Shown in pieces: positions 1 through 42,943 of a DNA stretch of 42,943 nucleotides. The position numbers and the translations under genes were made by a program. Under the pieces are notes generated by a model. That model was not told the DNA's origin and did no database searches. It worked only from the letters and a program-made list of their open reading frames with translations. The stretch covers positions 1 to 42,943 of the forward strand of contig UCJH01000074.1 in the NCBI GenBank assembly GCA_900472785.1, read 5' to 3'. Position 1 is the first letter of the stretch. Each line of letters opens with the position of its first letter. The stretch is from Hyphomicrobiales bacterium (lineage in GTDB: Bacteria; Pseudomonadota; Alphaproteobacteria; Rhizobiales; Rhizobiaceae).

Positions 1-19
1 CAAATTTGCTCTTTGCCAT
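1..19 (-). CDS. tuf: Elongation factor Tu, first six codons only (partial at window edge)
   Basis: Reading the minus strand from 19 gives an ATG followed by codons for Ala-Lys-Ser-Lys-Phe and the first base of the next codon. MAKSKF is the start of rhizobial EF-Tu, the GTPase that delivers aminoacyl-tRNA to the ribosome. An AGGA sequence lies a few bases upstream of the ATG. The gene follows tRNA-Tyr and tRNA-Gly on the same strand, which matches the well known linkage of tRNA-Tyr, tRNA-Gly and tufB in E. coli. The call rests on six codons plus context, so it is strong but not proven. The rest of the gene lies outside the window. Confidence 0.8.
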
Positions 20-265
20 GGGGTGCGTATCCTGTGATCAGTAGATTGGATCATCCGGCGGCGCCGGTTTGGGGAGGCGTTTAAGGGTTTCGGAAGAATT
101 GCGCAAGACATAATTATTTTGTCTCGTGCACGACTGCCGGCCTTTCGATTTCCGCTATATGGGGTTTGCCGGCAACAAATCCAGCCCGGAACGCCGCGAT
201 TCGGAAACCCAACGGCATTCAGTCGGTTAAACCGGTTTCTTGAATCAAGATATGAAGGGAGCTTA

Positions 266-339
266 TGGAGCGGGTAGCGGGAATCGAACCCGCGTATTCA
301 GCTTGGAAGGCTGCTGCTCTACCATTGAGCTATACCCGC
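266..339 (-). tRNA. tRNA-Gly (anticodon TCC)
   Basis: The minus strand folds as a complete cloverleaf of 74 nt including an encoded CCA end. The acceptor arms GCGGGTA and TACCCGC pair perfectly, the T loop reads GGTTCGATTCC, and the anticodon loop carries TCC between arms CAGCC and GGCTG-like sequence. It sits 27 nt downstream of tRNA-Tyr and about 250 nt upstream of tuf, so it is probably processed from a tRNA-Tyr/tRNA-Gly/tuf transcript. Confidence 0.96.
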
Positions 340-366
340 GGTGCGGTCATCGATCCTGTGACAGAA

Positions 367-451
367 TGGTGGAGGGAGTTGGATTTGAACCAACGTAGGC
401 TGAGCCAACGGATTTACAGTCCGTCCCCTTTAACCACTCGGGCATCCCTCC
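367..451 (-). tRNA. tRNA-Tyr (anticodon GTA)
   Basis: This is an 85-nt minus-strand cloverleaf with a long variable arm, typical of bacterial tRNA-Tyr. The acceptor arms GGAGGGA and TCCCTCC pair, the anticodon loop contains GTA, and the CCA end is encoded. It is the first gene of the tRNA-Tyr, tRNA-Gly, tuf series and lies 85 nt downstream of a strong promoter. Confidence 0.96.
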
Positions 452-536
452 ATTATTCCGTCGGGATCAAGCGACCAAGCTTGTCAGATCGAAGCGGTTC
501 CGGCCGGAGCAAGTCGCCCCTTCAATCTGCGCCGGG

Positions 537-565
537 TATATGACCGCCCCGTTTCATCCTGTCAA
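537..565 (-). promoter_or_regulatory. Promoter for tRNA-Tyr/tRNA-Gly/tuf
   Basis: On the minus strand a perfect -35 hexamer TTGACA (560-565) is followed by a 17-nt spacer and a CATATA -10 hexamer (537-542). It points at tRNA-Tyr, whose 5' end is at 451, so a leader of roughly 80 nt would be removed by processing. A consensus promoter fits a stable-RNA and EF-Tu operon. Confidence 0.7.
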
Positions 566-669
566 CACGACGCGTCAGAAAAAAGTGTGAAATCCGTCAC
601 AAAGGTGCCTTGCCGCGAATTTCGCTGAAAACGGTTCCAAGCCGGCCCCTTCCTCAGTATAAGGCAGCC

Positions 670-1551
670 ATGAGCAAAGATAATCCGGGCGACAAGAGCG
701 CCAAAGACACCCACTACGCCAGCCTGCGCCGCGCCCACCGCGACGCGAAACGCGAACGCGGCGAAATCCCGACGCCGGTGCAGGATCGCCGCAAGAAGAA
801 CGCCGCCGGCGACTGGACGGCGCCGCAACTGGCGCCGGACCAGGTGCTTCTCTACGGTATCCACACCGTTCGCGCCGCGCTCGACAACAAGGAACGACAG
901 ATCATCAAGCTGTCGCTGACGCAGAATGCGCTTGTACGTCTGGAGATCGGCCCGGTCGAAGAACTTGGCTTTCCGGTCGAAATCGTCTCGCCGCAGGATC
1001 TCGACAAGATCCTTGGGCCCGATGCGATCCATCAGGGCGTCATGCTGGAAACACGCCCCCTGCCCGTTCGCCGCCTGTCGGCGCTGACAGATAGCCCGCT
1101 GATCCTCGTTCTGGACCAGATCACCGATCCGCACAATGTCGGTGCGATCATGCGCTCCGCCGTGGCCTTCAATGCCGGGGCGCTGATCACCACCATGCGC
1201 CATAGCCCGACGGAATCCGGGGTCATGGCAAAATCCGCGTCCGGCGCTCTGGAAATGATCCCCTATATCCAGATCACCAATCTCGCCGACGCCTTGGAGG
1301 AGCTGCACAAGCTCGGCTTCACGTCGATCGGCCTCGATTCGGAAGGTCCGGCGCCGCTGGAAACCACCTTTACAGGCGAAAAGATCGCCCTCGTCCTTGG
1401 CGCCGAAGGCAAGGGCCTGCGCCAGAAGACGCGTTCGACGGTCACGGCGCTTGCCCGGCTGGACATGCCGGGCGCCATCAAGTCGCTCAATGTCTCAAAT
1501 GCAGCGGCGATCGCCATGTATGCCGCCCGCGCGCATCTCGCCAAAGGCTGA
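670..1551 (+). CDS. rlmB: TrmH/SpoU-family RNA 2'-O-ribose methyltransferase (RlmB type)
   Basis: The 293-residue protein is a SPOUT-class methyltransferase that transfers a methyl group from S-adenosylmethionine to a ribose 2'-OH. RlmB members act on the 23S rRNA G2251 region. The three SpoU motifs are visible: motif 1 around residues 149-162 (DPHNVGAIMRSA), motif 2 near 243 (LGAEGKGL) and motif 3 near 272 (SLNVSNA). A substrate-binding domain precedes them, after a charged N-terminal tail that varies in the family. I chose the ATG at 670 because the in-frame ATG at 610 would add 20 residues unlike the family. The stop codon sits in a small palindrome shared with the convergent gene. The exact rRNA target is inferred from family membership. 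Confidence 0.88.
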   Translation: MSKDNPGDKSAKDTHYASLRRAHRDAKRERGEIPTPVQDRRKKNAAGDWTAPQLAPDQVLLYGIHTVRAALDNKERQIIKLSLTQNALVRLEIGPVEELGFPVEIVSPQDLDKILGPDAIHQGVMLETRPLPVRRLSALTDSPLILVLDQITDPHNVGAIMRSAVAFNAGALITTMRHSPTESGVMAKSASGALEMIPYIQITNLADALEELHKLGFTSIGLDSEGPAPLETTFTGEKIALVLGAEGKGLRQKTRSTVTALARLDMPGAIKSLNVSNAAAIAMYAARAHLAKG

Positions 1552-1561
1552 ATTCGTTCAG
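1548..1561. other. Small palindrome holding the stop codons of two convergent genes
   Basis: CTGAA-TTCG-TTCAG forms a 5-bp hairpin with a UUCG tetraloop when read as plus-strand RNA. The rlmB stop (1549-1551) and the stop of the opposing gene (1558-1560) both lie in its arms. There is no T tract, so I do not call it an intrinsic terminator. Confidence 0.5.
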
Positions 1562-1836
1562 TTGCGAAAAGATGTCTGGCGCAGGCTTAGTGACGCCGTC
1601 GGGCAGCCGTCCTGCAACCGGCGCCACGTGGTGACGTTCAGCTCCTTCTCGCACCGGGCAAGATAGGGCGCGTCTCCGACCCTGATACAGACGGTTTCGC
1701 CGACTTCGTGCTTGGATCCATCGCGGGCGCGACAGGTGCAATGGGCATCCGGCGGCGCAGCATGAGCCGGCATCGCAACCGTCGCGGTACCGATCACGAC
1801 AAGCACTGAAAACAAGATTGCGGCCATCGTTTGCAT
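1558..1836 (-). CDS. Small secreted cysteine-containing protein, function unknown
   Basis: The 92-residue product begins with a typical Sec signal peptide: a hydrophobic core around residues 4-20 and an AHA-like cleavage site near residue 26. The mature part is about 65 residues with four cysteines, including a CxC pair (HCTCRA), which suggests disulfide bonding in the periplasm. Small proteins of this shape occur in Rhizobiaceae, but I recognise no named family. The gene is convergent with rlmB, with only 6 bp between the stop codons. A second ATG at 1827 would also leave a functional signal peptide, so the start is uncertain by three codons. Confidence 0.65.
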   Translation of the reverse strand: MQTMAAILFSVLVVIGTATVAMPAHAAPPDAHCTCRARDGSKHEVGETVCIRVGDAPYLARCEKELNVTTWRRLQDGCPTASLSLRQTSFRN

Positions 1837-1894
1837 GGCCGCATTCTAGCGCAAACATGCGTCTTGTCGATGCGCTGCGAAGGCAAGGCGGCAA

Positions 1895-2107
1895 TCAGGC
1901 CTTCTTCAGGAATTCCGTGCGCAGGACGAGGCCCTTGATCTTGGCGTGGCGGCATTCGACCTCGTCCGGTTCGTCCGTCAGATGGATGCCCTTGATCACC
2001 GTTCCCCGCTTCAGCGTCTCGGACGTTCCTTTAACTTTCAGGTCCTTGATCAGGGTAACGGTGTCACCTTCCTTGAGGATCGTGCCGTTGCTGTCCTTGA
2101 CATCCAT
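1895..2107 (-). CDS. PhnA-domain protein (YjdM family), short form
   Basis: This 70-residue protein corresponds to the C-terminal PhnA/YjdM domain: D-x-N-G-x-x-L-x-x-GD-x-V at the start, then a basic region and a G-x-V-x-x-G-I-x-L strand pair. Full-length YjdM proteins are about 110 residues and carry an N-terminal zinc ribbon, which is missing here. The name comes from the phosphonate locus, but the family has no firmly established enzymatic role, so I assign none. The start at 2107 has a good AGGAGAG ribosome-binding site 7 nt upstream; the open frame beyond it is not protein-like. Confidence 0.82.
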   Translation of the reverse strand: MDVKDSNGTILKEGDTVTLIKDLKVKGTSETLKRGTVIKGIHLTDEPDEVECRHAKIKGLVLRTEFLKKA

Positions 2108-2251
2108 CTTCGCTCTCCTGTGCAGCGCCCCCCGCGCCCGATATGCCCCGCAGGCTGTAGCGGCTTCATCGCGCTTCGTCCAGCATCGCTCAGACGGCAA
2201 AAAACCGGGCATAGGAATACGCCCGGCTTCTCAGTAGGATGGGAAAATCGA

Positions 2252-2878
2252 TCAGGCGGCCGTGGCGAACTGGGAGTGTTCGGCGATAGCCTTTTCGGCG
2301 CCGGCGATGGCCGACTGCTTGGCATCGTCACCCATGGCGAGGCCTTCGGCGCGGATAAATTCGACATCGGTGATGCCGATGAAGCCGAGGACCGTCGTCA
2401 GGTAGGCCTCCTGGTGGTCCATCGCGCTGATCGGCGAGGCACCCGAATAGTGGCCGCCGCGCGTGGAGGCGATGATCACCTTCTTGCCTTTGGCAAGACC
2501 TTCGACGCCGGTTTCGGTGTAGCGGAACGTCGTGCCGGCAACCAGAATGCGGTCGATCCAGGTCTTCAGCTGTGTCGGGACGGCAAAATTATACATCGGC
2601 GCGCCGATCACGAGGACGTCGGCCTTGAGAAACTCTTCGAGTGCGGCGCGGCCGGCGTTGAGTTCGGAGGCGAGCGATGCTTCGATGCCTTCCGGGCTTG
2701 CCGAGGCAGCCATCAAATGCGCTCCGCTGAGATGGGCAAGAGGCTCGGCGACCAGATCGCGGTAGGTGACGGAGGCCGAGGCTCTGTCAGCTTTCAGGCG
2801 ACCGACGATCGAGGCCGTCAGCCGGCGGGAAACGGAGTGATTTCCAAGAATTCCGGAGTCGATGTGCAGAATGTTCAT
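2252..2878 (-). CDS. azoR: FMN-dependent NADH:quinone oxidoreductase / azoreductase
   Basis: The 208-residue product is a flavodoxin-fold AzoR (AcpD) protein. It uses NADH and FMN for two-electron reduction of quinones and azo compounds and protects against thiol and quinone stress. The N-terminal strand MNILHIDSG and the following serine-rich loop (residues 8-18) form the FMN phosphate site. APMYNF near residue 94 and the STRGGHYS loop near 138 are further flavin contacts. The length matches the family. The ATG at 2878 has an AAGGTG ribosome-binding site. It is divergent from a LysR regulator with a 159-bp intergenic region, the usual arrangement when the regulator controls the reductase. 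Confidence 0.92.
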   Translation of the reverse strand: MNILHIDSGILGNHSVSRRLTASIVGRLKADRASASVTYRDLVAEPLAHLSGAHLMAASASPEGIEASLASELNAGRAALEEFLKADVLVIGAPMYNFAVPTQLKTWIDRILVAGTTFRYTETGVEGLAKGKKVIIASTRGGHYSGASPISAMDHQEAYLTTVLGFIGITDVEFIRAEGLAMGDDAKQSAIAGAEKAIAEHSQFATAA

Positions 2879-2926
2879 GATGGCACCTTCGTGACGTGTT
2901 GTATTCGTTTGCGGTGCACAACATAT

Positions 2927-2988
2927 GTTTCCAAAACAATCGATCGATAAGCCAACACTTTTTCGACAGGGCGTTTCCTGTTAGAAAC
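2927..2988. promoter_or_regulatory. Candidate LysR operator region between azoR and its regulator
   Basis: Two short inverted repeats lie between the divergent genes: GTTT-N3-AAAC at 2927-2937 and GTTTC-N6-GAAAC at 2973-2988. The second contains the T-N11-A pattern typical of LysR-family binding sites. Their use is inferred from position and symmetry only. Confidence 0.4.
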
Positions 2989-3037
2989 AATCCGACCAAA
3001 ACCAAGGCCAATCGGCCGACCAAGGATGGAGCGCTCC

Positions 3038-3985
3038 GTGCAGGACCTCAACGACCTCGCCCTTTTTGCCGCCGTGGTGAAGCACAAGGGGTTTTCAGCC
3101 GCGGCACGCGTGCTCAACATTCCGAAATCCAAGCTCAGCAAACATGTGGCACGGCTTGAACAGCAGCTCGACGTCCGGCTTCTGGAGCGCTCGACGCGCA
3201 AACTGCGGGTGACGGATATCGGCCAGGCCTTCTACGAGCGCTGCGAGGCAATCCTCGCCGGCGTAGAGGCAGCCGAGGCCGTGGTCGCGACGGCAAAGAG
3301 CGAACCGGCGGGACTGGTGCGCCTCGCCTGCCCGATCGGCTTCACGCCGATGATCGCCCATATCATGCCGGCCTTCCACCGCTTCTATCCCGGCATCCGC
3401 GTGCTGATCACGGCAACCAACCGCCGCATCGATCTGGTCGATGAGCGTTTTGATATTGCCCTCAGGGCGCGCGACGAACTCGACACCGACAACCAGCTGA
3501 TCGTTCGAAAACTCGGTGCCGCGCGCAGCTATCTGGCAGCCAGCCCCGATCTCCTGTCGCGCCTGCCGCCGGTCACGATCGAAACCCTCGGCAAGATGCC
3601 GACGCTGTCGATGAACGAGCAACACGCGACCGACACGTGGACACTGCTTCAACGGGACGGCACGGCGCGTGAGATTTCTCATAGCCCGATCATCGGCTGC
3701 AGCGATTTCGGCATTATCGAACAGGCCGCGATCGATGGCCTGGGCATCGCCATGCTGCCGCATCACATCGCCGAACGTGGTTTCCGAACCGGTGCGCTGG
3801 TGCCTGTGCTGCCGGAATGGATGTCGAAAGAAGTCATCGTGCATCTCGTCTTCACCTCGCGGCACGGTATCCTGCCGGCGGTGCGCGCCTTGATCGACTA
3901 TCTGGCGGATACGCTTCCCGGCGCCATGTCCCGCTGCACGGAAGTCGAGCCGCGTCAGGCGACATTGCTGCGCGCCGCCGAATAG
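3038..3985 (+). CDS. LysR-family transcriptional regulator, divergent from azoR
   Basis: The 315-residue protein has an N-terminal winged helix-turn-helix (about residues 3-60; FSAAARVLNIPKSKLSKHVARLE is the recognition region) and a C-terminal two-lobed effector domain (about 90-295). It resembles the large LysR subgroup that regulates neighbouring azoreductase and quinone-reductase genes and senses quinones or electrophiles, but the ligand cannot be read from sequence. I prefer the GTG at 3038, which has a GGAG box 7 nt upstream. The in-frame ATG at 3026 would add four residues but has AAGG directly against it. It probably binds the azoR intergenic region and regulates azoR and itself. Confidence 0.85.
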   Translation: MQDLNDLALFAAVVKHKGFSAAARVLNIPKSKLSKHVARLEQQLDVRLLERSTRKLRVTDIGQAFYERCEAILAGVEAAEAVVATAKSEPAGLVRLACPIGFTPMIAHIMPAFHRFYPGIRVLITATNRRIDLVDERFDIALRARDELDTDNQLIVRKLGAARSYLAASPDLLSRLPPVTIETLGKMPTLSMNEQHATDTWTLLQRDGTAREISHSPIIGCSDFGIIEQAAIDGLGIAMLPHHIAERGFRTGALVPVLPEWMSKEVIVHLVFTSRHGILPAVRALIDYLADTLPGAMSRCTEVEPRQATLLRAAE

Positions 3986-4052
3986 GTTGTAATTGCCCCG
4001 GGGAATCGCTTGCCGCTATGACGGCGCGGCGCTGAGGTTGGGGACAATCCGG

Positions 4053-4775
4053 ATGACACGGGAACGGCGGCGGAGGATCGTCAGGCGACGCAGAACCGCG
4101 ATCGGCGCAATGCTGGTGGCAGGCATAGCCTTCCTTGCCGGGATGACCGATGCGGTGGGCCTGCTTCGTCTCGGCAATTTCGTATCCTTCATGAGCGGCA
4201 ACACGACGCAGGCCGCCGTCGCCATCGCCCGCGGCCAGACGGATCATGCCGTGTTACTCCTCGGCGGGCTGATGGTGTTCGTCGCCGGCAACGCCCTGGG
4301 CATCATCATTGCCCACGGCGCCGCCCGAAGGACCTTCCGGGTCCTGACAACGGTCACCGTCCTGCTCGCCGTTGCGGCAATGCTCACGGCACAGGCACTG
4401 GCCATTGCGCAATTCTACCTGATCATTCTCGCGATGGGCGTTATCAACACCGCCGTCGAGCATATCGAAGGCCTGCCGATCGGGTTGACCTATGTCACCG
4501 GAGGCCTGTCGCGATTCGGTCGCGGGCTTGGTCGCATGCTCATCGGCCAACGCCATCCCGGCTGGCTGATCCAGAGCGTCCCCTGGCTCGGCATGGCCAT
4601 CGGCGCGATCTGCGGCGCCCTGCTCGAAACCCATTTCACGGCCTCGGCCCTGTGGATGACATGCAGCCTCTCCGCAGCGCTTGCAGCCGCAACCTTTCTC
4701 ATCCCGCCACGCCTGCAGCGACGGCTTGCCCATTTTCAAGCGCCGACGCGCAAGATTGCAAAGCCCGGCGGCTAG
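4053..4775 (+). CDS. DUF1275 (YoaK) family membrane protein
   Basis: The 240-residue protein starts with an arginine-rich stretch followed by about six hydrophobic segments. Family hallmarks are visible: AGMTDAVGLLRLGNFVSFMSGNTTQ near residues 29-50 and the TYVTGGLSR motif near 150. DUF1275/YoaK proteins are inner-membrane proteins of unknown function; transport has been suggested but not shown. The ATG at 4053 has GGGGA upstream, and the earlier in-frame ATG would add a non-conserved leader. It lies 68 bp after the LysR gene on the same strand and could be co-transcribed, but nothing else links them. Confidence 0.85.
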   Translation: MTRERRRRIVRRRRTAIGAMLVAGIAFLAGMTDAVGLLRLGNFVSFMSGNTTQAAVAIARGQTDHAVLLLGGLMVFVAGNALGIIIAHGAARRTFRVLTTVTVLLAVAAMLTAQALAIAQFYLIILAMGVINTAVEHIEGLPIGLTYVTGGLSRFGRGLGRMLIGQRHPGWLIQSVPWLGMAIGAICGALLETHFTASALWMTCSLSAALAAATFLIPPRLQRRLAHFQAPTRKIAKPGG

Positions 4776-4891
4776 ACCGTTTCCTCGACGCCCTTTCCCG
4801 AATTCGCCACCCGGATCACACCGCAAAAACAACCGCGCGCAGCATTTTTACTTTACACCGCAACAGAATCTGCTAACTCCCTCCGCGTGCT

Positions 4892-4967
<76 letters not shown>

Positions 4968-5187
4968 TATTTTCTCGCGCGACCGCTAACCAATCCATCT
5001 CGCTGCTGTCACGTCGCTCTGCCTCGTCGCGCCATTCTTTCCTTTTCCCATCTGTTCTTTTGTGCATGATGACGCGGGCATCGTTTGCGCGGTGCCGTTG
5101 GCTGCCGTCATGATCGTGGGGCAGATGACTGCTATATTCGCAGGCCCGCAGACTGGCGCGGTCGCGCAGACAACAGACAGGCATTTC

Positions 5188-5961
5188 ATGGCTCGCACAT
5201 TCCAGACCATCGCCTTCGTCGCTTCTCCCGCCGACGAAGCGCAGAGGGCGGCGGAAGAACTCGGGGCGATTTACGGCAACGAGGATCCGGCAACAGCCGA
5301 TGTCGTCGTGGCACTGGGCGGCGACGGCTTCATGCTTCAGACGCTGCACAAGACAATGAATTCCGGCAAGCTGGTCTACGGCATGAACCGCGGGTCTATC
5401 GGCTTCCTGATGAACCGCTACAGCACCGAAAACCTTCTTGAACGCCTGTCGGAGGCGGTCGAGAATGCATTCCGGCCGCTGGAAATGCAGACGGTGGACA
5501 GCGACGGCAACCGCTTCAAGGCGCTCGCCATCAACGAGGTCTATCTGTTTCGCCAATCCTACCAGGCGGCAAAGCTCAGGGTGGTGGTCGATGGGCGCGT
5601 CCGGCTGGAGGAGCTGATCTGCGATGGCGTACTGCTCTCCACCCCTGCCGGATCCACCGCCTACAATCTCTCCGCCCATGGACCGATCCTGCCGCTGGAG
5701 GCGCCGCTTCTGGCGCTGACGCCGGTCAGTCCATTTCGGCCGCGGCGCTGGCGCGGCGCGCTTTTGCCGAACAAGGTAACGGTCGATATCGCCATTCTCG
5801 AGGCTGACAAGCGGCCGGTCAACGCCGTGGCAGACCACGTGGAAGTCAAGTCCGTGGTGAAGGTGCGCATCGCCGAATCGGAAAACACCACGGCTCGCAT
5901 CCTCTCCGACCCCGATTATTCCTGGTCGGACCGGATTCTTGCCGAGCAGTTTTCGAATTGA
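5188..5961 (+). CDS. nadK: NAD kinase
   Basis: The 257-residue enzyme phosphorylates NAD to NADP with ATP or polyphosphate. The signature GGDG motif is at residues 44-47 (ALGGDGFML). The NEV motif (AINEVYLFR) and the glycine-rich DGVLLSTPAGSTAYNLSAHGPI segment that binds NAD follow in the expected order. The length matches alphaproteobacterial NadK, which is shorter than the E. coli enzyme. I chose the ATG at 5188 because the family begins here and an AGG box lies just upstream; the open frame extends further 5' without homology. It stands alone between tRNA-Thr and a secreted hypothetical protein. Confidence 0.95.
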   Translation: MARTFQTIAFVASPADEAQRAAEELGAIYGNEDPATADVVVALGGDGFMLQTLHKTMNSGKLVYGMNRGSIGFLMNRYSTENLLERLSEAVENAFRPLEMQTVDSDGNRFKALAINEVYLFRQSYQAAKLRVVVDGRVRLEELICDGVLLSTPAGSTAYNLSAHGPILPLEAPLLALTPVSPFRPRRWRGALLPNKVTVDIAILEADKRPVNAVADHVEVKSVVKVRIAESENTTARILSDPDYSWSDRILAEQFSN

Positions 5962-6032
5962 GCGTGACGTCCGGGCATGAACATGGTGATATTGCTGGAG
6001 GATCGAACAAAAATCGCCCTGGAGTTTCCGGA

Positions 6033-6563
6033 ATGTATCGGATCGGCCTGCTGACCCTTTGTACGGCATTGACGCTTGTGACCACCCAGATGCTGGCGCA
6101 GGATGCCGACATTCTGCCAAGCAATATCATTTTCGTGACAAGCACCGGCTATTGGGAGGAAAGCGGCGATCCGCTCGATATTCTCGACCCATCGGCCGCT
6201 CCCTCGACCCAGCAGGCAGCACCGGCGACGGAAACACCGGAGAAGGCCGCAGACGTTCAGCGCGGCTATTATAAGCTGATCGCCGTCCGCCAGCCGGATG
6301 GAACCGCCCATATCCATCTACAGCAGATCGCCTCCGCTGCCGATGGACCGAAAGTCGTTTCCTCCGCTGAACTTGAGGAATTCTCGAACCTGAAGGCCTA
6401 TGTCACCGACATCCGGCCGGAAAGCTCGACCGGCGTTGCAAGGCAGCCCGGCCTATTCGCGACGGTCTACCTGAAGACAGATCCCCAGGCCGTCGAGCCG
6501 GACAGCTGGACCGTGCTGATCGACGATATCGGCGACATCAAAGTCGAGCGCGAAACAAACTGA
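6033..6563 (+). CDS. Secreted protein of unknown function
   Basis: The 176-residue product begins with a signal peptide (hydrophobic residues about 4-17, likely cleavage after MLAQ near residue 22). A proline/alanine/threonine-rich linker follows (about 48-66), then a mixed alpha/beta region without cysteines or recognisable catalytic motifs. I do not recognise the family, although single-copy genes like this are found next to nadK in rhizobia. The start at 6033 is preferred because the longer frame, which overlaps the nadK stop, has no signal peptide at its N-terminus. Probably periplasmic. Confidence 0.7.
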   Translation: MYRIGLLTLCTALTLVTTQMLAQDADILPSNIIFVTSTGYWEESGDPLDILDPSAAPSTQQAAPATETPEKAADVQRGYYKLIAVRQPDGTAHIHLQQIASAADGPKVVSSAELEEFSNLKAYVTDIRPESSTGVARQPGLFATVYLKTDPQAVEPDSWTVLIDDIGDIKVERETN

Positions 6564-6584
6564 CGCGGCGGCCGCGTTCAAACA

Positions 6585-6612
6585 AAAAACCGGACGCTTT
6601 CGGCGCCCGGTC
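6585..6612 (-). terminator. Intrinsic terminator after prfB
   Basis: The arms ACCGGACGC (6590-6598) and GCGCCCGGT (6604-6612) pair with one mismatch around a 5-nt loop. On the minus strand the stem is followed by six T residues (complement of 6585-6590), 27 nt beyond the prfB stop. It ends the amiC-mrcA-prfB series. Confidence 0.75.
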
Positions 6613-6638
6613 TCATTTCATCAGGGCCGCAAGGGCAA

Positions 6639-7770
6639 TCAGCTCAGATCGTCGACCACGGCATCGGCACCGCCATTGACGCGGTGCGCAAGGGCCGCCT
6701 CCATGAATTCGTTCAGGTCGCCGTCGAGCACATCGTCCGGTGCCGTACTGGCGACCCCGGTGCGCAGGTCCTTGACCAGTTGGTAGGGTTGCAGCACGTA
6801 GGAACGGATCTGGTGGCCCCAGCCGATGTCGCTCTTCGACGCCGCTTCGGCGTTGGCCGCCTCTTCGCGCTTTTTCAGCTCGGCCTCATACAGACGGGCG
6901 CGCAACATGTCCCAAGCCTTGGCCTTGTTCTTGTGCTGCGAACGCTCCTGCTGGCACTGGACGACGATGCCGGACGGCATGTGGGTGATGCGCACCGCCG
7001 AATCGGTGGTGTTGACATGCTGTCCGCCGGCGCCCGACGACCGATAGGTGTCGATGCGGCAATCGCTCTCGTTGATGTCGATCTGGATCGAATCGTCGAT
7101 GACCGGATAGACCCAGATCGACGAGAACGAGGTGTGACGGCGGGCGTTGCTGTCGAACGGCGAAATCCGCACCAGACGATGCACGCCCGATTCGGTCTTC
7201 AGCCAGCCATAGGCATTGTGGCCCTTGACGAGAAGCGTCGCCGACTTGATGCCGGCTTCTTCACCGTCATGCACCTCCAGGAGTTCGACCTTGTAGCCCT
7301 GACGCTCAGACCAGCGGGTGTACATGCGCAGGAGGATGTTCGCCCAGTCCTGGCTCTCGGTGCCGCCGGCGCCCGAATGCACTTCCAGATAGGTGTCGTT
7401 GCCGTCGGCCTCGCCGGAGAGCATGGCCTCCACCTGGCGGCGCGCCGCTTCGGTGCGCAGAACACGCAACGCATCCTCGGCTTCCTTGATGACGTCGGTA
7501 TCGCCCTCTTCCTCGCCAAGTTCGATGAGGTCGATCGCATCCTGCATCTGCTGCTCAAAGGCGCGGACGCTGTTGATTCCGTCATCGAGTTGCTGGCGCT
7601 CGCGCATCAGCTTCTGGGCTTCTGCGGCATCGTTCCAGAGGTTCGGATCCTCCGATTTGTTGTTTAACCAGTCCAGTCGTCTTACCGCCTGATCCCAGTC
7701 AAAGATGCCTCCTCAGCAGGCTTATGGCCTGCTTGATTTCGTCGACGATGTTTTCGATTTCGGTCCGCAT
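6639..7770 (-). CDS. prfB: Peptide chain release factor 2, expressed through a +1 programmed frameshift
   Basis: RF2 recognises UGA and UAA stop codons and triggers peptide release. The gene is complement(join(6639..7700,7702..7770)), giving about 376 residues. From the ATG at 7768-7770, 23 codons are read to CTT, then an in-frame TGA (7699-7701); skipping one base resumes the frame with GAC and continues to 6639. An AGGAGG sequence lies just upstream of CTTTGAC, exactly the E. coli-type shift signal. The downstream part has the SPF stop-recognition tripeptide (RISPFDS) and the GGQ peptidyl-hydrolysis motif ([12 protein letters not shown]). It is the last gene after amiC and mrcA and is followed by a terminator. 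This is autoregulation, not a broken gene. Confidence 0.95.
7698..7719 (-). promoter_or_regulatory. prfB programmed frameshift site
   Basis: Minus-strand order: AGGAGG, three bases, then CTT-TGA-C. The internal Shine-Dalgarno-like AGGAGG next to a slippery CTT and a poorly terminating TGA-C context makes ribosomes shift +1 when RF2 is scarce. Codon 24 is the stop codon. The signal agrees with the established prfB autoregulation mechanism. Confidence 0.93.
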
Positions 7771-7872
7771 TGTCCTGCTTCTTGGCGTCTTGTCTATGGA
7801 TGTGCCGTGCATAAACACGGCGGCTTCGGATGTAAAGCCGGCTCTCTGTTTGGCAAGGCTGGAAATGGTGGA

Positions 7873-10326
7873 CTAGAAAAGCCCGCCCTGGCCGGAGGTC
7901 ACCGCCTGGTTTGCCTGCGGCGATGCCTTCAGGATTTCTTCCGGCGGAACGTAATCCTCCATGCCGCCGATGACCGAAAAGGTATCGGCAGGGCCGGTGC
8001 CGGGCTTGAAGGCTTCGATGATCGTATCGGGATCGCCCTCGGCCGCCGCCATGCCGGTCTTGCGATTGACCGGAACGAGGCTCATGCCTTCCGGCACGAC
8101 GAACTTGCCGGGACGGGTGCCTTTGAGCGCCGCCTGCATGAAATCGTTGAAGATCGGCGCGGCAAGACCGCCGCCTGTGGCGCCGCGCCCCAGCGGTGCC
8201 GGATTGTCGAAGCCGAGATAGAGACCGGCGACCATGTCGGGCGTATAGCCGACGAACCAGGCATCCTTTTCGTCATTCGTCGTCCCGGTCTTGCCGGCGA
8301 CCGGACGGTCGAGCTTGATCTTGCCGGCGGCGGTGCCGCGCGTGATCACGCCTTCCATCATCGAGGTGATCTGGTAGGCGGTCATCGGATCGAGAACCTG
8401 CTGGCGGTTGTCCGTCAGCGCCGGCTCGTCCTGACTTTCCCAGTCAGCCACGTTGCAATTGTCGCAGGTGCGCTCCTCGTGACGGAAGATCGTCTTGCCG
8501 TAGCGATCCTGGATGCGGTCGATCATCGACGGCTTGATCTGCTTGCCGCCATTGGCAAGCACGGCATAGGCCGACACCATCCGCAGTACGGTGGTTTCCC
8601 CGGAACCGAGCGACATGGCGAGCACCGGCAGCATCTTGTCGTAAATGCCGAAGCGCTCGGCATATTCGGCGACGAGGTTCATGCCCATGTCGTTGGCAAG
8701 GCGCACCGTCATCAGGTTGCGCGACTTCTCGATACCGAGACGGAGCGTCGATGGACCGGCCGAACCGCCGCCATAGTTTTCCGGCCGCCAGACCTGCCCG
8801 CCTGCGACCATCTCGAACGGCGCGTCAAGAATGACGGAGGCCGGCGTGTAGCCGTTGTCGAGCGCGGCCGCATAAACGAAAGGCTTGAACGAGGAACCGG
8901 GCTGACGCATCGCCTGCGTCGCGCGGTTGAACTCTGACTGACCATAGGAAAAGCCGCCGACCATAGCGAGCACGCGACCCGTCTGCGGATCCATGGCGAC
9001 GAGGCCGCCCTGAACCTTCGGCGGTTGGCGCAGGCGGTATTCGCCCTTCTCTTCCACCGGCTCGACATAGACGACGTCACCCGGGCCGAGCACGCCCTCA
9101 GGCGACTTCGCAGACTTCCGGTCGGCGCCCGAAGAGCGGTAGGCCCACTGCATGGCCTTCGCTGCGATATGGCCGGTCACGCGATCGGGACCGATCTTGC
9201 CCGACACTTCCTTTTCCGGCTGGATGCCGATTTCCGCACCCTCTTCATTCACCGACAGGACGACGGCCAGCTTCCATTCCGGCACGTCGGCCAGCGGTTC
9301 AAGCTTGCCCAAAGGCGCGCCCCAATCGCCGCCGATCTCGATCGTCTTGACAGCGCCATGGAAGCCGCGGCGCTCGTCATAGCTGACGAGACCGTTCTGC
9401 AGCGCCTTGCGGGCCTCGATCTGCAGGTTCGGGTCGAGCGAGGTACGCACCGAAAGGCCGCCTTCGTACAGTGCATTGTCGCCGTAGCGCTGGATGATCT
9501 GGCGGCGAACCTCTTCGGCAAAATAGTCCGAGGCGAACAGATGCGATCCGGCCCGACGCAGCGTCACGCCGAGCGGCTGCTTCTTGGCGTCCTCGCCATC
9601 GCTATGGGTGACATAACCATTCTCGACCATGCGATCGATAACCCAGTTGCGGCGTTCGAGCGCTGCTTCCGCCTTGCGGAAAGGGTGGTAGTTGGCCGGC
9701 CCCTTCGGCAGGGCCGCAAGGTAGGCGGTTTCCGCAACAGTGAGCTCGGTTACCGATTTGTCGAAATAGGTGAGCGCCGCGCCGGCGATGCCATAGGAAT
9801 TCAACCCGAAGAAAATCTCGTTGAGATACAGTTCGAGGATACGATCCTTGCTGTAGGCCTGCTCGATGCGGAAGGAGAGAATGGCTTCCTTGACCTTGCG
9901 GTCGATGGTCTGGTCGGCGGTCAGAAGAAAGTTCTTGGCGACCTGCTGGGTGATGGTCGACGCGCCGACCGGACGACGGCCGGAGCCGAAATTCTGCAGG
10001 TTCACGAAGATCGCACGGCCAAGGCCTGTGATGTCGACGCCCGGATGCTGGTAGAAATTCTTGTCTTCCGCCGAAATGAAAGCTGCTTTCACGCGATCCG
10101 GAATCGCCTGGATCGGCAGGTAGAGGCGCCGTTCACGGGCATACTCCGCCATCAGAGCGCCGTTTCCGGCGTGAAAGCGCGTGGTGACCGGCGGCGAGTA
10201 GCTGTTCAGAACCTCGTAATCCGGCAGGTCCTTGGCAACGCTGCCGAGGTAGACCGCGACAACGGCCGCAATCCCGAGCACAAGAAATGCGCCAACGCCG
10301 AAGAAATATCCAATCAGTCTGATCAT
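7873..10326 (-). CDS. mrcA: Penicillin-binding protein 1A, bifunctional peptidoglycan synthase
   Basis: The 817-residue class A PBP polymerises lipid II glycan chains and cross-links the peptides in the periplasm. One N-terminal transmembrane anchor (about residues 5-28) is followed by the GT51 glycosyltransferase domain (about 50-225), with the catalytic Glu in AEDKNFY near residue 87 and the GASTITQQ motif near 121. An OB-like insert follows, then the transpeptidase domain with SxxK at Ser478-Lys481 (PGSSFKPF), SxN at Ser535-Asn537 (SRN) and KTG at Lys679. All catalytic residues are present. It lies between amiC and prfB on the same strand, the usual rhizobial order. Confidence 0.94.
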   Translation of the reverse strand: MIRLIGYFFGVGAFLVLGIAAVVAVYLGSVAKDLPDYEVLNSYSPPVTTRFHAGNGALMAEYARERRLYLPIQAIPDRVKAAFISAEDKNFYQHPGVDITGLGRAIFVNLQNFGSGRRPVGASTITQQVAKNFLLTADQTIDRKVKEAILSFRIEQAYSKDRILELYLNEIFFGLNSYGIAGAALTYFDKSVTELTVAETAYLAALPKGPANYHPFRKAEAALERRNWVIDRMVENGYVTHSDGEDAKKQPLGVTLRRAGSHLFASDYFAEEVRRQIIQRYGDNALYEGGLSVRTSLDPNLQIEARKALQNGLVSYDERRGFHGAVKTIEIGGDWGAPLGKLEPLADVPEWKLAVVLSVNEEGAEIGIQPEKEVSGKIGPDRVTGHIAAKAMQWAYRSSGADRKSAKSPEGVLGPGDVVYVEPVEEKGEYRLRQPPKVQGGLVAMDPQTGRVLAMVGGFSYGQSEFNRATQAMRQPGSSFKPFVYAAALDNGYTPASVILDAPFEMVAGGQVWRPENYGGGSAGPSTLRLGIEKSRNLMTVRLANDMGMNLVAEYAERFGIYDKMLPVLAMSLGSGETTVLRMVSAYAVLANGGKQIKPSMIDRIQDRYGKTIFRHEERTCDNCNVADWESQDEPALTDNRQQVLDPMTAYQITSMMEGVITRGTAAGKIKLDRPVAGKTGTTNDEKDAWFVGYTPDMVAGLYLGFDNPAPLGRGATGGGLAAPIFNDFMQAALKGTRPGKFVVPEGMSLVPVNRKTGMAAAEGDPDTIIEAFKPGTGPADTFSVIGGMEDYVPPEEILKASPQANQAVTSGQGGLF

Positions 10327-10684
10327 CAGCCAGATACCAGTGCCTTGTTGTCGTTATCCCGCGCAGCCCATTCGGGCCTGTCAGGGGCCTAACGCCCACC
10401 TCGTTCGAATGCAATCACATCAGAGAAATATATCGATTCTCATATGGTCTGCGAAATCTGCGCCATCGGCTTACCGGCTGGGTATCCCGGCGGTCTGCTT
10501 GTCGATATCCGGACGGCTCCGGACACTCCCCGTGTACGCAAATTCCGATCTCTCGATAACGACCCGATTGTGAGCAAAATAGGGCTCACCGCGCATTAAA
10601 CCGGGCATATGCCTTTGAAAACCATATCGCTGTTACCGCCGGGACACAAATCACAAACCCGCGTTACCAAACAATGCCGGCAGC
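10327..10684. other. Intergenic region between amiC and mrcA, no gene seen
   Basis: This 358-bp gap contains no convincing coding sequence on either strand. It holds a small inverted repeat, GTGAGC (10570-10575) and GCTCAC (10584-10589) around an 8-nt AT-rich loop, and a TCCGGA-type repeat near 10510-10530. Its length suggests mrcA has its own promoter or a leader, but I cannot point to a convincing promoter. Confidence 0.5.
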
Positions 10685-11956
10685 TTAGCCGCCATTGCCG
10701 ACCGCACCGTTGCGATAATGGCGGACGGCTTCAACCAGTCGCTCGGAGACCTTGCTGCGCCATTTCGGATCCAGCAGCAGCTTTTCATCGTCCTTGTTGG
10801 ACAGAAAACCGAGCTCAAGTAGCACGGACGGCACGTCGGGCGCCCGCAGTACCTGAAAGCCGGCATACCGGTGCGGATTGTTGATCAGCTTGATCCGCCC
10901 TTCGAACGACGACACCACGGAGCGTGCAAGATTGACGGAAAAGGCCTGGGTTTCACGGCGGGTGAGGTCGATGAGGATGTCGGCGACTTCCGCGGGCTCC
11001 GTTTCAAGGGCGACGCCGGCGATCTCGTCGGAGAGGTTTTCACGCTCCGCCAGATTGGCGGCGAGATGATCGGAGGCCTTGTCGGAGATCGTGTAGACGG
11101 TCGCCCCGCGAATATCCTTCTGTTTCAGCGTGTCGGCATGAATGGAGATGAACAGGTTGGCGCCGTGCTGACGGGCGATCTGCACCCGCTGCGACAGCGA
11201 GAGGAACTCGTCCTTCGACCGCGTCAGGAAGGCCTTGATACCGGTTTCCTTGTTCAAGGCCCCCGTCATTTCCTCGGCAAAGGCCAAGGTGACCTTTTTC
11301 TCCTCGGTCTTCGTTGCAACGCCGACCGCTCCGGTATCGATGCCGCCATGGCCTGCGTCCACGGCAATGACGAAGGACCCGTCATTGGCTGCCGGTTCCG
11401 CCAGACGCCCGGTCTTTCCAGTCGTCGCGACGATGCTCCATTTCTGCTGTTCGAGAAGCTGTGAGAAACGATCCTGCGTCACGAACTCGGCATCGATGAC
11501 GAGCCGAAAACCCTTGCCGCCCTCATCCTCCTTGACCTCCGCGAGCGCAACCGCGACCGGCCGCGTTGCCGTCAGCACGACACGGGAGCTGCCGGCGCCC
11601 ATGCCGCCGTAGCGGATGTCGCTGAAAAGCCCCCTTGCCTTCAGGTCTTCCGGCTTCAGGCCGAACGAGGTTTCCGGCAGGTCGACGATGACCCGAACCG
11701 GGTTCGCGACATAGTGCACGGAAAACGCCGGCTTGCGGTCGAAATCGATCACGACTCGGGTGCGTGCGTCATCGCCGGCAATGCGGGCGCCGTAGGCGAG
11801 AAGTGGCTCGGCATCATCTGCGAGAGCTGGTGAATAGGCGGGCGACAGACACAGCGCAACCAGCGTCAACAAGCCCGCGCGCAACAATGTCGTCAAGCCG
11901 CGACGCGACTGGCCGGTGCGCGAAAACAGAAGGCTAAATCCGGTCAGCCGCGTCAC
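10685..11956 (-). CDS. amiC: N-acetylmuramoyl-L-alanine amidase (AmiC type)
   Basis: The 423-residue periplasmic enzyme cleaves the amide bond between MurNAc and the stem peptide during septum splitting. A signal segment (hydrophobic LLTLVALCLSPAYSPALA) is followed by an AMIN domain (about residues 40-150), which targets the septum, and a zinc-dependent Amidase_3 domain (about 195-415). Zinc ligands and catalytic residues are visible in VDAGHGG, SIHAD and LLELGFLSN. I prefer the GTG at 11956, which has GGAG 6 nt upstream; the in-frame ATG at 12001 lacks a ribosome-binding site and would give 438 residues. It is first in the amiC-mrcA-prfB order and divergent from rne. Confidence 0.9.
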   Translation of the reverse strand: MTRLTGFSLLFSRTGQSRRGLTTLLRAGLLTLVALCLSPAYSPALADDAEPLLAYGARIAGDDARTRVVIDFDRKPAFSVHYVANPVRVIVDLPETSFGLKPEDLKARGLFSDIRYGGMGAGSSRVVLTATRPVAVALAEVKEDEGGKGFRLVIDAEFVTQDRFSQLLEQQKWSIVATTGKTGRLAEPAANDGSFVIAVDAGHGGIDTGAVGVATKTEEKKVTLAFAEEMTGALNKETGIKAFLTRSKDEFLSLSQRVQIARQHGANLFISIHADTLKQKDIRGATVYTISDKASDHLAANLAERENLSDEIAGVALETEPAEVADILIDLTRRETQAFSVNLARSVVSSFEGRIKLINNPHRYAGFQVLRAPDVPSVLLELGFLSNKDDEKLLLDPKWRSKVSERLVEAVRHYRNGAVGNGG

Positions 11957-12690
11957 GTCAGGCTCCGCATGTCTCGTTCCTGTTCGGTCCAAGAGGACCA
12001 TTTTCGCCGCAACAGCGCGCGAATTAGAAAGCGCAATCAATGACGCCTTATGGTTAACCAAACCTTGCGGCGGCAAACCCGACCGTTCAAAACAACAGTC
12101 CAGGCCTTGTTCGCGCAGCACACAGGCGCCAGCGAATCAATCAATATTATGGCGATTTTGGCTTTTCCCTTGCCATTGTGACATAGAAAACATAAAAGCG
12201 TCGTCAGGGAGAAAGTGTTGACGGGATAGAATCAACGACCGGCTGCCATAGGGTTGAAAACCCCTGGCGCCAAGCCATGACCAGACAGGTTTACACCGGT
12301 TCTACGATGGTCATGCGTCCGAAAGCAGTCGTATCTTCATCCGCCGTCGCTGCGCTTTTTCTCCGCATACTGGATCGCAAAAAATCCGGCGGTGGCCGGG
12401 ATGTTTATGGTGGCACACACCGCAGGCCCGTGATCGGGCACATTCATCGGGCCATTTTTGGCCTAATACATTGGCATTCTTGTTTGGTCATTGATGTTGT
12501 CACAGCAGTATCAGCCAGAAATAAACAGGCCCCGGAACGGTATCGTTCCCGGCGCCGTCTGGCCGCTGCCCCATCTCCCCAGCCAAGCGGGAACATTCAC
12601 ATTCGGTAGAGAACGTCAACCGCACGGAAAATCGCCTTTCGGTCGCATTTTCCCTGCGTTTTCACGGTCATGCCGAGGAGCACAGCTTAA
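11957..12690. other. Long non-coding region between amiC and rne
   Basis: About 730 bp without a protein-like reading frame; an open frame at 12277-12609 has no protein character and no convincing ribosome-binding site. On the plus strand it contains a CTTGCC-N17-ATAAAA promoter-like element (12169-12197), the hairpin GGCCA-TTTT-TGGCC (12450-12463) and a bulged hairpin CCGGAACG/CGTTCCCGG (12532-12552). This suggests a structured rne 5' leader of nearly 490 nt. E. coli rne also has a long structured leader (361 nt) used for autoregulation; the parallel here is inference. Confidence 0.55.
12169..12197 (+). promoter_or_regulatory. Candidate rne promoter
   Basis: CTTGCC (12169-12174), a 17-nt spacer and ATAAAA (12192-12197) resemble the rhizobial sigma-70 pattern CTTGAC-N17-CTATAT. 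A start near 12204 would give a leader of about 487 nt before the rne ATG. Confidence 0.35.
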
Positions 12691-15561
12691 ATGGCAGAGA
12701 AAATGCTTATCGATGCGTCTCACGCTGAAGAGACGCGCGTCGTTGTCGTTCGCGGAAGTCGCATAGAAGAATTCGACTTCGAATCCGAACACAAGAAACA
12801 AATCCGCGGAAATATTTATCTCGCGAAGGTCACCCGCGTCGAACCCTCGCTTCAGGCGGCATTCGTCGATTACGGCGGCAACCGTCACGGTTTTCTGGCG
12901 TTTGCGGAAATCCATCCCGATTACTACCAGATTCCGCTTGCCGATCGTCAGGCCCTGCTGAGACAGGAAGCCGAAGAAGCCCGTCGCGATGACGACATCG
13001 AGCAGGTCGAGACCGGCACCGATCTGAGCGATGATTCCGACGAGGAAGCGGCGGAAGCACCGGTCGATAACGTGACCGAGGTCGAAGAGCCCGCAGCCGA
13101 ATCGGTCGAGACGATTGACGTTGCCGCAGAATCCGTTGTCGAGGACGCGCCCAAGGCAAAGCCGAAGCGCCCAAGGCGCTCGAAGAAAGCTGCTGTCGAA
13201 GCTGTCGAATCCACAGACGGCGGCGATGGCGAAGACGGCTCTTCCGGCGGCGAAATGGCTGCCATGGTCGATACGGACTCGATCTCGGAAGATACCCGCA
13301 GCGGACGCCGCTCCAATGATGACGACGACGATGACGACGGTCATCCGGAAGAAAAGGAAGTCATCGAATCCGTCGGCGCAGAAGACGCGATGGAAGAAGT
13401 GCCGGACCGGCAGGCCAATCGCCGTCCGCGCAAGCAGTACCGCATCCAGGAAGTCATCAAGCGCCGGCAGATCCTGCTGGTTCAGGTGGCCAAGGAAGAA
13501 CGCGGCAACAAGGGCGCGGCGCTGACCACCTATCTCTCGCTTGCCGGCCGCTATTCGGTGCTGATGCCGAACACGGCGCGCGGCGGCGGCATTTCCCGCA
13601 AGATCACCAACCTGCCAGACCGCAAGCGCCTCAAGGAAATCGCCCGCGCGCTCGACGTGCCGCAGGGCATGGGCGTCATCCTGCGCACCGCCGGCGCCAA
13701 CCGCACCAAGGTCGAGGTCAAGCGCGACTTCGAATATCTGATGCGCCTGTGGGAAAACGTCCGCACGCTGACGCTGTCCTCGACAGCCCCTTGCCTCGTT
13801 TACGAGGAAGGCTCGCTGATCAAGCGCTCGATCCGCGATCTCTACAACAAGGATATCAGCGAAGTCATCGTCGCCGGCGAGGAAGGCTACAAGGAAGCCA
13901 AGGCTTTCATGAAGATGCTGATGCCGAGCCATGCCAAGGTGGTTCAGCCGTATCGCGACGTGCATCCGATCTTCTCGCGCTCGGGCATCGAAGCCCAGCT
14001 CGATCGCATGCTGCAGCCGCAGGTAACCCTGAAGTCCGGCGGCTACATCATCATCAACCAGACCGAAGCGCTTGTTGCCATCGACGTCAACTCGGGTCGC
14101 TCGACCCGCGAACACTCGATCGAGGACACCGCACTCCAGACCAATCTGGAAGCCGCCGAAGAGGTTGCCCGCCAGTTGCGCCTGCGCGACCTTGCCGGTC
14201 TCGTCGTCGTCGACTTCATCGACATGGAAGAGAAGCGCAACAACCGTTCGGTTGAAAAGCGCCTCAAGGACCATCTGAAGAACGATCGCGCCCGTATCCA
14301 GGTCGGCCGCATCTCGCATTTCGGCCTGCTCGAGATGTCGCGCCAGCGCATCCGGGCCTCGGTGCTCGAATCGACGATGCAGGTCTGCTCGCACTGCAAC
14401 GGCACGGGCCATGTCCGCTCGCAGTCGTCGGTTGCGCTGCACGTCCTGCGCGGCGTCGAGGAATATCTGCTGAAGAACACGACGCACAACATCACGGTTC
14501 GCACCACGCCGGATATTGCGCTCTACCTTCTCAACCACAAGCGCGGCACGATCATCGATTATGAAGAGCGTTTCGGCGTTCAGATCATCATCGAGGCCGA
14601 TGCACATGTCGGCGCCCAGCATTTCGCCATCGATCGCGGCGAAGCCGTTGAGAACCCGGTCAAGATCGACCAGATCATCCAGTTCGAACCCGAACCCGAC
14701 GAAGACGATGATATCGTCATCGAGGACGAGATCGAGGATGACGAAGACGTTGTCGCCGAAGCCAAGCCGGAACGTGCCGAGCGATCCGAGCGCAGCGAAC
14801 GCGCACCGGCCGAGCAGAGCGATGAGGGCAACCGCAAGCGCAAGCGTCGCCGCAGGCGGCGGGGTGGCAAGGGGACTGGCCCGAACGGCGAACAGTCCGG
14901 CAATACCGAAGCTCAGTCCGGCGAGAACGGCGCGGATGACGATGGCGATGAAGCCGACGACGATACGACGCCGAACGGCGACGTCGATAGCGTCGAAACG
15001 ACGGCGCTCAGCGACGACGAGCAGCAGAAGCGCAAGCGCCGCCGGCGCGGCAAGCGTGGTGGCCGCCGCAATCGTCCGGAAGATGCAGAAGGCGAAAACC
15101 TCTCTGCAGACGAAGGCTCGGAAGACGACGTCTCGGACTCCGAACTGACGGCTGCGACGGCGACAGTCGTTGCGGAAGAAACTCCTGTCGTGGCAGAGGC
15201 TGAAGAACCCGCCGCCGAGCCTGTCGAGGCCGTCGCCCCTGTCGAGGCCGAAGCGAAGCCGGCCAAGCCGAAGCGCAGCCGCAAGAAGGCCGTCGTCGAG
15301 GAAGCACCGGTTGAAACCACCGATACGGACGCTCAGGCAGCCGTCGAAGCGACACCGGTCGAAGCAGAAGCGGTGGTGGAGCCGGTTGTTGAACAAGCGG
15401 CTGCAGCGCTTGAGGATCCCAAGCCTGCCCGCGCCAACCGCGACATCGACACGATCGCCAGCCAGCCGGTCATCAAATCCTCGACCGTCGAAAAGCAGGA
15501 TGACAACGAACCGCCGAAGCCCAAGAAGGGCGGATGGTGGCAGAAGCGCGGTTTCTTCTGA
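12691..15561 (+). CDS. rne: Ribonuclease E
   Basis: The 956-residue endoribonuclease cleaves single-stranded AU-rich RNA, matures rRNA and tRNA and scaffolds the degradosome. The N-terminal S1 domain starts at residue 36 (RGNIYLAKVTRVEPSLQAAF) and is interrupted by an acidic insert (about 97-245), typical of alphaproteobacterial RNase E. The DNase I-like catalytic core has the magnesium-binding Asp465 (DVNSGR) and Asp508 (VDFIDM). The zinc-link is at Cys566 and Cys569 (CSHCNGTGH). The C-terminal third is disordered, with acidic blocks alternating with arginine-rich RNA-binding patches (around 713-722 and 776-790), and ends in the conserved GGWWQKRGFF tail. An intrinsic terminator follows. The leader is discussed separately. 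Confidence 0.96.
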   Translation: MAEKMLIDASHAEETRVVVVRGSRIEEFDFESEHKKQIRGNIYLAKVTRVEPSLQAAFVDYGGNRHGFLAFAEIHPDYYQIPLADRQALLRQEAEEARRDDDIEQVETGTDLSDDSDEEAAEAPVDNVTEVEEPAAESVETIDVAAESVVEDAPKAKPKRPRRSKKAAVEAVESTDGGDGEDGSSGGEMAAMVDTDSISEDTRSGRRSNDDDDDDDGHPEEKEVIESVGAEDAMEEVPDRQANRRPRKQYRIQEVIKRRQILLVQVAKEERGNKGAALTTYLSLAGRYSVLMPNTARGGGISRKITNLPDRKRLKEIARALDVPQGMGVILRTAGANRTKVEVKRDFEYLMRLWENVRTLTLSSTAPCLVYEEGSLIKRSIRDLYNKDISEVIVAGEEGYKEAKAFMKMLMPSHAKVVQPYRDVHPIFSRSGIEAQLDRMLQPQVTLKSGGYIIINQTEALVAIDVNSGRSTREHSIEDTALQTNLEAAEEVARQLRLRDLAGLVVVDFIDMEEKRNNRSVEKRLKDHLKNDRARIQVGRISHFGLLEMSRQRIRASVLESTMQVCSHCNGTGHVRSQSSVALHVLRGVEEYLLKNTTHNITVRTTPDIALYLLNHKRGTIIDYEERFGVQIIIEADAHVGAQHFAIDRGEAVENPVKIDQIIQFEPEPDEDDDIVIEDEIEDDEDVVAEAKPERAERSERSERAPAEQSDEGNRKRKRRRRRRGGKGTGPNGEQSGNTEAQSGENGADDDGDEADDDTTPNGDVDSVETTALSDDEQQKRKRRRRGKRGGRRNRPEDAEGENLSADEGSEDDVSDSELTAATATVVAEETPVVAEAEEPAAEPVEAVAPVEAEAKPAKPKRSRKKAVVEEAPVETTDTDAQAAVEATPVEAEAVVEPVVEQAAAALEDPKPARANRDIDTIASQPVIKSSTVEKQDDNEPPKPKKGGWWQKRGFF

Positions 15562-15592
15562 TCCGCTTCAAATCATAAATTTGCAAACAAAA

Positions 15593-15621
15593 GGCCAGCC
15601 GGGCGTTCCGGCTGGCCTTTT
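15593..15621. terminator. Bidirectional intrinsic terminator after rne
   Basis: A perfect 10-bp stem (15593-15602 with 15608-15617) and a GCGTT loop are followed by TTTT on the plus strand and by a T-rich run on the minus strand, from the AACAAAA before the stem. It can terminate rne and also the convergent glycosyltransferase-like gene that ends at 15666. Confidence 0.85.
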
Positions 15622-15665
15622 GGTTTCTGGGCTGACCCTATTTGAAATGGCGCCGTGCGACACCG

Positions 15666-16691
15666 TCAGAGGGCGCCGGTCACCGTTTGGTAGTAGGCGA
15701 TATAGCGATCCTTCAATCCCGGCTGAATGCTGTCGGCGAGCATCAGAGCGATGATGAAGACGGTGTTCAACTCGGTTTCGTCCACGATGAGATCGACGAG
15801 ATGGTGAACCGTCTCGTCATAACGCTCGGGCTTGCCTTTTACCGCATTGACAAACACGGCCAGCCCCATGGTGCTGTTGATCGACAGAGCCTTGTCGCGT
15901 TGCAGTTCGCTCAAAGGCAAATGCCGGGACATCAGCATGATGTAGGTGTCGATGAACCGCAAAAGCGGATAGAAGTCCTGGACCGCCGGCGGCAAGCCAA
16001 CCTGTGCGAAAAGCGATTCCTTCGCGATCTCCAGCGTGTCGCTGTTCGACCAGCGTCCGAGATTGTACCGATAGACGATGGCCGGATCGTAGACGACCTT
16101 GCCGGATGCGATCAGTGCGGTGGTAATGGACCAGTCGCAATATCCGCCCTTCGTTGGATGCCGCGCGTAAAACTGACGTAATAGACCGATGTAGTAATCC
16201 GACCGACAGATGCTGTAGAACACGCTATTGTTGCCGCGGGTTCTGCGCGCATATTCCGCCATCCGGTCGGCTGGGTCATCCAACTCGATGGAGAAGTCTT
16301 CAGTCCTGACAATACCGTTTTTTTCAACCCAGATTTCCGTTTGCGGGCGCACCAACACCACGTCCGCCGGCAGGCGCGACAGGTCGATGGGAAAGGCACT
16401 GTCTAAAACGCGGATGGTGTCGTCATCGCCCATCGGCATCACAAAGGATGTCGCTACCTTCGACATGGCCGAGACGGCGTTTTCCTGAGGATCGGTATCG
16501 TCGCGGGTGATGTAGACGAGATTGGCGCTGCGCCCGTTATAGGCGGCTTGTTTGCGCGGGTCCTGGGAATTGTCCGAGATAACCATTCGACAGCCCGTCG
16601 CCTGCGAAAACGCAAGGAGACTCTCGATGGCCTCCCGCGAGTCTTCAAGCGTCCGGTTGCTGGGCATGTAAATCGTCAAGTCGGCGAGCAT
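15666..16691 (-). CDS. Glycosyltransferase-like protein (GT-A fold), substrate unknown
   Basis: The 341-residue protein begins with a strand-helix pattern typical of GT2/GT-A enzymes (ADLTIYMPSNRTLEDSREAIESLL). It then has a putative nucleotide-site acidic motif (SDNSQDP near residue 38) and a DxD-like metal motif (MGDDD near residue 86). The later part contains a conserved-looking GGYCDWS segment and several hydrophobic helices but no clear transmembrane spans, suggesting a cytoplasmic enzyme. I infer transfer of a sugar to a surface polysaccharide or protein, but donor and acceptor are unknown. The ATG at 16691 fits the domain start; the longer open frame encodes a non-protein-like arginine/serine-rich stretch. 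No polysaccharide genes are nearby, so it is an orphan. Confidence 0.6.
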   Translation of the reverse strand: MLADLTIYMPSNRTLEDSREAIESLLAFSQATGCRMVISDNSQDPRKQAAYNGRSANLVYITRDDTDPQENAVSAMSKVATSFVMPMGDDDTIRVLDSAFPIDLSRLPADVVLVRPQTEIWVEKNGIVRTEDFSIELDDPADRMAEYARRTRGNNSVFYSICRSDYYIGLLRQFYARHPTKGGYCDWSITTALIASGKVVYDPAIVYRYNLGRWSNSDTLEIAKESLFAQVGLPPAVQDFYPLLRFIDTYIMLMSRHLPLSELQRDKALSINSTMGLAVFVNAVKGKPERYDETVHHLVDLIVDETELNTVFIIALMLADSIQPGLKDRYIAYYQTVTGAL

Positions 16692-16905
16692 CGATCGGCA
16701 CCTTCGGGAATCGGATCCGTTGCTTTTCGATATCCCGTCTAGCTTTCCCGGGCATTGACGTGTTGCCGAACGACCCGCGCGTGACGGCTCATTCGGATCG
16801 GCTCGACGCCGGCTCCTGTTTCGGCGGGAACAGGGAGAGTGACTGCAATAAAGCAGAATAGGATCACTCCAGGCCTCGAGCCCTGTGAACACTCAAGAGA
16901 TTGTC

Positions 16906-17136
16906 ATGAGAAAAACCCTTGCCTCCACAGGTCTCGTCGCGGTCGTGGCCATGGCCGCCACGCTCCATACGGTTCACGAGGCCCGGCCCGTCGGCGCTGT
17001 CGCCAGCCAGCGGCACAATGACTTCTACTATAAGAGCTATGACACGGCCTATCGTCCTGCCTGCCTTGCCCGAACCGTCACCCGTTATGACTATTGGGGC
17101 AAGGAAATACAGGAAAACGTCCGCATCTGCGGCTAG
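16906..17136 (+). CDS. Small secreted protein, function unknown
   Basis: The 76-residue product starts with a signal peptide (MRKTLASTGLVAVVAMAATLH), so the mature protein would be only about 50 residues. It is rich in tyrosine and arginine and has two cysteines, in PACLAR and at the end (VRICG), which could form one disulfide. The TRYDYWGKEIQENVRIC ending looks like a short family that I have seen in rhizobia but cannot name. The ATG at 16906 with AGAGA upstream is preferred over the GTG at 16885, which would place residues before the signal peptide. Confidence 0.6.
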   Translation: MRKTLASTGLVAVVAMAATLHTVHEARPVGAVASQRHNDFYYKSYDTAYRPACLARTVTRYDYWGKEIQENVRICG

Positions 17137-17248
17137 AAAACAATCGGCCGATGATCACGCCAGTCGTTCGAACGTCTTCGCGTATCGATTCAAGCGCCTG
17201 CGAATTTGAGTCCGCCCGGGGACGCAAGCAATTGTTAGACATCAATTT

Positions 17249-18430
17249 TCAGGAAAGCCATCTGGCGATCCGGTCCATCGCCTCGATCATGTCGCCCTCG
17301 GCGCCCGCATAGGAAAACCGCATGGTGCCGTGCCCTTCGACCGGATCGAAATCGAGCCCCGGCGTGGCGGCGACGCTGATTTCGGAGAGCATCCGGCGGG
17401 CGAAATCCATGCTGTCATTGGTGAAGCGGCTGACATCGGCATAGGCATAGAAGGCCCCGTCCATCGGCGAGGCGATGCTGAAGCCGATCTCCGGCAGGCG
17501 CTTCAGCAGGAGATCACGGTTGGTGGCGTAGGATGCCTTGTAGACGTCAAGCTCTTCAGACGCGCCAAGCGCCGCCTCGGCGGCAATTTGCGAGAGCTCC
17601 GGCGGAGAGATGTAGAGGCTTTGCGCAATACGCTCGAAACCGCGCACCTGGTCTTCCGGCAGCACCATCCAGCCGATCCGCCATCCGGTCATGCAGTAAT
17701 ATTTCGAAAACGAGTTGATGATCACCGCCTCGTCTGTCACCCCAAGCGCCGTCGTCTCCTCGCCTGCGAATGTCAGGCCATGATAGATCTCGTCGGAAAT
17801 GAAGGCGATGCCGCGATCGTGGCAATAGTCCGCCAGCGCCTTCAACTGCGTCTTGCCGGTTACCGTCCCCGTCGGATTGGCGGGGCTTGCAAGGAGCACG
17901 CCGTTTATCGCCTGCCCTGCCCTTGCAGCCGCCGCCTGAAGACTTTCCGGCGTCAGCGTGAAGCCGGTGTCGGCATTGGCCTCGACCTCGATCACCGTCA
18001 GGCCGAGGGCCGCCAGAATATTGCGATAGGCCGGATAGCCGGGCCTTGCAATCGCCACACAATCGCCCGGATCGAACAGCGCAAGGAAGGCAAGATTGAA
18101 CCCCGCCGAAGAACCGGTCGTCACCGCGACGCGCTTCGGATCGACATCGATGCCGTAACGGATGCGATAGTGGCGGGCGATCGCCGTGCGCAGCGACAGC
18201 GTGCCGAGCGCATCGGTATAGCCGAGCCGCCCGTGGTGAAGCGCCTTGTGCGCTGCGTCCAGTGCGGCCGCCGGCGCCGGATGGCTGGGCTGGCCGACCG
18301 CCATTGAAATCACCGGATAGCCGGCCTCGCGCCGCCTGGTGGCTTCGGCCAGGACGTCCATGGCATGAAACGGTTCGACGGCACTGCGGGCGGAAAGCGA
18401 TTTCAACGGCAAATCCTCGGTTTGTGTCAC
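17249..18430 (-). CDS. PLP-dependent aminotransferase (class I/II, aspartate aminotransferase family)
   Basis: The 393-residue protein is a fold-type I aminotransferase. The VGQPSHP loop (about residue 45) and GYTDALG correspond to the substrate entrance. The PANPTGT motif near residue 176 includes the conserved Asn, ISDEIYHGL near 207 has the Asp that pairs with the pyridine nitrogen, and SFSKYYCMTGWRIGW near 235 carries the Schiff-base Lys. A C-terminal MRFSYA arginine binds the alpha-carboxylate. These features fit a PLP enzyme that transfers an amino group to a 2-oxo acid; the amino acid substrate cannot be settled. It stands alone on the minus strand, opposite the DsbA-like gene. Confidence 0.88.
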   Translation of the reverse strand: MTQTEDLPLKSLSARSAVEPFHAMDVLAEATRRREAGYPVISMAVGQPSHPAPAAALDAAHKALHHGRLGYTDALGTLSLRTAIARHYRIRYGIDVDPKRVAVTTGSSAGFNLAFLALFDPGDCVAIARPGYPAYRNILAALGLTVIEVEANADTGFTLTPESLQAAAARAGQAINGVLLASPANPTGTVTGKTQLKALADYCHDRGIAFISDEIYHGLTFAGEETTALGVTDEAVIINSFSKYYCMTGWRIGWMVLPEDQVRGFERIAQSLYISPPELSQIAAEAALGASEELDVYKASYATNRDLLLKRLPEIGFSIASPMDGAFYAYADVSRFTNDSMDFARRMLSEISVAATPGLDFDPVEGHGTMRFSYAGAEGDMIEAMDRIARWLS

Positions 18431-18644
18431 AGCCTGCGGTTTGCCCCATCGCCAGCGCCTTCACAAGTGCGAGAGCGCCGCACTTACGCCGATTTTTCCC
18501 GTTTCGTTTGCCCTCGCACGCCCCTATGCTTGCGGCCAAGCTGCGCCAGCGCGCAGCGTGTTGTGTTGTCTTTCAAACAAGCGTGTTGACCGAACCGTCC
18601 GAATTGAACGACAGACTAAGGCGAAGAAGGACAACGAGGAAAAC

Positions 18645-19412
18645 ATGGCATTCAATATTCGCAAGATCATTGCCGGGTCGCTGGTCGTTTTGACGGCGGC
18701 AACGGCGGCTCCTTCCCTGGGCTTTGCGCTTGACGACAAGCAGAAGCAGGAGATCGGCGCCTTCATCAAGGAATATCTGGTTGCCAATCCCGAGATCCTG
18801 CTCGAGGCGCAGAAAGCACTGAAGGCCAAGCAGGAGCAGGCACAGCTCGAACAGGCAAAGGCCGCGATCGGCGACAACAAGGACGCCATCTTCCAGTCGA
18901 CCCATGACGTGACACTGGGCAATCCCAAGGGCGACGTCACCATCGTCGAGTTCTACGACTACAATTGCGGCTATTGCAAACGCGCGCTATCCGACATGGA
19001 CGCGATCCTGGAAAAGGACAAGAACGTCCGCTTCGTGCTGAAGGAACTGCCGATTCTCGGCCCGGATTCGCTGGCGGCTCACAAGGTCAGTGCCGCCTTC
19101 CGGCTGGTCGCGCCGGAAAAATACGGTGACTTCCACCGCGCACTGCTTGGCGGCGAGGATCGGGCGACGGAAGAAACAGCCATCGCGGTTGCCGGCAGGC
19201 TCGGCGTCAAGGAAACGGATCTCCGCGCCAAGATGGTCGATGAATCCAACGATGAAGCCGTCAAGGAGGCCTATACGCTGGCCAACACGCTCGGCATCAC
19301 CGGTACGCCTTCCTATGTCATCGGCAACGAGGCGGTGTTCGGCGCGGTCGGTGTCGAGGAGATCGAGACCAAGGTCACCAATATGCGCAGCTGCGGCAGC
19401 ACAATCTGCTGA
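18645..19412 (+). CDS. DsbA-family thiol:disulfide oxidoreductase (Com1/BdbD-like)
   Basis: The 255-residue protein has a signal peptide (residues 1-27, ending GFA), a charged coiled-coil-like N-terminal part rich in Lys, Gln and Glu (about 28-78) and a thioredoxin-like domain. Its active site Cys108-Gly-Tyr-Cys111 lies in EFYDYNCGYCKRAL, and the cis-proline loop is GTPSYVIGN near 222. This is the arrangement of Com1/ScsC-like periplasmic DsbA proteins. Two further cysteines lie at the C-terminus (SCGSTIC). It probably forms or shuffles disulfides in exported proteins. The ATG at 18645 starts a clean signal peptide. It is followed by a terminator and then aroQ, so it is probably a single-gene unit. 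Confidence 0.88.
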   Translation: MAFNIRKIIAGSLVVLTAATAAPSLGFALDDKQKQEIGAFIKEYLVANPEILLEAQKALKAKQEQAQLEQAKAAIGDNKDAIFQSTHDVTLGNPKGDVTIVEFYDYNCGYCKRALSDMDAILEKDKNVRFVLKELPILGPDSLAAHKVSAAFRLVAPEKYGDFHRALLGGEDRATEETAIAVAGRLGVKETDLRAKMVDESNDEAVKEAYTLANTLGITGTPSYVIGNEAVFGAVGVEEIETKVTNMRSCGSTIC

Positions 19413-19455
19413 ACACGGGGCTTGTCGAACCTGCCCGACGTGATCGCTTGTGGAC

Positions 19456-19484
19456 AAAGCCCCTGGTGCGCCAAGGGGCTTTTC
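19456..19484 (+). terminator. Intrinsic terminator between the DsbA-like gene and aroQ
   Basis: AAAGCCCCTGG (19456-19466) pairs with CCAAGGGGCTTT (19471-19482) with one bulged A around a TGCG loop, and the stem is followed by TTTT. It separates the thiol oxidoreductase gene from the aroQ-accB-accC-aat series. Confidence 0.8.
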
Positions 19485-19537
19485 CTTGTCTTGCCATCAG
19501 TCTATAGGTAACCCCCGACAATCGCACGGACTTGCCT

Positions 19538-19984
19538 ATGCCATCGACGATCTATGTGCTGAACGGCCCCAATCTCAATGCGCTGGGCAAACGCGAACCG
19601 GGTATTTATGGCTCCCTGACGCTGGCCGATATCGAGGCCCTTTGCATTGCAGAAGGCGAACGACTCGGACTCGAGATCGTCTTTCGCCAGAGCAACCACG
19701 AGGGTGATCTCGTGGACTGGTTCCATGAAGCCGGCGAGAAGGCATCAGGCGTTGCCGTCAACGCCGGCGCCTACACCCACACATCCATTGCCCTTCACGA
19801 TGCGGCGAAGGCGATCGGCATTCCGGTTGTCGAACTGCATCTTTCCAATGTCCATGCGCGGGAGAAATTCCGACACACCTCCCTGCTCGCGCCTGCGGCA
19901 AAGGGGGTGATCTGCGGCTTCGGCGCGGACAGTTACATTCTCGCGCTCAATGCGCTAAAGACACTCACGCACCAAACGCGATAA
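19538..19984 (+). CDS. aroQ: 3-dehydroquinate dehydratase, type II
   Basis: The 148-residue enzyme converts 3-dehydroquinate to 3-dehydroshikimate in the shikimate pathway. Type II hallmarks are visible: LNGPNLNALGKREPGIYGS with catalytic Tyr24 and the flexible arginine lid, QSNHEGDLVDW, NAGAYTHTSIALHDA, and ELHLSNVHARE with the catalytic histidine-containing region. The length is typical (about 145). I use the ATG at 19538; a TTG six bases earlier is in frame but less likely. accB follows 22 bp downstream, and the aroQ-accB-accC order is widespread in bacteria. Confidence 0.96.
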   Translation: MPSTIYVLNGPNLNALGKREPGIYGSLTLADIEALCIAEGERLGLEIVFRQSNHEGDLVDWFHEAGEKASGVAVNAGAYTHTSIALHDAAKAIGIPVVELHLSNVHAREKFRHTSLLAPAAKGVICGFGADSYILALNALKTLTHQTR

Positions 19985-20006
19985 GAAGAACAAGAGGCTC
20001 ACATCC

Positions 20007-20471
20007 ATGGCTGACAAGAAACCCGGTATCGACCAGACGCTGATCCGCGATCTCGCCAACATCCTCAATGAAACCGACCTGACGGAAATCGAAGTCGAGC
20101 AGGACGACCTGCGCATCCGCGTCTCGCGCGCCGGAACGCCGCAATACGTCTCCGCTCCGGTTCCCTCCGCCGCTCCGGTGCAGTTCGCTACGGCCGCCAG
20201 TGCGCCTGTCGCCGTGTCGGATGCCGGCAAGGCTTCCAAGAATGCCGTGTCCTCGCCGATGGTCGGCACCGTTTATCTGTCGCCCGCTCCCGGCTCGCGC
20301 CCCTTCGTTGAAGTTGGAGCTGCCGTGAAGGAAGGCCAGACCATCCTGATCATCGAAGCCATGAAGACGATGAACCAGATCCCGGCGCCCCGCTCCGGCA
20401 AGGTTACCGAAATCCTCGTTGAAGACGGCGCTCCGGTTGAATATGGCGAAGCCCTGATCGTCATCGAATAA
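20007..20471 (+). CDS. accB: Biotin carboxyl carrier protein of acetyl-CoA carboxylase
   Basis: The 154-residue BCCP carries biotin between the biotin carboxylase and carboxyltransferase subunits for malonyl-CoA synthesis. Residues 1-50 are the conserved N-terminal helical part (IRDLANILNETDLTEIEVEQ). An alanine/proline/valine-rich linker follows (about 50-72), then the biotinyl domain with the acceptor Lys120 in EAMKTMN. The usual AMKM reads AMKT here, which is common outside E. coli. accC begins 12 bp downstream, so translation is likely coupled in an aroQ-accB-accC-aat operon. Confidence 0.96.
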   Translation: MADKKPGIDQTLIRDLANILNETDLTEIEVEQDDLRIRVSRAGTPQYVSAPVPSAAPVQFATAASAPVAVSDAGKASKNAVSSPMVGTVYLSPAPGSRPFVEVGAAVKEGQTILIIEAMKTMNQIPAPRSGKVTEILVEDGAPVEYGEALIVIE

Positions 20472-20483
20472 GGCGACAGACCC

Positions 20484-21839
20484 ATGATCTCGAAAATCCT
20501 CATTGCCAATCGCGGTGAAATCGCCCTTCGCGTCCTGCGCGCCTGCAAGGAACTCGGCATCGCCACCGTCGCGGTGCATTCCACGGCGGATGCTGACGCG
20601 ATGCATGTGCGCCTCGCCGACGAAAGTGTCTGCATCGGCCCGCCGCCATCGCGCGACAGCTATCTGAACATTCATCAGATCGTCGCGGCCTGCGAGATTA
20701 CCGGCGCCGACGCCGTGCATCCGGGCTACGGCTTCCTGTCGGAAAATGCCAAGTTCGCCGATATCCTCGATGCGCACGGCATCACCTTCATCGGCCCGAC
20801 CGCCGATCACATCCGCATCATGGGCGACAAGATTACCGCCAAGGAAACGGCGAAATCGCTGGGCATTCCCGTCGTTCCAGGTTCCGCCGGTGAGGTAAAG
20901 CCTGAGAACGCCCTGCAGATCGCTCGCGAAATCGGTTTCCCGGTGCTGATCAAGGCCACGGCCGGCGGCGGCGGTCGCGGCATGAAAGTCGCGAAGAACG
21001 AGGACGAGCTTTCGGAAGCCGTCTCGACGGCCCGCTCCGAAGCGCTGGCCGCCTTCGGCAACGACGCCGTCTACATGGAAAAATACCTCGGCAAGCCACG
21101 CCACATCGAAATCCAGGTCGTCGGCGACGGCGAAGGCAATGCCATCCATCTGGGCGAACGCGACTGCTCGCTGCAGCGCCGCCACCAGAAGGTCTGGGAA
21201 GAAGCCAATTCGCCGGCACTCAATGTCGAGCAGCGGATGAAGATCGGCGAAATCTGCGCCGACGCGATGCGCAAGCTGAAATACCGCGGTGCCGGGACGA
21301 TCGAATTCCTCTATGAAAACGGCGAGTTCTTCTTCATCGAGATGAACACCCGCCTGCAGGTCGAGCATCCGATCACCGAGGCCATCACCGGCATCGACCT
21401 CGTACACGAGCAAATCCGCGTCGCTTCCGGCGCCGGTCTTTCTGTGACGCAGGATGAAGTGGTGTTTTCCGGACACGCCATCGAATGCCGCATCAATGCC
21501 GAGGATCCGCGCACCTTCGTGCCGTCGCCCGGCACGATCACGCATTTCCACGCACCGGGCGGTCTCGGCGTGCGCGTCGATTCCGGCGCCTATCAGGGCT
21601 ACAAGATCCCGCCCTATTACGACAGCCTGATCGGCAAGCTGATCGTCCACGGTCGCACCCGCGTCGAATGCATGATGCGCCTGCGCCGCGTGCTCGACGA
21701 ATTCGTCATCGACGGCATCAAGACGACGCTGCCGCTGTTTCAGGACCTGATCAACAATCAGGACATCGCCAACGGCGACTACGACATCCACTGGCTGGAG
21801 CACTACCTCGCGCAGCCAACCACCGATGCGGCGGAATGA
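20484..21839 (+). CDS. accC: Biotin carboxylase subunit of acetyl-CoA carboxylase
   Basis: The 451-residue enzyme carboxylates BCCP-biotin with bicarbonate and ATP. It has the N-terminal [16 protein letters not shown] motif, the ATP-grasp glycine-rich loop (GGGGRGMKV near residue 163), the [13 protein letters not shown] segment near 200, the catalytic [16 protein letters not shown] stretch near 285 and a C-terminal biotin carboxylase domain. Length and motifs match the family exactly. The frame ends inside the possible upstream start of aat, so the two genes overlap or nearly touch. Confidence 0.97.
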
Positions 21840-21849
21840 GGCGAGCGCG

Positions 21850-22464
21850 GTGAAGGGAAAGCGCAGCAGGCAGCCGGAAATCACCCCGGACCTTCTGCTG
21901 CGCGCCTATTCCATCGGGCTTTTCCCGATGGCCGACAGCGCCGATGACCCCGAACTGTTCTGGGTCGAGCCCGAGTTGCGCGGCATCATCCCGCTTGACG
22001 ATTTCCACATTTCGAAGAGCCTCGCCAAGACGATCCGCCGCGCGCCGTTCGACATCCGCTTCGACACGGCCTTCGAAGAGGTCATGGACGGCTGCGCCGC
22101 CCCCGCCCTTGACCGCCCGACAACATGGATCAACGGCAAGATCCGCTCGCTTTACGCCAGACTGCATGAGATGGGCCACGCCCATTCCGTCGAGGCTTTC
22201 GACGGCAATGAGCTGGTTGGCGGTCTGTACGGCGTCTCTCTGGGCGCCGCCTTTTTCGGGGAAAGCATGTTCTCAAGGCGCACGGATGCCTCGAAGATTT
22301 GTCTTGTGCATCTGGTGGAGCGCCTACGGGACAGGGGCTTCAAATTGCTAGACACGCAATTCACCACCGATCATCTAAAAACATTCGGCGCGGTCGACGT
22401 GCCCAAAGCCAGATACGAGACGATGCTGGCCAAGGCGATTGCCTCTCCACATCTTGAATTCTAG
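21850..22464 (+). CDS. aat: Leucyl/phenylalanyl-tRNA--protein transferase
   Basis: The enzyme attaches Leu or Phe from aminoacyl-tRNA to proteins with N-terminal Arg or Lys, marking them for the ClpS/ClpAP N-end rule pathway. Family landmarks are [14 protein letters not shown], the [21 protein letters not shown] segment, [23 protein letters not shown], and [26 protein letters not shown] near the active site. The GTG at 21850, with GAGG upstream, gives 204 residues, the usual length. An ATG at 21826 inside the accC end would give 212. It is the last gene of the aroQ-accB-accC-aat series and is convergent with the DUF2155 gene, with 12 bp between the stops. Confidence 0.93.
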
Positions 22465-22476
22465 CAGAATTAACTT

Positions 22477-22902
22477 TTACTGCGTCGCAGCGTCGTCCGG
22501 TGCAGGCAGGTCTGACTTGGCCTTGCAGGACTGCAACCAAACGTCATAGACGGGGTGCTCGACGGCATTGAGGCCGGGGCTGTCGGCAAACATCCAGCCG
22601 GTGAAGATGCGACGGATCTTGCGGTCGAGCGTGATTTCATCGACTTCGACGAACGTGGTGGTCTTCTGCGCTTCCGTGTCGTCGCGATTGTAGCAGACGC
22701 GCGGCGTCACCTGCAGCGCGCCGAACTGCACGGTCTCGCCGATATAGACGTCGAAGGTCGTAATGCGGCCGGTAATCTTGTCGATGCCTGAAAACACGGC
22801 CACGGGATTGGAAATCCGCTCGGCTCTCGCCACAGGTGCGAGGACGACAACAGCGGCGCCTGCAATCAGACAAAAAGCGGAAATGGGCAGAAACCGCCGC
22901 AT
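22477..22902 (-). CDS. DUF2155 family secreted protein
   Basis: The 141-residue protein has a signal peptide (MRRFLPISAFCLIAGAAVVVLAPVARA) and a DUF2155 domain: VFSGIDKITGRITTFDVYIGETVQFGALQVTPRVCYNR, then EVDE and FTGWMFADSPGLNAVEHPVYDVWL. Two cysteines may form a disulfide in the periplasm. The family is alphaproteobacterial and uncharacterised. I use the ATG at 22902, which starts the signal peptide directly; upstream ATGs at 22929 and 22950 are possible. It follows the NDUFA12 gene on the same strand, a neighbourhood conserved in rhizobia as I recall it. Confidence 0.85.
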   Translation of the reverse strand: MRRFLPISAFCLIAGAAVVVLAPVARAERISNPVAVFSGIDKITGRITTFDVYIGETVQFGALQVTPRVCYNRDDTEAQKTTTFVEVDEITLDRKIRRIFTGWMFADSPGLNAVEHPVYDVWLQSCKAKSDLPAPDDAATQ

Positions 22903-23058
22903 CGCAATCCGCTGACTTGAAAATACCATTACCGCTCGTCTCCCGCGCAATTTCCGGCCATGATGTCCGGATATCAGGCGCTAAACATGAAATGTGGCCG
23001 AGGCATGATGCGCGGCAGCGCAATCAACAGGCAGGAATTTCGCTTTGTTCGGCGACAC

Positions 23059-23454
23059 TCAGGAACGGGGCGTCCAGGCATCATAGTCGCCTGTCACCCG
23101 CGGGCGTTCGCCGGCAGTGTTGATGGAACCCGGCGGGCGATAGGCGTTGATCGAACCGGTTCCGTTCGGCTTGTGCGGCTTCTGCCATTCGCGCGGCGTA
23201 TAGGTCTCGTCCGCCGGCGATACGTCGGTGCGGTGGTGCATCCAGCCGTGCCAACCCGGCGGAATGGCGGACGCGTCGGCATAACCGTTGTAGATCACCC
23301 AGCGGCGCGTACGGCCTTCCGAGTCCTTGCCACCCTGATAATAGACGTTGCCCGCCTCGTCCTGCCCGACAAGGCTGCCGAAGCGCCATGTATGGAGCCG
23401 GGTGCCGAGCGTTTGCCCATTCCACCAAGTGAAGATCTGCAGCAGAAATTTCAT
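23059..23454 (-). CDS. NDUFA12-family accessory subunit of NADH:ubiquinone oxidoreductase
   Basis: The 131-residue protein matches the B17.2/NDUFA12 family, one of the few complex I accessory subunits shared by mitochondria and alphaproteobacteria. Its conserved core reads LVGQDEAGNVYYQ, RRWVIYNGYADASAIPPGWHGWMHH, followed by TPREWQKPHKPN. It acts at the interface of the peripheral arm of complex I during assembly or stability. The gene lies far from the nuo operon, as usual. The ATG at 23454 matches the family start (MKFLLQIFTWWNGQTLGTRL). Its presence is good evidence for an alphaproteobacterial host. Confidence 0.93.
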   Translation of the reverse strand: MKFLLQIFTWWNGQTLGTRLHTWRFGSLVGQDEAGNVYYQGGKDSEGRTRRWVIYNGYADASAIPPGWHGWMHHRTDVSPADETYTPREWQKPHKPNGTGSINAYRPPGSINTAGERPRVTGDYDAWTPRS

Positions 23455-23591
23455 GAGCGCCGTCCTTGAACCGCCACGACAATGCATGGCCGGATGCAAA
23501 ATAGTCCTGCCCCGCTTATGCCGCGCAGCCGGTGGATTGTCCAGTGATTCCCAAGGATTCCCCGTTCAATTCGGCCCGGCCCGTGGAACGA

Positions 23592-24092
23592 TCAACCGAG
23601 CCGCTTTTCCATGATGATCGCCGGAAGACCGGAATTGGGGGCGCCCCACTCTTCCATGCGGTCCACTTCGGAAAAGCCGAGCTTCTGGTAAAAGGATTGC
23701 GCGCGAACATTGGGCAGTGCCACCTCGACCCGCATGATCTCGGCATCCGGAAAACAGGTTTCGAGCTCGGCGAAGATGTCGCGACCAATACCTTCGTTCT
23801 GGCAGGATGGCTTCACATATAGCTGATGCAGCATCGCGGTTTTCGCCATCTTCGGATAGGTGGCGGCATATCCGATGCCGCCAATTTCCCTGCCGCTGTC
23901 AGCCACCAGGAATTCGCCACCCGGCTTCTGGATGCGCGACCGGATAGCAGCCAGCGAATGCCACTCCTCGACCATCTGCCTGACCTTCTCTGCACCGTAG
24001 AACGGGTCGTAGGCGTCGTGAAAGGTTTCCGCCAGGAGAGCACGGATTTGCGTATCATCAACCTCGCGGGCAGTACGGACGAAGTAGACCAC
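23592..24092 (-). CDS. GNAT N-acetyltransferase following gatB
   Basis: The 166-residue protein has the GNAT fold: FLVADSGREIGGIGYA, the LHQLYVKPSCQNEGIGRDIF acetyl-CoA pyrophosphate loop (Q-x-x-G-x-G near residue 97) and VALPNVRAQSFYQKLGF near the end. It probably transfers an acetyl group to a small molecule or protein N-terminus; the substrate is unknown. Its GTG start at 24092, with a GGGGGAG box upstream, lies 5 bp after the gatB stop, so it is probably co-translated with gatB. It shares an N-terminal FVRTARE motif with the GNAT protein encoded at 28059-28574, which suggests a duplication. Confidence 0.82.
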   Translation of the reverse strand: MVYFVRTAREVDDTQIRALLAETFHDAYDPFYGAEKVRQMVEEWHSLAAIRSRIQKPGGEFLVADSGREIGGIGYAATYPKMAKTAMLHQLYVKPSCQNEGIGRDIFAELETCFPDAEIMRVEVALPNVRAQSFYQKLGFSEVDRMEEWGAPNSGLPAIIMEKRLG

Positions 24093-24097
24093 GGAGC

Positions 24098-25603
24098 CTA
24101 CTCCCCCTCGATCCCCAGCTTGGCCTTGACCAGCGCCTGGACGGCCTGCGGATTGGCCTTGCCGCCGGTTGCCTTCATGACCTGGCCGACGAACCAGCCG
24201 GCCAGCGAAGGCTTGGCCTGGACCTTGGCAACCTGATCGGGATTGGCGGCAATGATCTCGTCGACGGCCTTTTCGATGGCACCGGTGTCTGTCACCTGCT
24301 TCATGCCGCGCGCTTCGACGAGTTCAGCGGGATCGCCGCCTTCGGTCCAGACGATTTCGAACAGGTCCTTGGCGATCTTGCCGGAAATGACTTCCGACTT
24401 GATGAGATCGAGGATCGCACCGAGCTGGGCGGGCGAAACCGGAGTCTCTTCAATGCCTTTGCCGGCTTTGTTCAAGGCGCCCAGCAGATCGTTGATGACC
24501 CAGTTTGCGGCGATCTTGCCGTCGCGACCGGCGGCCACAGCCTCGAAATAATCGGCGATCGCCTTTTCCGAGACGAGCACAGAGGCATCGTAGATCGACA
24601 GGCCGAGATCGGCGACGAAGCGCTCCTTCTTGTCATCCGGCAATTCCGGCAGATGCGCCTTGAGTTCGGCAACGAAGGCATCGTCGAATTCCAGCGGCAG
24701 CAGATCCGGATCGGGAAAGTAGCGATAGTCGTGCGCATCTTCCTTGGACCGCATCGAGCGGGTCTCGCCCTTGTTCGGGTCGAACAGACGGGTTTCCTGG
24801 TCGATCGAGCCGCCATCCTCCAGAATGCCGATCTGGCGGCGCGCCTCGTATTCGATCGCCTGACCGATGAAGCGGATGGAGTTGACGTTCTTGATTTCGC
24901 AGCGCGTACCGAAGTCCTCGCCCGGACGCCGCACGGAAACGTTGACGTCGGCGCGCATCGAGCCTTCGTCCATGTTGCCGTCGCAGGTGCCGAGATAGCG
25001 CACGATCGAGCGCAGTTTGGTCATGTAGGCCTTGGCTTCGTCGGAAGAGCGCATGTCGGGCTTGGAGACGATCTCCATCAGCGCCACGCCCGAGCGGTTG
25101 AGGTCGACATAGGACATGGTCGGGTGCTGGTCGTGCATCGATTTGCCGGCGTCCTGCTCCAGATGCAGGCGCTCGATGCCGATCTCGACATCCTCGAATT
25201 GGCCCTGACGGTCCGGGCCGACGGAGATGATGATCTTGCCCTCGCCGACGATCGGATCCTTGAACTGCGAAATCTGGTAGCCCTGCGGCAGATCCGGATA
25301 GAAATAGTTCTTGCGGTCGAAGATCGAGCGCTTGTTGATCTGCGCCTTCAAGCCGAGACCGGTGCGGACGGCCTGCTTGACGCATTCCTCGTTGATGACG
25401 GGCAGCATGCCGGGCATGGCCGCATCGACCAGCGAGACGTTGGAATTCGGCGCATTGCCAAACGTCGTAGACGCGCCTGAAAACAGCTTCGAATTGCTGG
25501 TGACCTGAGCATGCACTTCCATGCCGATGATGACCTCCCAGTCGCCGGTGGCGCCGGGGATATAGCGTTTCGGTTCGGAGATGCGGACGTCGACGAGGGT
25601 CAT
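24098..25603 (-). CDS. gatB: Aspartyl/glutamyl-tRNA(Asn/Gln) amidotransferase subunit B
   Basis: The 501-residue GatB binds misacylated Glu-tRNA(Gln) or Asp-tRNA(Asn), phosphorylates the side chain and receives ammonia from GatA. The N-terminal cradle has the hallmarks [38 protein letters not shown] and the [11 protein letters not shown] motif. [17 protein letters not shown] and the MEEGSMR-like [18 protein letters not shown] follow. The C-terminal helical YqeY domain (about 340-500) binds tRNA. I chose the ATG at 25603, where the family begins. gatC and gatA are 3 kb upstream on the same strand, separated by four opposite-strand genes and one GNAT gene. Confidence 0.96.
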
Positions 25604-25640
25604 GGAATGCTCTTCTGTAAGCTTAAATTCGAGTGTCTCT

Positions 25641-25669
25641 GGGTAGAACAATTGGCTTGGGGGTGCAAG
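25641..25669 (-). promoter_or_regulatory. Candidate gatB promoter
   Basis: On the minus strand CTTGCA (25664-25669), a 17-nt spacer and CTACCC (25641-25646) match the rhizobial promoter pattern moderately, 38 nt upstream of the gatB ATG. It would explain independent expression of gatB in its split position. Confidence 0.4.
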
Positions 25670-25751
25670 GCTTGTCGCATGGGAAGACCACGCAAACCCG
25701 CCGCCGGCCGCTGTTTGCAGTCCGTTCAGACCTGCCTGCCAAGATGAAACC

Positions 25752-26069
25752 ATGACAACGAGCCAGACCATCGTCCTGATCATCCTCGTGATCAACATCA
25801 TCACCTTCTGCGTCTTCTGGTGGGACAAGGGCGCGGCCCGCGAAGGGCGTTGGCGCGTGCCCGAAAGCCGGTTGCTCGCCCTTGCATTGATCGGCGGCAG
25901 CCTTGGCGCCGTCGCAGGACAGCAACTCCTTCGACATAAAACCCGGAAGGAGCCGTTCCGCAGCAATCTCATGCTGATCGTCGCCGTTCATCTCCTGACC
26001 CTTGTCGCCTGGCTTTCAGCACCTCTCTGGTTTGCATCGGCTCTTGCCGTCACCCGGCAACTGTCGTGA
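25752..26069 (+). CDS. DUF1294 family small membrane protein
   Basis: The 105-residue protein has a first membrane helix ([19 protein letters not shown]), the DUF1294 core signature [30 protein letters not shown], then [14 protein letters not shown], and a last helix ([19 protein letters not shown]). DUF1294 proteins are small inner-membrane proteins of unknown function. It is divergent from gatB and is the first of four plus-strand genes between the two gat blocks. A second ATG is not available without losing the first helix. Confidence 0.87.
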
Positions 26070-26094
26070 TCCGCCTCTATCGCGTTTGTCCATC

Positions 26095-26131
26095 TTGACA
26101 CGCGCCGCCATTCGTAACTATTATTATTACA
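26095..26131 (+). promoter_or_regulatory. Promoter placing the transcript start at the ATG of the Rrf2 gene
   Basis: A perfect TTGACA (26095-26100), a 17-nt spacer and CTATTA (26118-26123) are followed by only 7 nt before the ATG at 26131. Transcription should therefore start at or one base before the start codon, giving a leaderless mRNA; no Shine-Dalgarno sequence is present. An imperfect 17-nt palindrome (26114-26130, GTAA...TTAC) overlaps the -10 and may be an operator. Confidence 0.65.
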
Positions 26132-26583
26132 TGAAAAGAAACAGTCGCCTTTCCGCGGTGCTGCATGCGCTGCTCCACATGGCAGAACGCGGTCGCCCGA
26201 TGACCTCGGACGAACTCGCTGTCTGCCTTGGCACCAATCCCGTCGTTGTTCGGCGCACAATGGCCGGGCTGCGCGAGGCCGGGCTTGTTGCCTCCGGGCG
26301 CGGCCATGGCGGCGGCTGGATGCTGGCCCGCGCGCTCGAAGACGTCACCATGCGCGATATCTATGCCGCGCTTGGCGAACCGATGCTGTTCCAGATGGGA
26401 AATGTCAGCGAAAGCCCGGGCTGCCTGGTCGAGCAGGCCGTCAACCACGCGCTGGACGACGCATTTCGCGATGCCGAAGCCATGCTGATTGCCCGCCTCG
26501 GCGAAGTCACGCTCGCAGCCCTTGCCGACGATTTCAAACGGCGCTTTGCCGAACACCGGGCCGCGCTGAAACCTCACGGCTGA
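26131..26583 (+). CDS. Rrf2-family transcriptional regulator
   Basis: The 150-residue protein has an N-terminal winged helix: NSRLSAVLHALLHMAERG, then MTSDELAVCLGTNPVVVRRTMAGLREAGLVASGRGHGGGWMLAR, the Rrf2 recognition helix and wing. A helical dimerisation region follows. Only two cysteines are present (positions about 30 and 95), not the three-cysteine cluster of IscR or NsrR, so iron-sulfur binding is unlikely and a thiol or ligand sensor is possible. The downstream flavoprotein gene starts 82 bp later on the same strand and is the likely target. The start is set by the promoter position, and the mRNA looks leaderless. Confidence 0.85.
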   Translation: MKRNSRLSAVLHALLHMAERGRPMTSDELAVCLGTNPVVVRRTMAGLREAGLVASGRGHGGGWMLARALEDVTMRDIYAALGEPMLFQMGNVSESPGCLVEQAVNHALDDAFRDAEAMLIARLGEVTLAALADDFKRRFAEHRAALKPHG

Positions 26584-26665
26584 CCGCCGCAACCACCTCT
26601 GATCTTTCGCTACCGGGCTTCCTTGACGTCGCCTCCGGCCGGCGAAGCCATGAAAGGACAAGACC

Positions 26666-27571
26666 ATGCAACAGGACGCAATCATCATCGGCGGCGGTTT
26701 CGCCGGACTGTCGGCCGCCTATATTCTGGCCCGCGCACGCCGCCATGTGACGATCATCGACACGGGCACGCCGCGCAACCGCTTTGCCGCCCGCTCACAC
26801 GGCGTGCTTGGGCATGACGGCAAATCGGGCGGCGAAATCCTGTCCGAGGCGCGCGCCCAACTCCTCGCCTACCCGACCGTCACCTTTATCGACGGCGAGG
26901 TTGACTCCGCGGCAGGTGCGATCGACGATTTTCATGTCAGCATCGACGGGCACGGTACGATCGCCACCCGGAGATTGCTTCTGGCGAGCGGAATAGAAGA
27001 CCGGCTGCCGGATATTCCGGGTCTTCGGGAGCGCTGGGGCAAGACGGTTCTGCATTGCCCCTATTGCCACGGCTACGAGATCGGCGGCGGCCCGATCGGC
27101 GTTCTGGCAACGCACCCGATGTCGGCGCATCAGGCGGCAGTCGTTGCCGACTGGGGCACTGTTACGCTCTTCACCAATGGGATGCCGGAGCCGGACGAGG
27201 CAACGCTTGCCCTTCTCGAAAGGCGCGGCGTCAGCCTCCAGCCGGGCGCGGTCAGCGTCATAGAAACCGGCACCTGCGACATGCAGCGGGTACGGCTGGA
27301 AAACGGTCGAACTTTCGACGTCAAGGCGCTGTTTGTCGCTGCCGACCTGCATATTCGCGGCACGATCGCGGAAAACCTCGGCTGTGCGATGGAAGACTCG
27401 GCGGCCGGCAAGATCCTCACCACCGATGCCATCAAGGCAACCAGCATCCCCGGGGTCTATGCCGCCGGTGATATCGCCCGCGCTTTCGGCAACATCACCC
27501 TCGTATCCGCCGATGGCGTCATGGCAGGGCTCGGAATGCATCAGTCGCTGATGTTTTCAGCCCGTTCCTGA
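26666..27571 (+). CDS. Thioredoxin-reductase-like NAD(P)/FAD-dependent oxidoreductase
   Basis: The 301-residue flavoprotein has an N-terminal FAD-binding Rossmann motif (IIIGGGFAGLSAAYILARA, residues 6-24) and a redox-active Cys131-Pro-Tyr-Cys134 pair in LHCPYCHGYE, as in thioredoxin reductases. The C-terminal FAD motif is GVYAAGDIA. The usual GxGxxA NADPH motif around residue 145 is altered to GVLATHPMSAHQAA, which places it in the divergent TrxB-like group that often lies beside Rrf2 regulators. Its electron acceptor is unknown. An AAGGA box precedes the ATG at 26666. It is probably co-transcribed with and controlled by the Rrf2 protein. Confidence 0.88.
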   Translation: MQQDAIIIGGGFAGLSAAYILARARRHVTIIDTGTPRNRFAARSHGVLGHDGKSGGEILSEARAQLLAYPTVTFIDGEVDSAAGAIDDFHVSIDGHGTIATRRLLLASGIEDRLPDIPGLRERWGKTVLHCPYCHGYEIGGGPIGVLATHPMSAHQAAVVADWGTVTLFTNGMPEPDEATLALLERRGVSLQPGAVSVIETGTCDMQRVRLENGRTFDVKALFVAADLHIRGTIAENLGCAMEDSAAGKILTTDAIKATSIPGVYAAGDIARAFGNITLVSADGVMAGLGMHQSLMFSARS

Positions 27572-27583
27572 CGAAGCGGCATG

Positions 27584-27613
27584 CTTGACGGACGGCACGG
27601 GCCTGCCTTAAAA
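27584..27613 (+). promoter_or_regulatory. Promoter of the yjhX leader transcript
   Basis: CTTGAC (27584-27589) matches the rhizobial -35 consensus exactly. With a 17-nt spacer it precedes CTTAAA (27607-27612). A start near 27619 would put an 8-codon reading frame and three hairpins in the 160-nt leader before yjhX. Confidence 0.55.
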
Positions 27614-27636
27614 GCAGCCGTCCTTGTGGAGTTTTG

Positions 27637-27663
27637 ATGTTCACCTCGTCTGAGATTGCCTGA
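27637..27663 (+). CDS. Eight-codon upstream ORF in the yjhX leader (candidate leader peptide)
   Basis: ATG at 27637 is preceded by GGAG (27628-27631) at ideal spacing and encodes MFTSSEIA before a TGA at 27661-27663. The first hairpin starts one base after the stop. Good initiation signals on so short a frame suggest that its translation, not its product, matters. In E. coli, translation of a leader ORF (toiL) upstream of topAI/yjhX is reported to regulate the gene when antibiotics stall ribosomes. I see no sequence similarity that I can verify, only the same arrangement. Confidence 0.5.
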   Translation: MFTSSEIA

Positions 27664-27664
27664 G

Positions 27665-27764
27665 GGCCCTGCCCGCAAATCCTTTGCGCGCACGGGCCGG
27701 AAAACGAAGCCCTGACGTTCGACAGAACGCCAGACCCGTTTTCATGCGTTCTTTCGAACGCCAT
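27665..27764 (+). promoter_or_regulatory. Structured leader of yjhX with competing hairpins (attenuator-like)
   Basis: Three stem-loops follow the upstream ORF: an extended hairpin at 27665-27698 (outer GGCCC..GGGCC, inner CGCAAA/TTTGCG), one at 27712-27733 (CTG-A-CGTTC/GAACG-C-CAG) and one at 27744-27764 (ATGCGTTC/GAACGCCAT, UUUC loop). The arms CGTTC (27716-27720), GAACGC (27725-27730), GCGTTC (27746-27751) and GAACGC (27756-27761) can pair 1:2 and 3:4 or, alternatively, 2:3. This is the logic of a translation-controlled switch. The yjhX start itself has no strong ribosome-binding site. Confidence 0.5.
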
Positions 27765-27780
27765 TCGGATCTCAACACCC

Positions 27781-28038
27781 ATGGACATTTCACGCGAAGA
27801 ACAGCGTATCCTGCATCTCATGGCCCAGGGCGGCCGCATCGAAATCACGCGAAGCGCAGGCAAGACGATCAGTGACGCCCGTTGCTTCACCCGCGACGGC
27901 TGGGTCTCGCCCGGTTTCAATCTCGACTTGTTTCGCAAGCTGAAGCGGAAGAAGGCCATCGCCTCATCCGGCGGCAAACCGTACCGCATCACCCAGCGCG
28001 GACTGGTTCTCGTGCGCGCGGAACTGAACAACCGCTAA
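27781..28038 (+). CDS. yjhX: YjhX/TopAI family protein, putative topoisomerase I inhibitor
   Basis: The 85-residue protein matches E. coli YjhX along its length: ISREEQRILHLMAQGGRIE at the start, ARCFTRDGWVSPGFNLDLFRKLKRKK in the middle and GKPYRIT...VRAELNNR at the end (the UPF0386 family). E. coli YjhX, renamed TopAI, binds topoisomerase I and inhibits its DNA relaxing activity; its partner YjhQ is a GNAT-fold antitoxin. Inhibition of the local TopA (39783-42494) is inference from the family. A GNAT gene lies directly beyond it but on the opposite strand. The ATG at 27781 matches the family start. The leader suggests translational control. Confidence 0.88.
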   Translation: MDISREEQRILHLMAQGGRIEITRSAGKTISDARCFTRDGWVSPGFNLDLFRKLKRKKAIASSGGKPYRITQRGLVLVRAELNNR

Positions 28039-28047
28039 TCATCAACG

Positions 28048-28080
28048 CGGTCCCGGCATCACACCAGCATGCCGGGACCG
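28048..28080. repeat. Perfect 12-bp inverted repeat between convergent yjhX and GNAT genes
   Basis: CGGTCCCGGCAT (28048-28059) pairs perfectly with ATGCCGGGACCG (28069-28080) across a 9-nt loop. The right arm and loop encode the last codons of the GNAT protein (GPGMLV and stop). No T tract follows on either strand, so it may be a Rho-independent-like stem without a tail, or an mRNA 3'-end protecting hairpin for both transcripts. Confidence 0.7.
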
Positions 28081-28574
28081 TAGCCTGTCAGCTCGTCGAC
28101 CGTGAGCCGTTTCGTCAGGCCCACCGATTCCACATCCCGGTCGAGCTTCGCGGAATAGGTCGTCGACAGCCAGTTGACCGAATAGCCGTGTTTCTTGAAG
28201 AAGCCGATGGCGCGCGCGTTCTGCGCATGTGTCTTCGTCGTGGCAAAATCAAAGCCCGCGCGCACGATCTCCGCCTCCATATGCTCCAGCAGGCGCGAAC
28301 CGATCCCTGCGCCCTGAACACCGGGATCGATCCAGAGATCGGAGATCGCTCCGTCTCGATCCTCGCACGCGGCCCAGCCGACCGGCGTGCCATCGTGCTC
28401 GATGACGCTCGTCGCCGACCAGTGCGTTCTGAGGAACGAAAGAAAAGCCTGCTCGGCAACGCCGCGCATGCGCCCGACATCGGCAAGGCCAAGGACCGCC
28501 TGTTCCCATGCACGCAAACCGACGGCGCTCAAAAACGCCACCTCGGCTTCACGGGCAGTGCGGACAAATATCAT
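28059..28574 (-). CDS. GNAT N-acetyltransferase between gatA and yjhX
   Basis: The 171-residue protein has the GNAT acetyl-CoA fold: WAACEDRDGAISDLWIDPGVQGAGIGSRLLEHME with the Q-x-x-G-x-G loop near residue 90, and KTHAQNARAIGFFKKHGY near 120. The N-terminal FVRTARE motif matches the GNAT protein after gatB. It lies 63 bp downstream of gatA on the same strand. Because E. coli YjhQ, the antitoxin of YjhX, is also a GNAT protein, this could be its functional counterpart, but the convergent orientation differs from the E. coli operon and I cannot confirm orthology. An ordinary acetyltransferase is the simpler view. Confidence 0.82.
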   Translation of the reverse strand: MIFVRTAREAEVAFLSAVGLRAWEQAVLGLADVGRMRGVAEQAFLSFLRTHWSATSVIEHDGTPVGWAACEDRDGAISDLWIDPGVQGAGIGSRLLEHMEAEIVRAGFDFATTKTHAQNARAIGFFKKHGYSVNWLSTTYSAKLDRDVESVGLTKRLTVDELTGYGPGMLV

Positions 28575-28637
28575 GCAGCGGAACCCCTTCCGCTGCAGTT
28601 AAACACCAGAATCACCGCTTGACCAGCGGTGCCGGAA

Positions 28638-30119
28638 CTACCACCACTTGGTAGGCGTGAAGCGGCCGGCCGCCTGCTCGATGACATGAGCCGTCTTGAA
28701 GAGGGTTTCCTCCTCGAAGGGCTTGCCGATCAGCTGAAGACCAAGCGGCAGGCCCTTGTGGTCGAGGCCGGCCGGGACTGAGAGGCCGGGCAGCCCGGCC
28801 ATGTTGACCGTCACCGTGAAGATGTCGTTCAGGTACATCTTGACCGGATCCGATGACAGATCCTCGTCGGCGATACCGAAGGCGGAGGATGGCGTGGCCG
28901 GCGTCAGGATCGCATCGACACCCGCATGGAAGGCCAGTTCGAAATCACGCTTGATCAGCGTGCGCACCTTCTGGGCCTGCAGGTAGTAAGCGTCGTAATA
29001 ACCGGCGGAGAGCACATAGGTGCCGATCATGATGCGGCGCTTGACCTCTGTGCCGAAACCGGCCGCGCGGGTCTTCTCGTACATGTCGGCAATATCCTTG
29101 CCGTCGACGCGCAGGCCGTAACGCACACCGTCATAGCGGGCAAGGTTGGACGAGGCTTCGGCGGGTGCGACGATATAATAGGCCGGCAGCGCATATTTCG
29201 TGTGCGGCAGGCTGATATCGACGATCTCGGCGCCCGCGTCTTTCAGCCAAGCGATGCCCTGTTGCCAAAGCGTTTCGATTTCTTCAGGCATGCCGTCGAC
29301 GCGGTATTCCTTGGGAATGCCGATCTTCATGCCCTTCAGCGACTGACCGAGCGACTTTTCATAATCAGGCACCGGCAGATCGACCGAGGTGGTGTCCTTC
29401 GCATCGACGCTGGCCATCGATTTCAGCAGGATCGCCGCGTCGCGCACGTCGCGGGCGATCGGGCCGGCCTGGTCGAGCGACGAGGCAAAGGCGACGATGC
29501 CCCAGCGCGAGCAGCGGCCATAGGTCGGCTTGATCCCGACGGTGCCGGTAAAGGCTGCCGGCTGGCGGATCGAGCCGCCGGTATCGGTGGCGGTCGCGCC
29601 AGCGCACAGGAACGCCGCAACGGCTGCGGCCGAGCCGCCGGACGAGCCACCCGGAACGAGATCGAGGTTGGACCCATTGGCACGCCAGGGGTTCTTCACC
29701 GGACCGTAATAGGATGACTCGTTCGACGATCCCATGGCGAATTCGTCCATGTTCAACTTGCCGAGCATGACGGCGCCGTCGTTCCAGAGGTTCTGGGTGA
29801 CGGTCGATTCATAACGCGGCAGGAAGCCGTCGAGAATATGGCTGCAGGCCTGCGTATGGATGCCTTCCGTACCGAACAGATCCTTGATGCCAAGCGGAAT
29901 GCCTTCGAGATCGCCGGCCTTGCCGGCCGCAATCCGCTCGTCCGATGCCTTCGCCATCGACAGCGCCTTGTCCGGCGTCACCGTAACATAAGCATTCAGC
30001 GCGCCGTTCGCGGCATCGATCGCTCCGAGATAGGCCTGCGTCAGTTCGACGGCAGTGATCTCCTTGGCGGCGAGCTTGGTGCGGGCTTCGGCGATGGTCA
30101 GGCGTGTCAGGTCGGTCAT
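28638..30119 (-). CDS. gatA: Aspartyl/glutamyl-tRNA(Asn/Gln) amidotransferase subunit A
   Basis: The 493-residue amidase releases ammonia from glutamine for the GatB transamidation step. The amidase-signature Ser-cis-Ser-Lys triad is visible: Lys79 (LGIKDLFG), Ser159 ([10 protein letters not shown]) and nucleophile Ser183 ([10 protein letters not shown]). The conserved [10 protein letters not shown] and ASSLDQAGP segments follow, and the length is normal. It is preceded by gatC with a 61-bp gap and followed by a GNAT gene. The organism therefore makes Gln-tRNA(Gln) and/or Asn-tRNA(Asn) by the indirect route, as is usual in alphaproteobacteria. Confidence 0.97.
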
Positions 30120-30180
30120 GACGGAAAGCGGCTTTCAAAATTCGGTGGCGTACAGGCGCGGCAGGTATTGCGTGGTCCGA

Positions 30181-30468
30181 TTATTCGACGACCTTCGGCA
30201 CCAGGAAGAAATTGCGGTCCGAATTCGGGGCATTGGCGACGACGTCATCGGCTTTGTCGCCATCGGTAACCGCATCCACCCGCTTCTTCATCGCCATCGG
30301 CGTCACCGAGGTCATCGGCTCGACACCGGTAACATCGACCTCTGACAGCTGCTCGACAAAGCCGAGAATGCCGTTGAGTTCGCCGGTCATCCGCTGCGCC
30401 TCTTCCTCGGTCACGGCGATGCGGGCAAGGCGCGCGACGCGCTTCACGGTGGCTAGATCGACTGACAT
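30181..30468 (-). CDS. gatC: Aspartyl/glutamyl-tRNA(Asn/Gln) amidotransferase subunit C
   Basis: The 95-residue subunit wraps around GatA and stabilises the GatCAB complex. The family pattern is clear: [53 protein letters not shown], a helical N-terminal half, then the extended C-terminal [27 protein letters not shown] tail. It is the first gene of gatC-gatA on the minus strand, with a promoter-like element 30 nt upstream of its start. Confidence 0.96.
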
Positions 30469-30497
30469 GGTCTTCTCCGGTCATAAAACTTCCCCCG

Positions 30498-30526
30498 CTA
30501 TAATGGCCGGAACGCGGCCACGCAAC
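30498..30526 (-). promoter_or_regulatory. Candidate gatC promoter
   Basis: On the minus strand GTTGCG (30521-30526), a 17-nt spacer and TTATAG (30498-30503) lie 30 nt upstream of the gatC ATG. The spacer is itself palindromic (GGCCGcgttCCGGCC type). Confidence 0.45.
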
Positions 30527-30548
30527 GGGGGAATGTCGTTTGCGGGCT

Positions 30549-31253
30549 TCAGAGCGTGAGGAGATCCGCGACCGCCGGTGCTTCCACCTTCGTCTTTGAG
30601 CCTTCCATTCCGGCAACAAACAGATCGGGCGTCTGGTCGATGATGCCGAAGGAACCGTAGTGGCAGGGGATGACGGTGTCGAACTTGAAGTAGCGCTGGC
30701 AGGCAAGCGCTGCGACGGCACCGCCCATGGTGAAGCGGTCGCCGATCGGCACGAGGCCGATTTCCGGCTGATGCAGTTCCTGGATCAGTGCCATGTCGGA
30801 GAAAATGTCGGTATCGCCCATATGATACAGTGTCGGCTCGTCGTCGAAATGCAGCACGAGGCCGTTTGCGTTGCCCAGCGCGTGCGAGACGCCATCCTCG
30901 GTGATCTGCGCGGAGGAATGCAGCGCATTGACGAAGGTCGAGGAAAAGCCGCGAAGATGAATCGTACCGCCGGTATTGCCCATCTCGAGCGCCTTGACCC
31001 CCTTGGAGCCAAGCCAGGCGGCGAGGTCCGCATTGGCGACCACGGTTGCGCCGGTCTCGTTGGCAAGCGCGATCGTGTCGCCGACATGGTCGCCATGGCC
31101 GTGGGTGAGAAGAATATGCGTCAACCCTGCAGCTGCATCCTTGCGTGTATCCTCCCGGAACGCGGGATTGCCGGTGAAAAACGGGTCGATCAGGATTTTG
31201 GCCTTTGCCGTCTCGATGTGAAAGGCTGAATGGCCGAGCCATTTGATTTTCAT
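30549..31253 (-). CDS. UPF0173 metal-dependent hydrolase (metallo-beta-lactamase fold)
   Basis: The 234-residue protein matches the UPF0173/YtkL family. [15 protein letters not shown] opens the fold, and the metal site is His51-x-His53-x-Asp55-His56 ([12 protein letters not shown]), with further ligands in YHMGDTDIF near 142 and PCHYGSF near 196. The metal centre is complete, so it should be an active hydrolase; its substrate is unknown. An AGGAG box sits 8 nt upstream of the ATG. It lies 80 bp upstream of gatC on the same strand and is divergent from ruvX. Confidence 0.9.
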
Positions 31254-31350
31254 GGAATTGCTCCTGATGTTGCGGGTGTGGGGTGATTTATCCGTTTCGG
31301 CAGCATATGGAATTGCGTCTAATCCAGAAAAGACCGAATCGGCAAATCAC

Positions 31351-31845
31351 ATGGCTGTTGTCTCCATCGAAGAACTCGCCGCAACCCTTGAACGCGGACA
31401 GGCGATTGCCGGGCTCGACCTCGGCACCAAGACGATCGGCATTTCCGTGTCCGATCTCGGTCGCCGGTTCGCGACACCTCGCGATGTGATCCGCCGAGTG
31501 AAGTTCGGCCTCGATGCGCAGGCCTTGCTGGCCATGGCCGACAAGGAAAAGGTCGTGGCCTTCATTATCGGCCTGCCGATCAACATGGATGGCAGTGAGG
31601 GACCGCGGGCGCAGGCGACACGCGCCTTCGTCCGCAACATGAGTGAAAAAACGGACATTCCCTTCGTCTATTGGGACGAAAGACTATCGACGGTCGCCGC
31701 CGAACGGGTGCTGATCGAAATGGATGTCTCACGCAAGAAGCGGGCCGACCGGATCGATTCGGCGGCCGCTTCCTTCATCCTTCAGGGCGCGCTGGACAGG
31801 CTGCTGTCCTTGGCGAATGCGGCACCGCCCGCCTCCGCCGACTGA
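31351..31845 (+). CDS. ruvX: Holliday junction resolvase-like nuclease RuvX (YqgF)
   Basis: The 164-residue protein has the RNase H-like YqgF fold. [25 protein letters not shown] contains the first catalytic Asp near residue 20, [26 protein letters not shown] follows, and [15 protein letters not shown] carries the second acidic motif. [21 protein letters not shown] includes the last Asp. YqgF proteins process the 5' end of 16S rRNA precursor and/or resolve branched DNA. The ATG at 31351 matches the family start. Its 3' end overlaps the convergent small membrane gene by 64 bp. In many alphaproteobacteria it is near gatC and pyrB, as here. Confidence 0.94.
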
Positions 31846-32126
31846 GCGGCCGGGAAGCGGTTGCGATACCAGGCCGCGATCTGGCGGCGCTTGCGGTAGG
31901 CGATGATGGCAAAGACGATCAGGCTGTCGAAGGCAATGGCGCGGGCGACAAGCGGCGGGATGGTTTCCGGCGGAATGCCCAGGACATGCCCGTAGACCGC
32001 GAACACCAGGTCATGTGCCTGCCGGGTCAGCATGAAAATGCCGAAGCTCATGTCGTAGTAGGACAGGCCGTACCAGCTGGTCAGCAGGATCACCGGGCAG
32101 GCCCACAGGATCAGAAACCACTTCAT
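31782..32126 (-). CDS. Small membrane protein (possibly DUF6105 family)
   Basis: The 114-residue protein has a first membrane helix ([27 protein letters not shown]), a short amphipathic part ([36 protein letters not shown]) and a second helix ([14 protein letters not shown]) followed by a polar tail. The [12 protein letters not shown]...[19 protein letters not shown] start is conserved in rhizobia as I recall, probably as DUF6105, but this is from memory. It is translationally coupled (ATGA) to the small gene upstream, and its last 64 bp overlap the end of ruvX on the other strand. Confidence 0.75.
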
Positions 32127-32278
32127 GCGGCGCTCCCCTCTTGCGACAGGCGGCCGATCAGATGAAACGCCGTCCAGTCGAGCGCCATCGCTGCAACCAG
32201 CACCACGGCGGGTATCGCGATGTCGAGCGGCAGCCCGGCAAAAAACATCATCATGATCATCATCAAGCCAGCTCTCAT
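32123..32278 (-). CDS. 51-residue membrane protein overlapping the next gene (ATGA)
   Basis: An ATG at 32278 starts a 51-codon frame encoding MRAGLMMIMMMFFAGLPLD, a hydrophobic stretch rich in Met, then IAIPAVVLVAAMALDWTAFH and a polar end. Its TGA stop (32123-32125) overlaps the ATG of the 114-residue gene in the arrangement ATGA, which signals translational coupling. Two hydrophobic segments suggest a small inner-membrane protein. Function unknown. The overlap and protein-like composition are the only evidence. Confidence 0.55.
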   Translation of the reverse strand: MRAGLMMIMMMFFAGLPLDIAIPAVVLVAAMALDWTAFHLIGRLSQEGSAA

Positions 32279-32453
32279 CGAACCGCTCCATTCCGCATGC
32301 CGTTAAACCAATATTTACCATCCCATCTTGCGCGTTAACCCTGAGGGCGCAACGTAAACCATTTGTTAAGGTTAATTTTCACGAAGTCAGCAAGGGTTGC
32401 CGCGGCCGGTGTCAGGGGCTAACGGTGGAGACCCGCCTCGCCTGAGTTCCTGC

Positions 32454-33389
32454 ATGACCATCATCTTCGAAAGCATCCTGCCGATCTTCCTGCTGGTCCT
32501 CCTGGGCGTCTGGCTGAAACGATCGCCGTTGATCGATCTCACGCTTTGGGAAGGCCTGGAGCAACTCGGCTATTTCGTCCTGTTTCCCGCCCTGCTCTTC
32601 TCGACGCTGGCAACCGCCGACTTTTCCGGCATGAAGGCCGATGCGACCGCCATCGCCACGATCGGCAGCATCACGCTGATGTCGGCCTGCCTTCTGGCGC
32701 TGTGGCCGTTGCTGCGCAAACAACAGGTTTCGGCTTCGGCCTTTACCTCGGTCTTTCAGACGGCCACGCGCTGGAACGGCTTCATGGCACTGGCCATCGC
32801 CCAGAAACTCTACGGCCCGATCGGGCTCAGCCTGACGGCATTGGTGATGACCTTGGTCATCATTCCCATCAATCTCTACAATGTCGGCGTACTCGTCTGG
32901 TTCGGCGGCGGATCGAGGGGATTGAGATTCTTTGTTTTCAAGATCGCCACCAACCCGCTGATTGTTGCATCCGTCCTTGGCATTCTGCTCAACCTGTTCG
33001 GCATAAGGGTCTACGGCCCGGTGCTGAGCGCCATTGAAATGCTGGCGAGCGCTTCGCTCAGCCTCGGCCTGGTCATGGTCGGTGCGGGCCTCAAGGTCTC
33101 CGATGCGCTCAAGCCCAGCCTTGTCGCGATCTTCGCCGTGTTCCTGAAACTCGTCATGATGCCGGTCTTCATGGTCGCCGCCAGCTATCTGCTCGGCATT
33201 CGTGGCGACGCATTGCTGGTTATCGCACTCGGCGCCAGCGTGCCGACCGCCATGAACGGCTATCTGCTCGCCAAGCAGATGGGCGGCGATGCGCCGCTCT
33301 ATGCCGCTGTTGCGACGGTACAGACAGTGGTGTCGTTCTTTACGATCCCGCTGGTCCTGACCGTCACCGGCTATATCGCCGCCGGATAG
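32454..33389 (+). CDS. AEC (auxin efflux carrier) family transporter
   Basis: The 311-residue protein has about ten hydrophobic segments arranged as two inverted five-helix repeats, typical of the AEC family (Mem_trans). FESILPIFLLVLLGVWLKR opens the first repeat, and QTATRWNGFMALAIAQ is the central conserved part. SLSLGLVMVGAGLKVSDAL and ALGASVPTAMNGYLLAKQMGGD mark the second repeat. The family exports organic anions such as malate; the substrate here is unknown. The ATG at 32454 begins directly at the first helix. Its end overlaps the convergent acyl-CoA dehydrogenase-like gene by 19 bp. Confidence 0.88.
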   Translation: MTIIFESILPIFLLVLLGVWLKRSPLIDLTLWEGLEQLGYFVLFPALLFSTLATADFSGMKADATAIATIGSITLMSACLLALWPLLRKQQVSASAFTSVFQTATRWNGFMALAIAQKLYGPIGLSLTALVMTLVIIPINLYNVGVLVWFGGGSRGLRFFVFKIATNPLIVASVLGILLNLFGIRVYGPVLSAIEMLASASLSLGLVMVGAGLKVSDALKPSLVAIFAVFLKLVMMPVFMVAASYLLGIRGDALLVIALGASVPTAMNGYLLAKQMGGDAPLYAAVATVQTVVSFFTIPLVLTVTGYIAAG

Positions 33390-35023
33390 AGCAGATCGAC
33401 GATATAGGCAGAATCGAAGCGCGAATCGAGCATGCCGTAGGTTGAGCGCCAGCCGCCGGCGAGACGTGACTCGAGGAAGGCGTCTGCGATGCGACCCGCA
33501 CCCAGCCGATAGAGTTCGGCCGCAGCGGCAGCCAGAGCCAGCTGTTCGACGAGCATGCGGGCGGCACCCTCATCGCGCTCGCAGAGCGACATGGCTGCCC
33601 TCAACACATCGACAGTCTTCTTGGCCGCCGGCCCGAGATCGCGGCTGATGACCTGGAACAGCAATTCGAACAGGTCCTTGCCGCGATTGAGCACGCGCAG
33701 CACATCCAGCGCCATGACGTTGCCGGACCCCTCCCAGATGGCGTTGACCGGCGCTTCGCGATAATGCCGGGCGATCGGCCGCTCTTCGACATAGCCGTTC
33801 CCACCCAGGCACTCCATCGCCTCGTAGATCAGGCCGGGCGCGATCTTGCACACCCAGTATTTCGCGACCGGCGTCATGATGCGCGCATAGGCGGCGTCTT
33901 CGGCACTGTCGCGCGCCCTGTCGAATGCCTCAGCGAGACGCAGCGACAGCGCACTGGCCGCCGCCACGTCGAGCGCCATGTCGGCCAGCACGCGCGTCAT
34001 CATCGGCTGGCTGACGAGCGGCTTGCCAGAAACCTTGCGGCCGCGCGTGTGGTGCACGGCCTCGGCCAGCGACGCCCGCATCATGCCCGACGACGCCAGC
34101 GCGCAATCGAGCCGCGTCAAGGTCACCATATCGAGAATGGTGCGCAGACCGGCATCGGGCGCGCCGAGCAGGAAGCCGAACGTATCGGCGAATTCGACCT
34201 CCGACGAGGCATTCGAGCGGTTGCCGAGCTTGTCCTTCAGCCGCTGGAACTTCAGGCCGTTGGCGGCGCCGTCCTCAAGCAGGCGCGGCACGAGGAAACA
34301 TCCAAGCCCGTCGCGGGTCTGCGCTAGCATCACGAAAGCATCACTCATCGGCGCCGACATGAACCATTTGTGGCCGTTTAGCAGGTGGATCCCCTCGCCC
34401 ACCCGCTCGGCGGTCGATGTGTTGGCGCGCACGTCTGTGCCGCCCTGCTTTTCCGTCATGCCCATGCCGATGGTGACGGCAGACTTTTGCATCCACGGCT
34501 TGTTTGCCGAATCGTACTTCCGCGACAGGATTTTCGGCGCCCATTCCTTCTGGACGATGGGCGACGCGGTAATCGCGGCAACCGAGGCGCTGGTCATCGT
34601 CAACGGGCAGAGATGGCCGCATTCGAGCTGTGCCGTCAGAAAGAAACGGACAGCGCGCGCCTTGTGCGACCGCCCCTGCTCGTCCTTGATGTTTTCCCAA
34701 GCGGACGAATGCAGACCCGACGTCATGGACCGGCGCATCAGCGCATGCCAGGCGGGATGGAAATCGACGACATCAAGCCGTTCGCCGCGCGGGCCATGGG
34801 TGCGCAGCTGCGGCACGCCCTGATTGGCCATGCGCGCGAGGTCTTGCGCCTCCGGCGAGGTCACGTATCGGCCGACGGTCTCGAACTCGTCGCGCAGCGA
34901 CCGCGGCATCGCGGATGTCACGTCCACCAGCAGCGGATCGGAGTGATAGGCGTTGATGCCGGACCAGGGTTTGGGCTGGTTCAGTTCGCCGAGTTTTTGT
35001 TCAGTCCGGGTCGATTGAGTCAT
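33371..35023 (-). CDS. AidB-like acyl-CoA dehydrogenase family protein
   Basis: The 550-residue protein has the acyl-CoA dehydrogenase fold with FAD-binding motifs: [16 protein letters not shown] near residue 188, [13 protein letters not shown] near 214, and [14 protein letters not shown]-like [19 protein letters not shown] near 295. [11 protein letters not shown] precedes [17 protein letters not shown], the second-domain signature. Its extended N-terminus ([15 protein letters not shown]) and length match E. coli AidB, which is linked to alkylation damage and binds DNA, rather than short-chain dehydrogenases. I see no sign of an ada or alkA partner here. Its role could be DNA protection or acyl-CoA oxidation; I favour the AidB group on length and N-terminus. 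Confidence 0.87.
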
Positions 35024-35160
35024 GTGGCGGTTCTAGCGCATGTTCCTGAGAGGCGAAACTGCCGCCGATTGCGATATCAGCCGCTTCCCGCAACTATTTC
35101 GCCGGTGCCGCGCAAACGGCACAAAAGCATGGGGATGGGGTGCGATTGCCCGGCTGCCGC

Positions 35161-35189
35161 CTTGCCCGCCGGTCAGGCTCGGACTATAG
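35161..35189 (+). promoter_or_regulatory. Candidate pyrB promoter
   Basis: CTTGCC (35161-35166), a 17-nt spacer and CTATAG (35184-35189) match the rhizobial sigma-70 pattern well. A start near 35196 gives a 26-nt leader with GAGG before the pyrB ATG at 35222; the leader is too short for a UTP-sensing attenuator. Confidence 0.6.
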
Positions 35190-35221
35190 ACCTCGCAACT
35201 CCAAACAGAGGCGGCCAGTTC

Positions 35222-36163
35222 ATGGATTTCTTTCCGCATCGTCACCTGCTCGGCATCAAGGGCCTGACGGAACAGGACATCACCCTGCTGCTCGACCGGG
35301 CCGACGAAGCCGTCAAGATTTCGCGGCAGCGCGAAAAGAAGACCTCGACACTGCGCGGCCTGACGCAGATCAACCTGTTCTTCGAGGCCTCGACCCGGAC
35401 GCAATCCTCCTTCGAACTGGCTGGCAAACGGCTGGGCGCCGACGTGATGAACATGTCGGTCAGCAATTCCTCTGTAAAAAAGGGCGAAACGCTGATCGAC
35501 ACCGCGATGACGCTGAACGCCATGCACCCGGACGTGCTCGTCGTGCGCCATTCTTCCGCCGGAGCCGCGGCTCTTCTCGCGCAGAAGGTTTCCTGCTCCG
35601 TCGTCAATGCCGGCGACGGCCAGCACGAACATCCGACCCAGGCTCTGCTTGACGCGCTGACGATCCGCCGTGCCAAGGGCAAGCTGTCGCGTATCATTGT
35701 CGCCATCTGCGGCGACGTCCTGCATTCGCGGGTCGCGCGATCCAATATCCTGCTCCTCAATCAGATGGGTGCCCGCGTCCGCGTCGTGGCACCCGCGACC
35801 CTTTTGCCGTCCGGGATCGCCGACATGGGCGCCGAGGTCTACCATTCGATGGCGGAAGGGCTGAAGGGCGCAGATGTCGTGATGATGCTGCGCCTGCAGC
35901 GCGAGCGCATGGCCGGCTCGTTCGTTCCCTCCGTGCGCGAATATTTCCGCTACTACGGCCTCGATGCCGAAAAGCTGAAGGCGGCAAAGGACGATGCGCT
36001 GGTCATGCATCCGGGGCCTATGAACCGCGGCGTCGAGATCGCCTCGGAGATCGCCGATGGGCCGCAGAGCGTCATCGAGCAACAGGTGGAAATGGGGGTG
36101 GCCGTGCGCATGGCGGTCATGGAAACGCTTCTTCTCTCCCAGAACCAGGGACCGCGCGCATGA
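35222..36163 (+). CDS. pyrB: Aspartate carbamoyltransferase, catalytic subunit
   Basis: The 313-residue enzyme joins carbamoyl phosphate and aspartate in pyrimidine synthesis. The carbamoyl-phosphate motif is [20 protein letters not shown] (near residue 58; STRT). [22 protein letters not shown] and [20 protein letters not shown] follow in order, then [13 protein letters not shown] and MLRLQRERM. The mature length is typical for the class that associates with a dihydroorotase-like partner. Its stop overlaps the pyrC' start (ATGA), so the two are translationally coupled and probably equimolar. A regulatory pyrI gene is not present here. Confidence 0.97.
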
Positions 36164-37449
36164 CCAGCACTCTCGTCCTCAACAACCTCCGTATCATCGA
36201 CCCCTCGCGCAATCTCGACGAGACCGGCACGATCATCGTCGAGGGCAGCGTCATTCTGGCGGCCGGCAAGGCGGCCCAAAACCAGGGCGTGCCGGATGGC
36301 GCGACCGTCAAGGACTGCAGCGGCCTCATTGCCGTTCCCGGTCTCGTCGATGCCCGCGTCTTCGTCGGCGAACCCGGCGGCGAATATCGCGAGACGATCG
36401 AATCGGCAGCGCGGGCGGCAGCCGCCGGCGGCGTCACCTCGATCATCACCATGCCGGATACCGATCCGGTGATCGACGATATCGCGCTGGTCGAATTCGT
36501 TCAGAAGACGGCGCGCGACAAGGCCATGGTCAATGTCTATCCGGCTGCGGCCCTGACCAAGCATCTCGACGGCGAGGAAATGACCGAGTTCGGTCTTTTG
36601 CGCGATGCCGGCGCCGTCTGCTTTACCAACGGCCGCCGTCCGGTACACGACACGCTCGTGCTGCGTCGTGCCATGACCTATGCCCGCGAATTCGGCGCGG
36701 TCATCTCGCTCGAAACACGCGACAAATATCTGGGCGCCGGCGGCGTCATGAACGAGGGCCTGCTCGCCAGCTGGCTGGGCCTGCCGGGCGTTCCGCGCGA
36801 GGCAGAGATCATTCCGCTGGAGCGCGACCTGCGCATCGCGGCGCTGACCAAAGGCAACTATCACGCCGCCAAGATCTCGCTGCCCGAATCCGTTGAAGCA
36901 GTGGTGACGGCCCGCAGGCGCGGTGCGAACGTTACCTGCGGCATCTCGATCAACCATCTGACGCTGAACGAGAACGACATCGGCGAATACCGCACCTTCT
37001 TCAAGCTTTCGCCGCCGCTCAGGGGCGAGGACGACCGGATGGCGATGGTGCACGCATTGTCCGAGGGTACGATCGACATCATCGTCTCGTCGCATGATCC
37101 GCAGGACGTCGATACCAAGCGCCTGCCCTTTGCCGATGCCGCCGACGGCGCGATCGGGCTGGAAACCATGCTGGCCGCGGCATTGCGCCTCTATCACAGC
37201 GGCCACGTCCCTTTGATACGGCTCATCGATGCCATGTCGACGCGTCCGGCGAAAATTTTCGGACTCGATGCCGGAACGCTGGCACCGGGTGCTAAGGCCG
37301 ATATCACGGTCATCGATCTCGACGAACCCTGGATCGTTTCCAAGGACGCGATTGTCTCGCGCTCGAAAAACACGCCGTTCGAAAATGCCCGCTTTACCGG
37401 CCGGGCGGTTCAAACCTATGTTGCGGGAAAACTGGTCCATTCGCTGTAA
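36160..37449 (+). CDS. pyrC: Dihydroorotase-like protein without metal ligands (PyrC'/PyrX), probable ATCase partner
   Basis: The 429-residue protein has the class I dihydroorotase fold: an N-terminal strand domain, [17 protein letters not shown] at about 60-75, MPDTDP near 106, and a C-terminal GADITVID-like strand ([13 protein letters not shown]). The key metal site is missing. The D-x-H-x-H motif reads Asp64-Ala-Arg66-Val-Phe68; the family's SxxHxED and second H of HxxH segments read ISLETRD and YHAAK; and SDHAPH reads SSHDPQ. I therefore expect no dihydroorotase activity. In Pseudomonas an inactive PyrC' is required to assemble active aspartate carbamoyltransferase, and the pyrB overlap here fits that role. 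An active dihydroorotase should exist elsewhere in the genome. Confidence 0.92.
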
Positions 37450-37476
37450 GCGCATGGAATTAAGGGAGAGGACCCC

Positions 37477-38088
37477 GTGGACATCTTCGACTGGCAGCTC
37501 GCATTGCCAATAACCCTTGTCGCCTTGATCTTCGGCTATCTGCTCGGCTCCATCCCCTTCGGCCTGATCCTGACCCGCATGGCCGGGCTTGGCGACGTGC
37601 GCAAGATCGGGTCCGGCAATATCGGCGCGACCAATGTTTTGCGCACCGGCAATAAGAAGCTGGCGGCGGCGACATTGCTTCTTGATGCGTTCAAGGGAAC
37701 TGCGGCGGCGGCGATCGCATCCTACTGGGGCGTCGAAGCCGGGATCGCTGCCGGTTTCGCAGCCTTCCTCGGCCATCTCTATCCCGTCTGGCTCGGCTTC
37801 AAGGGCGGCAAGGGCATCGCCACCTATATCGGCGTGCTGCTTGGCCTTGCTCCGCTGATCGTCCTGGTCTTCGCGGCCGTCTGGCTCGGCATGGCAAAGC
37901 TGACGCGCTATTCCTCCCTCTCGGCCCTGGTTGCAACGCTCGTCGTTCCGGTTGTACTGTTGGTCTCGGGATACGGGAAGATCGGTCTGCTTTTCGTGGT
38001 GATGAGCATCATCACCTGGATCAAGCACCGGGCGAACATTCAACGACTGCTGGCCGGCACCGAAAGCCGGATCGGCGACAAGGGATAG
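37477..38088 (+). CDS. plsY: Glycerol-3-phosphate acyltransferase PlsY
   Basis: The 203-residue integral membrane enzyme acylates glycerol-3-phosphate with acyl phosphate in the first step of phospholipid synthesis. The family motifs are present: [30 protein letters not shown] (phosphate binding, near residue 45), [18 protein letters not shown] (near 103), and helices throughout. The start is a GTG at 37477 with a strong GGGAGAGG box. It lies 27 bp after pyrC' and 7 bp before dprA, in one probable pyrB-pyrC'-plsY-dprA operon. Confidence 0.96.
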
Positions 38089-38095
38089 GGACAGC

Positions 38096-39241
38096 ATGTC
38101 GAACGGCAGCGCGGGACGAAACGGAATTGCGCTGACGGAACGACAGAGGATCGCATGGCTGCGGCTGATCCGCAGCGACAATGTCGGGCCTGCAACCTTC
38201 CGCGATCTCATCAACCATTTCGGCTCGGCCGAGACAGCCCTTGAAATGCTGCCCGAACTGTCGCGACGCGGTGGCTCCACCCGCGCGATCCGCGTCGCCT
38301 CCCTCGCCGAGGCCGAGAAGGAACTCGCCTTCGCCCATCGTTTTGGCGCACGCTTCATCGGCATCGGCGAACCGGACTATCCGCCGGCCCTACGGCAGAT
38401 CGATGCGGCGCCCCCTCTCCTTGCTGTAAAGGGCAACCTTTCCGTTGCGACCGTGCCCTCCCTCGGCATCGTCGGTTCCCGCAATGCCTCGATCAGCGGT
38501 GCCAAGTTCGCGGCCATGATCGCCCGCGACGTCGGCCGGGCAGGTTATACGGTGATTTCCGGCCTGGCACGCGGCATCGACACGGCCGCCCATCGGGCAA
38601 GCCTCGATACCGGAACGATCGCGGCGCTGGCTGGTGGGCTGGACCAGCCCTATCCGCCGGAAAATGTCGGCCTTCTGGAGGAAATCACCGACGGCAACGG
38701 TCTGGCCATCAGCGAAATGCCCTTCGGCTGGGAGCCGCGTGCCCGGGATTTTCCGCGCCGCAACCGTTTGATCGCCGGCGTCAGCCTTGGTCTGGCCGTG
38801 GTCGAGGCGGCGGCGCGATCCGGCTCCCTGATCACGGCACGGTACGCCGCCGATTTCGGGCGATTGGTCTTTGCTGTGCCGGGATCGCCGCTCGATCCCC
38901 GATGCCACGGCACAAACGGCCTGCTGAAGGACGGCGCAACAATCACCACCAGCCCGCAGGACATTCTGGAGGCCCTGGCGCCGCTCAGCCGCATCGATCT
39001 GTTTTCGCAGCCGCAGGCGGAGGAACCGGACGGCGAAGGCATGATGGCAGCGCCGCCAAATGACAGCGAGCGGGCACGGATCACCGATGCACTCGGCCCG
39101 ACGCCGGTCGAGATCGACGATATCATCCGCCACACCGGCTTGTCGCCCTCGGCGATCTATCTCGTCCTGTTAGAACTGGACCTCGCCGGGCGGCTTCACC
39201 GGCACGCCGGCGGGCTTGTGTCGCTGAGCCTCATTGATTGA
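38096..39241 (+). CDS. dprA: DNA-processing protein DprA (Smf)
   Basis: The 381-residue protein binds single-stranded DNA and loads RecA during natural transformation. An N-terminal SAM-like helical part ([22 protein letters not shown]...) is followed by the Rossmann-like core: [30 protein letters not shown], the [27 protein letters not shown] segment and [16 protein letters not shown]. The C-terminal winged-helix-like domain is present ([31 protein letters not shown]). It is the last gene of the pyrB series. Its final 72 bp overlap a small gene on the opposite strand. Many rhizobia carry dprA without proven competence. Confidence 0.95.
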
Positions 39242-39427
39242 CAGCTGGCGCTTCCCCGACTGGATGTCGCCTGCCTCGACAAAGGCCATCTCGATCAGGT
39301 AGCAGAGCATGTCCGCCCCCTCGCCGCTGGCAACGCCACGCAGTTCACCGAGCATCTGGCGGATATAGGCGATATTGTCGTGAGTCTGTCTGCTCGTCTT
39401 GCCGGCGCCGTTCGTGGTCGGAATCAT
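39170..39427 (-). CDS. Small conserved cytoplasmic protein overlapping the end of dprA
   Basis: The 85-residue product ([10 protein letters not shown]..., then [41 protein letters not shown]) is helical and acidic in the middle and polar at the end. It has no signal peptide or known motif. I recall similar short proteins in rhizobia beside dprA, but name no family. The ATG at 39427 has AGGAAG upstream; an ATG at 39559 would add 44 poorly protein-like residues. The last 24 codons are encoded antisense to the dprA end, an unusual 72-bp overlap of two apparently real genes. Confidence 0.65.
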
Positions 39428-39579
39428 CTGCTCTTCCTGTTGCGCATCGCTCTTTCGTGCGTTCTGGAAAAGATATTGAGAGGCGCCGTAGCTGAAGAGA
39501 TGGCTTAAAAAAGGCCATCGTCCTCCATTGGCCGCAGCCGCCAAAGACTGCATCCTCAATCAATCCGTCGGGGCACGAT

Positions 39580-39608
39580 TTTACACTTTCCCGACGATAA
39601 CGCATTTA
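39580..39608 (+). promoter_or_regulatory. Candidate topA promoter
   Basis: TTTACA (39580-39585), a 17-nt spacer and CATTTA (39603-39608) lie in an AT-rich stretch, 175 nt upstream of topA. A second weaker TTGCAA/TATAGG pair is nearby. TopA promoters are often supercoiling-sensitive; nothing here proves it. Confidence 0.35.
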
Positions 39609-39782
39609 TCTTTAATTGCAATACTAACGTAATCTCTTATAGGTTGCATCGCGTTGTGCATGGCTAATTTGAACCTTGGCACTTGACCACGGACGAATCC
39701 CTGTCCATGTCGGGGCATCGATATTTCCGGGCGTGCCATCGTTTTGCCGGTGGGGCACGCATTTGAACGGTTGCTTTGAAGT

Positions 39783-42494
39783 ATGACCATGAATGTAGTC
39801 GTCGTGGAATCGCCTGCTAAGGCCAAGACCATCAACAAGTATCTCGGCCCCGGCTACAAGGTGCTGGCGTCGTTCGGGCATGTCCGCGATCTCCCCGCCA
39901 AGGATGGCTCGGTCCTGCCCGACGACGACTTCGCAATGCTGTGGGAGGTCGACAGCCAGTCGGCCAAGCGGATGAAGGACATCGGCGACGCTCTGAAGGG
40001 CTCCGACGGACTGATCCTTGCGACCGACCCGGATCGCGAGGGTGAGGCAATTTCCTGGCATGTGCTCGATCTTCTGCGCAAAAAGAAACTGATCGGCGAC
40101 AAGCCGGTCCAGCGGGTCGTGTTCAACGCCATTACCAAGAAGGCCGTGCTGGATGCCATGGCCAATCCGCGCGACATCGATATCCCGCTGGTGGACGCCT
40201 ATCTCGCGCGTCGTGCGCTCGACTATCTCGTCGGGTTCAATCTGTCGCCGGTGCTCTGGCGCAAGCTGCCCGGAGCCCGCTCGGCCGGCCGCGTGCAGTC
40301 GGTGGCTCTGCGCCTCGTCTGCGACCGCGAATCCGAGATCGAACGCTTCGTCTCGGAAGAATACTGGAACATCTCAGCGCTCCTGAAGACGCCGCGCGGC
40401 GACGAGTTCGAGGCCCGGCTGGTGTCGGCCGAGGGCAAGCGTCTGCAGGCCCGTTCCGTCGGCAACGGCGAGGACGCAGGCCGTCTGAAGACCCTCCTCG
40501 AAGGCGCGGCCTATACGGTCGACACCGTCGAGGCGAAGCCGGTGAAGCGCAATCCGTCGCCGCCTTTCACCACCTCGACCTTGCAGCAGGCCGCATCCTC
40601 CAAACTCGGCTTCTCGGCGTCGCGCACCATGCAGGTGGCGCAGAAGCTGTATGAGGGCATCGACATCGGCGGCGAAACCGTCGGCCTCATTACCTATATG
40701 CGTACCGACGGCGTGCAGATGGCTGCAGAGGCGATCGACGCTGCCCGCCTTGCCATCGGCAACCAGTTCGGCGCCCGCTATGTCCCGGAAAAGGCTCGCT
40801 TCTATTCGACCAAGGCGAAGAATGCCCAGGAAGCCCACGAAGCCGTGCGTCCGACCGACTTCAACCGCACGCCCGATCAGGTGCGACGGTTCCTCGATGC
40901 CGACCAGCTGCGTCTCTACGACCTGATCTGGAAGCGAGGCATCGCCAGCCAGATGGCCTCGGCGGAAATCGAGCGCACGACGGCCGAGATCACTGCCGAC
41001 AATGGCGGCCAGAAGGCCGGCCTGCGCGCCGTCGGCTCCGTCATCCGCTTCGACGGCTTCATCGCCGCCTATACGGACCAGAAGGAAGACGGCGAACAGA
41101 GCGACGACGGTGAAGAGGATGGCCGCCTGCCGGAGATCAATGCCCGCGAAAATCTCGCCAAGCAGAAGATCAATTCGACCCAGCATTTCACAGAGCCGCC
41201 GCCGCGCTATTCGGAAGCGACGCTGATCAAGAAGATGGAGGAGCTCGGCATCGGCCGGCCGTCCACCTATGCGGCGACATTGAAGACGCTCAGCGACCGG
41301 GAATATGTCGTCATCGACAAGCGCAAGCTGGTTCCCGAAGCCAAGGGACGTCTGGTTACGGCCTTCCTCGAAAGCTTCTTCACGCGGTATGTCGAATATG
41401 ATTTCACCGCCTCGCTGGAAGAGAAGCTCGACCAGATTTCCGCTGGCGAACTGAACTGGAAGGATGTGCTTCGCGACTTCTGGAAGGATTTCTTCGCGCA
41501 GATCGAAGACACCAAGGAATTGCGCGTCACCAACGTTCTGGATGCGCTCAACGAGGAACTCGCGCCGCTGGTCTTTCCGAAGCGCGAGGACGGCAGCGAT
41601 CCGCGCATCTGTCAGGTCTGCGGCACCGGCAAACTGTCGTTGAAACTCGGCAAGTACGGCGCCTTCGTCGGCTGCTCGAACTATCCGGAATGCAACTTCA
41701 CCCGTCAGCTCTCCTCCGACAGCAATGGCGGGGCAGAAGCAGCAGCCTCCAACGAACCGCAGGCGCTTGGCAAGGACCCGCATACCGGCGAGGAGATCAC
41801 CCTGCGCTCCGGCCGTTTCGGGCCTTACGTGCAGCGCGGCGACGGCAAGGAGGCCAAGCGCTCGAGCCTGCCGAAAGGCTGGACGCCTGCGTCCATCGAC
41901 CACGAAAAGGCGCTGGCCCTGCTGTCGCTGCCACGCGACATCGGCGCACATCCGGAAACCGGCAAGATGATTTCGTCCGGCCTTGGCCGCTACGGACCGT
42001 TCATCCTGCACGACGGCAAATATGCCAACGTCGAAACCATCGAAGATGTATTCTCGATCGGCCTCAACCGTGCAGTATCGGTCCTTGCCGACAAGGCCTC
42101 CAAGGGGCCGGGCGGACGTGGGGCGGCGGCGGCTCCGCTGAAGGAGATCGGCGCCCATCCGGACGGCGGAGCAATCACCGTCAAGGACGGAAAGTATGGA
42201 CCGTATGTGAACTGGGGCAAGGTCAACGCCACATTGCCCAAGGCCAAGGATCCGCAGTCGGTAACGATCGACGACGCTCTGCTGCTGATTGCCGAACGTA
42301 TCGCAAAGGACGGCGGCAAGCCTGCAAAGGCCAAGGCCACCAAGACGGCCAAGCCGAAAATGGCAAAGGCTGATGCAGCCGCAACGGCCAAGGTTGCAAA
42401 GCCGAAGGCGGCGGCCAAGTCAAAAACAGCCGCCAAACCGAAGGCCGCAGCGAAACCAAAGGCCAAGGCGACAGCCAAAGCCAAGAAGGACTGA
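39783..42494 (+). CDS. topA: DNA topoisomerase I
   Basis: The 903-residue type IA enzyme relaxes negative supercoils. The Toprim domain holds VVVESPAKAKTI with Glu9-type acid and LATDPDREGEAISWH (DxDxE). The active-site Tyr305 is in LITYMRTDGVQ. The GRVQSVALRLVCDRE and IGRPSTYAATLKTL motifs mark the core. One C4 zinc-finger-like module follows (CQVCGTGKLSLKLGKYGAFVGCSNYPEC), then several GPYV-type repeats and a lysine/alanine-rich tail (about 845-903) resembling histone H1 tails. An ATG two codons downstream (39789) is an alternative start. It is followed 3 bp later by rnr. The presumed inhibitor gene yjhX is 12 kb upstream. Confidence 0.96.
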   Translation: MTMNVVVVESPAKAKTINKYLGPGYKVLASFGHVRDLPAKDGSVLPDDDFAMLWEVDSQSAKRMKDIGDALKGSDGLILATDPDREGEAISWHVLDLLRKKKLIGDKPVQRVVFNAITKKAVLDAMANPRDIDIPLVDAYLARRALDYLVGFNLSPVLWRKLPGARSAGRVQSVALRLVCDRESEIERFVSEEYWNISALLKTPRGDEFEARLVSAEGKRLQARSVGNGEDAGRLKTLLEGAAYTVDTVEAKPVKRNPSPPFTTSTLQQAASSKLGFSASRTMQVAQKLYEGIDIGGETVGLITYMRTDGVQMAAEAIDAARLAIGNQFGARYVPEKARFYSTKAKNAQEAHEAVRPTDFNRTPDQVRRFLDADQLRLYDLIWKRGIASQMASAEIERTTAEITADNGGQKAGLRAVGSVIRFDGFIAAYTDQKEDGEQSDDGEEDGRLPEINARENLAKQKINSTQHFTEPPPRYSEATLIKKMEELGIGRPSTYAATLKTLSDREYVVIDKRKLVPEAKGRLVTAFLESFFTRYVEYDFTASLEEKLDQISAGELNWKDVLRDFWKDFFAQIEDTKELRVTNVLDALNEELAPLVFPKREDGSDPRICQVCGTGKLSLKLGKYGAFVGCSNYPECNFTRQLSSDSNGGAEAAASNEPQALGKDPHTGEEITLRSGRFGPYVQRGDGKEAKRSSLPKGWTPASIDHEKALALLSLPRDIGAHPETGKMISSGLGRYGPFILHDGKYANVETIEDVFSIGLNRAVSVLADKASKGPGGRGAAAAPLKEIGAHPDGGAITVKDGKYGPYVNWGKVNATLPKAKDPQSVTIDDALLLIAERIAKDGGKPAKAKATKTAKPKMAKADAAATAKVAKPKAAAKSKTAAKPKAAAKPKAKATAKAKKD

Positions 42495-42496
42495 CC

Positions 42497-42943
42497 GTGA
42501 CCAGAACCCCGCGCGATCGCCCCGACCGGCCCGGTAAACCCGCAGCCCGCCTTGGGCGCGCGGGAAAATCCGCTGCCGCCACAGCAGACAAGACCGTGAT
42601 CATCCACGGCGCTGTTCCTCCGCGCGATGTTCTCATGCGCTTTCTCGCCGAAAATCCGGACAAGGCGTCGAAACGCGACATCGCCAAGGCTTTTGGCCTC
42701 AAAACCGAAGCGCGGGTCGAGCTGAAGGCGCTGTTGCGCGAACTCGAGGCTGACGGACTTCTGGAAAAGAAGCGCAAGGCGCTGGTGCGCCCGGGCGCGC
42801 TGCCGCCAGTCACCGTTCTCGATATCACCACGCGCGACAAGGACGGCGAACTGATCGGGCGTCCGGCGGAATGGCCGGAAGATGCCGGCGTCGCGCCTGC
42901 CGTCGCGATCCGCCAGTCGACTGTCGGCAAATCCAAGGGCAAG
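42497..42943 (+). CDS. rnr: Ribonuclease R, N-terminal part (runs off the window)
   Basis: The first 149 codons of a frame open to the window end. After a basic, alanine-rich leader, residues 32-97 match the helix-turn-helix-like OB-associated start of RNase R: IIHGAVPPRDVLMRFLAENPDKASKRDIAKAFGLK, then ELKALLRELEADGLLEKKRKAL. RNase R is a processive 3'-5' exoribonuclease of structured RNA. The GTG start at 42497 lies 2 bp after the topA stop, so the genes are translationally coupled. The catalytic domain is outside the window. Confidence 0.88.
   Translation, partial: MTRTPRDRPDRPGKPAARLGRAGKSAAATADKTVIIHGAVPPRDVLMRFLAENPDKASKRDIAKAFGLKTEARVELKALLRELEADGLLEKKRKALVRPGALPPVTVLDITTRDKDGELIGRPAEWPEDAGVAPAVAIRQSTVGKSKGK

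What the first reader, a model, noticed from the sequence alone, without database searches (positions are those of the whole stretch)
27584..27780. yjhX (topAI) has a leader peptide ORF followed by mutually exclusive hairpins
Seen directly: a consensus CTTGAC promoter, an 8-codon ORF (27637-27663) with a good GGAG box, an extended hairpin starting right after its stop, and four arm segments (27716-27720, 27725-27730, 27746-27751, 27756-27761) that pair as 1:2 plus 3:4 or alternatively 2:3. yjhX starts 17 nt later with no strong ribosome-binding site. Known: the E. coli topAI (yjhX) gene is reported to be controlled by a leader ORF whose translation changes under ribosome-targeting antibiotics. 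Inference: a rhizobial, independently built switch senses ribosome stalling on the leader ORF and controls a topoisomerase I inhibitor. I know of no description of this in rhizobia.
Basis: partly seen in the sequence, partly recalled or inferred. Interest (0 to 1): 0.85.

Follow-up and report, generated by a model that had tools for sequence, protein, structure and literature searches.

The report
Leader switch of topoisomerase-inhibitor gene
In front of a gene for a DNA-topoisomerase inhibitor, this rhizobium-like bacterium carries a conserved RNA leader with an eight-codon mini-gene that probably keeps the inhibitor off until ribosomes stall; it is a variant of a switch already known from E. 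coli.

Summary
Observation confirmed; interpretation partly right. The 8-codon uORF (27637-27663), its SD, TTGACG box and hairpins are real. All 22 genus yjhX leaders fetched have the 8-codon uORF. Of 29 leaders under 65% identical, 21 have an 8-codon ATG+SD ORF (shuffle mean 0.4) and 28 encode an in-frame Glu. Cognate uORF:RBS pairing exceeds swapped pairing (0 of 20,000 permutations), though some leaders pair poorly. This is the architecture of E. coli toiL-topAI (PMC12121999). In silico, a ribosome on the uORF eases opening of the yjhX start. Leader type follows the YjhX tree, favouring common descent over independent invention. What differs: another peptide (SE[I/S/T][A/R]* ending against MLENVIIR*), Glu three codons later, no yjhQ found beside the gene, leaderless-like uORFs in 8 Rhizobium-like loci, and terminator-like hairpins in Mesorhizobium-type leaders. 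Expression, stalling and drug response here are inferred, not shown.

The parts
27585..27613 (+). promoter-like TTGACG-N17-TTAAAA
   Evidence: TTGACG 45-60 nt before the uORF in 22 of 22 genus leaders; -10 non-canonical (0 promoters)
27628..27631 (+). GGAG Shine-Dalgarno of the uORF
   Evidence: sequence
27637..27663 (+). 8-codon uORF MFTSSEIA* (toiL-like)
   Evidence: length 8 and in-frame Glu conserved
27637..27643 (+). helix D1, 5' arm: uORF start pairs with 27782-27788
   Evidence: pair probabilities 0.81-0.97; 88.4% of cells paired over 80 leaders but no double changes, so no covariation support (helix 1)
27651..27656 (+). helix D2, 5' arm TGAGAT: pairs with ATCTCA 27769-27774
   Evidence: pair probabilities 0.91-0.99; 72.2% of cells paired, double changes in 4 of 6 pairs (helix 2)
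27665..27698 (+). hairpin A, directly after the uORF stop
   Evidence: 97.5% of cells paired, 12 of 14 pairs with double changes
27700..27743 (+). hairpin B (GAAAACG...CGTTTTC around arms 1 and 2); terminator-like in some relatives, not scored so in the window
   Evidence: 90-97% of cells paired (helices 5-7)
27746..27761 (+). hairpin C (arms 3 and 4)
   Evidence: 96.1% of cells paired, 6 of 6 pairs with double changes
27764..27788 (+). yjhX translation start region, the 3' arms of helices D
27781..28038 (+). yjhX (topAI), YjhX_toxin family PF09857, 85 aa
   Evidence: 119.3 bits against cut-off 27

Best explanation
A toiL-type translational attenuator. Off state: the uORF RNA pairs over most of its length with the yjhX start region (27764-27788), and hairpins A, B and C stack inside; a ribosome that translates the 8 codons quickly opens the helix only briefly, so yjhX is little translated. 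On state: a ribosome stalled or slowed on the uORF (antibiotic or other translation stress) covers the 5' arms of D, frees the weak yjhX start region, and TopA inhibitor is made. Shown here by computation: conservation and in-frame constraint of the uORF, covarying hairpins, cognate uORF:RBS pairing, easier opening of the yjhX start under a ribosome footprint, and association with yjhX only. Inferred: transcript start, translation of the uORF in this organism, stalling, the inducing drugs, and TopA inhibition by this YjhX.
For: uORF: (GAG/GAA 30 times in frame against 2 and 3 in the other frames; 28 of 29 divergent uORFs encode Glu). uORF:RBS pairing: RNAduplex mean -16.7 against -12.8 kcal/mol permuted, 0 of 20,000 permutations; ensemble pairs 13.6 against 8.2 in 29 divergent leaders and 15.5 against 12.8 in 33 rhizobial ones, each 0 of 20,000; window 16.9 against 7.8 for shuffled uORFs, 1 of 60 as high. 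Structure. Release: mean opening energy of the yjhX start falls by 6.2 kcal/mol for a start or a mid-uORF footprint, 4.6 for the last codon and 0.4 for a control footprint in 33 rhizobial leaders; mid-uORF beats control in 33 of 33, and in 25 of 29 divergent leaders. Specificity: the covariance model hits 27 of 101 genomes, each of the 27 at a yjhX start, and none of the 64 genomes without a yjhX match (22 of the 27 leaders had been used to build it); one hit in the own genome. E. coli K-12 leader, read by eye: MLENVIIR*, 139 nt before topAI, same layout; experiments on it in PMC12121999.
Against: No expression data. By the crude duplex measure the window's own pair is weak: -8.7 kcal/mol; 25 of 28 other RBS regions pair better with its uORF and 21 of 28 other uORFs with its RBS. 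D1 shows no double changes; D2 and D3 pair in 72% and 59% of cells over 80 leaders, D2 in 64% outside the genus. Seven of the 29 divergent leaders have 8 or fewer expected uORF:RBS pairs (lowest L050, Mesorhizobium type, 2.8), and in five the cognate value does not exceed one of the swapped means by much or at all (L030, L039, L050, L052, L127). In the window a last-codon footprint lowers the opening energy only from 9.2 to 7.8 (control 8.3). The peptide is not ToiL's.
Confidence: 0.77

Rival explanations
1. Transcription attenuation: hairpin B is an intrinsic terminator before yjhX, and uORF translation sets whether it forms.
For: Hairpin B is followed by a conserved CGTTTT; my pattern finds a terminator-like hairpin somewhere in 22 of 23 Mesorhizobium-type leaders, 40 of 66 other leaders (mostly rhizobial), 9 of 20 Pararhizobium-type and 6 of 20 non-rhizobial ones, without a shuffle control; the tool's own scan agrees for L105.
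Against: In the window the scan scored no terminator on the + strand; its 2 hits are on the - strand. The 6 Pararhizobium hits that were printed (of 9) lie at hairpin A, not B. The A-tract opposite the U-tract is conserved too, and the outermost pair of B changes on both sides (AU 30, GC 28 of 80). It does not explain the cognate uORF:RBS pairing.
Confidence: 0.12
2. One reading: arms 1:2 and 3:4 against 2:3.
For: The arms are complementary in the window and, with at least 5 of 6 pairs, in 20 of 22 genus rows.
Against: Only 25 of 58 other rows keep it; 71.4% of cells paired against 67.8% shuffled, though 0 of 500 shuffles reached that and 41 cells show double changes, which related sequences can give; both local hairpins are better kept.
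Confidence: 0.03
3. The uORF reports ribosome supply or translation efficiency through Rho access, as proposed for a DUF1127 gene of Sinorhizobium meliloti (PMC12218461), rather than through RBS release.
For: In E. coli, Rho-dependent termination inside topAI follows translational repression (PMC12121999), and a tetracycline-relieved uORF attenuator exists in a rhizobium.
Against: That uORF has 29 codons and is proposed to act through C-rich early codons; here length 8, Glu frame and RBS pairing are conserved.
Confidence: 0.07

Closest known systems
toiL uORF of E. coli topAI-yjhQP (Baniulyte and Wade, PMC12121999)
   Same: Regulates a YjhX/TopAI gene; 8-codon uORF with SD, 144 nt upstream here against 139 nt; uORF predicted to pair with the RBS; local hairpins inside the long-range stem.
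   Different: Peptide MFTSSEIA against MLENVIIR; Glu at codon 6, not 3; no yjhQ or yjhP found beside the gene; uORF rich in Ser/Thr/Ala codons, whose absence from toiL the paper offers as the reason for its lack of chloramphenicol response; drug response here untested.
TopAI-YjhQ toxin-antitoxin system (PMC4666372, passages read)
   Same: Same toxin family, PF09857.
   Different: YjhQ not adjacent; the neighbouring GNAT shares only a 20-residue stretch with YjhQ (E 0.004) and is present in 4 of 4 genus genomes without yjhX.
erm-type antibiotic leader peptides (as cited in PMC12121999)
   Same: Ribosome stalling on a uORF frees the start of the next gene.
   Different: Target is a topoisomerase inhibitor, not a resistance gene; no direct comparison was made here.

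Membership tests
toiL-type leader of topAI | downstream gene of the YjhX/TopAI family | tested here: met
   PF09857 E 7e-35
toiL-type leader of topAI | 8-codon uORF about 140 nt upstream, with SD | tested here: met
   8 codons, 144 nt, GGAG
toiL-type leader of topAI | uORF pairs with the RBS of the main gene | tested here: met
   (computed, not probed; the isolated duplex is weak)
toiL-type leader of topAI | ToiL peptide (first seven residues conserved with topAI-yjhQP) | tested here: not met
   MFTSSEIA against MLENVIIR: works like toiL by architecture, not ToiL by sequence
toiL-type leader of topAI | uORF-dependent induction by ribosome-targeting antibiotics | not testable with these tools
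   needs reporter assays
toiL-type leader of topAI | Rho-dependent termination inside the main gene when repressed | not testable with these tools
   needs RNA measurements
TopAI-YjhQ toxin-antitoxin system | YjhQ antitoxin gene beside yjhX | tested here: not met
Intrinsic-terminator attenuator | GC hairpin plus U-tract between uORF and gene | tested here: not met
   none scored on the + strand in the window; present in relatives
Rfam RNA families | match to a curated family | tested here: not met
   0 matches up to E 1 in 26000-29000

The most novel reading that the evidence does not exclude
The ancestral and near-universal partner of YjhX in Pseudomonadota is this uORF switch and not the YjhQ antitoxin: YjhX is a stand-alone, translation-stress-induced brake on topoisomerase I. 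The rhizobial branch re-registered the peptide (Glu at codon 6, Ser/Thr/Ala-rich) and so senses a different drug set, including chloramphenicol, to which E. coli toiL does not respond.
Probability: 0.3. Interest if true: 0.75.

Novelty: new variant of a known kind. Interest (0 to 1): 0.6.

Why it matters
It extends a single E. coli regulatory uORF towards a family-wide rule: in the sampled Pseudomonadota, YjhX mostly comes with an 8-codon sensor, also where no antitoxin was found beside it. That makes two questions testable: why translation stress should turn on an inhibitor of topoisomerase I, and how the uORF sequence sets the drug spectrum. The 76 distinct peptides picked here are a natural series for it.

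Tried and rejected
Rfam search: nothing. Neighbouring GNAT as a YjhQ-like antitoxin: not supported. RNAalifold on the plain MAFFT alignment A2 gave only 20 pairs, with hairpin B not recovered; I replaced it by a covariance-model alignment, which leans to its own structure and contains the 26 leaders it was built from, so the unfitted alignment A3 was counted too. There the number of further pair types did not exceed shuffles (463 of 500 as high). Literature: 9 searches (searches used the gene's names) showed no paper on a yjhX leader in rhizobia; open-licence PMC papers only, no preprints. Supplements could not be opened, so Figure 4-figure supplement 1 of PMC12121999 (how far its authors followed ToiL) and Table S1 of PMC12218461 were not seen. 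A term search inside PMC10219788 found none of topAI, YjhX, toiL, Rhizobi.

Dropped rows: L093 and L123 (under 260 nt upstream), L033 (second piece of a broken yjhX); 8 duplicate upstreams. Of 42 match rows, 30 had loci. The uORF picker favours length 8 and position 142; three uORFs (L024, L108, L061) were assigned by eye; the unbiased count is. Sources L030, L031, L032 and L142 gave no model match at E 0.001.

Full report
WHAT IS THERE. The window is contig C133 of a 5.38 Mb genome. yjhX (27781-28038) matches Pfam YjhX_toxin with 119.3 bits against a cut-off of 27. Upstream lie TTGACG-N17-TTAAAA, a GGAG box, the ORF MFTSSEIA*, and three hairpins: A 27665-27698, B 27700-27743, C 27746-27761.

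IS THE ORF REAL? yjhX was found in 22 of 26 genus genomes, and all 22 have an 8-codon uORF 143-148 nt upstream. I collected 137 YjhX loci with enough upstream DNA, 129 distinct. With a picker that favours 8 codons and three hand assignments, 118 of 137 have exactly 8 codons. The unbiased test: in 29 leaders under 65% identical to one another, 21 hold an ATG+SD ORF of exactly 8 codons at -260 to -90, against a mean of 0.38 and a maximum of 3 in 200 shuffle rounds; among the 29 loci L034-L062 of the phylum sample 19 do (0.365 shuffled); in random pieces of the rhizobial loci 4 of 1216 do. In the 29 divergent uORFs GAG/GAA falls in the reading frame 30 times and in the other frames 2 and 3 times, and 28 of 29 peptides contain Glu. 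In 8 Rhizobium-like loci TTGAC lies 35-36 nt before the uORF ATG and no GGAG-type SD is present (some have a weaker AAGG or GGA), as expected of a leaderless ORF. A uORF that keeps its start by another route is indirect evidence of translation.

IS THE STRUCTURE REAL? The leader folds better than 200 of 200 dinucleotide shuffles, z -3.6. On 80 leaders aligned by a covariance model (84 loci searched, 80 matches at E <= 0.001, including the 26 of the model), 37 of 53 pairs show changes on both sides against 20.7 after shuffling, and 88.5% of cells pair against 80.7%. Helix A is paired in 97.5% of cells, the parts of B in 90-97%, C in 96%. The alignment leans to its structure; in the unfitted MAFFT alignment of 26 leaders the figures are 10 pairs against 5.3, reached by 1 of 500 shuffles, while pair types do not exceed shuffles.

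THE SWITCH. In the window uORF nt 27637-27643 pair with 27782-27788 (probabilities 0.81-0.97), and TGAGAT 27651-27656 with ATCTCA 27769-27774 (0.91-0.99), closing a stem around A, B and C. The minimum-energy fold of a slightly longer piece (27620-27795) instead pairs the uORF SD and start with the same yjhX start region, so the exact register is uncertain. Swapping uORFs between species tests the pairing: cognate pairing is stronger in 29 divergent leaders (13.6 against 8.2 expected pairs) and in 33 rhizobial ones (15.5 against 12.8), reached by 0 of 20,000 permutations each. A ribosome footprint on the uORF start or middle lowers the cost of opening the yjhX start by 6.2 kcal/mol on average in 33 rhizobial leaders, and a control footprint by 0.4; the mid-uORF footprint beats the control in 33 of 33, and in 25 of 29 divergent leaders. 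Against: the window's isolated duplex is weak, D1 has no double changes, D2 is paired in only 64% of cells outside the genus, and 7 of the 29 divergent leaders have 8 or fewer expected pairs.

RELATION TO E. COLI toiL. PMC12121999 (abstract, sections 7, 8, 22, part 1 of section 11 and passages read) shows in E. coli an 8-codon uORF 139 nt upstream of topAI, predicted and SHAPE-supported to pair with the topAI RBS; at least five antibiotic classes relieve repression. I read the K-12 leader by eye: MLENVIIR*, same layout. On a YjhX tree of 41 rows, 19 rows with Glu (or Gln) at about codon 6, rhizobial ones plus the long-branched L031, form one side of a branch with 95/87 support; on the other side 19 of 22 rows, K-12 among them, have Glu at codon 3. 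The label changes 3 times against 13.8 shuffled. My label lumps Glu at codons 5-8 with Gln, and the bootstrap had not fully settled. So the leader seems to descend with the gene, and 'independently built' is the less likely reading.

DEDICATION TO yjhX, WITHOUT yjhQ. The model finds one element in the own genome and 27 in 101 genomes, each at a yjhX start and none in the 64 without a yjhX match; 22 of the 27 had been used to build the model. 10 of the 37 genomes with a yjhX match were not hit, none of them of the genus; the search used strict filters. Similarity to YjhQ near YjhX was seen in 6 of 141 loci besides K-12, at 30-36% identity (flanks 1.5-3 kb); in the own genome its best match lies on another contig. 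The GNAT gene beside yjhX is on the opposite strand downstream in most Pararhizobium loci and upstream in most Rhizobium loci, and exists in 4 of 4 genus genomes without yjhX.

VERDICT. A real, conserved regulatory leader; mechanism most likely toiL-like translational attenuation (0.77). It is a variant of a known kind: same architecture, different peptide and context. The 9 literature searches showed no description of it in rhizobia. Papers seen besides PMC12121999: PMC12218461 (abstract, sections 5 and 6, passages), PMC10117765 (passages), PMC4666372 (passages). Expression, stalling and drug spectrum remain to be measured.

Noticed in passing
L024, L045, L076, L094, L130, L132, L139, L140: Rhizobium-like loci in which TTGAC lies 35-36 nt before the uORF ATG and no GGAG-type SD is present: probably a leaderless uORF; 7 of the 8 have 9 codons.
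   Followed up: partly
L046, L047, L050, L105 and other Mesorhizobium-type loci: Leaders with uORF MSTYAQSR* or near it carry a terminator-like hairpin in 22 of 23 (no shuffle control); L050 pairs poorly with its RBS; by eye hairpin C is missing. Possible change from translational to transcriptional attenuation.
   Followed up: partly
L029 (and L033): yjhX broken by a frameshift after about codon 27 while the leader is intact.
   Followed up: no
window 28059-28574 (-): The GNAT gene lies on the opposite strand to yjhX, downstream (convergent) in most Pararhizobium loci and upstream (divergent) in most Rhizobium loci, near the same gatA: yjhX with its leader may have moved as a unit.
   Followed up: partly
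window 26122-27571: Rrf2-family regulator followed by a thioredoxin-reductase-like flavoprotein, both upstream of the yjhX leader on the same strand.
   Followed up: no
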